DNA of 37,285 nt, from the NCBI RefSeq assembly GCF_016908145.1, contig NZ_JAFBDI010000024.1, positions 1-37,285 of the forward strand, read 5' to 3'. The notes under the pieces were generated by a model that was not told the origin of the DNA, ran no database searches, and saw nothing but the letters and a program-made list of their open reading frames with translations. The DNA is from Marinitoga litoralis (GTDB taxonomy: Bacteria; Thermotogota; Thermotogae; Petrotogales; Petrotogaceae). A program made the translations under genes and the position numbers. Below, piece after piece: positions 1-37,285 of this stretch. Every line of letters starts with the position of its first letter. Position 1 is the first letter of the stretch.

Positions 1-571
1 GTTAAAAACAAATCTAAAGAAATATTAGGTATAGATTTAGGTATTAAAGATACTGTTATATTAAGTAATGGAGAAAAATATAGTATTCCAGAGTTAAAAA
101 AATATGAGAGAAGATTAAAAAGATTATACAGACAATTATCTAAAAAACAAAAAGGATCTAAAAATAGAGAAAAAACAAGACTTAAATTATCCAAATATAT
201 AGAAAAAATAAATAATATAAAAAACGATTGGATCCACAAAACTACATATAAAATTGTCAACGAAAATCAAGTTGGCAAAATAGCTATAGAAGATTTAAAT
301 GTAAAAGGAATGTTGAAAAATCATTATATTGCAAAATCAATACAATGGCAATCATGGAACAAATTCATAACAATATTAAAGTATAAAAAGATATGGTATT
401 GAATTAAAAAAGATAGACAGATTCTATGCATCAAGTCAGATATGTTCAGTATGTGGAAACAAAAATACAAAAGTAAAAAATTTGAATGTAAGACAATGGG
501 AATGTCCTAAATGCGGAACAGTACACGATAGAGACATAAATGCAGCTATTAATATAGCTAAATATGCTTAG
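1..571 (+). pseudogene. tnpB: TnpB (RNA-guided nuclease of IS605 family), frameshifted and cut by window edge
   Basis: The protein reads in frame 1 from the left edge to a TGA at 400-402 and continues in frame 2 from about 380 to the TAG at 569-571. The first part holds the RuvC motif IGIDLGIKD (catalytic Asp) and IAIEDLNVKGM (catalytic Glu). The second part holds the zinc finger CSVCGNK...CPKCG and DRDINAAINIAKYA with the third catalytic Asp. All three catalytic residues are visible, but the last one is in another frame, so no complete nuclease can be made without frameshifting. The join lies in an A-rich run near 386-390 (GTATAAAAAGATATGG), suggesting a small indel. The N-terminal part is outside the window. 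A sequencing error in the A-rich run is the main alternative. Confidence 0.85.
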
Positions 572-719
572 CTATAATAAATTAGTAGGGCAGGGGCTGT
601 CCGAATTCACGCCTGTGGACTATGCTCTGGCAGCGGAACTCGTAAGAGGTCTACGAGTCATCATAGGTTGAAGCAGGAAGCCATAACTTCTTACAAAGTG
701 TAAAGTTATGGTAGTTCAC
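572..719 (+). ncRNA. Probable omega-RNA (TnpB guide scaffold) and IS right end
   Basis: The 148 bases after the tnpB stop are strongly structured and much richer in G+C than their surroundings. They carry the ordered blocks GGGCAGGGGCTGTCC, GACTATGCTCTGGCAGCGGAA and GAAGCAGGAAGCC, then a hairpin and GGTAGTTCAC, the arrangement seen at the ends of many IS605-type elements. In studied members this region is the omega-RNA scaffold and the bases directly after the element act as the guide. Here the guide would begin at 720 with TTAACAATACCAGC, inside the permease gene. The 5' end of the RNA is unknown; it often overlaps the tnpB 3' end. Confidence 0.6.
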
Positions 720-1325
720 TTAACAATACCAGCAACTATTATTTCTGCAATTTTGGGTTCAATAAATGGATTTGCATTATCAAAATTGAGATTCAAATAT
801 TCAAATTTAGTATTTGCATTAATCTTATTTGGTATGTTCATACCATATCAAAGTGTTTTATTCCCATTAATCCAATTTTTTCAAAAAATTGGATTATATG
901 GAACTATTCCAGCATTAATTATATTTCATGTAATATATGGAATTCCAATAACAACATTGATGTTCAAAAATTATTATGAAGAAATTCCAGATGAATTAAT
1001 AGAAGCTGCATCAATTGATGGTGCTAACCTATACAATATTTATACAAAAGTACTTCTTCCTATTTCAATTCCTGGTTTTGTTGTTGTTGCAATTTGGCAA
1101 TTCACAAATATTTGGAACGAATTTTTATTTGCAGTTACTGTTACAAATAATCCATCAAAACAACCTATAACAGTAGCTCTTGTAAATCTTGCTGGAAGTC
1201 AAGTTGTTGAATGGAATATACAAATTGCAGGAGCATTAATTGCTGCTTTACCAACATTAATTGTATATGTAGCTTTAGGTAAATATTTCATTAGAGGTCT
1301 TCTTACTGGATCAGTTAAAGGATAA
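720..1325 (+). pseudogene. Sugar ABC transporter permease (MalG-like), 5' part removed by IS insertion
   Basis: About 201 native residues remain of a protein that is normally about 275-280. Aligned by eye to the intact permease at 3646, the remnant starts near residue 77, so the first one and a half membrane segments are gone. The cytoplasmic coupling loop EAASIDGAN...ILLP-type (EAA motif) and the C-terminal [12 protein letters not shown] are intact. The only upstream ATG in frame (708) lies in the stem of the IS right-end hairpin and has no ribosome site, so a stable product is unlikely. The gene presumably ended an ABC operon lying left of the window. No clear terminator follows it; 1326-1402 is plain A+T-rich sequence. 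Confidence 0.8.
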
Positions 1326-1402
1326 TTATTAAAATTTAATATATAATCGCCCTTTATTTTATTTATTTACTCATAATATCTGATAATCTCTTATTACTTG
1401 AT

Positions 1403-1431
1403 TTGGAAATTAATGTTAAATATGTTTTAAT
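1403..1431 (+). promoter_or_regulatory. Promoter of the galactoside operon
   Basis: TTGGAA at 1403-1408 and TTTAAT at 1426-1431 are separated by 17 bases. Each matches the main sigma factor consensus in at least four of six positions. The predicted start near 1438 would fall inside the operator-like repeats that follow, as expected for repression by a LacI-type protein. Confidence 0.55.
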
Positions 1432-1434
1432 AAT

Positions 1435-1468
1435 ATCGGTAACGTTATCGGTAACCTTTACGATAACT
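1435..1468 (+). promoter_or_regulatory. Candidate LacI-family operator, tandem half sites
   Basis: ATCGGTAAC occurs twice, at 1435-1443 and 1447-1455, exactly 12 bases apart. Its opposite-strand counterpart is present as GTTATCG (1444-1450), and a degenerate copy ACGATAAC lies at 1461-1468. At the centre TAACGTTA (1440-1447) is a perfect palindrome with the central CG typical of LacI-family operators. The site lies just downstream of the predicted promoter and 24 bases before the first start codon. The natural partner is the regulator encoded at 6341. Confidence 0.65.
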
Positions 1469-1491
1469 CAAAAATTTATGGAGGTGTAATT

Positions 1492-2712
1492 ATGAAGAGG
1501 GGATTAGTATTATTATTAGTTGTTATTTTGGCTTTTAGTGCTTTTGCTAAAACTAAAATAGTTATAAACAGTAACGCATCAGATCCTGCTCCAAGAGAAG
1601 CATTTAAACATGTTGTTGATTTGTTCCAAGAAAAATACCCAGATTATGAAGTAGTAGTAAACACTTTCCCACATGAAGACTTCAAAACATTATTAAGAAC
1701 ATGGTTAAATTCAAAAGAAGCTCCTGATGTAGTTACATGGTTTGCCGGTGAAAGAATGAGATACTTTGCAGAAAAAGGATTATTATTACCTTTAGATGAT
1801 GTATTTAGTGACATGGCATTTGAAGACTATTTCCCAGGATCATTCAAAAGCGCATCAGAATATGATGGAAAAATTTATTTCTTACCATTTACTTGGTACT
1901 GGTGGAGTGTATATTACAATACAGAAATATTTGAAAAATATGGTTTAACTCCTCCTGTTACATGGTCACAATTCTTACACGTTTGTGAAGTATTAAAAGA
2001 AAATGGTGTTACACCTATTACTATTGGTACAAAATATTTATGGCCAACAGGTGGATGGTTTGATTACTTAGATATGAGAGTTAATGGTTATGATTTCCAT
2101 ATGGATTTAACAGCAGGTAAAATACCTTATACTGATGAAAGAGTTAAAAAAGTATTTGAATACTGGAAACAATTAGTTGATAACGGTTATTTCTTAGAAA
2201 ATCATTCATCATACACATGGCAAGACGCTGCAAGTTTCTTATTTAGAGGAGAAGCTGCAATGTACTTAATGGGACAATTCATTAAAGACGTTGCTCCTGC
2301 TGAAGTAAAAGATAAATTAGATTTCTTTAGATTCCCAATCATTGATGGTAATGTTGGAGTATATGAAGAAACACCAATTGATGGATTTATGATACCTGCA
2401 AAAGCAAAAAATCCTGAAGGAGCAAAAGAATTTATTAAATTCTTAGCTTCAAAAGAAGTTCAAGACATGTATTCAAAAGAATTAGGAAGATTAGCAGCTA
2501 ATAAAGATGTAACTCCTCCTGATGCACATGCTAAAAAAGGTTTAGATTTAGTATTAGCTTCAGATGGTGTAGCACAATTCTATGACAGAGATACAGATCC
2601 TGAAATGGCAACATTTGGTATGAATAAATTTGTTGAATTCATGACATTCCCACAAAGATTAGATGTAATATTAAAACAATTAGAATTCCAAAGAAGAAAA
2701 ATTTTTAAATGA
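1492..2712 (+). CDS. Extracellular sugar-binding protein of ABC importer
   Basis: This 406-residue protein captures sugar outside the membrane and delivers it to the two permeases that follow. It begins with a signal peptide: MKRG, a hydrophobic run to about residue 17, then AFSAFA and a likely cut before KTKI. There is no lipobox cysteine, so it should be released or held by charge rather than by lipid. The body fits family 1 binding proteins: SKEAPDVVTWFAGERMRYFAEKGLLLPLDD near residues 75-105 and many Trp and Tyr residues (TWYWWSVYYN) that usually stack on sugar rings. The start has GGAGGTG eight bases upstream. The galactosidases downstream suggest a galactoside or galactan fragment as ligand; this is inference. 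It is the first gene of the operon and is followed by a hairpin that may keep its expression above that of the permeases. Confidence 0.93.
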   Translation: MKRGLVLLLVVILAFSAFAKTKIVINSNASDPAPREAFKHVVDLFQEKYPDYEVVVNTFPHEDFKTLLRTWLNSKEAPDVVTWFAGERMRYFAEKGLLLPLDDVFSDMAFEDYFPGSFKSASEYDGKIYFLPFTWYWWSVYYNTEIFEKYGLTPPVTWSQFLHVCEVLKENGVTPITIGTKYLWPTGGWFDYLDMRVNGYDFHMDLTAGKIPYTDERVKKVFEYWKQLVDNGYFLENHSSYTWQDAASFLFRGEAAMYLMGQFIKDVAPAEVKDKLDFFRFPIIDGNVGVYEETPIDGFMIPAKAKNPEGAKEFIKFLASKEVQDMYSKELGRLAANKDVTPPDAHAKKGLDLVLASDGVAQFYDRDTDPEMATFGMNKFVEFMTFPQRLDVILKQLEFQRRKIFK

Positions 2713-2720
2713 TTTTTATT

Positions 2721-2745
2721 AAGGAGGGGGTTCCCCTCCTTTTTT
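2721..2745 (+). terminator. Intra-operon hairpin, probable leaky terminator
   Basis: AAGGAGGGG (2721-2729) pairs perfectly with CCCCTCCTT (2733-2741) around a three-base loop, and T residues follow to 2745. It lies nine bases after the stop of the binding-protein gene and 28 bases before the next start. Such hairpins often lower transcription into permease genes and protect the mRNA of the binding protein. Confidence 0.75.
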
Positions 2746-2773
2746 AAAAAAATTTGTTAAAGGTGGTTTTATT

Positions 2774-3649
2774 ATGAAGAAAAAATGGTGGATCCCTTAT
2801 GCTTTTCTAGCATTACCGTTAGCTATGTATTTAATATGGGTAATTATTCCAATTTTTCAAACAGTTATTATAAGTTTTACCGATTGGGATAGCGTTTCTC
2901 CTTCATATAATTTTATAGGCTTAGAAAATTATAAAATGCTTTTTTATGATTATTACTTTTTAACTTCCTTATTAAATAATATAAAATGGATGGTTGGTTT
3001 TGTAATAGTTGCAATCCCTATTGGATTAGGAATTGCTATGCTTATGGATCAAAAATTTAAAGGAAATAAATTCTTTAAAACTATGATGTATTTACCAATG
3101 ACATTATCTTTTGTAGTTATTGGGGAAATATGGACTTGGATACTTGAACCTAATCATGGAGTTATAAATGAATTTTTAAGAGGTATAGGGTTAGGCAATT
3201 TAGCTAAACCTTGGTTAAGTGATCCTAATTTAGTAACATATGCATTAATATTTGCCGCATTATGGAGACAAATTTCATATGCAATGGTATTATTTTTAGC
3301 TGGTCTTCAAAGTGTTCCTACTGAACAAATTGAAGCTGCATATGTTGATGGAGCTAATAGTTGGCAAAGATTTTGGTATGTTATATTACCAGCTTTAAGA
3401 CCTGCTATGGTAATAGCTATAACTGTGAATGTAATTGACTCGTTAAGAGCTTTCGATATAGTATTTGTTATTACAAGAGGCGGACCGTTCTACTCTTCAA
3501 GTGTTATGGCAAATTATATGTACATTGAATCATTTAATAATTATAATATGGGATATGGCGCTGCTATTGCTGTTATACAATTCTTTATAACATTAGGATT
3601 TATCATTTGGTACTTGATTAATTCCTTTAAAAAGGAGGACAATTTATGA
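2774..3649 (+). CDS. Sugar ABC transporter permease, MalF/UgpA type
   Basis: A 291-residue inner-membrane subunit with six predicted membrane segments. The first spans about residues 10-30 and the last about 263-283. Residues 187-206 hold the cytoplasmic EAA loop, EAAYVDGANSWQRFWYVILP, which docks on the ATPase. It forms a heterodimer with the product of 3646; the two reading frames overlap by four bases (ATGA), a sign of translational coupling. AAAGGTGG precedes the start. No ATPase gene is present in the operon, so the pair probably uses a shared MsmK/MalK-type ATPase encoded elsewhere. That is common for carbohydrate importers of this family. Confidence 0.93.
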   Translation: MKKKWWIPYAFLALPLAMYLIWVIIPIFQTVIISFTDWDSVSPSYNFIGLENYKMLFYDYYFLTSLLNNIKWMVGFVIVAIPIGLGIAMLMDQKFKGNKFFKTMMYLPMTLSFVVIGEIWTWILEPNHGVINEFLRGIGLGNLAKPWLSDPNLVTYALIFAALWRQISYAMVLFLAGLQSVPTEQIEAAYVDGANSWQRFWYVILPALRPAMVIAITVNVIDSLRAFDIVFVITRGGPFYSSSVMANYMYIESFNNYNMGYGAAIAVIQFFITLGFIIWYLINSFKKEDNL

Positions 3650-4482
3650 CAAAAACCGCAATATATAAAAAATATTTATTTTACATATTATCTACCATAA
3701 TAGTAGTAATATGGCTTGTTCCATTTGTTATAGCCGTATTGACTTCTTTTAAAACTATGGATGAAATATCTTTCGGAGCAAATTGGTTTAGACTACCAAA
3801 AAAATGGTCTTTAGAAGGATATATTACTGCTTGGAAAAATGCTCACATATACACATACTATTTAAATACTTTTTTCATAGCTGCTGTTTCAACTATAGGT
3901 GCCTTATTTTTATCAAGTTTGGGGGCATATGCTTTAAGTTGGTATGACTTTAAATTAAGAAAACCTATATTAATTACTTTTGTAGCTGGTATGTTAATAC
4001 CTTTTCAAATGTTATTAATTCCAGTATATAAATTTTCTGTAAATACTGGATTATATGATACATATCCAGGATTAATATTATTTCATGTTGCTTTTCAATT
4101 AGGTTTTTGTACTTTCTTTTTAAGAAATTTCATGGTAACTATTCCAAAAAGTATATTTGAAGCAGCAAAAATTGATGGTGCAAATGATTTTAAAATATAC
4201 TACAGTATTATGCTTCCATTAATTAAACCAGCAATTGCTGCTTTAGGAATTTTAGAATTCACATGGATTTGGAATGACTATTTATGGGCTTTAATATTAA
4301 TTCAAAGTGATACTAAAAAACCTATAACTCTTGGTTTAACTACATTACAAGGACAATGGGTGACTAGCTGGAATGTTATTGCTGCTGCATCAATATTAGC
4401 TGCAATTGTTCCAATAATTGTATTCTTAATGTTCCAAAAATACTTTATTCAAGGTTTAACTATGGGAAGTGTAAAAGGCTAA
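3646..4482 (+). CDS. Sugar ABC transporter permease, MalG/UgpE type
   Basis: A 278-residue partner of the preceding permease. It shows six membrane segments, the first at about residues 11-33, and an EAA coupling loop at 172-191 (EAAKIDGANDFKIYYSIMLP). It ends in YFIQGLTMGSVKG, the usual tail of MalG-type permeases. The start ATG overlaps the preceding stop, with AAAAGGAGG eight bases upstream. The same C-terminal pattern occurs in the broken permease at 720-1325, so two separate importers of the same class once lay side by side. The substrate is inferred from the galactosidase genes that follow. Confidence 0.93.
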   Translation: MTKTAIYKKYLFYILSTIIVVIWLVPFVIAVLTSFKTMDEISFGANWFRLPKKWSLEGYITAWKNAHIYTYYLNTFFIAAVSTIGALFLSSLGAYALSWYDFKLRKPILITFVAGMLIPFQMLLIPVYKFSVNTGLYDTYPGLILFHVAFQLGFCTFFLRNFMVTIPKSIFEAAKIDGANDFKIYYSIMLPLIKPAIAALGILEFTWIWNDYLWALILIQSDTKKPITLGLTTLQGQWVTSWNVIAAASILAAIVPIIVFLMFQKYFIQGLTMGSVKG

Positions 4483-4494
4483 GGAGGCAATAAT

Positions 4495-7324
<2,830 letters not shown>

Positions 7325-7334
7325 GAGGTACTAT

Positions 7335-9002
7335 ATGAATATATTAAATAATTATTTTGATGGTGAATATTTGGAATTTAATAAAAACAATTATAGTATC
7401 AAATTAAAAATAGAAAAAATACCTGAAGGATATATTATTAGAGGAAAAGTAAAAGGGAAATTAGGTAAAATAGATATTTTTGATGATTTTGCCGCTGAAG
7501 ATTTGTTTATTAACAATTGGCAAAGTTGGAGTCCAACAAAAAAAATAAAAGTTTCAAATTATAAATATAATATCCCTGAAGATTGGAAAAAAACTGCTAA
7601 ATATAGTGCCCACCCAATGCCAGAATATTTAGAAAATAATATTATTTCAGACTATTTTATTGCTAAAAAAAATAAAGTATATGGATTTTTAACTTCAAAA
7701 ATTGCTCATCCTTTTTTTGAAGTTAAAGATAATAAAATTATTGCATGCTTAGAATATTTTGGAAAAAATACTGACGAATATATAGACATTGAACCATTAA
7801 TAATTTTAGAAAACAATGAAATGGAAAAATCATTAGAAATATATGCTGATTATGTTAAATTCGAAAATAATCCTAAATTTTCAAATTGGAATCCTGTTGG
7901 TTGGTCTTCTTGGTATCATTACTATGAAGAATTAACTTGGGAAGATACTTTAAAAAATTTAGAATTATCAAAAGAATATAATTACGAAGTATTCCAATTA
8001 GATGATTCTTGGCAAAAAGATATTGGCGATTGGATTCCAAAAGATTCGTACCCAAGTTTTGATGAAATAGCTAATAAAATTAAAGAATACGGTTATATTC
8101 CAGGATTATGGTTAGCTCCTTTTAGTGTATCAGAAACTTCAGAAGTTTTTTTAAAACATAAGGATTGGTTAGTAAAAGATGAAAACGGAGAACCTAAAGT
8201 AGCTTATATAAATTGGAGAAAAAACATATACGCATTAGACACAACACACCCAGAAGCACAAGAACATTTAATAAATATCTTTTTAAATATGAAAAATAAT
8301 GGGATTCATTATTTTAAAATAGACTTTTTATTTGCTGGAGCAATTCCAGGAAAAAGGTATTTAGATACTACTCCTATTGAAGCATATAATATTGGAATGA
8401 AAATAATTAGAGAAGCTGCTGGCGAAGATTTTGTTTTAGGGTGTGGAGCACCTATTCTACCATCAATAGGATATGTTGACGGAATGAGAATTAGTGCTGA
8501 CACTGCTCCGTTTTATAAGACAAATGATCTGGATTTTGTTTACCCAAATGCTTATTTTGCTTTAAGAAATGTTATAACAAGATATTTTATGAATGGAAAA
8601 TGGTGGTGGAATGATCCAGATTGTTTATTATTAAGAACAGAAGATACTGAATTAAATGATAAAATTATTGAAATGTATTCTTATGTATCCGGTTTATTAA
8701 ACAATATGATTTTACAAAGTGATGATTTATCAAAATCTATTAAAAAAGACGTATATTTTAATTCATTAAAATTAAGAGGTGGAATACCACATGTTAAAGG
8801 TTTAATGAATGATAATTATTCATTTGATATTGAAGCTTTTAATACTTATGTTGGCAATGTAAAAATGCATGTTGATTTAGAAAAAATTAATTTTAATTTA
8901 GAATATGATGTAGATTACCCAGAATTAAATAAAAATACTGTTTTAAGAGAAGAAGATAAAAGATTATTTCACTATTATGAGGAGAGGGATAATAATGCTT
9001 GA
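7335..9002 (+). CDS. galA: GH36 alpha-galactosidase, GalA type
   Basis: A 555-residue cytoplasmic enzyme that removes alpha-1,6-linked galactose from melibiose, raffinose-type sugars or galactomannan fragments. Length and motifs match the short thermophilic GH36 group represented by Thermotoga GalA. The nucleophile is D330 in HYFKIDFLF and the acid/base is D389 in MRISADTAPF, within three residues of the Thermotoga positions. Substrate-site segments WSSWYHYYEELTW (190-202) and FQLDDSWQ (220-227) are intact. A strong AGGAGG lies upstream of the start, ten bases after the regulator gene. The 3' end overlaps galT by eight bases. Together with the GH42 enzyme it lets the operon use both alpha- and beta-galactosides. 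Confidence 0.94.
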   Translation: MNILNNYFDGEYLEFNKNNYSIKLKIEKIPEGYIIRGKVKGKLGKIDIFDDFAAEDLFINNWQSWSPTKKIKVSNYKYNIPEDWKKTAKYSAHPMPEYLENNIISDYFIAKKNKVYGFLTSKIAHPFFEVKDNKIIACLEYFGKNTDEYIDIEPLIILENNEMEKSLEIYADYVKFENNPKFSNWNPVGWSSWYHYYEELTWEDTLKNLELSKEYNYEVFQLDDSWQKDIGDWIPKDSYPSFDEIANKIKEYGYIPGLWLAPFSVSETSEVFLKHKDWLVKDENGEPKVAYINWRKNIYALDTTHPEAQEHLINIFLNMKNNGIHYFKIDFLFAGAIPGKRYLDTTPIEAYNIGMKIIREAAGEDFVLGCGAPILPSIGYVDGMRISADTAPFYKTNDLDFVYPNAYFALRNVITRYFMNGKWWWNDPDCLLLRTEDTELNDKIIEMYSYVSGLLNNMILQSDDLSKSIKKDVYFNSLKLRGGIPHVKGLMNDNYSFDIEAFNTYVGNVKMHVDLEKINFNLEYDVDYPELNKNTVLREEDKRLFHYYEERDNNA

Positions 9003-9960
9003 AAGAAGATTTAACCCAATTACTGGCGAATGGGTTATGGTTTCATCATCTAGACAAAAAAGACCTAATTTGCCAAAAGATAGTTGTCCAATTTGCCCTG
9101 GTGTATTAGAACTCCCTGGAGAATATGATTTGGTAAGTTTTGAAAATAGATTTCCCGCTTTAAAAAAAGATGCTCCAGAAGTAGAAAATAATAGCGATGT
9201 GTTAATTAGAGATAAATCTCAAGGGATTTGTGAAGTTGTTGTATATACTGAAAAACATAATTCAGAGTTATCTCACATGCCTATACATCAAATAGAAAAA
9301 TTAATAAATATGTGGGCTGATAGAACTAAAGAATTATCTTCATACGAATTTATAAAATATGTATTTATTTTTGAAAACAAAGGTAAAGAAGTTGGAGCAA
9401 CTTTACCTCATCCACATGGTCAATTATACGCATTCCCATTTTTACCTCCTAGGATTCAACTAAAAATGGAATCATTGGAAAAGTGGTATAGTGAAAAAAA
9501 TTCTTGTGCAATATGTGATATTGTAAAAGAAGAAAAAGAACAAAATGAAAGAATTGTATATGAAACTGAAAATATTATTGCTTTAGTTCCTTTTTATGCT
9601 AGATATCCATATGAAGTACATGTATACCCTAAAAGGCATGTAGAGACAATATATGAATTATCAAATAAGGAGAAAAAAGAATTTGCTGAAGTATTAAAAG
9701 TAATAACAAATAAATATAATGGTTTATTTAATATGCCATTCCCATATATGATGATGTTTTTCCAAAAACCTTTTAATATAAATAAGACTACTCATTTCTT
9801 CCATTTTCATGTGGAGTTTATTTCTCCAATGAGAGGTCCAAATTTAATTAAATGGGTGGCAAGTGTTGAAAGTGGAACTTGGGCATTTATTAACCCTATT
9901 GAACCAGAACAAGCTGCTAAACAATTAAGAGATGTTGAGGTGAATATAGATGAAATATAG
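8995..9960 (+). CDS. galT: Galactose-1-phosphate uridylyltransferase
   Basis: A 321-residue Leloir-pathway enzyme that swaps UMP between UDP-glucose and galactose-1-phosphate. The HIT-type active site is LPHPHGQLY; H141 is the uridylylated histidine. Metal-type cysteines occur in CPICPG (31-36) and CAICDIV (near 171). I place the start at 8995, MLERRFNPITGEWV, because GAGGAGAGGG ends four bases before it and known GalT proteins begin this way; an ATG six codons earlier lies within the ribosome site. The gene overlaps galA by eight bases and galK by 11, so the three are translationally coupled. Confidence 0.94.
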   Translation: MLERRFNPITGEWVMVSSSRQKRPNLPKDSCPICPGVLELPGEYDLVSFENRFPALKKDAPEVENNSDVLIRDKSQGICEVVVYTEKHNSELSHMPIHQIEKLINMWADRTKELSSYEFIKYVFIFENKGKEVGATLPHPHGQLYAFPFLPPRIQLKMESLEKWYSEKNSCAICDIVKEEKEQNERIVYETENIIALVPFYARYPYEVHVYPKRHVETIYELSNKEKKEFAEVLKVITNKYNGLFNMPFPYMMMFFQKPFNINKTTHFFHFHVEFISPMRGPNLIKWVASVESGTWAFINPIEPEQAAKQLRDVEVNIDEI

Positions 9961-11002
9961 AGCTCCGGGTCGTATAAACATAATTGGAGAGCACACAGAT
10001 TATAATGATGGTTATGTTTTACCTTTTGCTATTGATAAACATATATATTTAGATATAGAAAAATCTGATAAATTTAATTTTTCTTCAAAAAATTCCAATG
10101 AAAAAATTTCTTTGAATAAATTACAAAAAACAAAAACTTGGGCTGATTATATTATTGGTGTTATATTAGAATTAGAAAAAAAAGTTGGTAAAATACCTCC
10201 CTTTTCATTTAATATACATTCAAGTCTTCCAATAGGAGCAGGACTATCTAGTTCTGCTGCTTTGGAAGTTGTTTCTGCTTATGCATTAAATGATATATTG
10301 AATTTGAATTTATCTTTAGAAGAACTAGCGTTAATAGGTTGGAATGCTGAAAATAAGTTTGTAGGTTTAAATTGTGGAATCATGGATCAATATGCAAGTG
10401 CTTTATCAAAAGAAAATCATGCTTTGTTTATTGATACTTATACAAGAAAACATGAATTAATTCCTTTAAATTTAAAAGATTATAATTTTTATATTATAAA
10501 TTCTGGGGTTAAACATGAGTTAGGTAATTCAGAATATAATATTAGAAGAAAGCAATGTGAAGATGCATTAAAAATATTAGAAAAAAAATCTTTTAGAGAT
10601 GTATCTTATGAAGATTTAGAAAAATTAGACGGTGTTAATTATAAAAGAGCGAAACACGTTTTAGATGAAAACAATAGGGTTTTAAAAACAATTGAAGCTT
10701 TAAAAAAGGATAATATTGAATTAATTGGAGAATATTTATTTGAATCACACGAAAGTTTAAAGAATTTATATGAAGTTTCATGTGAAGAAATAGATTATAT
10801 AATTGATAATTTAAAAAATAAGGTTACTGGAGCACGTATTGTTGGTGGTGGATTTGGCGGTTCGGTATTGGTTTTATCTAAAGAAGATGAATTAGAAAAA
10901 GTTATAGACAATTTAAAATATGAATATAATAAAAAATATTCTATAGAATTAGAATATTTTAAAGTTAAAAGTTCAAATGGTCCTGAAAAGTTAGATATAT
11001 AA
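9950..11002 (+). CDS. galK: Galactokinase
   Basis: A 350-residue GHMP-family kinase that phosphorylates galactose at C1 using ATP. The galactokinase signature is at the N-terminus, APGRINIIGEHTDYNDGY (residues 5-22). The phosphate-binding loop is PIGAGLSSSAALE at 94-106, the catalytic Asp is D146 in CGIMDQYAS, and the third GHMP motif is VGGGFGGSVLVL at 298-309. GAGGTG precedes the start inside the galT coding region. With GalT it converts freed galactose to glucose-1-phosphate and UDP-galactose. The epimerase GalE needed to close the cycle is not in the window. Confidence 0.95.
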   Translation: MKYRAPGRINIIGEHTDYNDGYVLPFAIDKHIYLDIEKSDKFNFSSKNSNEKISLNKLQKTKTWADYIIGVILELEKKVGKIPPFSFNIHSSLPIGAGLSSSAALEVVSAYALNDILNLNLSLEELALIGWNAENKFVGLNCGIMDQYASALSKENHALFIDTYTRKHELIPLNLKDYNFYIINSGVKHELGNSEYNIRRKQCEDALKILEKKSFRDVSYEDLEKLDGVNYKRAKHVLDENNRVLKTIEALKKDNIELIGEYLFESHESLKNLYEVSCEEIDYIIDNLKNKVTGARIVGGGFGGSVLVLSKEDELEKVIDNLKYEYNKKYSIELEYFKVKSSNGPEKLDI

Positions 11003-11018
11003 TTACAGGGGGAAAACT

Positions 11019-12305
11019 ATGAATAATAGAATTTCTATTATTTTTATAACTATTATGCTAGTTTTTTTAAATGCTGATCAAATGGTAATGTCTCCAAATA
11101 TAGGATTAATAGAGAAAGAATTTGGAGTAAATGATGCTCAAATAGGCTTAGTTGCATCTACTTTTACAATTTTAGGTGCAATTATTAGTTTATTATGGGG
11201 GTATTTATCTGATAAATATAATAGGAAAAATTTGCTAATTTTATCTATTCTAATTGGTGAAATTCCTGCATTTTTGTCAGCATTTTCATCTAGTTATTGG
11301 CAATTATTCCTATGGAGAACACTAACCGGTATAGGGGTTGGTGCTTCATTCCCTATTGCATATTCCTTAGTCGGAGATATGTATAGACATGATAAGCGGG
11401 GTAATATTGCAGCTATATTATCGGTTTCTATTGCATTAGGAAATATATGTGGGATGATGGTTGGTGGATATTCTGGTAGTGTATATGGTTGGAGACTTCC
11501 ATTTATTTTGGTCTCAGTACCTAATTTTATTTTTGCACTTTTATCAATTTTTATTTTAAAAGAACCAAAAAGAGGTGTTATGGAAGTTGGTATAGGAGAA
11601 TTAATTAAAGAAGGGTATGAATATCCTGAAAAACCTAAATTAAAAGATTATTTGAAATTATTTAAAATAAAAACAAATTTATTTTTGTTCTTACAAGGTA
11701 TTGCTGGAACAATACCTTGGGGTGCAATTCCTTATTATTTAGTTGAATTTTTTAAACGTGAAAGAGGTCTTTCTTCAGCACAGGCTACTTCAATATTTTT
11801 AGTATTTGGCTTAGGAAATATGATAGGTACATTAGTTGGCGGTATAATTGGACAAAATCTATACAATTCATCTCATAAAAAAGTCCCTATTTTTACTTCT
11901 TTAACTACTGCTTTAGGTGCTGTTTTTGCAATTTGGACATTTACTTATACTCCAATTTCCTTATCAAATGGTATTTTAATATTATCAATTTTAGGATTCT
12001 TTGCATCATTATTATCATCATTAACCAATTCAAATGTAAAAATGATGCTACTAAATGTCAATGAACCTCAAGATAGAGGTAGGATTTTTTCTATATTTAA
12101 TTTAACTGATTCATTAGGCACAGGAATAGGTAAATTTGTAGGTGGTGTAATTTCTGTATCTATAGGCTCATTAGCTGCAGCTATGATTATTTCTTCTTAT
12201 TTTTGGTTTATATGTGCAATTTTCTTATTTATTCTTTTCTGGTATTTTGAAAAAGATATAAAAAGTTTAATGAAAAAAATGGAAAATTTGAAATCATATT
12301 TTTAA
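11019..12305 (+). CDS. MFS transporter
   Basis: A 428-residue major facilitator protein with about 12 membrane segments. Motif A between segments 2 and 3 reads GYLSDKYNRKNLL (near residue 61), and RTLTGIGVGASFPIAYSLVGDMY matches segment 4 of the Spinster/sugar-acid-like MFS group. It is the last gene of the galactoside operon, 16 bases after galK, with AGGGGG upstream. The substrate cannot be read from the sequence. Position suggests uptake or efflux of galactose, an oligosaccharide or a by-product. It is followed by a strong terminator. Confidence 0.87.
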   Translation: MNNRISIIFITIMLVFLNADQMVMSPNIGLIEKEFGVNDAQIGLVASTFTILGAIISLLWGYLSDKYNRKNLLILSILIGEIPAFLSAFSSSYWQLFLWRTLTGIGVGASFPIAYSLVGDMYRHDKRGNIAAILSVSIALGNICGMMVGGYSGSVYGWRLPFILVSVPNFIFALLSIFILKEPKRGVMEVGIGELIKEGYEYPEKPKLKDYLKLFKIKTNLFLFLQGIAGTIPWGAIPYYLVEFFKRERGLSSAQATSIFLVFGLGNMIGTLVGGIIGQNLYNSSHKKVPIFTSLTTALGAVFAIWTFTYTPISLSNGILILSILGFFASLLSSLTNSNVKMMLLNVNEPQDRGRIFSIFNLTDSLGTGIGKFVGGVISVSIGSLAAAMIISSYFWFICAIFLFILFWYFEKDIKSLMKKMENLKSYF

Positions 12306-12314
12306 AATATTTAT

Positions 12315-12338
12315 GGGCATCGAAAGATGTCCTTTTTT
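12315..12338 (+). terminator. Terminator of galactoside operon
   Basis: GGGCATC (12315-12321) pairs with GATGTCC (12326-12332) around a GAAA tetraloop, with six T residues directly after. One G-T wobble is present. It lies nine bases after the MFS stop codon. Confidence 0.92.
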
Positions 12339-12418
12339 ATTATTTATAGAGAATTAATAAGTTTTTAGTTATTCATAATTAAAAAATAAGAATACTATTT
12401 TTATCACTAATTGAATTA

Positions 12419-12447
12419 TTGACAATTAAATTTTTTTATGGTATTAT
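12419..12447 (+). promoter_or_regulatory. Promoter of the NSS transporter operon
   Basis: TTGACA (12419-12424), a 17-base spacer and TATTAT (12442-12447). Predicted start of transcription is near 12454, leaving a leader of about 105 bases that contains a palindromic hairpin. The stretch 12339-12418 between the terminator and this promoter is A+T-rich with nothing else visible. Confidence 0.75.
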
Positions 12448-12468
12448 ATCAATAACAATGGAATTAAC

Positions 12469-12504
12469 ATACATGAAATATTTTTCATGTATTTTTTATT
12501 TTTT
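12469..12504 (+). promoter_or_regulatory. Leader palindrome: ARG-box-like site or attenuator hairpin
   Basis: A 10-bp perfect inverted repeat, ATACATGAAA (12469-12478) and TTTCATGTAT (12483-12492), encloses TATT and is followed by two T runs (to 12504). The core ATGAAATATTTTTCAT (12473-12488) has the TGAAW-N4-WTTCA spacing of an ARG box and is the exact reverse complement of 28368-28383. In RNA it would fold into an intrinsic-terminator-like hairpin about 15 bases from the predicted transcript start. Sequence alone cannot choose between a DNA-binding site and an attenuator. Confidence 0.55.
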
Positions 12505-12559
12505 GAGCTTTTTATTAATAATGAAATTTTTTTCTTAATATATAGAAAGGGGTGGTAGT

Positions 12560-14074
12560 ATGGCAAGGCAAAAGTGGGGGTCTAGATGGGCTTTTGTTTT
12601 AGCAGCTATTGGATCAGCTGCAGGATTAGGTAATGCATGGCGTTTCCCTTACATGGCATATTCTAATGGTGGTGGTGCATTTTATATTCCATATTTTGTA
12701 GCATTATTTATTGCAGGTATTCCTCTTTTAATGGCCGAATTTGCTATTGGTCAAGGCCTTCAAGCTAGTGCTCCAAAAGCTATGTCTAAAATTAGTAAAA
12801 ATGCCGAATTCATTGGTTGGTGGGCTGTTATTACTGGAGCTATTATCACATTTTATTATAATGTAATCATGGCTTGGATTTTTAATTACTTATATTATTC
12901 ATTAGGTGTTGCTTGGAAAGATGACCCTAAAGGATTTTTCTTTGGCGATTTCTTAAAATTAACTGATGGTCCTGGTCAATTAGGCGGTTTAAGATTGCCT
13001 GTTGTTATTGGATTATTGATTACATGGATTTGGATTTTCTTAATTTTAAGAAAAGGTACAGAATCTGTTGGAAAAACTGTAATGTGGACGGTTCCTTTAC
13101 CTGTAATACTATTAATATTATTAGGAATAAGAGGGGTTACTTTACCAGGTGCTGCAACAGGTTTAAATTATTTATTTGAACCTAACTTTGCAAAATTAGC
13201 TGAACCTAGAGTTTGGGCAAATGCTTTTGGTCAAATTTTCTTCTCATTAAGTCTTGCATTTGGTATTATGATTGCGTATGGCAGTTATAATGACAAGAAA
13301 AATGATATAGCTAATAATTCTATTATTACCGCTTTGGGTAATTCAGCTACTTCATTCTTAGCTGGTATTGCAGTTTTCTCAGTTCTAGGATATATGGCTC
13401 AACAAATGAGCGTTCCTGTAAACGAAGTTGTTAGTGGTGGTATAGGATTAGCATTTGTTGTTTATCCACAAGCAATCTCTTTAATCCCTGGTGGAGTTAT
13501 TGTTCAATCAATATTTGGATTAGCTTTCTTTATAATGTTATTAACTCTTGGTATTGATTCAGCATTTTCATTAGTTGAGGCTGTTGAAGCTTCTGCGGGG
13601 GACAAATTCAAAATTAATAAAAAATCATTCTTAATTGGATTTTCAATTTTAGGTTTTATTTTTGGATTGCTATTCTCAACTCAAGGTGGATTATATTGGT
13701 TAGATATTATTGACCATTATATGGGTACATATGCATTATTAGTTGTAGGTATTTTAGAATCTATTTTAATTGGATGGATATTTGGTGCAGATAAATTAAG
13801 AGAATATATTAATTCAGTATCTGAAATTAAAATTGGAAAATGGTTTGATTTTTCATTGAAATTTGTTATTCCATTAGTATTATTATTCATATTGGGTCTT
13901 ACATTTGCTGATGAAATTAAAAATCCATATGAGGGATATCCAGGATGGGCATTAACAACAGGCTTGATTGTATTTATTTTAGTACCTGTGTTAGCTTTAA
14001 TATTTGCAAAAATGCCATCTAAAGATGATAAGTATAATATAAAAGCTACAGAAATCACCTTCGAAGAGGAATAG
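12560..14074 (+). CDS. Sodium-dependent amino-acid transporter, NSS family
   Basis: A 504-residue LeuT-fold symporter that uses the sodium gradient to import an amino acid. The first segment carries the family signature WGSRWAFVLAAIGSAAGLGNAWRFPY split by unwound Gly residues that bind sodium and substrate. The remaining 10-11 membrane segments follow in usual order, with GIDSAFSLVEA in the segment 8 region. AAAGGGGTGG lies upstream of the start. It is followed after 11 bases by a tiny membrane protein resembling MetS, the small subunit of MetPS-type methionine/alanine importers. This suggests a neutral amino acid as substrate, though specificity is inference. Confidence 0.93.
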   Translation: MARQKWGSRWAFVLAAIGSAAGLGNAWRFPYMAYSNGGGAFYIPYFVALFIAGIPLLMAEFAIGQGLQASAPKAMSKISKNAEFIGWWAVITGAIITFYYNVIMAWIFNYLYYSLGVAWKDDPKGFFFGDFLKLTDGPGQLGGLRLPVVIGLLITWIWIFLILRKGTESVGKTVMWTVPLPVILLILLGIRGVTLPGAATGLNYLFEPNFAKLAEPRVWANAFGQIFFSLSLAFGIMIAYGSYNDKKNDIANNSIITALGNSATSFLAGIAVFSVLGYMAQQMSVPVNEVVSGGIGLAFVVYPQAISLIPGGVIVQSIFGLAFFIMLLTLGIDSAFSLVEAVEASAGDKFKINKKSFLIGFSILGFIFGLLFSTQGGLYWLDIIDHYMGTYALLVVGILESILIGWIFGADKLREYINSVSEIKIGKWFDFSLKFVIPLVLLFILGLTFADEIKNPYEGYPGWALTTGLIVFILVPVLALIFAKMPSKDDKYNIKATEITFEEE

Positions 14075-14085
14075 GAGGGATAAAA

Positions 14086-14187
14086 ATGTCAGGAAGTGCA
14101 ATATTTTTTATGATATTTGCAGGTGTAGTTTTATTTGGTGGTTTAGCTTGGTCTTTAAACATAGCAGCTAAAGCTAATAAAAAGTAA
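14086..14187 (+). CDS. MetS-like small subunit of NSS transporter
   Basis: A 33-residue single-span membrane protein: MSGSAIFFMIF..., one hydrophobic segment at about residues 5-26, then a basic tail AAKANKK. Small proteins of this pattern (MxxSAI, then a Gly-Gly-rich helix) are partners of NSS transporters of the MetP type and are needed for their activity in studied bacteria. Support here is the strong AGGAGGG eight bases before the ATG, its place 11 bases after the transporter stop, and a terminator directly after it. Confidence 0.85.
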   Translation: MSGSAIFFMIFAGVVLFGGLAWSLNIAAKANKK

Positions 14188-14198
14188 TATTAATTTTA

Positions 14199-14227
14199 GG
14201 CGCAGTGAAATGAACTGCGCCTTTTTT
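14199..14227 (+). terminator. Terminator of NSS operon
   Basis: GGCGCAGT (14199-14206) pairs perfectly with ACTGCGCC (14214-14221) around a seven-base loop; six T residues follow. It begins 11 bases after the small-subunit stop. Confidence 0.93.
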
Positions 14228-14310
14228 ATTTAAAATTTTTTAAACATATATTTTTTTAACAAATATATATTATAATATTTCTATATAATCTTTTTATGAG
14301 GAGGAAAAGT

Positions 14311-15231
14311 ATGAAATATTATAATATGGAAGGTTTAAGTTTAGAAAATGAATATATAAGACTCATAGTTTTACCGGAATTAGGAGCTAAAGTTGCATCT
14401 ATATTATATAAACCACAAAATTTTGAAGTATTATTCCAACCAACATTAAAAAAGTATGATTTACCTCAATATGGTGATTCATTTGAAAAATATGATACTT
14501 CAGGAATTGATGAAATGTTTCCTAATATAGACAAATGTATTTATCCTTTTGAAGAATATTATGGAGAGACATTACCAGATCACGGAGAATTATGGAGTAT
14601 TCCATGGAAATGTGAAAAAGAAAATAATAACACTATATTTTGTGAAGTAAAAAGCCCTAAGTTTAATTATATTTTTAAAAGAACAATTGAATTAAATAAA
14701 AACAGTATTATTTTCAATTACTCAGTTAAAAATCTGAATAACCATTTATTTAGAGGTTTTTGGGCTTTTCATGGTTTACTTGCAATAGATAATAACAGTG
14801 AAATAATATTAGAAGGAATAAATAGGGTATTGAATATAAAAAAAGATAGTAAATATTTAGGTAAGGGTGAAAACATATGTGATTATCCTGTGTATAACAA
14901 TTATCATCTAAATAAATTTTTGCCTGTTGAATCTAAAAACACAGAAAAATTCTATTTATTAGACAAAATTGATTCTGCTGGAGTAACTTTAAATAATAAT
15001 AAGCTATTATATAATATAAACTTCAAAGATCTTCCATATGTAGGAATTTGGAAAGATGAAGGTGGATTCAAAGGAGAATATAACTGTGCAATTGAACCAT
15101 GTAATGGATTTTATGATTCATTAGAAATAGCAAAAAAACATGGTAAATACCTAACCTTTGAACCTGGTGAAGAAAAATCCTGGTCAATTAGCATTGAATT
15201 AAAGGAGATAAAATTAAACTCCCTCAAATGA
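14311..15231 (+). CDS. Aldose 1-epimerase family protein (galactose-mutarotase-like fold)
   Basis: A 306-residue protein with the beta-sandwich pattern of galactose mutarotases. LENEYIRLIVLPELGAKVASILYKP opens it, and PDHGELWSIPW near residue 95 carries the conserved His region of this superfamily; FRGFWAFHGLLAI and CAIEPCNGFYDS follow. It may interconvert alpha- and beta-galactose for GalK, but many members act on other sugars, and it lies outside the galactoside operon. The start at 14311 is preceded by GAGGAGG eight bases upstream. An ATG five codons earlier overlaps that ribosome site and is unlikely. Two TATAAT boxes (14271-14276, 14284-14289) lie upstream without a convincing -35 partner. 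Confidence 0.82.
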   Translation: MKYYNMEGLSLENEYIRLIVLPELGAKVASILYKPQNFEVLFQPTLKKYDLPQYGDSFEKYDTSGIDEMFPNIDKCIYPFEEYYGETLPDHGELWSIPWKCEKENNNTIFCEVKSPKFNYIFKRTIELNKNSIIFNYSVKNLNNHLFRGFWAFHGLLAIDNNSEIILEGINRVLNIKKDSKYLGKGENICDYPVYNNYHLNKFLPVESKNTEKFYLLDKIDSAGVTLNNNKLLYNINFKDLPYVGIWKDEGGFKGEYNCAIEPCNGFYDSLEIAKKHGKYLTFEPGEEKSWSISIELKEIKLNSLK

Positions 15232-15243
15232 GGGAGTTTTTTT
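15216..15243 (+). terminator. Bidirectional terminator between epimerase gene and tRNA-Cys
   Basis: AAACTCCCTC (15216-15225) pairs perfectly with GAGGGAGTTT (15230-15239) around AAAT; seven T residues end at 15243. The epimerase TGA (15229-15231) lies inside the hairpin. On the minus strand the same hairpin directly follows the tRNA-Cys CCA end. Confidence 0.92.
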
Positions 15244-15319
15244 GGAGGCAACGGTGGGATTTGAACCCACGAATAGCGATTTTGCAGACCGCCGCCTTAG
15301 GCCCCTTGGCTACGTTGCC
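15243..15319 (-). tRNA. tRNA-Cys (GCA)
   Basis: On the minus strand GGCAACG (5' end at 15319) pairs with CGTTGCC. The anticodon stem GCGGT/ATCGC encloses CTGCAAA, giving anticodon GCA. The discriminator base is U, the normal cysteine identity base, and CCA is encoded at 15243-15245. The TPsiC arm GTGGGTTCAAATCCCAC is intact. Confidence 0.95.
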
Positions 15320-15331
15320 TTAACCGTATGT

Positions 15332-15337
15332 ATTATA
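15332..15337 (-). promoter_or_regulatory. -10 box of tRNA-Cys
   Basis: TATAAT on the minus strand, 12 bases before the tRNA 5' end. The -35 region is not convincing. This is the only signal seen in the gap 15320-15382. Confidence 0.5.
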
Positions 15338-15382
15338 CCATAATAATTATTAAGTTAAGCAAAAGAAAAGATAAAATTTATT

Positions 15383-15829
15383 TTACTTATTATTCCTATA
15401 ATACATTTGAATACCTATTTCATCTAAATTTCTATTTTCTTCTCTTTGATATTCAATTTTATACTCTTCAAACTTTCTTTCTTTTAATTTTTCTAATATA
15501 ACTCTTTCTTTTCTAGCCTCTAAATACTTTTGTCTTTTTTCTTCTTCTATTGCTAATTTTTCTCTATATATTTCTCCTAATCTAATTCTTTCTTTTTCTA
15601 ATGATTCTAAATATGCTCTCCATTGTTGAATTTCCTGAATACTAATCAAGTTTTGAGATATTTGTTTTAAATAATTTCTATTTTCTTCTTTTATCCTTTC
15701 ATTAATTTCCACTAAAGCCTCTTCTGCTTTTATTCTTTCAGCAGTTGCTTCTAAAAATATTCTTTTTGCATCTTCTTCTAATCTTTCCCTTAAATTTTTT
15801 AATCTTTCCAAATTAAAGTGAAATCTCAT
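15383..15829 (-). CDS. fliJ: Flagellar export chaperone FliJ
   Basis: A 148-residue, almost wholly coiled-coil protein beginning MRFHFNLERLKNLRERLEEDAKR, the typical N-terminus of FliJ (phenylalanine-rich start, then Leu-Arg heptads). FliJ is the central stalk of the flagellar type III export ATPase complex and passes chaperones to the gate. Length matches the family (about 145-150). Its ATG overlaps the stop of the upstream regulator gene by four bases. No other flagellar gene is present in the window, so it is detached from the usual fliHIJ arrangement. Confidence 0.85.
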   Translation of the reverse strand: MRFHFNLERLKNLRERLEEDAKRIFLEATAERIKAEEALVEINERIKEENRNYLKQISQNLISIQEIQQWRAYLESLEKERIRLGEIYREKLAIEEEKRQKYLEARKERVILEKLKERKFEEYKIEYQREENRNLDEIGIQMYYRNNK

Positions 15830-17478
15830 TTTAACCCCAATTTCTCTAGTTTATAATATAAATTTCTTACTGTAAGTCCTAATCTTTTTGCAGCTGCAGT
15901 CTTGTTACCTTGGCAAACTTTTAAAGTTTCTATAATAATTCTCTTTTCATATTCGTCAAGCATTTCTTTTAATGTTCCTTTTAATTCTTCGCCTTCATTT
16001 ATTTCTTTTGATAAGTCTGGTAAATGCATTGAAGTTATAATCGTTTCAGAATGAGACATATTCATTAAAGCTCTATCTAAAACATTTTCTAACTCTCTTA
16101 TATTTCCTGGCCAATCATAATTAACTAATATATTTATAGCATCTTCTGATATATCATATACAACTTTTTCGTGTTTTTGATTTAATATATGTAAAATTTG
16201 TTTTGACATTGCAGGAATATCTTCTTTTCTTTCTCTTAAAGGCGGAACATCTATTGAAACAACAGATATCTTGTAATACAATTTTCTAGAAAATTTACCT
16301 ATTGACATTAATTCTTTTAAATTTTCTGGAGTTGCAAAAATAAGTCTTGCATTTAAGGTAATTTTCCTTTTATTATAATATACAAATCCTTCATTTAATA
16401 AATCATACATTAAGTTTTGTACATCTGCACTCATTAAATGAGCATTGTCTATAAACAATGTACCGCTGTCTGTTCTTTCTATTAAATTGTCTTCTGCATC
16501 AAAAAACATTTCTAATTGCTTTTTTTCATCATATAATAATAAATTAATCGAAATAAACGGATTATTTCTTTTACTACTATAATTGTGTATAGCTTGAGAT
16601 AATATTTCTTTTCCAACACCTGGTTCTCCATTCAACAATAAATTCACATTTGTATTAGCAGCTTTCTTTGATTGGAAAACAACGTTTTTCATAATTTCTG
16701 ATTCAGTAGTAATATCATCAAAAGTATATTTTGCTTCATCTTTCTTTAGTAATCTCTTAGTAGCTTCAAGTTCTCTAATTAATCTTTCTATTTCTGATAT
16801 ATCATGTATAACTCCAACACTACCCTTAAATTCACCTTTTACAAATATAGGATTTACATTAATCAACACTTCTTTCTTATTAGTAGCTAATTTTGTTTTT
16901 ACATTTAATATTGGTTGTTTTTCTCTAGCACATCTCATGTGCATACTTTCTTGACCTTCAGCAATATCATATGTTGCTAATTTTCCAATAACTTCTTTTG
17001 GAGATAGTCCTGTTACTTTAGTATACGCTTTATTAACCATTACTATTCTACCTTCTTCATCAGCAACTGATATTGCATCATATGTAGAATCAATAACAGC
17101 TCTTAATAGAGATTCTAAATCTCTTAAATTAGTAACTTCTTCTGCTAATTTTTGAATACTTGTAATGTCTCTAAATATGGCTGCAGCACCAATAATTTCA
17201 TCATTTTCATCTTTTATTGGAAATCTTGAAGTAACTATAATTTTTTTACCTAAATTTTGAATTCTATCCAACTCTGGAATACCTGTTTTTAAAACAATAT
17301 GTAATCTAGTATCTGTAATAGTATCCGTAACCTTTTTGTATAATGCCTTTTCTTTGGGCAAATTAAGGATATTAGATGCAGAATTATTTAAAAATATTAT
17401 TTCTTCTTTAGAATTAATAAGAATAACAGCCTCTTGTATATCATCCAAAATTCTTAATATCATATCTTCTGTTTTCAT
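15826..17478 (-). CDS. PAS-AAA-Fis regulator with degenerate sigma54-activator domain
   Basis: A 550-residue regulator: PAS domain at about 1-105, second PAS at about 120-230, AAA+ domain at about 250-475, and a Fis-type helix-turn-helix at 503-550 (GNKTAAAKRLGLTVRNLYYKL). Walker A is present as GEPGVGKE (284-291). The GAFTGA loop that contacts sigma54 is absent: between FISINLLLYDE and GTLFIDNAHL there is only a short acidic linker. The Walker B glutamate is replaced (GTLFIDNAHL, N345), and the two arginine-finger positions of GRFREDLYYRL read S398 and K404 in GKFSRKLYYKI region. So it probably binds DNA and senses a ligand or redox signal through PAS, but does not remodel sigma54. It is coupled to fliJ and overlaps nothing upstream (one-base gap). 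Confidence 0.88.
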   Translation of the reverse strand: MKTEDMILRILDDIQEAVILINSKEEIIFLNNSASNILNLPKEKALYKKVTDTITDTRLHIVLKTGIPELDRIQNLGKKIIVTSRFPIKDENDEIIGAAAIFRDITSIQKLAEEVTNLRDLESLLRAVIDSTYDAISVADEEGRIVMVNKAYTKVTGLSPKEVIGKLATYDIAEGQESMHMRCAREKQPILNVKTKLATNKKEVLINVNPIFVKGEFKGSVGVIHDISEIERLIRELEATKRLLKKDEAKYTFDDITTESEIMKNVVFQSKKAANTNVNLLLNGEPGVGKEILSQAIHNYSSKRNNPFISINLLLYDEKKQLEMFFDAEDNLIERTDSGTLFIDNAHLMSADVQNLMYDLLNEGFVYYNKRKITLNARLIFATPENLKELMSIGKFSRKLYYKISVVSIDVPPLRERKEDIPAMSKQILHILNQKHEKVVYDISEDAINILVNYDWPGNIRELENVLDRALMNMSHSETIITSMHLPDLSKEINEGEELKGTLKEMLDEYEKRIIIETLKVCQGNKTAAAKRLGLTVRNLYYKLEKLGLK

Positions 17479-17479
17479 T

Positions 17480-18409
17480 TTAATCCTCCCCTAACAACTT
17501 ATGTTCTTGTACCCAACCATCTAAATCTAAATCTACCATTACATCTATAACCTTATCATACTCACTTTTTTTCAAAAATCGATTAATTTCTGGATAGTCT
17601 TTTGTTCTATATACAGGAACATATTGATCCATTAAACTTATTAAAATATTTTTATCTAATTTTGCTATAAATTTTAAAGCATCTTTTGCTTCATCTATAT
17701 TGTTAGGCAAAACAAGAATTCTAACAATCATACCTTTTTTTAAAATACCCTCTTCAAAAACATATTCACCCTTTATTTGATTATACATTTCAACTACTGC
17801 TTTGCTAGCATATTCCCAATAATCTGGTGTTTTAGAATATCTACTTGCTGCATATTCAGAAGTATATCTAATATCCGCTAAATATATATCTATTACTCCA
17901 TCTAATAATTTTAATGTTTCAACTGTTTCATATGATGATGTATTCCATAGTAATGGGATATTTAATCCTTTTTCAATAGCTAATATTAATGCATCAAATA
18001 TAAATGGCAAATATGGAGTTGCTGTTACTAAATCAATATTTTTAACTTTCTTTTCATTTTGAAGCCAGATAAATTTATCTGCTAATTCTTCTACAGTAAA
18101 TTCTTTTCCAAACCCATTTTGAGAAAAATTAAAATTTTGGCAATATACACATTTCATAGCACAATTACTAAAAAAAACTCCTCCTGCACCCGTATCTCCT
18201 ACTAATGGTGGTTCTTCGCCTTTGTACAACACAAATTCAGAAATTTTTATTTTATCCCCAACTCTACATACTCCTAATTTTTCATGTCTATTAACTCTAC
18301 ATTTTTTTGGACATAAATCACAAGAATTCAATTTTTCATATAATATATCTCGTCTTTTGTGTAATTCACCACTTTCATATAATTTAATATATCCAGGTAT
18401 ATAACTCAT
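17480..18409 (-). CDS. Radical SAM protein, PflA-like (COG1313 type)
   Basis: A 309-residue iron-sulfur enzyme. The SAM-cluster motif is CAMKCVYC (C83, C87, C90), followed by QNFNFSQNGFG. An N-terminal cysteine set (C30, C33, C37, C48 in CDLCPKKCRVNR...GVC) probably holds a second metal site, as in PflA-related proteins of this group. The fold continues with PLLWNTSSYETVETL and IDIYLADIRY. It may activate a glycyl-radical enzyme, but no target enzyme is nearby and the group is largely uncharacterised. Its ATG shares a base with the fabG stop (TAATG), and it lies one base before the regulator gene, so all four genes form one operon. Confidence 0.85.
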   Translation of the reverse strand: MSYIPGYIKLYESGELHKRRDILYEKLNSCDLCPKKCRVNRHEKLGVCRVGDKIKISEFVLYKGEEPPLVGDTGAGGVFFSNCAMKCVYCQNFNFSQNGFGKEFTVEELADKFIWLQNEKKVKNIDLVTATPYLPFIFDALILAIEKGLNIPLLWNTSSYETVETLKLLDGVIDIYLADIRYTSEYAASRYSKTPDYWEYASKAVVEMYNQIKGEYVFEEGILKKGMIVRILVLPNNIDEAKDALKFIAKLDKNILISLMDQYVPVYRTKDYPEINRFLKKSEYDKVIDVMVDLDLDGWVQEHKLLGED

Positions 18410-19158
18410 TACAAAGACAAACCTCCATCTATTCTAATTACTTGACCAGTTATGTATGATGAATCATCAGAAGCTAAAAATAACACAACTTTAGCAACTT
18501 CTTCAGCGCTCCCTAAACGTTTGAGTAAAATTCTTTCTAATGCTGCATTTTTAAAGTCTTCACTTATATTTTTTGTCATATCAGTTTCTATAAACCCTGG
18601 AGCTACAGCATTTACTCTAATTTGTTCACCTTTCATTGTTAATTCCTTTGCCCAAGTTTTAGTCATACCTATTAACCCAGCTTTACTTGCAGAATAATTT
18701 GTTTGTCCAATATTTCCATCTATTCCAACTACACTTGAAATATTTATAATTGAACCCTCTTTTTGTTTTCTCATAATTTTAGCAACAGCCTTAGTAACTA
18801 AAAAAACTCCTTTTAAATTCACATTAATAACAAAATCAAAATCTTCTTCTTTCATTAATAACAATAACATATCTTTAGTTACTCCAGCATTATTAACAAG
18901 GACATCTATTCTTTTATACTCTCCAAATATTTCTTTTACAGTTGAATTTACTTCTTCGCTATTTGAAACATCAACCTTGTACCCTTTAAATATTCCCTTG
19001 TTTAAAGAGTTTAATTCCTCTTCAACCTTTTTTAAAGCTTCTAAATTTCTTGCAAAACCTAATACAGTTGCTCCTTCTTCTACAAATTTTTTACTTATCT
19101 CTTTTCCAATTCCTCTATTAGCACCTGTAACTATACATATTTTATTTTTTAATTTCAT
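18409..19158 (-). CDS. fabG: 3-oxoacyl-ACP reductase, FabG-like SDR
   Basis: A 249-residue short-chain dehydrogenase. The nucleotide-binding motif is TGANRGIG (11-18), NNAG is at 89-92, the catalytic Ser is in INISSVVG (141-142), and Y155 and K159 form YSASK. The C-terminus ends IRIDGGLSL, as in FabG. It reduces 3-oxoacyl-ACP with NADPH in fatty-acid synthesis, or a related keto compound. The ribosome site AGGAGG precedes the start. It leads an operon that continues with the radical SAM, regulator and fliJ genes, an odd mixture of functions. Confidence 0.9.
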   Translation of the reverse strand: MKLKNKICIVTGANRGIGKEISKKFVEEGATVLGFARNLEALKKVEEELNSLNKGIFKGYKVDVSNSEEVNSTVKEIFGEYKRIDVLVNNAGVTKDMLLLLMKEEDFDFVINVNLKGVFLVTKAVAKIMRKQKEGSIINISSVVGIDGNIGQTNYSASKAGLIGMTKTWAKELTMKGEQIRVNAVAPGFIETDMTKNISEDFKNAALERILLKRLGSAEEVAKVVLFLASDDSSYITGQVIRIDGGLSL

Positions 19159-19195
19159 TTTATTACCTCCTGGATAAACAACTGAATATATACAT

Positions 19196-19203
19196 ATTAT
19201 ATC
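19196..19203 (-). promoter_or_regulatory. Extended -10 promoter of fabG operon
   Basis: On the minus strand TGATATAAT gives an extended -10 (TATAAT at 19201-19196). No good -35 is visible. It is back-to-back with the rel promoter, whose -10 is only 22 bases away, so the two upstream regions overlap. Confidence 0.65.
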
Positions 19204-19219
19204 ATAAAAAAATGTTTTG

Positions 19220-19228
19220 TGATATAAT
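19220..19228 (+). promoter_or_regulatory. Extended -10 promoter of rel operon
   Basis: TGATATAAT, with TATAAT at 19223-19228, 26 bases before the rel start. No recognisable -35. It faces away from the fabG promoter and probably competes with it for RNA polymerase. Confidence 0.65.
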
Positions 19229-19253
19229 TATAGTATAGGAAGGGTGTGAGCAA

Positions 19254-21419
19254 ATGGATAGCAATGAACAAGAATTTGAATTATTTTTAAATGATATTGA
19301 GAATATATTAGAAAGAAAACTAAATGATTCTGAAATAGAAATTCTTAAAAAAGCATATTTCTTAGCTAAAAAATCACATGAAGGTCAAATGCGAGCTTCA
19401 GGAGAACCTTTTTTTGAACATCCTAAAGCAGTTGCAAAGATTTTAGCAGAATTAAAAATGGATATTGAAAGTATAGCTTCTGCGCTATTACATGATGTCG
19501 TAGAAGATTGTGATGTACCTATAGATGTTATTCAAAAACAATTTGGTGATGAAATTACGAGAATTGTAGATGGTGTTACTAAAATTAGTAATTTAAAATT
19601 AAATGAAAAATTAAATAAAGTAGATATGAAATCATTGGAAAAAATTGAAACTATACGTAAAATGCTTCTTGCTATGTCTAATGATATACGTGTTATTATA
19701 GTTAAATTATCTGATAGATTACATAATATGAGGACTTTAGAATATGTTCCTCAAAAAAAACAAATAATAAAATCACAAGAAACACTAAAAATATATGCAC
19801 CAATAGCTCATAGATTGGGTATTCATAAAATAAAAGCTGAACTAGAAGACTTATCTTTTATGTACCTATACCCACAAGCATATAATGATATAAAAAGAAG
19901 ATTAGAAGAAAAAGTAAAAAATGTTCATGATAAAATGGAAGAATATAAAAATATTATTTTAGAACAATTAGAAAAACATAATATAAAAGCATCTATACAA
20001 GGTAGAACTAAACACCTATATAGTATATGGGAAAAAATGCTAAGAAAAAATAAAAGTTTTGATGAAATATATGACGTTATTGCATTAAGAATTATTACCG
20101 AATCACCAACAGCTTGTTATGCTGCTTTGGGTGTTGTTCATTCTGTTTGGAGACCAGTACCTGGAAGGATAAAAGATTATATTGCAGTTCCTAAATCAAA
20201 CGGTTATAGGTCTATACATACTACTGTTATTACTAATAAAGGTGAAACATTAGAAATTCAAATAAGAGATTGGGAAATGCATGAAGAAAGTGAATACGGG
20301 TTAGCAGCACATTGGGCATATAAACAAGGAGTTGATTCAAAGAAATTATATTTTGTAAAAAGATTAATGGATTTACACAAAGAAATTGCTCAATCTGCAT
20401 TTAATTTAAACGATATAGAAGAAGAATTAAAGGCTCATGAAGTTTTTGTATTTACACCCAAAGGTGAAATACTACATTTGCCATATGGTTCAACACCTAT
20501 TGATTTCGCATATGCTATTCACACTAATGTTGGAAATCATTTTGCTGGAGCTAAAGTTAATGGAAAAATTGTACCTATTAGTTATGAACTACAAAATGGA
20601 GATATAGTTGAAATAATTATAAATAGGAATTCACCAGGTCCAAGCATTGACTGGTTAAAATATGCTAAATCTTCACGTACAAAACATAAAATAAAAAGAT
20701 ATTATAGATTAAAAAATGAAAAAAATCTTGAGGAAAAAGGTAGAGAAAAAATAAGAGAAATTGCAAAAGATTTAAATCTTTCAATAGATAATTTAATTCA
20801 TGATTTAAAAGAAAATCAAGCTTTTTGCGAAAAAAATAATGTCAAAAATGAAAATGAATTATATATAAGACTTGGATTTGGAGATATTAATCCAAAAGAA
20901 ATATATAAACTATACGAGAAAAAAGAAGAACCTACTGATCAAAAAAATGAAAAATTTATTACTCAAAAAATTAATTACAAGAAAAAAGGTATTGGAGTTA
21001 TTGTAGATGGACAAGAAGGAATAGATATTTATTTTGCAAAATGTTGTAACCCTGTATTTGGTGATGATATTATTGGTATTGTTAGTAGAAGAGGTATAGG
21101 TATTCATAGAGAAAATTGTATGAATATTAAAGAAGTTCCACAATCAAGAGTAGTTAAAGTTTCATGGGTGAATGAAAATTCTGATATTCCAAAATATGTT
21201 ACCCATTTATTAATTGAAATGCAGGATAAATCTGTTTTAAATGAAATTAGAAATAAAATTAAAAATGAAAAAGCTAATATCGAAATGTATGAAACATCAA
21301 AAAAAGTTGATAGAGTAGATTTAAAATTAAGATTAGCAGTTAAAGATGTACAACATTTAATGAGAGTATTATCAGCATTAAAAAGTATAAAAGGTGTATT
21401 TAATGTAAGGAGGAGTTAG
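19254..21419 (+). CDS. rel: Bifunctional (p)ppGpp synthetase/hydrolase Rel
   Basis: A 721-residue stringent-response enzyme that makes and destroys (p)ppGpp. The hydrolase domain has HEGQMR (42-47), H56 and the HD...ED metal motif H80 D81, E84 D85. The synthetase domain includes [20 protein letters not shown] near 303-321. Then come the TGS domain ([20 protein letters not shown] from about 395), a conserved-cysteine domain ([15 protein letters not shown], near 597) and a C-terminal ACT domain. Both catalytic halves look intact, so a single bifunctional enzyme is likely. AGGAAGGGTG precedes the start. The last codons contain the ribosome site for dtd. Confidence 0.95.
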
Positions 21420-21421
21420 TT

Positions 21422-21874
21422 GTGAGAGCAGTTGTTCAAAGAGTTTTAGAATCTCATGTAGATGTTGAAGATAAAACAGTAGGAAAAATTGGAAAAGGTA
21501 TTTTAGTATTATTGGGTGTAGGGCAAAATGATACTGAAAAAGATATTGAATGGTTAGCAGATAAAATCATGAATTTAAGAATTTTTGAGGATTCAGAAGA
21601 TAAAATGAACCTATCTTTGCTTGATATAAAAGGTGAAATATTAGTAATATCTCAGTTTACATTATATGGAGATTGTAGAAAAGGTAGAAGACCATCTTAT
21701 TCAACAGCCGCAAATCCAGAAAAAGGTAATGAGTATTATGAAAAATTTATTGATTATATTGAAAGAAAATATAATATAAAGGTTGAAAAAGGTGTTTTTC
21801 AAGCTGATATGAAAGTTCATTTAATTAACGATGGACCCGTAACATTGTTATTAGATTCAGAAAAAACATTTTAA
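21422..21874 (+). CDS. dtd: D-aminoacyl-tRNA deacylase
   Basis: A 150-residue enzyme that removes D-amino acids and glycine wrongly attached to tRNA. It carries the two active-site motifs SQFTLYGD (77-84) and the cross-subunit Gly-Pro motif INDGPVT (135-141). The start is GTG, two bases after the rel stop, with AAGGAGGAG inside the end of rel. The rel-dtd pairing is common in many bacteria. Confidence 0.95.
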
Positions 21875-21914
21875 AAAAAAACATTTTAAAAAACATTTAT
21901 TTGGAGGTGGCATT

Positions 21915-22112
21915 ATGAAAGAAGTAGAAGTAACTGTATTTGTGTATTCAATTCATCCTTTTGATGCTCATATTAGTGCTGAAGGCGCTGAATACGGAAT
22001 TACTCCACAAAATATAAATAAAATTTTTAGAGAAGAAGAAAAACCAGCTAAAGGTGTTGTAGTAAAATTCAAACTTCCTGATGGAACAAAAAAATATGTT
22101 AGGGCTGATTGA
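21915..22112 (+). CDS. Conserved-looking small protein of unknown function
   Basis: A 65-residue, soluble, mixed alpha-beta protein: MKEVEVTVFVYSIHPFDAHISAEG, a central charged helix FREEEKPAKG and a final strand VKFKLPDGTKKYVRAD. I do not recognise the family. Support for a real gene is the strong TTGGAGGTGG before the ATG, codon use like its neighbours, and close spacing (11 bases) to polA. The 40 bases before it contain repeated A-rich CATTTT units and nothing else. Confidence 0.75.
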   Translation: MKEVEVTVFVYSIHPFDAHISAEGAEYGITPQNINKIFREEEKPAKGVVVKFKLPDGTKKYVRAD

Positions 22113-22123
22113 GAGGTTGAAGC

Positions 22124-24793
22124 ATGAGAAATTTGTATTTAATTGATGGTAGCGGGATTGCGTATAGAGCTTTCTTTGCACTAGATCAAAGTTTACAAAC
22201 ATCAACAGGAATACCAACAAATGCTATATTTGGTGTTACTAAGATGTTATTAAAAATATTAGAAAAATATGTAGAAAAAAATAATGATGCAATTATTTTT
22301 ATTATGGATAAAAAAACAGAAACATATAGACATAGATTGCTTGAAAGTTATAAGGCAAATAGGCCTGAAACTCCAAAAATTTTTAAAGATCAATTCCCAT
22401 ATATTTTAGAAGTAGTAAATGCTTTAGGAATAAAGACTTTAGCAGAAGAAGGATATGAAGCAGATGATGTTATTGCTACATTAGCATTAAAAGGACAAAA
22501 TGATTTTGAAAATGTATATATATTCTCTTCAGATAAAGATTTAATGCAATTAGTAAATGATAAAATAAAAATGTTAAGGATTGGAAGAGGTATTACTGAT
22601 ATTAGAGAATACGATATTAAAAAAGTAATAGAAAAATATGGGTTTGGTCCAGAAAAAATTCAAGATTTCCTAGCTTTAACAGGAGATACCGCTGATAATA
22701 TTCCAGGCGTTAAAGGTATCGGTGAAAAAACAGCTACTAAATTAATAACAGAATTTGGAACATTAGAAGATATATATAAGAATATTAGAAATACTACCAA
22801 ATCTATACAAACGAAATTAGAAAATGGAAAAGATATGGCTTTTTTAAGTAAAAAATTAGTTCAATTAGTTACTGATGTACCTTTAGATATTAATTGGAAT
22901 GATTATATATATAACGGCTTTAATGACAATTTAGAGGAAATATTAAATGAATTTGAATTTAGTTCTATTATTAGAGAATTAGGTCTTAAAGAATCTAAGA
23001 AAAAAATAATTAGTGATTTTGATGATATTTCCGGTAAAGGAACATATACTCTTTTAAAAAAAGATGATTTAAAAAGCTTTTTTGAAGAAATAAAACAACA
23101 AAACTTAATTTCATTTGACCTTGAAACTACCTCAATTGATCCATATCAAGCTGAAATTTTAGGTATTGCTATATCATATGAACCAAAAAAAGGATATTAT
23201 ATTGATATTTCAAATGAATCAAAAGAAGAAAAATTAAAAGTATTAACTGAATTATGGAATATAATTAAAGATAAAAATTTAGTTGGGCAAAATTTAAAAT
23301 ATGATCTTTCTGTAATGAATGTTTATGGTTTTGATTTCAAAATACCTTATTTTGATACAATGATTGCTGCATATTTGATATCTCCCGATTCAAGGCGTTT
23401 TAATATGGATGATTTAGCTAAAAAATATCTAGATTACGAAACAATAAAATATGATGATGTTGTTAATAATACATTATTTGCAAATACTTTAAAAGATGTT
23501 GATTCAGAAAAAGTAGCTGAATATTCTGGAGAAGATGCTGATATAACTCTAAGATTATATTATGTTTTAAGACCAAAAATATATGAATTTGGATTAGAAA
23601 AATTAATGAATGAAATTGAAAATCCTTTGATACCGGTTTTAGCAAAAATGGAATTAAATGGTGTGTATTTTGATATACCATATTTAAAACAATTAGAAAA
23701 AGAATATACGGAAATTTTAAATAAAACACTATCAGAAATACATGAATTAGCTGGCTACGAGGTTAATCCCAGTTCTCCAAAGCAAATTAGTGAATTATTA
23801 TTTACTAAACTAGGATTGACACCTAAGAAAAAAACAAAAGGCGGAGCTTTTTCTACAAATGCACAAGTTTTAGAAGAAATGAAAGATGAACATCCTATCA
23901 TTGAAAAGATATTAGACTATAGAAAATATCAAAAGTTACTTTCTACATATATTCAAACTATACCAAAATTGGTTAATAAAAAAACAAAAAGAGTTCATAC
24001 TTCTTTTAATCAAACAGGTGCTGCAACTGGGAGGTTAAGTAGTAGTGATCCTAATTTACAAAATCTTCCTATAAGAGAAGTTGAAGGAGAAAAAATAAGA
24101 AATGCAGTTAGAGCTCAAAAAGACGGGTATGTATTGTTAAGTGCCGATTATTCTCAAATAGAATTAAGAGTTTTAGCTCATATGAGTAAAGACCCTGTAT
24201 TAATTGAATCCTTTAAAAATGATTTAGACATACATACTATTACAGCAGCAAAACTATTTGATGTTCCAGAAGAAAATGTCGATAATCATATGAGGCAAAT
24301 AGGGAAAATGATTAATTTTTCAATTATATATGGTGTATCTTCATATGGTTTAGCCGAAAGAACGGGAGTAAGTATAGAAGATGCTGGTATTTTTATAAAA
24401 AAATATTTCGAACTATACAAAGACGTGGAAAAATATCAACATAAAATATTAAGTGATTTAGAAAAAAATGGTTATGTTGAAACTCTATTCGGAAGAAAAA
24501 GATTTTTAAGAAGTTTGAAACTTAATAAAAATGATTTAAAACGTATTGCTATCAATACACCTATTCAAGGTACTGCATCTGATATTATGAAATTAGCAAT
24601 GATAAAACTCAATGATGCATTACCTGAATATGCGAAAATGATTCTACAAGTGCATGACGAAATTGTAATAGAATTACCAAAAGAAAAATCTGATGAAATT
24701 TCTAAAATAGTAAAAGAAACAATGGAAAATGCCTATAAACTAGATGTTCCACTTAAAGTAGATATTAATATATCTGAAAGGTGGACAAAGTGA
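22124..24793 (+). CDS. polA: DNA polymerase I with proofreading domain
   Basis: An 889-residue family A polymerase. Residues 1-290 form the 5'-3' exonuclease (DGSGIAYRAFFAL, then GYEADDVIATL and SSDKDLMQL). The 3'-5' exonuclease is intact: FDLETTS with D332, GQNLKYDLSVM, and YSGEDADITL, unlike Taq polymerase in which these residues are lost. The polymerase domain shows motif A LLSADYSQIELRVLAHMS (D675), motif B RQIGKMINFSIIYG and motif C QVHDEIVIE (D845). It acts in Okazaki fragment processing and repair. GAGAGGTTG precedes the start. Confidence 0.96.
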   Translation: MRNLYLIDGSGIAYRAFFALDQSLQTSTGIPTNAIFGVTKMLLKILEKYVEKNNDAIIFIMDKKTETYRHRLLESYKANRPETPKIFKDQFPYILEVVNALGIKTLAEEGYEADDVIATLALKGQNDFENVYIFSSDKDLMQLVNDKIKMLRIGRGITDIREYDIKKVIEKYGFGPEKIQDFLALTGDTADNIPGVKGIGEKTATKLITEFGTLEDIYKNIRNTTKSIQTKLENGKDMAFLSKKLVQLVTDVPLDINWNDYIYNGFNDNLEEILNEFEFSSIIRELGLKESKKKIISDFDDISGKGTYTLLKKDDLKSFFEEIKQQNLISFDLETTSIDPYQAEILGIAISYEPKKGYYIDISNESKEEKLKVLTELWNIIKDKNLVGQNLKYDLSVMNVYGFDFKIPYFDTMIAAYLISPDSRRFNMDDLAKKYLDYETIKYDDVVNNTLFANTLKDVDSEKVAEYSGEDADITLRLYYVLRPKIYEFGLEKLMNEIENPLIPVLAKMELNGVYFDIPYLKQLEKEYTEILNKTLSEIHELAGYEVNPSSPKQISELLFTKLGLTPKKKTKGGAFSTNAQVLEEMKDEHPIIEKILDYRKYQKLLSTYIQTIPKLVNKKTKRVHTSFNQTGAATGRLSSSDPNLQNLPIREVEGEKIRNAVRAQKDGYVLLSADYSQIELRVLAHMSKDPVLIESFKNDLDIHTITAAKLFDVPEENVDNHMRQIGKMINFSIIYGVSSYGLAERTGVSIEDAGIFIKKYFELYKDVEKYQHKILSDLEKNGYVETLFGRKRFLRSLKLNKNDLKRIAINTPIQGTASDIMKLAMIKLNDALPEYAKMILQVHDEIVIELPKEKSDEISKIVKETMENAYKLDVPLKVDINISERWTK

Positions 24794-24802
24794 GGCGATT
24801 TT

Positions 24803-25483
24803 ATGAAAAAAATCATCATTTTCATTTTCTTACTACTTACTATAATGTCTTTTAGTTATACTAGCATAAATTTTAGTTTTATTTTCACTTTTGGAAGTAC
24901 AAATACTACATATAGTCAAATAATAAAAGTTCATTACATTGATGATTCAAGTGTTTCTACAGTAACTTTTAATTTTAAGAGATATCCACAAAAAGTAATT
25001 ATAGATGATGAAGAATATGTTGTTTTTTCAAACGAACAAAAATTTATTACTGGTTCTGGATTATTTAAATTGAAATACAATAACAAAGATTATGAGTTTT
25101 TATTAAATAACGAAGAATATATTATTGGCTTTGATGAAGTTAAACCGAATATTAAACTCACGTACTATACAAAAGAGGTCTCACCAAATGATGATTGGTA
25201 CAACGATTCATTAAAACTCGAGGTTTATTCAAATACTTATTGTACTTTAAATGTATTAGGTTTTGATAAATATGTTTATCCAGGAAAAAATGAGTTCTAT
25301 ATTCCAATCACTTTAGAAGATGGAAAGTATAATACAAAACTAAGATTTAATAATTCAAAAGGAGAATGCATAAAAGAGATTGAATTTACTGTTGATAGAA
25401 GTAAAAAAACTGCCACTAAATATATATTACTTGGTATTATAGGTTTATTCATAGGATTTATAGGTTATAATATAATAAAATAG
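24803..25483 (+). CDS. Secreted, C-terminally membrane-anchored protein of unknown function
   Basis: A 226-residue protein with an N-terminal signal or anchor (MKKIIIFIFLLLTIMSFSYTS) and a C-terminal membrane segment (KYILLGIIGLFIGFIGYNIIK), leaving about 185 residues outside. That part is rich in beta-strand pattern (TVTFNFKRYPQKVIIDDEEYVVF, then VSPNDDWYNDSLKLEVYSN), suggesting immunoglobulin-like domains. I do not recognise a family. It is read right after polA (nine-base gap, GTGAGG ribosome site) and ends in a bidirectional terminator that includes its stop codon. Confidence 0.75.
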   Translation: MKKIIIFIFLLLTIMSFSYTSINFSFIFTFGSTNTTYSQIIKVHYIDDSSVSTVTFNFKRYPQKVIIDDEEYVVFSNEQKFITGSGLFKLKYNNKDYEFLLNNEEYIIGFDEVKPNIKLTYYTKEVSPNDDWYNDSLKLEVYSNTYCTLNVLGFDKYVYPGKNEFYIPITLEDGKYNTKLRFNNSKGECIKEIEFTVDRSKKTATKYILLGIIGLFIGFIGYNIIK

Positions 25484-25500
25484 GGCGAAAGCCCTATTTT
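25477..25500. terminator. Bidirectional terminator between convergent operons
   Basis: AAAATAGGGC (25477-25486) pairs perfectly with GCCCTATTTT (25491-25500) around GAAA. The plus-strand stop TAG (25481-25483) lies in the left arm, and the minus-strand stop of the YfcC gene begins two bases after the right arm. T-rich sequence flanks both sides. Confidence 0.93.
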
Positions 25501-25501
25501 A

Positions 25502-26980
25502 TTATATATATACAGCTATTGTCAATGCAAGCATTACTACTATGGATATGATAATTAATAATTTCCATACAAATTTAAAATATGTTTCATATGGAACTTT
25601 TGCAATAGCTAATGCTCCCATAATAACTGCACTAGTTGGGGTAAACAAGTTAATCACACCAGAAGCTGATTGATATGCTGTAATAACTAAATCTCTTCCT
25701 ACACCTGCAAAATCAGCTAATGGAGCCATAATCGGCATTGTTAAAGTTGCTAAACCTGATGTAGAAGGCACTAAGAATGACATTGGCAAATAGAATAAAT
25801 ATGCTATATTAACAAATGCAGCTGATCCTAATTTTGCTAATGTTTCTTCACCCCAATGAAGAATAGTTGCTGTCATACCTCCATCATTCATAACTACTGT
25901 AATACCTCTTGATACACCTATTATTAATGCAACTCCTAATAAATCTCTAGCACCACTTACAAAACTATCTATATATTCATTTTCACTCATTTTATACATT
26001 CTAGATATTATTAAACTAGCTACAAAGAATAGCATTGTTATTTCACCAAACCACCAATCACCTAATGGTATTGGATGACCTATTATTTTACCTAATACTG
26101 GAATATTCATTAAAAAGTTATTGAATTTTTCAAATATTAAAATATCAAATTTCCATGCCCAAGGTATTACCCCTAAAACCATCACAACAAAAGTTAATCC
26201 AAATACCCATAATACTTTTTTTCTTTCTTTTGTTAAAGTTATTTCTTCATTATTTTCATTTTTAAAATGTTCTTCATGCTCTTCTTTTAAATGGTATATT
26301 AAAGATTTTGAAGGATCTTTCTTAACTTTTTCTGCATATTTCATTACATAGATAATTCCAATTATTTCAGAAATAACTAAAATAATTAATCTTAAAACAA
26401 TACCATCTCCAATTGAAATATTCGCAAATCCTGATGCTATACCAGTTGCAAAAGGATTAACTGTTGAGCCTAACACACCTAATCCTGCTCCTAAAGCTAT
26501 AGTAGCAACTGCCGTTAATGCATCAAATCCTGCAGCTATAAATACAGGAATAATTAGAGGATAAAAGGCTATTGTTTCTTCTGCCATTCCATATGTTGTA
26601 CCACCTAAACCAAATAAAATCATTAAAATTGGTATTAATAATTTCTCTTTACCATTAAGCTTTTTTAAAACATTTGATATTCCTGCTTCGATAGCTCCAG
26701 TCTTCATAACAATAGACAAAAAACCACCTATAACAATAACAAATAAGGCAATGTCTACTGCATCATAAAAACCTTTAATTGGTGCATTGAAAATTTCCCA
26801 TAAACCTTGAGGATTTTGTTCTACTCTGTGATAAGTACCTGGAATAGGTTGTGGTTTTGAAGCTGTTGGATCTACATAATCATACTGTCCAGCTGGAATA
26901 ATCCATGTGAAAATAGCTACTACAACAATAATTGAAAAAAGAATAGTGTAGGCCGTTGGCATTTTAAAGTTCTTTTTCAT
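25502..26980 (-). CDS. YfcC-family carrier (basic amino acid or dicarboxylate transporter)
   Basis: A 492-residue membrane protein with 11-13 predicted segments. It begins MKKNFKMPTAYTILFSIIVVVAIFTWIIPAGQYD, the hallmark start of the YfcC/ArcD-like group, and has GGTTYGMAEETIAFYPLIIP and GSTVNPFATGIASGFANI in the expected places. Members are named variously as C4-dicarboxylate carriers or arginine/ornithine exchangers; substrate is not certain. I choose the start at 26980, because GAGGAGG is nine bases upstream and the homologous N-terminus begins there. It lies one base after the dipeptidase stop, forming a two-gene operon. Confidence 0.88.
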   Translation of the reverse strand: MKKNFKMPTAYTILFSIIVVVAIFTWIIPAGQYDYVDPTASKPQPIPGTYHRVEQNPQGLWEIFNAPIKGFYDAVDIALFVIVIGGFLSIVMKTGAIEAGISNVLKKLNGKEKLLIPILMILFGLGGTTYGMAEETIAFYPLIIPVFIAAGFDALTAVATIALGAGLGVLGSTVNPFATGIASGFANISIGDGIVLRLIILVISEIIGIIYVMKYAEKVKKDPSKSLIYHLKEEHEEHFKNENNEEITLTKERKKVLWVFGLTFVVMVLGVIPWAWKFDILIFEKFNNFLMNIPVLGKIIGHPIPLGDWWFGEITMLFFVASLIISRMYKMSENEYIDSFVSGARDLLGVALIIGVSRGITVVMNDGGMTATILHWGEETLAKLGSAAFVNIAYLFYLPMSFLVPSTSGLATLTMPIMAPLADFAGVGRDLVITAYQSASGVINLFTPTSAVIMGALAIAKVPYETYFKFVWKLLIIISIVVMLALTIAVYI

Positions 26981-26981
26981 C

Positions 26982-28319
26982 CTAAACCTCCTCACATATT
27001 TTATATATTGCTTTTGCATATATTTTAATGCTTTTTATTAAATCTTCTACTTTTGCTTTTTCATTTGGCTTATGCTCTGTCGATTCGCCATTAGGAAATG
27101 TAGCTCCAAAAGCTATACAATTATCTAATGCCCTTGCATATGTTGCTCCACCTGAAGAAATTGGTTTTGATGTAAAATCTTTCGTTTCTTCCCTATATGT
27201 TTCTAATAATATTTTGTATAAAAAATGTTCTTTAGAAAAATATACAGGTTGAAGCCAATCTATTTCTTCAATCTTAAGATTATACTTATTTGTTTTCTCT
27301 CTTAATTTTTCTAATACAAATTCTTTTTTTATTGTAACTGGAATTCTTATATCCACTCCAATTTCTTGGTAATTGCTATCAATATTTATCTTACCTATAT
27401 TAAATTTCAGATAACCTGAATCTTCATCTTTACATTCATCAAAAATTTTTCTTGCATATGGATCTTCTCCAATTTCATTTACTACAAAATTAATTAAATT
27501 AGATGTTTGTCCTATATTTTTTAATGCAATTAATATTCTTTCTATTGCATTTATACCTTTTTCTGTATCTTTAGCATGAGCAGATTTACCTAAAACAACT
27601 ATTTTTCCATTTCTTATTAAATATTCATATCCTAATTTATCCATTTCATCTTTTAATTTATCATTATTATCAATTTCTATTTCATCTGGTACAGAATTTA
27701 AAGCATTCCCACCAATTAATTTCAAATGGCTTTGTTCTTCTGAATATATTTTTAATTGTAATAATCCCTTTTCTGCATAAACTAAAGGAAATTTTGAATC
27801 TGGAGTAAATGAGATTTTTGGAATTTCTTCATTTTCTTTATACTTCTCTATTCCTCTCCATAATAACTCTTCATCAGTTCCAAATATTACTCTAATTCTT
27901 TTTTTAAATTTATATCCAATTTCATCTAGTAATTTTATGGCATATATTGAAGCTAATAATGGACCTTTATCATCTTGAACTCCACGTCCATATACATACC
28001 CATCTTTTATAATCATGTTAAATGGTTCTGTTTCCCAGTCACCTAAATTACCAGCTGGGACAACATCTAAATGTCCTAATACACCTACTAATTCTTCACC
28101 TTCACCAATTTCTGCATAACCATAATATTTGTTATAATAGGTTTTAAATCCAAGTTTTTCACATATAGATAATGTTTTTTTAAGAACTTTATCTATATTT
28201 TCTCCAAAAGGATATTCACCAGATTCACTATTGACACTTGGGATATCAATTATTTCTTTTAAATCGTGAAAAAATTCACTCTTTTTGTTAATTATTAAAT
28301 CATCTAATTTCTCAATCAT
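26982..28319 (-). CDS. pepV: M20-family dipeptidase, PepV/Sapep type
   Basis: A 445-residue metallopeptidase that cuts dipeptides in the cytoplasm. Metal ligands are visible in order: H83 and D85 in VLGHLDVVPAG, D116 in GRGVQDDKGP, the E150-E151 pair in FGTDEELLWRG, an Asp in FTPDSKFP, and a C-terminal His in STEHKPNEKA. The lid domain occupies about residues 180-330. The start at 28319 follows GGGAGGGATTAAA; a TTG five codons earlier lies on the ribosome site. Pairing with the YfcC carrier suggests joint handling of peptides and amino acids. Confidence 0.9.
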   Translation of the reverse strand: MIEKLDDLIINKKSEFFHDLKEIIDIPSVNSESGEYPFGENIDKVLKKTLSICEKLGFKTYYNKYYGYAEIGEGEELVGVLGHLDVVPAGNLGDWETEPFNMIIKDGYVYGRGVQDDKGPLLASIYAIKLLDEIGYKFKKRIRVIFGTDEELLWRGIEKYKENEEIPKISFTPDSKFPLVYAEKGLLQLKIYSEEQSHLKLIGGNALNSVPDEIEIDNNDKLKDEMDKLGYEYLIRNGKIVVLGKSAHAKDTEKGINAIERILIALKNIGQTSNLINFVVNEIGEDPYARKIFDECKDEDSGYLKFNIGKINIDSNYQEIGVDIRIPVTIKKEFVLEKLREKTNKYNLKIEEIDWLQPVYFSKEHFLYKILLETYREETKDFTSKPISSGGATYARALDNCIAFGATFPNGESTEHKPNEKAKVEDLIKSIKIYAKAIYKICEEV

Positions 28320-28345
28320 TTTAATCCCTCCCAAAAATTCAATTT

Positions 28346-28374
28346 ATTATATACTATTATTTCAATAATGAAAA
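28346..28374 (-). promoter_or_regulatory. Promoter of pepV-YfcC operon
   Basis: On the minus strand TTTTCA (28374-28369), a 17-base spacer and TATAAT (28351-28346). The -35 is overlapped by the palindrome at 28368-28383. Confidence 0.55.
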
Positions 28375-28383
28375 ATATTTCAT
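28368..28383. promoter_or_regulatory. ARG-box-like palindrome over pepV promoter
   Basis: ATGAAAAATATTTCAT, exactly the reverse complement of the core of the NSS leader palindrome at 12473-12488. The TGAAA-N4-TTTCA spacing matches an ARG box (TGAAT-N4-ATTCA). Position over the -35 would suit repression. Two GCATACT-like words also lie in this intergenic region (28459-28465 inverted; CATACTC at 28485-28491). The remainder of 28384-28530 is A+T-rich with nothing visible. Confidence 0.5.
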
Positions 28384-28531
28384 ATGTTGTATTTTCCATT
28401 ATATATTTAATTATCTTCATTTAATACCTTTTACTACATTTTTTTTTATCTATATTTAAGTATGCTATTTGTTATCATATTATTCATACTCTATTATCCA
28501 CATATTTAGAATTGGTTTATTATATTAAATA

Positions 28532-28556
28532 AAAAACCCCTTTTTCAGGGGTTTTT
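28532..28556 (-). terminator. Terminator of ribokinase-like gene
   Basis: AAAAACCCCT (28532-28541) pairs with AGGGGTTTTT (28547-28556) around a five-base loop. Read on the minus strand it ends in six U residues, 33 bases after the kinase stop. Confidence 0.9.
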
Positions 28557-28588
28557 AAAAAATATTTAATTAAATAATATTGATATCT

Positions 28589-29509
28589 TTACTTAAAATT
28601 CAATTTTATAAATTGTTCAACTTCATCTCTAGTTGGTATCGAAGATTGTGCACCTTTTCTAGTAATTGATATACCAGCTGCTGCTGATGCAAAAACAATT
28701 GCTTCCTTAATATCTTTTTTTTCTGATAACGCTACTGCTAATGCTCCATTAAATACATCCCCCGCTGCTGTTGTATCTACAATGTTTTCTATTTTAAATA
28801 CAGGTATTTTTAATATAGAATTAGTATTATATAATATGATGTCTTTACCACCTTGTTTTAAAATAATATTTTTTACACCCAAATTAAAGAAGCTTCTTAA
28901 AACTTCTTTTAAATTATCTTCGGGATTTAAATTGAAGAATTTCATAGATAAGTATTTAAATTCCTCCTCATTAGGAGTAAAATAGTCTATATATTGAAAA
29001 ATTTCTTTTTCAATATTTTGAGCTGGTGCAGGATCAAAAATAATTGTTTTATTTCTATTATTAAATGTTTTTGCAATATATAATGTTGTTTCAAATGGAA
29101 TTTCATTTTGCAATAAGAAGTATTTATATTCATTTAATACATCTATTTTCTTTTCAACAATTTCTGGAGTAATAAAACCATTTGCACCTTCATATATAAT
29201 AATTCTATTTTCACCTTTTTTTGTAACCTCTATATATGCTCTTCCTGTATGTAAATCAGTATATACATATCCAATAATATTATTTTTATCAAAATTATTA
29301 GCTAAATTCTTTCCAAATTCATCATTTCCTAATGCTGTAAAAAAATATACTTTTTCTTTTGATAATTTAGCAGCAGTTACAGCTTGATTAGCTCCTTTTC
29401 CACCTGGAAAATTTTCTAACAATATAGCTTTTTGAGTTTCACCTGGATTAGTAAATTTTTCAACTGTTAATACTATATCCATATTAGAACTACCTATTAC
29501 AGCTATCAT
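28589..29509 (-). CDS. rbsK: Ribokinase-like PfkB-family sugar kinase
   Basis: A 306-residue kinase with ribokinase motifs: N-terminal IGSSNMDIVLTVEKF, substrate loop GGKGANQA (36-43), and the anion hole with catalytic D251 in DTTAAGDVFNGALA. Length matches ribokinase (about 305). It most likely phosphorylates ribose at C5, but no ribose transport or deoC gene is near, so other sugars or nucleosides are possible. The ribosome site is GGGGGTAATAAT. It may be read together with the lipoprotein gene 25 bases upstream. Confidence 0.88.
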   Translation of the reverse strand: MIAVIGSSNMDIVLTVEKFTNPGETQKAILLENFPGGKGANQAVTAAKLSKEKVYFFTALGNDEFGKNLANNFDKNNIIGYVYTDLHTGRAYIEVTKKGENRIIIYEGANGFITPEIVEKKIDVLNEYKYFLLQNEIPFETTLYIAKTFNNRNKTIIFDPAPAQNIEKEIFQYIDYFTPNEEEFKYLSMKFFNLNPEDNLKEVLRSFFNLGVKNIILKQGGKDIILYNTNSILKIPVFKIENIVDTTAAGDVFNGALAVALSEKKDIKEAIVFASAAAGISITRKGAQSSIPTRDEVEQFIKLNFK

Positions 29510-29534
29510 ATTATTACCCCCATATATAATTTGG

Positions 29535-30608
29535 TTAATTTAAAATGTCATCAATAAACTTCTGATATAACATATCTAAATATATTAAAGAATATAATAT
29601 TGATCCTCTTATTGTCACTAAATCCCAATCGGAAAAATACGTTTCTTCATTTCTATTATTACCAAGATAAAAATAAGATATTAGATCAAAATTTCTTTCG
29701 CCTTTTTTTCCATCACCTATATAATCATACTGTGTTGATATATACAGAAAATCTGCATCAATCAATACATGGGTTAAACCAAAAGATAATGCATAAATTT
29801 CATTATCATTAGTTATTTCTGCTCTAAATGATCCTGGAAAAAATCTTGATTCTTGCATTATAATAGCTAAAATTAATTCTACAGGTATATGTTTAAGAAT
29901 AACTTTTTGGGGATATAATACTGAACTTGTATCTTTTAATCTATTTAATTCTATATTCGAATTTGTATAAGAATAAGCTACATCTACTAAATATTCAGAG
30001 TATTTTTTAATATCATCATCTGTTAGTACTATCCCTGAATAATAGTATTCATACCACTCTTTAAATGTTGAAGAGGAATTATAATACTCTTTTATTTTAT
30101 TATAAACCCTATTAATTAAAAAATCTCTTTTATCATATTCTTTAATTATTGATGGATTTAAATTACTATATTCTTTATTAGAATTAACTGGTATATTTTC
30201 ATCATAATAGTCAATTAAAAAAACACTAGATGAGTTATTTTTAAAATTCTGTTCTGTTATATTTTTAATATAGTTTTTGATTGTAGGATGATAATGAGGA
30301 TCGTCAGATAAAGACTTCGTTGCTTTATCTGGATCATCAATTTCCCCAATGAAATATTTATAAAATTCAAGTACATTATCATCATAATTATATCCAGGAG
30401 TATTTGCTAATTCTTTTAACTTATCAAATGTATAATTCCCGCCCTCATTGTATCCAGTAGCTAATATTCTTATTAATAATTCTTTCTGTTCATTAGTTAA
30501 ATCAGAAAAATTAGTGTCTATTACCTGATCTTCAGACTTAGGAAAGAAATTAACACATGAATTAAAAATAAAAATTAATAATAATATTAATAATATTATT
30601 TTTTTCAT
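29535..30608 (-). CDS. Lipoprotein with lytic-transglycosylase-like C-terminus
   Basis: A 357-residue exported lipoprotein. The signal MKKIILLILLLIFIFNSC ends in a lipobox with C18. Residues 20-230 are helix-rich with no family I recognise. Residues about 241-345 resemble the SLT domain: PVELILAIIMQESRFFPGSF gives the catalytic Glu as E253, and ALSFGLTHV at 273-281 takes the place of the usual S-GA-GLMQ segment. This suggests cleavage of peptidoglycan at the cell surface, but the second motif is divergent and the activity is uncertain. Confidence 0.75.
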   Translation of the reverse strand: MKKIILLILLLIFIFNSCVNFFPKSEDQVIDTNFSDLTNEQKELLIRILATGYNEGGNYTFDKLKELANTPGYNYDDNVLEFYKYFIGEIDDPDKATKSLSDDPHYHPTIKNYIKNITEQNFKNNSSSVFLIDYYDENIPVNSNKEYSNLNPSIIKEYDKRDFLINRVYNKIKEYYNSSSTFKEWYEYYYSGIVLTDDDIKKYSEYLVDVAYSYTNSNIELNRLKDTSSVLYPQKVILKHIPVELILAIIMQESRFFPGSFRAEITNDNEIYALSFGLTHVLIDADFLYISTQYDYIGDGKKGERNFDLISYFYLGNNRNEETYFSDWDLVTIRGSILYSLIYLDMLYQKFIDDILN

Positions 30609-30625
30609 AACATCACTTCAAATTA

Positions 30626-30634
30626 ATTATATCA
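30626..30634 (-). promoter_or_regulatory. Extended -10 promoter of lipoprotein gene
   Basis: TGATATAAT on the minus strand (TATAAT at 30631-30626), 18 bases before the start codon. No good -35 is seen. The same extended -10 form appears at the rel and fabG promoters. Confidence 0.6.
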
Positions 30635-30670
30635 TATTATTTGATAATATTTTTCTTTATTATAAATTGC

Positions 30671-30720
30671 GCATACTCACGCATACTCACGCATACTCAT
30701 TTATACTTACGCATACTATT
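30671..30720 (+). repeat. Phased 10-bp direct repeat array
   Basis: Five successive 10-base units: GCATACTCAC, GCATACTCAC, GCATACTCAT, TTATACTTAC and GCATACTATT. The period equals one helical turn, so every copy faces the same side of the DNA. The array lies between divergent genes, upstream of ornithine carbamoyltransferase. It has no spacers, so it is not CRISPR. Confidence 0.85.
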
Positions 30721-30737
30721 AATAAAAAGGAATAATC

Positions 30738-30753
30738 ATGAAAATTTCTTCAT
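30738..30753 (+). promoter_or_regulatory. Weaker ARG-box-like site upstream of argF
   Basis: ATGAAAATTTCTTCAT has the same 16-base span, ATGAA and TTCAT ends and TGAAA-N4-CTTCA layout as the two stronger palindromes (13 of 16 bases match). It lies 30 bases before the -35 region of the carbamoyltransferase gene. Confidence 0.4.
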
Positions 30754-30782
30754 AATATTAGATTTTTTTATCATTTTTTTGT

Positions 30783-30811
30783 TTGGAGAATAGGAAAAAA
30801 AAATGTATAAT
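30783..30811 (+). promoter_or_regulatory. Promoter of argF-arcC
   Basis: TATAAT at 30806-30811 is clear. TTGGAG at 30783-30788, 17 bases upstream, is a weak -35, hinting at dependence on an activator. Confidence 0.5.
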
Positions 30812-30845
30812 ATCTTCGTCGATAATTCTAAGAGGAGGAGATAAT

Positions 30846-31826
30846 ATGCCAGTAAATTTAAAAGGAAGAAGCTTATTATCATTAAAAGATTTTACATCAG
30901 ATGAAATTAAATATTTATTAGATTTAGCATTTGATTTAAAATCTAAAAAAAGAGCAGGAATCAGAAACGAAGTATTAAAAGGTAAAAACATAGTATTAAT
31001 TTTTGATAAAACTTCTACAAGAACAAGAACTGCTTTTGAAGTTGCAGCTTTTGATGAAGGTGCTAATGTAACATTTTTAACTAATAGTCAAATGGGTAAA
31101 AAAGAATCAATTGAAGATACAGCTAAAGTTTTAGGAAGAATGTATGATGGTATTGAATACAGAGGATTCTCTCAAAAAGTTGTTGAAGATTTAGCAAAAT
31201 ATTCAGGTGTTCCTGTATGGAATGGTTTAACAGATGAAGCACATCCAACTCAAGGATTAGCTGATGTTATGACAATGATGGAATACATACATAAACCATT
31301 AAATCAAATGAAAGTTGCATTTATAGGTGATACAAGAAATAATGTTGCTAATACATTAATGAGAATTTCATCAAAATTGGGTATGCACTATGTTGCAGTT
31401 GGTCCAGAATCATTAAAACCATCAGATGAAATGATGAATGAAGCTTTAGAAAATGCTAAAGAATCAGGTGCAATTATTGAATACACATCAGATTTAGATG
31501 GAGTAAAAGGTGCAGATGTTATATATACAGATGTTTGGGTATCAATGGGTGAAGAAGATAAAATGCCTGAAAGAGTAGAATTATTAACTCCATATAGAGT
31601 AGATATGGACTTAATTAAAAGAACAGAAAATCCAAATGTAATCTTCTTACATTGTTTGCCATCATTCCATGATTTTGAAACCGTTGTTGCAAGAGAAGCA
31701 AAAGAAAGAGGACTTGATATAAGAGAAGTTACTGATGAAGTATTTAGAAGCAAACATTCAAGAGTATTTGATCAAGCTGAAAACAGAATGCACACTATAA
31801 AAGCAGTTATGGTTGCTACATTATAG
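30846..31826 (+). CDS. argF: Ornithine carbamoyltransferase
   Basis: A 326-residue enzyme exchanging carbamoyl phosphate plus ornithine with citrulline plus phosphate. The carbamoyl-phosphate motif is STRTRT (57-62), HPTQ is at 133-136, the ornithine loop is DVWVSMGEE (near 229-237), and HCLP is at 269-272 with the key cysteine. The gene is followed by carbamate kinase, so a catabolic (ArcB) role making ATP from citrulline is likely; the enzyme itself is reversible and could also serve arginine synthesis. The start at 30846 has AGAGGAGGAG upstream. A TTG 21 codons earlier lies in the promoter. Confidence 0.94.
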
Positions 31827-31848
31827 TGAATTGATAAGGGGGGCTATT

Positions 31849-32790
31849 ATGAAAAAATTAGCTGTCGTTGCTATTGGCGGTAACGCAATGAATAGACCTG
31901 GTGAAAAACCAACAGCAGAAAACATGTTTAAAAACATCAGAGTAACAGCATCATATTTAGCAGATATGATAGAAATGGATTATGACATCATTATTACACA
32001 TGGTAATGGACCACAAGTTGGAAATTTACTTTTACAACAAGACATTGCAAAAGATACTATACCTCCATTTCCAATGGATGTATTAGGTGCAATGACACAA
32101 GGTTATTTAGGTTATATGATTGCTCAAGAATTAAAAAATATTTTAAATGAAAGAAAAATAGAAAGAGATGTTGCAACAGTAGTTACTCAAATTGTTGTTG
32201 ACAAAGATGATCCTGGATTTAAAAATCCAACAAAACCTGTTGGTCCATTCTATAGTGAAGAAGAAGCAAAAAAAATGATGGAAGAAAAAGGTTGGATCTT
32301 CAAAGAAGATGCAGGAAGAGGTTGGAGAAGAGTAGTACCTTCACCAATTCCATTAGATGCTATTGAAAAGAATACAATTAAAGATTTAGTAGAAAATGAT
32401 GTAATTGTTATAGCTGGTGGTGGCGGTGGAATACCAGTAATTATAACAGAAAATGGTGAAATAAAAGGTGTAGAAGCAGTTATTGATAAAGATAGAGCTT
32501 CTGCATTATTAGCAAAAGAACTAAATGCAGATGAATTTATTATTTTAACAGCTGTTGAAAAAGTATACTTAAATTTCAATAAACCTGATCAAAAAGCATT
32601 AGATGAAATTACAATTAGTGATGCTGAAAAATATATTGAAGAAGGTCATTTTGCTAAAGGTAGTATGTTACCAAAGATAGAAGCTTGTATGTCATTTGTA
32701 AAAGATACAAGAAAACCTGCTTTAATAACAGATATGGAAAAATTAAAAGAAGCTTTAGAAGGAAAAACTGGAACTAAAATATTACCATAA
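31849..32790 (+). CDS. arcC: Carbamate kinase
   Basis: A 313-residue kinase that converts carbamoyl phosphate and ADP to ATP, carbon dioxide and ammonia. It opens MKKLAVVAIGGNAMNRPGE with the GGN phosphate loop. THGNGPQVGNLLLQQDIA, GRGWRRVVPSPIP and VIAGGGGGIPVI are standard, as is KGSMLPKIEA near the end. GATAAGGGGGG precedes the start at 31849, 22 bases after argF. Arginine deiminase, the first enzyme of the pathway, is not in the window, so citrulline must come from elsewhere. Confidence 0.95.
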   Translation: MKKLAVVAIGGNAMNRPGEKPTAENMFKNIRVTASYLADMIEMDYDIIITHGNGPQVGNLLLQQDIAKDTIPPFPMDVLGAMTQGYLGYMIAQELKNILNERKIERDVATVVTQIVVDKDDPGFKNPTKPVGPFYSEEEAKKMMEEKGWIFKEDAGRGWRRVVPSPIPLDAIEKNTIKDLVENDVIVIAGGGGGIPVIITENGEIKGVEAVIDKDRASALLAKELNADEFIILTAVEKVYLNFNKPDQKALDEITISDAEKYIEEGHFAKGSMLPKIEACMSFVKDTRKPALITDMEKLKEALEGKTGTKILP

Positions 32791-32813
32791 TAAATATTAA
32801 GAACTAAAACCTT

Positions 32814-32859
32814 GTCTGGATTGTGAATCTCTCCCTCTCCCCACAATCCAGACCTTTTT
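32814..32859 (+). terminator. Terminator of argF-arcC with pyrimidine-rich loop
   Basis: GTCTGGATTGTG (32814-32825) pairs perfectly with CACAATCCAGAC (32842-32853); CTTTTT follows. The 16-base loop is almost pure C and T with CTCC and CCTC words, complementary in part to the GGAGG ribosome site of the next gene (32865-32869). Confidence 0.9.
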
Positions 32860-32876
32860 ATTTTGGAGGTGAAAAT

Positions 32877-33494
32877 ATTTATATTTTTCTTGATTATGAT
32901 GGAACATTAATTAAAAACGAAGAAAAAGAATTTCAAAAATATTATTTTTCTAGTTTTTTAAATTATACAGGATTAGATAAAAGTATTATAAATATTGTTT
33001 TGGAATGTACTGTTGAATTAATAAAAAAAGATAATAATGACAAAAATAATTTAGAATATTATATGGATTTAATGGAAAGAAAAACAGGAAAGGACTCAAA
33101 ATATTGGTATAACACATTTTTAGATTTTTATAACAATGAATTTCCTAAATTAAAAGAAATAATTAAACCTAATGAAAAATTAATAAACAAAATAAAAAAC
33201 TCTAATCATAAATTTGTTTTTGCTTCAAATCCAGTTTTTCCAGAGGTCGCAGTAAAACATAGAATAGAATTTATTAATTTAAATCCAAATGACTTTATTT
33301 ATGTTTCAACAATGGAAAACTCTCATTATTGTAAACCAAATCCAAAATATTTCATTGAAATTATTAACAAATTGGATATAAAACCTGAAGACTGTTTAAT
33401 GATAGGTGATACTGAATTTGATATGGCCTCTATAAAGGCAGGCATAAAATTTATTCATGTTTCTGAAGAAAGAAAATGGGATGAATTAATATAA
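32877..33494 (+). CDS. HAD-superfamily phosphatase, probable ATT start
   Basis: About 205 residues. HAD motif I is YIFLDYDGTLI at the very N-terminus (nucleophile D6, second Asp D8). Motif II is FVFASNPVFP, and motif IV is CLMIGDTEFDMASIKAG. The cap domain is helical, so small phosphoesters are likely substrates; the true one is unknown. No ATG, GTG or TTG lies between the ribosome site GGAGG (32865-32869) and motif I. ATT at 32877 sits at ideal spacing (seven bases). The only upstream standard start, GTG at 32823, is inside the terminator stem with no ribosome site. Confidence 0.8.
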   Translation: MYIFLDYDGTLIKNEEKEFQKYYFSSFLNYTGLDKSIINIVLECTVELIKKDNNDKNNLEYYMDLMERKTGKDSKYWYNTFLDFYNNEFPKLKEIIKPNEKLINKIKNSNHKFVFASNPVFPEVAVKHRIEFINLNPNDFIYVSTMENSHYCKPNPKYFIEIINKLDIKPEDCLMIGDTEFDMASIKAGIKFIHVSEERKWDELI

Positions 33495-33524
33495 AAAAAG
33501 AGAAGCTTTACGCTTCTCTTTTTT
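33494..33524. terminator. Bidirectional terminator, copy 1
   Basis: A 13-bp perfect hairpin (33494-33506 with 33512-33524), loop TTTAC, A runs on one side and T runs on the other. It serves the HAD gene on the plus strand and the tRNA unit on the minus strand. Confidence 0.92.
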
Positions 33525-33600
33525 GGTGGCGGCGAAGAGACTCGAACTCTTGACACTGCGGGTATGAACCGCATGCTCTAGCCAACTGAGCTACGCCGCC
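33524..33600 (-). tRNA. tRNA-Met (CAT), elongator type
   Basis: Acceptor GGCGGCG/CGCCGCC is fully paired, anticodon stem TGCGG/CCGCA holds TTCATAC, discriminator A, CCA encoded. A paired first base and the anticodon stem argue for elongator methionine; tRNA-Ile(CAT) is less likely. Confidence 0.9.
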
Positions 33601-33610
33601 ATAAAAAAAA

Positions 33611-33687
<77 letters not shown>

Positions 33688-33709
33688 CCGCGTAGTAGAG
33701 TAAATAAAA

Positions 33710-33798
33710 TGGTGCCGAGGGTGGGACTTGAACCCACACGGGTGTCTCCACCCAACGGATTTTAAGTCCGCAGCGTCTGCCAATTCCGCCACCTCGGC
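33710..33798 (-). tRNA. tRNA-Leu (TAA)
   Basis: Acceptor GCCGAGG/CCTCGGC; anticodon stem GCGGA/TCCGT holds CTTAAAA, anticodon TAA. The long variable arm TGGGTGGAGACACCCG is a class II feature. CCA is encoded. Confidence 0.95.
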
Positions 33799-33826
33799 AA
33801 CCTTCTTAGTTATTTCAACCAGAATT

Positions 33827-33855
33827 ATTCTATCATTTTTTATCCTTTTTGTCAA
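33827..33855 (-). promoter_or_regulatory. Promoter of tRNA unit, copy 1
   Basis: On the minus strand TTGACA (33855-33850), 17-base spacer, TAGAAT (33832-33827). It drives tRNA-Leu, fMet and Met in that order. Confidence 0.85.
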
Positions 33856-33974
33856 TACCTTCTGAGTTACAAATTTCTTATGAATTTATTGGTGTTTTTT
33901 AAATAATTTATTATAAGATCATTTTTCTCCAAATGTTAATTTTTTAAAAAAATATTATAATTTATTATGTTGAA

Positions 33975-34003
33975 TTGACATTTAGTTTTATTAATGATAT
34001 AAT
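33975..34003 (+). promoter_or_regulatory. Consensus promoter of diguanylate cyclase gene
   Basis: TTGACA (33975-33980), 17 bases, TATAAT (33998-34003), with TGA before the -10. This is a perfect match to the main sigma factor consensus and unusually strong for a signalling gene. Transcript start near 34010 leaves a 53-base leader. 33879-33974 is A+T-rich with nothing else visible. Confidence 0.85.
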
Positions 34004-34062
34004 TAGAAAGAACTATATTGCTGTAATAAAAATATTTTGACTATTATACCAGAGGTGTCCTC

Positions 34063-35589
34063 ATGAAAAAAATTATATACTTTTTCATTGGATTAATCCT
34101 GTTTGTTTTATTATGGGGAACTATATATAAACTTAATAATTTGGAAGGCGAAAAATTATCCATTTGGTATGATGAAAATGGAAATGAGTTAAAAGTACCA
34201 ATTATTAAGACATTAAAAGGCAAGGATTTAACTTTAACTACTTATTTCAAAAAAACAGATAAAGAATATATTGTATTTCCAGAAATTGACGGGAATTACG
34301 CTGAAATATACCTTAATAATGTTTTGATAAAAAAAATAGAATATGGTAAAAACGATCTATTTAACCTTTATTTAAAACCTCATTTAGTCTTTTTAGGAAA
34401 TAATTTAAAAGAAGTTAATGAATTAAAAATTATCATTTTCGATTTGTATAAAGGCGGGATAAAAACCATACCTATTTTAATAAATAACGAAGAATTAAAT
34501 AAATATTCTATATTAAAATTTTTTAATTATGGTATCACTTCTTCAATAGGAGGTATTATTTTTCTTGCTCTTTTACTGTTAATAGATTATCTATTTTTTC
34601 TAAAAACCTCTTCAAAAAAAATATTTCTTTATTACTTTTTTTCATTAATACTATTACTTATAGCTACAAGAGATTTTCATTATGTTTCATGGGGAAATCC
34701 AAAAGTTTTTTTAATGATGAAAAAAACATTTTTCATTTCTTTATACTCAAGCTTCATGTTTTTTCTCCAAACATTTTATTTAAATTATAAAAAAAAGAAT
34801 ATAATAAGTTTTTTTAGTGTAATATTATTAACTATACCCATAATGTTTTTTATATTTTCAAAAGACTTATATACATTAATGGAGTATTATAACAAATTTG
34901 CTATTATTCCCCTATCAGTAATAATATTAATGATGGTTTTATACAAAGAAAAAGATCAAGATATAATACTATTTTCTTTTTTATTATTTATAATTATTCA
35001 CGATGTTATAGCAACATATTATCCTGTAAATGGAGATAGATTCTTATTTCAATATACTATTTTTTCATATACAATTTTTATAGGCTTAAAATTAATAGAA
35101 GAATTAAAAACAGCACATATAATGCTCAACGATTATTCTCAAAAAGCATATTTAGATCCATTAACACGTTCATATAATAGATTTTTACTTAGTCATATCG
35201 AATTAACGTTTAATGACACATTAGTTTTTCTAGACTTAAATGATATGAAAACAATAAATGATATGTACGGACATGAAAAAGGTGATGAAGCTCTAATATA
35301 TCTTTCAAAAACAATAAAAAAACATATTAGAAATGAAGATTTTTTAATTAGATATGGCGGAGATGAATTTATTGTTATCTTAAAAAACTGTGGTGTTGAT
35401 ATAGCTAAATCAAAATTTTTAGAAATTCAAAAAGATTTAAACAATTTTGAAATTCCATTATCCATTTCTTTTGGTATATCAAAAGTCAATAAAGATTTGT
35501 ATAATACTTTAAAATTAGCAGATAAAAGAATGTATAAAATGAAAAGAATCTTAAAAAGTGCTAATACAAATAAAAAAAGAGAAGCGTAA
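34063..35589 (+). CDS. Membrane diguanylate cyclase (7TM-type sensor, GGDEF)
   Basis: A 508-residue enzyme that makes cyclic di-GMP from two GTP. One membrane segment at about 4-22 precedes an outside domain (about 25-150) with a beta-rich pattern like 7TMR-DISMED2 sensors. Seven or eight membrane segments fill about 152-345. The cyclase domain (about 360-495) has DPLTRSYNRF, FLDLNDMKTINDMYGHEKGD and an intact GGDEF at 432-436. The RxxD product-inhibition site RNED is at 423-426, five residues before it. No EAL domain. The last residues KKREA and the stop are coded by the terminator arm of repeat copy 2. AGAGGTG precedes the start. The gene is flanked on both sides by the 388-bp tRNA repeat. 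Confidence 0.92.
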   Translation: MKKIIYFFIGLILFVLLWGTIYKLNNLEGEKLSIWYDENGNELKVPIIKTLKGKDLTLTTYFKKTDKEYIVFPEIDGNYAEIYLNNVLIKKIEYGKNDLFNLYLKPHLVFLGNNLKEVNELKIIIFDLYKGGIKTIPILINNEELNKYSILKFFNYGITSSIGGIIFLALLLLIDYLFFLKTSSKKIFLYYFFSLILLLIATRDFHYVSWGNPKVFLMMKKTFFISLYSSFMFFLQTFYLNYKKKNIISFFSVILLTIPIMFFIFSKDLYTLMEYYNKFAIIPLSVIILMMVLYKEKDQDIILFSFLLFIIIHDVIATYYPVNGDRFLFQYTIFSYTIFIGLKLIEELKTAHIMLNDYSQKAYLDPLTRSYNRFLLSHIELTFNDTLVFLDLNDMKTINDMYGHEKGDEALIYLSKTIKKHIRNEDFLIRYGGDEFIVILKNCGVDIAKSKFLEIQKDLNNFEIPLSISFGISKVNKDLYNTLKLADKRMYKMKRILKSANTNKKREA

Positions 35590-35603
35590 AGCTTCTCTTT
35601 TTT
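35573..35603. terminator. Bidirectional terminator, copy 2
   Basis: The same 13-bp stem as copy 1 but with loop GTAAA, the reverse complement of TTTAC in copy 1. Confidence 0.92.
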
Positions 35604-35679
35604 GGTGGCGGCGAAGAGACTCGAACTCTTGACACTGCGGGTATGAACCGCATGCTCTAGCCAACTGAGCTACGCCGCC
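35603..35679 (-). tRNA. tRNA-Met (CAT), elongator type, second copy
   Basis: Identical to 33524-33600, anticodon CAT, paired acceptor end, CCA encoded. Confidence 0.9.
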
Positions 35680-35689
35680 ATAAAAAAAA

Positions 35690-35766
<77 letters not shown>

Positions 35767-35788
35767 CCGCGTAGTAGAGTAAATAAAA

Positions 35789-35877
35789 TGGTGCCGAGGG
35801 TGGGACTTGAACCCACACGGGTGTCTCCACCCAACGGATTTTAAGTCCGCAGCGTCTGCCAATTCCGCCACCTCGGC
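35789..35877 (-). tRNA. tRNA-Leu (TAA), second copy
   Basis: Identical to 33710-33798. Confidence 0.95.
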
Positions 35878-35905
35878 AACCTTCTTAGTTATTTCAACCA
35901 GAATT

Positions 35906-35934
35906 ATTCTATCATTTTTTATCCTTTTTGTCAA
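35906..35934 (-). promoter_or_regulatory. Promoter of tRNA unit, copy 2
   Basis: TTGACA (35934-35929), 17 bases, TAGAAT (35911-35906) on the minus strand, identical to copy 1. The -35 lies only 12 bases after the end of the ATPase gene, so the two may also be read through. Confidence 0.85.
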
Positions 35935-35945
35935 TACCTTCTGAG

Positions 35946-36698
35946 TTACAAATTTCTAAAATTATTTAATTTAAAGTTAATAATGAACTCTTGAGGTGTT
36001 GAATCAAATATAATTTTCCCTTTATTTAAAACTATAACCCTATTACATATATCCAAATATCTAAATAAATTTCTTGTGGCAAATATCAATACTCTGTTTT
36101 GGTTTATATCCAAAATTAAATCTTTAATTTTCTTCAATAAAAAATCATCTATATGATCAAATATTGAATCAAACATAAAAACTTTAGGATTTTGAGCTAA
36201 TGATATAAATAATAACAAAGATAATTTATCTGCACTTGACCAATTTGACAAATCATTATAATATTTTAAACTTTTCAAATCTGAAAATTTATCTATTAAA
36301 CCAATCTTTTTTAGTAAAGTTATATTTTCATATGATAAATTTTGTGGAGATATACCTAATGATATTTTTAATAATTCTTTTAGAGTTATATAATTGAAAT
36401 TTTGCAAAAATTTCGATTCAGTATATGTAATATTACTTCTTAAATATTTTTTATCTTGTTCTCTAACATCTATACCTTTATATTTTATATCACCTTTTCC
36501 ATATACATTTTCGAATAATTCTTCATTTAAATGAACAAAAGACCTTAACAATGAAGATTTTCCAGAATTTCTTTCTCCATATATCAATACAGATTCATTA
36601 TTATATAATGTCAAATTTATATCTTTTAAAACTTCTTGATTATCAATAAACAAAGAAAAATCTTTCACCTCTATAATAGGATCTTCATCATAGTACAT
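35946..36698 (-). CDS. Degenerate PstB-like ABC ATPase domain protein
   Basis: A 250-residue protein with the layout of PstB: IIEVKDFSLFIDNQEVLKDINLTL, Walker A GERNSGKSS (41-49), then LLRSFVHLNEE as in phosphate-importer ATPases. Key catalytic parts are altered. The signature LSGGQ is LSNWS (150-154), the Walker B glutamate is Ser (FMFDS, S178), and the H-loop histidine is Arg (ATRN, R209). ATP binding may remain, but normal hydrolysis looks unlikely. No permease gene is adjacent. I place the start at 36698, with GGGTGA upstream; an ATG four codons earlier overlaps the end of the 57-residue ORF and has no ribosome site. The gene's last 12 bases fall inside repeat copy 2. Confidence 0.85.
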   Translation of the reverse strand: MYYDEDPIIEVKDFSLFIDNQEVLKDINLTLYNNESVLIYGERNSGKSSLLRSFVHLNEELFENVYGKGDIKYKGIDVREQDKKYLRSNITYTESKFLQNFNYITLKELLKISLGISPQNLSYENITLLKKIGLIDKFSDLKSLKYYNDLSNWSSADKLSLLLFISLAQNPKVFMFDSIFDHIDDFLLKKIKDLILDINQNRVLIFATRNLFRYLDICNRVIVLNKGKIIFDSTPQEFIINFKLNNFRNL

Positions 36699-36702
36699 AT
36701 AT

Positions 36703-36876
36703 TCACCCATTTCTTATATCTTTTTTCTCTTCATTCTCTTTAGAATTAACATTTTCAATTGAATTGAAAAATCTTTTTTTAGTGATGTTTTTTATTTCTT
36801 CTTCATTTTCTATTTCTTTAAGCTGTTTTAAAAAATCATATTGAGACAAAATATGTATTTTATTTTTATATTCCAT
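36703..36876 (-). CDS. Small charged protein of unknown function (57 residues)
   Basis: A 57-residue ORF: MEYKNKIHILSQYDFLKQLKEIENEEEIKNITKK..., highly charged and helical, with no membrane segment. Support is GGAGGTG at five-base spacing before the ATG, and direct coupling to the ATPase gene, whose probable ribosome site overlaps its last codons. I do not recognise it. It may be a partner of the degenerate ATPase. Confidence 0.7.
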   Translation of the reverse strand: MEYKNKIHILSQYDFLKQLKEIENEEEIKNITKKRFFNSIENVNSKENEEKKDIRNG

Positions 36877-36909
36877 ATAAACACCTCCACAATATAATAA
36901 TAATACATA

Positions 36910-36915
36910 ATTATA
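36910..36915 (-). promoter_or_regulatory. -10 box of small ORF and ATPase operon
   Basis: TATAAT on the minus strand, 34 bases before the small-ORF start. No clear -35. The rest of 36916-37041 is very A+T-rich with nothing else seen. Confidence 0.35.
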
Positions 36916-37041
36916 TACATGATTTTGAAAAAATATATATATTAATATTCATTTTTGTTAATTGTTTTATAATTAATTTATTATATATATTTTTTTTACT
37001 TTAAAGAAATTATATTTCTATATCTTCAGATCTATTTGCTA

Positions 37042-37070
37042 TTGACAAAAAGTAAAAGATATTGTATAAT
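37042..37070 (+). promoter_or_regulatory. Consensus promoter of tRNA-Leu(GAG)
   Basis: TTGACA (37042-37047), 17 bases, TATAAT (37065-37070): a perfect consensus, 13 bases before the tRNA. Confidence 0.92.
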
Positions 37071-37083
37071 AACTAAGGCTATT

Positions 37084-37171
37084 GCCGAGGTGGTGGAATC
37101 GGCAGACACGCATGGTTGAGGGCCATGTGGGAGTTTATCCCGTGCGGGTTCAAGTCCCGCCCTCGGCACCA
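37084..37171 (+). tRNA. tRNA-Leu (GAG)
   Basis: Acceptor GCCGAGG/CCTCGGC; anticodon stem CATGG/CCATG holds TTGAGGG, anticodon GAG. A long variable arm (GTGGGAGTTTATCCCGT region) marks class II. CCA is encoded at 37169-37171. No terminator hairpin is seen before the insertion element that starts about 25 bases later. Confidence 0.95.
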
Positions 37172-37198
37172 AAATAAAAAAGAGTCCGAATGATATGA

Positions 37199-37254
37199 TA
37201 CCTCCAAAGTAGACAGTGTAATTAATTAAAAAAACACTGAACTACGAGGAGGTA
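37199..37254 (+). promoter_or_regulatory. Hairpin sequestering the transposase ribosome site
   Basis: TACCTCC (37199-37205) pairs with GGAGGTA (37248-37254), GTAG (37209-37212) with CTAC (37242-37245), and CAGTGT (37214-37219) with ACACTG (37234-37239). A transcript starting outside the element would fold this stem and bury the GGAGG of orfA. A transcript started inside would lack the left arm. Confidence 0.65.
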
Positions 37255-37261
37255 TTTTTTA

Positions 37262-37285
37262 ATGGGAAGAAGAGCAAAATATAGT
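37262..37285 (+). CDS. Transposase OrfA, first eight residues only
   Basis: ATG at 37262 reads MGRRAKYS to the window edge. GAGGAGG lies 8 bases upstream. The sequence fits an IS3-type OrfA start, but the identification rests mostly on the terminal-repeat context. Confidence 0.6.

Follow-up and report, generated by a model that had tools for sequence, protein, structure and literature searches.

Five 10-bp direct repeats upstream of argF in Marinitoga litoralis: a probable operator of arginine and ornithine fermentation genes in Thermotogota

The window, that is the whole stretch of 37,285 nucleotides of Marinitoga litoralis DNA analysed here, carries the genes argF and arcC, preceded by a tandem array of five 10-bp units. 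The initial annotation placed this array between two divergent genes, and it is indeed flanked by a leftward lipoprotein-like gene and the rightward argF. The features referred to below are as follows.

15826..17478, minus strand: PAS-PAS-AAA+-Fis regulator, a candidate only; NCBIfam hits led by PrdR and DhaR, both below cut-off; GAFTGA motif not seen by eye
25502..26983, minus strand: YfcC-like basic amino acid antiporter, below the curated cut-off; start codon picked by eye within the open reading frame 25502-27019
26982..28319, minus strand: pepV-like dipeptidase of the Sapep family (TIGR01887)
28346..28351, minus strand: predicted pepV -10 box, TATAAT
28368..28383, no strand: palindrome ATGAAAAATATTTCAT upstream of pepV, its centre 24 bp from the -10 box
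28456..28465, minus strand: single unit GCATACTTAA upstream of pepV, in the orientation of pepV, its core 111 bp from the nearest TATAAT
29535-30608, minus strand: lipoprotein-like gene, to the left of the array
30671..30720, plus strand: array of five 10-bp units in the order GCATACTCAC, GCATACTCAC, GCATACTCAT, TTATACTTAC, GCATACTATT, in the orientation of argF
30738..30753, no strand: second conserved element, palindrome ATGAAAATTTCTTCAT, matching ATGAAA-N4-TTTCAT at 11 of 12 positions
30783..30788, plus strand: predicted argF -35 box, TTGGAG, followed by a 17-bp spacer
30806..30811, plus strand: predicted argF -10 box, TATAAT; core of the first unit 132 bp away, phase 2 modulo 10
30846..31826, plus strand: argF, ornithine carbamoyltransferase (TIGR00658)
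31849..32790, plus strand: arcC, carbamate kinase (TIGR00746)

The five-unit array is real and is the top-scoring tandem array of the window. Tandem Repeats Finder reported it at 30670-30717 with a period of 10, 4.8 copies and a score of 68, the highest of 42 rows. The best five-unit self-match at period 10 in the window also fell at this array (start 30667), with 31 of 40 comparisons matching versus a maximum of 27 in 200 dinucleotide shuffles of the window. Single 10-mer units with up to two mismatches occur 15 times against 13.7 expected, which is not significant, unlike the array. The core of the unit is ATAC, usually within GCATACT, and the consensus was estimated as GCATACTYAN with an invariant AT; the array finder was built on the consensus of the window, so that unit frequencies are biased towards it. 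An RNA element was rejected, as an Rfam search of positions 28300-31000 found no family at the array and gave a single sub-threshold match at 28519-28556.

Intrinsic DNA bending, one of the two roles first suggested for the array, finds no support in the roll component at 10.4 bp, which is 0.067 at the array compared with a mean of 0.194 and lies below 92% of 51-bp windows. A 10-bp periodicity is what curved DNA devoid of a protein site would display, and the dependence on phase described below is also expected of curved upstream DNA, but a base-specific word is preserved across families, and we consider curvature a very improbable explanation.

A search of the M. litoralis genome with the two-unit 19-mer, allowing up to three mismatches, returned seven overlapping matches at only three loci and none with the reversed control. 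Thus the genome search proposed in the initial annotation places arrays upstream of argF, arcA and ord, namely at argF-arcC, at arcA with an arginine/ornithine antiporter-like gene (L008), and at ord-ortA-ortB-oraS (L009). ArcA (TIGR01078), Ord, OrtA and OrtB were recognised by NCBIfam above cut-off, the antiporter (TIGR03810) below cut-off, and OraS was named by Pfam (PF16552, ornithine aminomutase alpha subunit). Together, the genes at the three loci are those of the arginine deiminase and ornithine fermentation pathways.

Arrays of 2-5 units precede argF-arcC, arcA and ord-ortAB-oraS in all seven Marinitoga genomes (7/7 each); that of argF in G005 escaped the pattern and was recovered on inspection. 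The initial annotation had held that absence or random length of the array in close relatives, together with no effect on argF expression, would refute its reading. Absence is contradicted by the three operons of all seven genomes, while length does vary, between two and five units. In the alignments the promoter-proximal unit is constant, and distal units are gained or lost. At spacings of up to 45 bp in Marinitoga promoters, multiples of 10 account for 61 of 61 GCATA-GCATA and 81 of 99 CATAC-CATAC distances; this is partly expected because the loci were picked with the two-unit pattern, and the reversed control is uninformative for CATAC, which reads the same reversed.

Across 103 Thermotogota genomes the two-unit pattern gave 109 matches versus 11 for the reversed control (summed by hand), divided into 43 versus 0 in Marinitoga and 66 versus 11 in other Thermotogota. 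The 66 non-Marinitoga matches represent 55 distinct loci, of which 35 precede argF, arcA, ord or a conserved gene for a protein of about 445 amino acids; this count is the sum of 27/34, 8/20 and 0/1, wider DNA having been used for 54 loci and a 3-kb locus (L068) for the last. Outside the genus, GCATA-GCATA spacing is a multiple of 10 in 67 of 83 cases. Arrays were also found in a Kosmotogaceae metagenome-assembled genome (L085, G052) and in one labelled Thermotoga sp. (L094, G030). Among the remaining 20 loci, L112 and L131 share an oxidoreductase/GDPD context, L115 and L318 have a PEP-carboxykinase-like gene, and no common context was seen for the other 16. The matches beside the PEP-carboxykinase-like gene (L115, about 5007-5026; L318, 810-828) come from G071 and G073, which belong to the same genus, and this gene is a possible further member of the regulon.

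No verified array was found in 69 of the 103 genomes, a tally that ignores whether the target genes are present. In the family of the window outside the genus, 12 of 14 genomes were searched; argF is present in 11 of these, at 12 loci that all lack an array. Literature searches, in which coverage of subscription journals was thin, found no title on these arrays, and a term search of PMC3750489 found no mention of arginine.

The gene for the protein of about 445 amino acids, which carries the motif GAAGRDFHNFN, follows arrays outside Marinitoga at L102-L106, L110, L119, L124-L127, L130, L132-L134, L309, L316, L321 and L324; in five of these loci (L119, L124, L127, L133, L134) argF comes next. 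It has no match in Pfam or NCBIfam, and is labelled here cDPGS-like after a weak match in the PDB to cyclic 2,3-diphosphoglycerate synthetase (7.9e-9). It is likely to be an unrecognised part of arginine metabolism.

A scan for exact three-unit stretches in one genome per species, covering 84,980 species but possibly lacking records very close to the genome of the window, yielded 23, of which three are directly upstream of a pathway gene, all in Thermotogota. In one cyanobacterial stretch (L079) an ArgF homologue is more than 4 kb away. In all, 20 of the 23, L079 among them, do not immediately precede any of the pathway genes tested; most consist of nearly identical units in a row, as would be left by replication slippage, and the number of units at the operons differs among species. 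Even so, it is barely conceivable that the argF array is a meaningless product of slippage: one word recurs at three unlinked operons of the same pathway in 7/7 species and in other families, the units have diverged around a constant proximal unit, and they are locked in phase to the predicted -10 box.

This phase was determined by scoring sigma-70-like promoters between array and gene and taking, modulo 10, the distance between the unit core and the beginning of the best -10 box. Phase 1 or 2 was found in 54 of 59 predicted promoters (44 and 10, respectively), over distances of 31-132 bp and in both orientations of the array. When the DNA between array and gene was shuffled 1000 times, preserving letters and not dinucleotides, a mean of 11.8 and a maximum of 23 of the 59 promoters had this phase. 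The set omits seven upstream regions lacking an array of score at least 15, namely those of the second-in-operon argF of L119, L124, L127, L133 and L134 and of pepV in the window and in L065. The period of the lock is 10.0 and not 10.5 bp.

Because orthologous promoters are not independent, they were grouped by gene, family and orientation, and by majority all 16 groups were at phase 1-2 (R = 0.970, compared with a shuffle maximum of 0.660). With one random member per group, mean R was 0.921 (minimum 0.775), shuffles reaching at most 0.636. With the highest-scoring promoter representing each combination of gene and genus, 19 of 20 were at phase 1-3 and one was at 8. The five off-phase promoters are those of arcA in L055, where the second-best predicted promoter is in phase, of ord in L111, L113 and L323, and of the cDPGS-like gene in L130. 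In family f2, to which the three off-phase ord promoters belong, ord is off phase in 3 of 8 promoters and the cDPGS-like promoter of L130 is at phase 3. Within one gene, part of the modulo-10 regularity could result from units of 10 bp being added, lost or eroded, but this does not account for the agreement across different genes and orientations.

Strong comparative support for the other role first suggested for the array, binding of a regulator to a single helix face, comes from its conservation at unlinked operons that belong to a single pathway, from the 10-bp lattice and from the lock to the predicted -10 box. The array very probably serves as a landing strip for a putative regulator. More specifically, it is probably an operator made of direct repeats and serving a regulon of arginine and ornithine fermentation in Thermotogota; protein would bind it head-to-tail along one face of the helix, most likely as an activator. 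A stack of protein is suggested by the combination of a base-specific word, strict direct repeats in either orientation, one face relative to the -10 box, and the lack of curvature. In such a complex, each 10-bp unit would be occupied by one protomer of a putative transcription factor, presumably cooperatively, and the stack would keep the same angle around the helix with respect to RNA polymerase at the -10 box. It would most likely activate argF-arcC, arcA and ord-ortAB-oraS, as well as pepV-yfcC in some species; the number of units (2-5) would set affinity or output, and the input may be arginine, ornithine or a two-component signal.

Activation is favoured by the position of the array upstream of the -35 box and by the poor predicted -35 boxes at arcA, the position 'always upstream' of the promoter being built into a scan that required the -35 box to be proximal to the array. 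Good -35 and -10 boxes are frequent at ord and cDPGS-like promoters, and repression is thus still possible: a repressor might sit on the array, or form a filament that nucleates there and spreads towards the promoter in 10-bp steps, silencing the pathway when substrate is lacking. Degenerate GCATA/GTATA units run towards the promoter in or near register in some species, the array at Marinitoga ord abuts the predicted -35 box, and BldC represses whiI from -50 to -80 (PMC5859096). However, most arrays start about 90-130 bp upstream of the predicted -10 box, which is unusual for repression, and the predicted arcA -35 boxes are poor; we regard a repressor as rather unlikely.

The palindrome between array and promoter, presumably the one mentioned in the initial annotation, is conserved in its own right. 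All 14 argF and arcA promoters of Marinitoga (argF 7/7) place its centre 59-60 bp from the predicted -10 box, and it matches ATGAAA-N4-TTTCAT at 10-12 of 12 positions in Marinitoga promoters. At ord it sits between the -35 and -10 boxes (7/7 Marinitoga), and the arcA array has a similar palindrome on each side (7/7; L008, L050, L052, L055, L059, L062, L066). Two further palindromes, at 12473-12488 (12/12) and 12521-12536 (11/12), are located just upstream of a transporter gene at 12560-14074, of the sodium-symporter type as judged by eye, suggesting that the palindrome has a regulon of its own. Near the start codon of ord, on the downstream side of its promoter, lies another conserved element, TGTTANNAAWATCACAA (L009, L051, L054, L064, L067), which resembles a Rex or CRP site.

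Upstream of pepV, GCATACT (minus strand, 28459-28465) and CATACTC (plus strand, 28485-28491) are both present as had been reported, the latter probably by chance. Measured against the TATAAT nearest pepV (111 bp), the single unit is in phase; against an intervening TATAAT (59 bp) it is out of phase. Judging by its relatives, this unit is perhaps the remnant of an array such as that of G008 (L061), the only genome of the genus with an array at pepV, where four units form a fourth array at pepV-yfcC. The proposed link between the argF and pepV operons through the array is therefore supported by one relative, but no array was present at pepV in G010 (L065).

Which protein might occupy the array was approached through neighbouring genes and protein families. 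No regulator gene common to the neighbourhoods of the array loci was found. Isolated neighbours, which do not recur widely, are a response regulator and kinase beside the cDPGS-like gene (L132), a response regulator near arcC (L200), an AraC-like gene recognised by eye (L324) and a 142-amino-acid protein with weak HTH matches (L119, L127, L134). A 249-amino-acid protein near argF in G077 (L133, 889-1638) looks SARP-like by eye and has no Pfam match. In G079 and G078, a CRP/FNR-family gene is directly downstream of and convergent with arcA (L117, 2971-3672; L314, 3546-4247); it is possibly an ArcR-like regulator, and its product has strong homologues in related genera.

Several families were rejected as binders on the basis of their absence from the array-bearing genomes named here, and some of them are present in other array-bearing genomes. 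The ArgR domain PF02863 was detected in 0 of 21 genomes of the family of the window, the Thermotoga maritima control being positive. SARP/BTAD (PF03704) was detected in 0 of 7 Marinitoga, where a diverged member could escape detection, and BTAD is present in some array-bearing genomes outside Marinitoga (G052, G058). NarL/GerE proteins (PF00196) were not found at E<=0.001 in the array-bearing G028, G030 and G039, nor a homologue of the arcA-adjacent CRP protein at E<=1e-8 in the array-bearing G028-G031 and G075. BldC/HTH_17 was not found at E<=0.001 in the array-bearing genome of the window (G000) and G005, and HTH_17 proteins occur in some other Marinitoga genomes.

The PAS-AAA+-Fis regulator encoded at 15826-17478, whose top NCBIfam match is PrdR, below its cut-off, could be the binder as a PrdR/TyrR-like protein. 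PrdR governs proline fermentation, and Fis-type domains bind palindromes. In a search that scored at most 13 candidates per genome, homologues occurred in 83 of 103 Thermotogota and in 29 of the 34 genomes with a verified array (hand tally); the 14 genomes of family f10 have neither homologue nor verified array. The association is weak because 54 of the 69 other genomes also have a homologue. Moreover, five array genomes lack it, three of them 60-80% complete and two 98%, and the protein could equally serve the ATGAAA-N4-TTTCAT palindrome, which leaves it a quite improbable binder.

An OmpR/PhoB-family response regulator, acting on 10-11 bp direct repeats as ArcA, OmpR or TorR do, is a possible binder, if on balance unlikely. 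The array has the tandem direct repeats of 10-11 bp in variable number that this family would use, and the sites of E. coli ArcA consist of 2-5 direct repeats, spaced by 11 bp in most cases (PMC3798270). PF00486 proteins are encoded in all 11 genomes searched, including all seven that bear arrays. However, a tree built from 50 of the 53 proteins over cut-off shows no orthogroup that follows the arrays, and the two orthogroups found in all seven array genomes are also found in all four array-less ones; one shared orthogroup appears PhoB-like, as its gene lies beside phoU/pstB (by eye).

Seen as the probable operator of an activator, the array marks out a set of co-regulated arginine and ornithine fermentation genes across Thermotogota, including a genus in which ArgR was not detected, and could serve as a bait sequence for isolating the regulator. 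The phase rule (1-2 modulo 10 in both orientations) offers an unusually clean natural case of apparent helix-face-dependent control and predicts further members of the regulon. A bolder and unlikely proposal has a regulator of a DNA-binding type undescribed for such a use acting phylum-wide: it would read arrays of GCATACTCAC in either orientation, at 31-132 bp from the -10 box and in register with it, the lattice being exactly 10.0 bp. It might do so as a protein filament that grows in 10-bp steps and sets the local helical repeat between array and RNA polymerase.

Among known systems, the ARG boxes of ArgR/AhrC likewise control arginine genes. They are palindromes, and the C-terminal domain of ArgR is missing from the 21 genomes of the family. 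ArcR, of the CRP/FNR family, activates arginine deiminase operons in Firmicutes, and in G079 and G078 arcA has a CRP-family gene as its neighbour, but homologues of that protein are absent at the above threshold from the array-bearing G028-G031. CRP dimers bind palindromes. Closer in architecture are two regulators of direct repeats. For ArcA of E. coli, PMC3798270 describes 2-5 tandem repeats about one helix turn apart, in promoter-dependent number, at catabolic genes; their spacing is mostly 11 bp compared with 10 bp here, the word differs, and no response regulator has been tied to the Thermotogota arrays. By this analogy ArcA is the nearest working counterpart of the array. BldC of Streptomyces, a MerR-like protein, binds head-to-tail to variable direct repeats in either orientation at or upstream of promoters (PMC5859096). 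The Marinitoga unit GCATACTYAN is not the BldC word AATTXXXX(C), which sets it apart from a BldC-type site, as does the HTH_17 result for G000 and G005. With head-to-tail oligomers on repeats of variable number (PMC5859096), BldC is by analogy the nearest structural counterpart of the stack that would assemble on the argF array.
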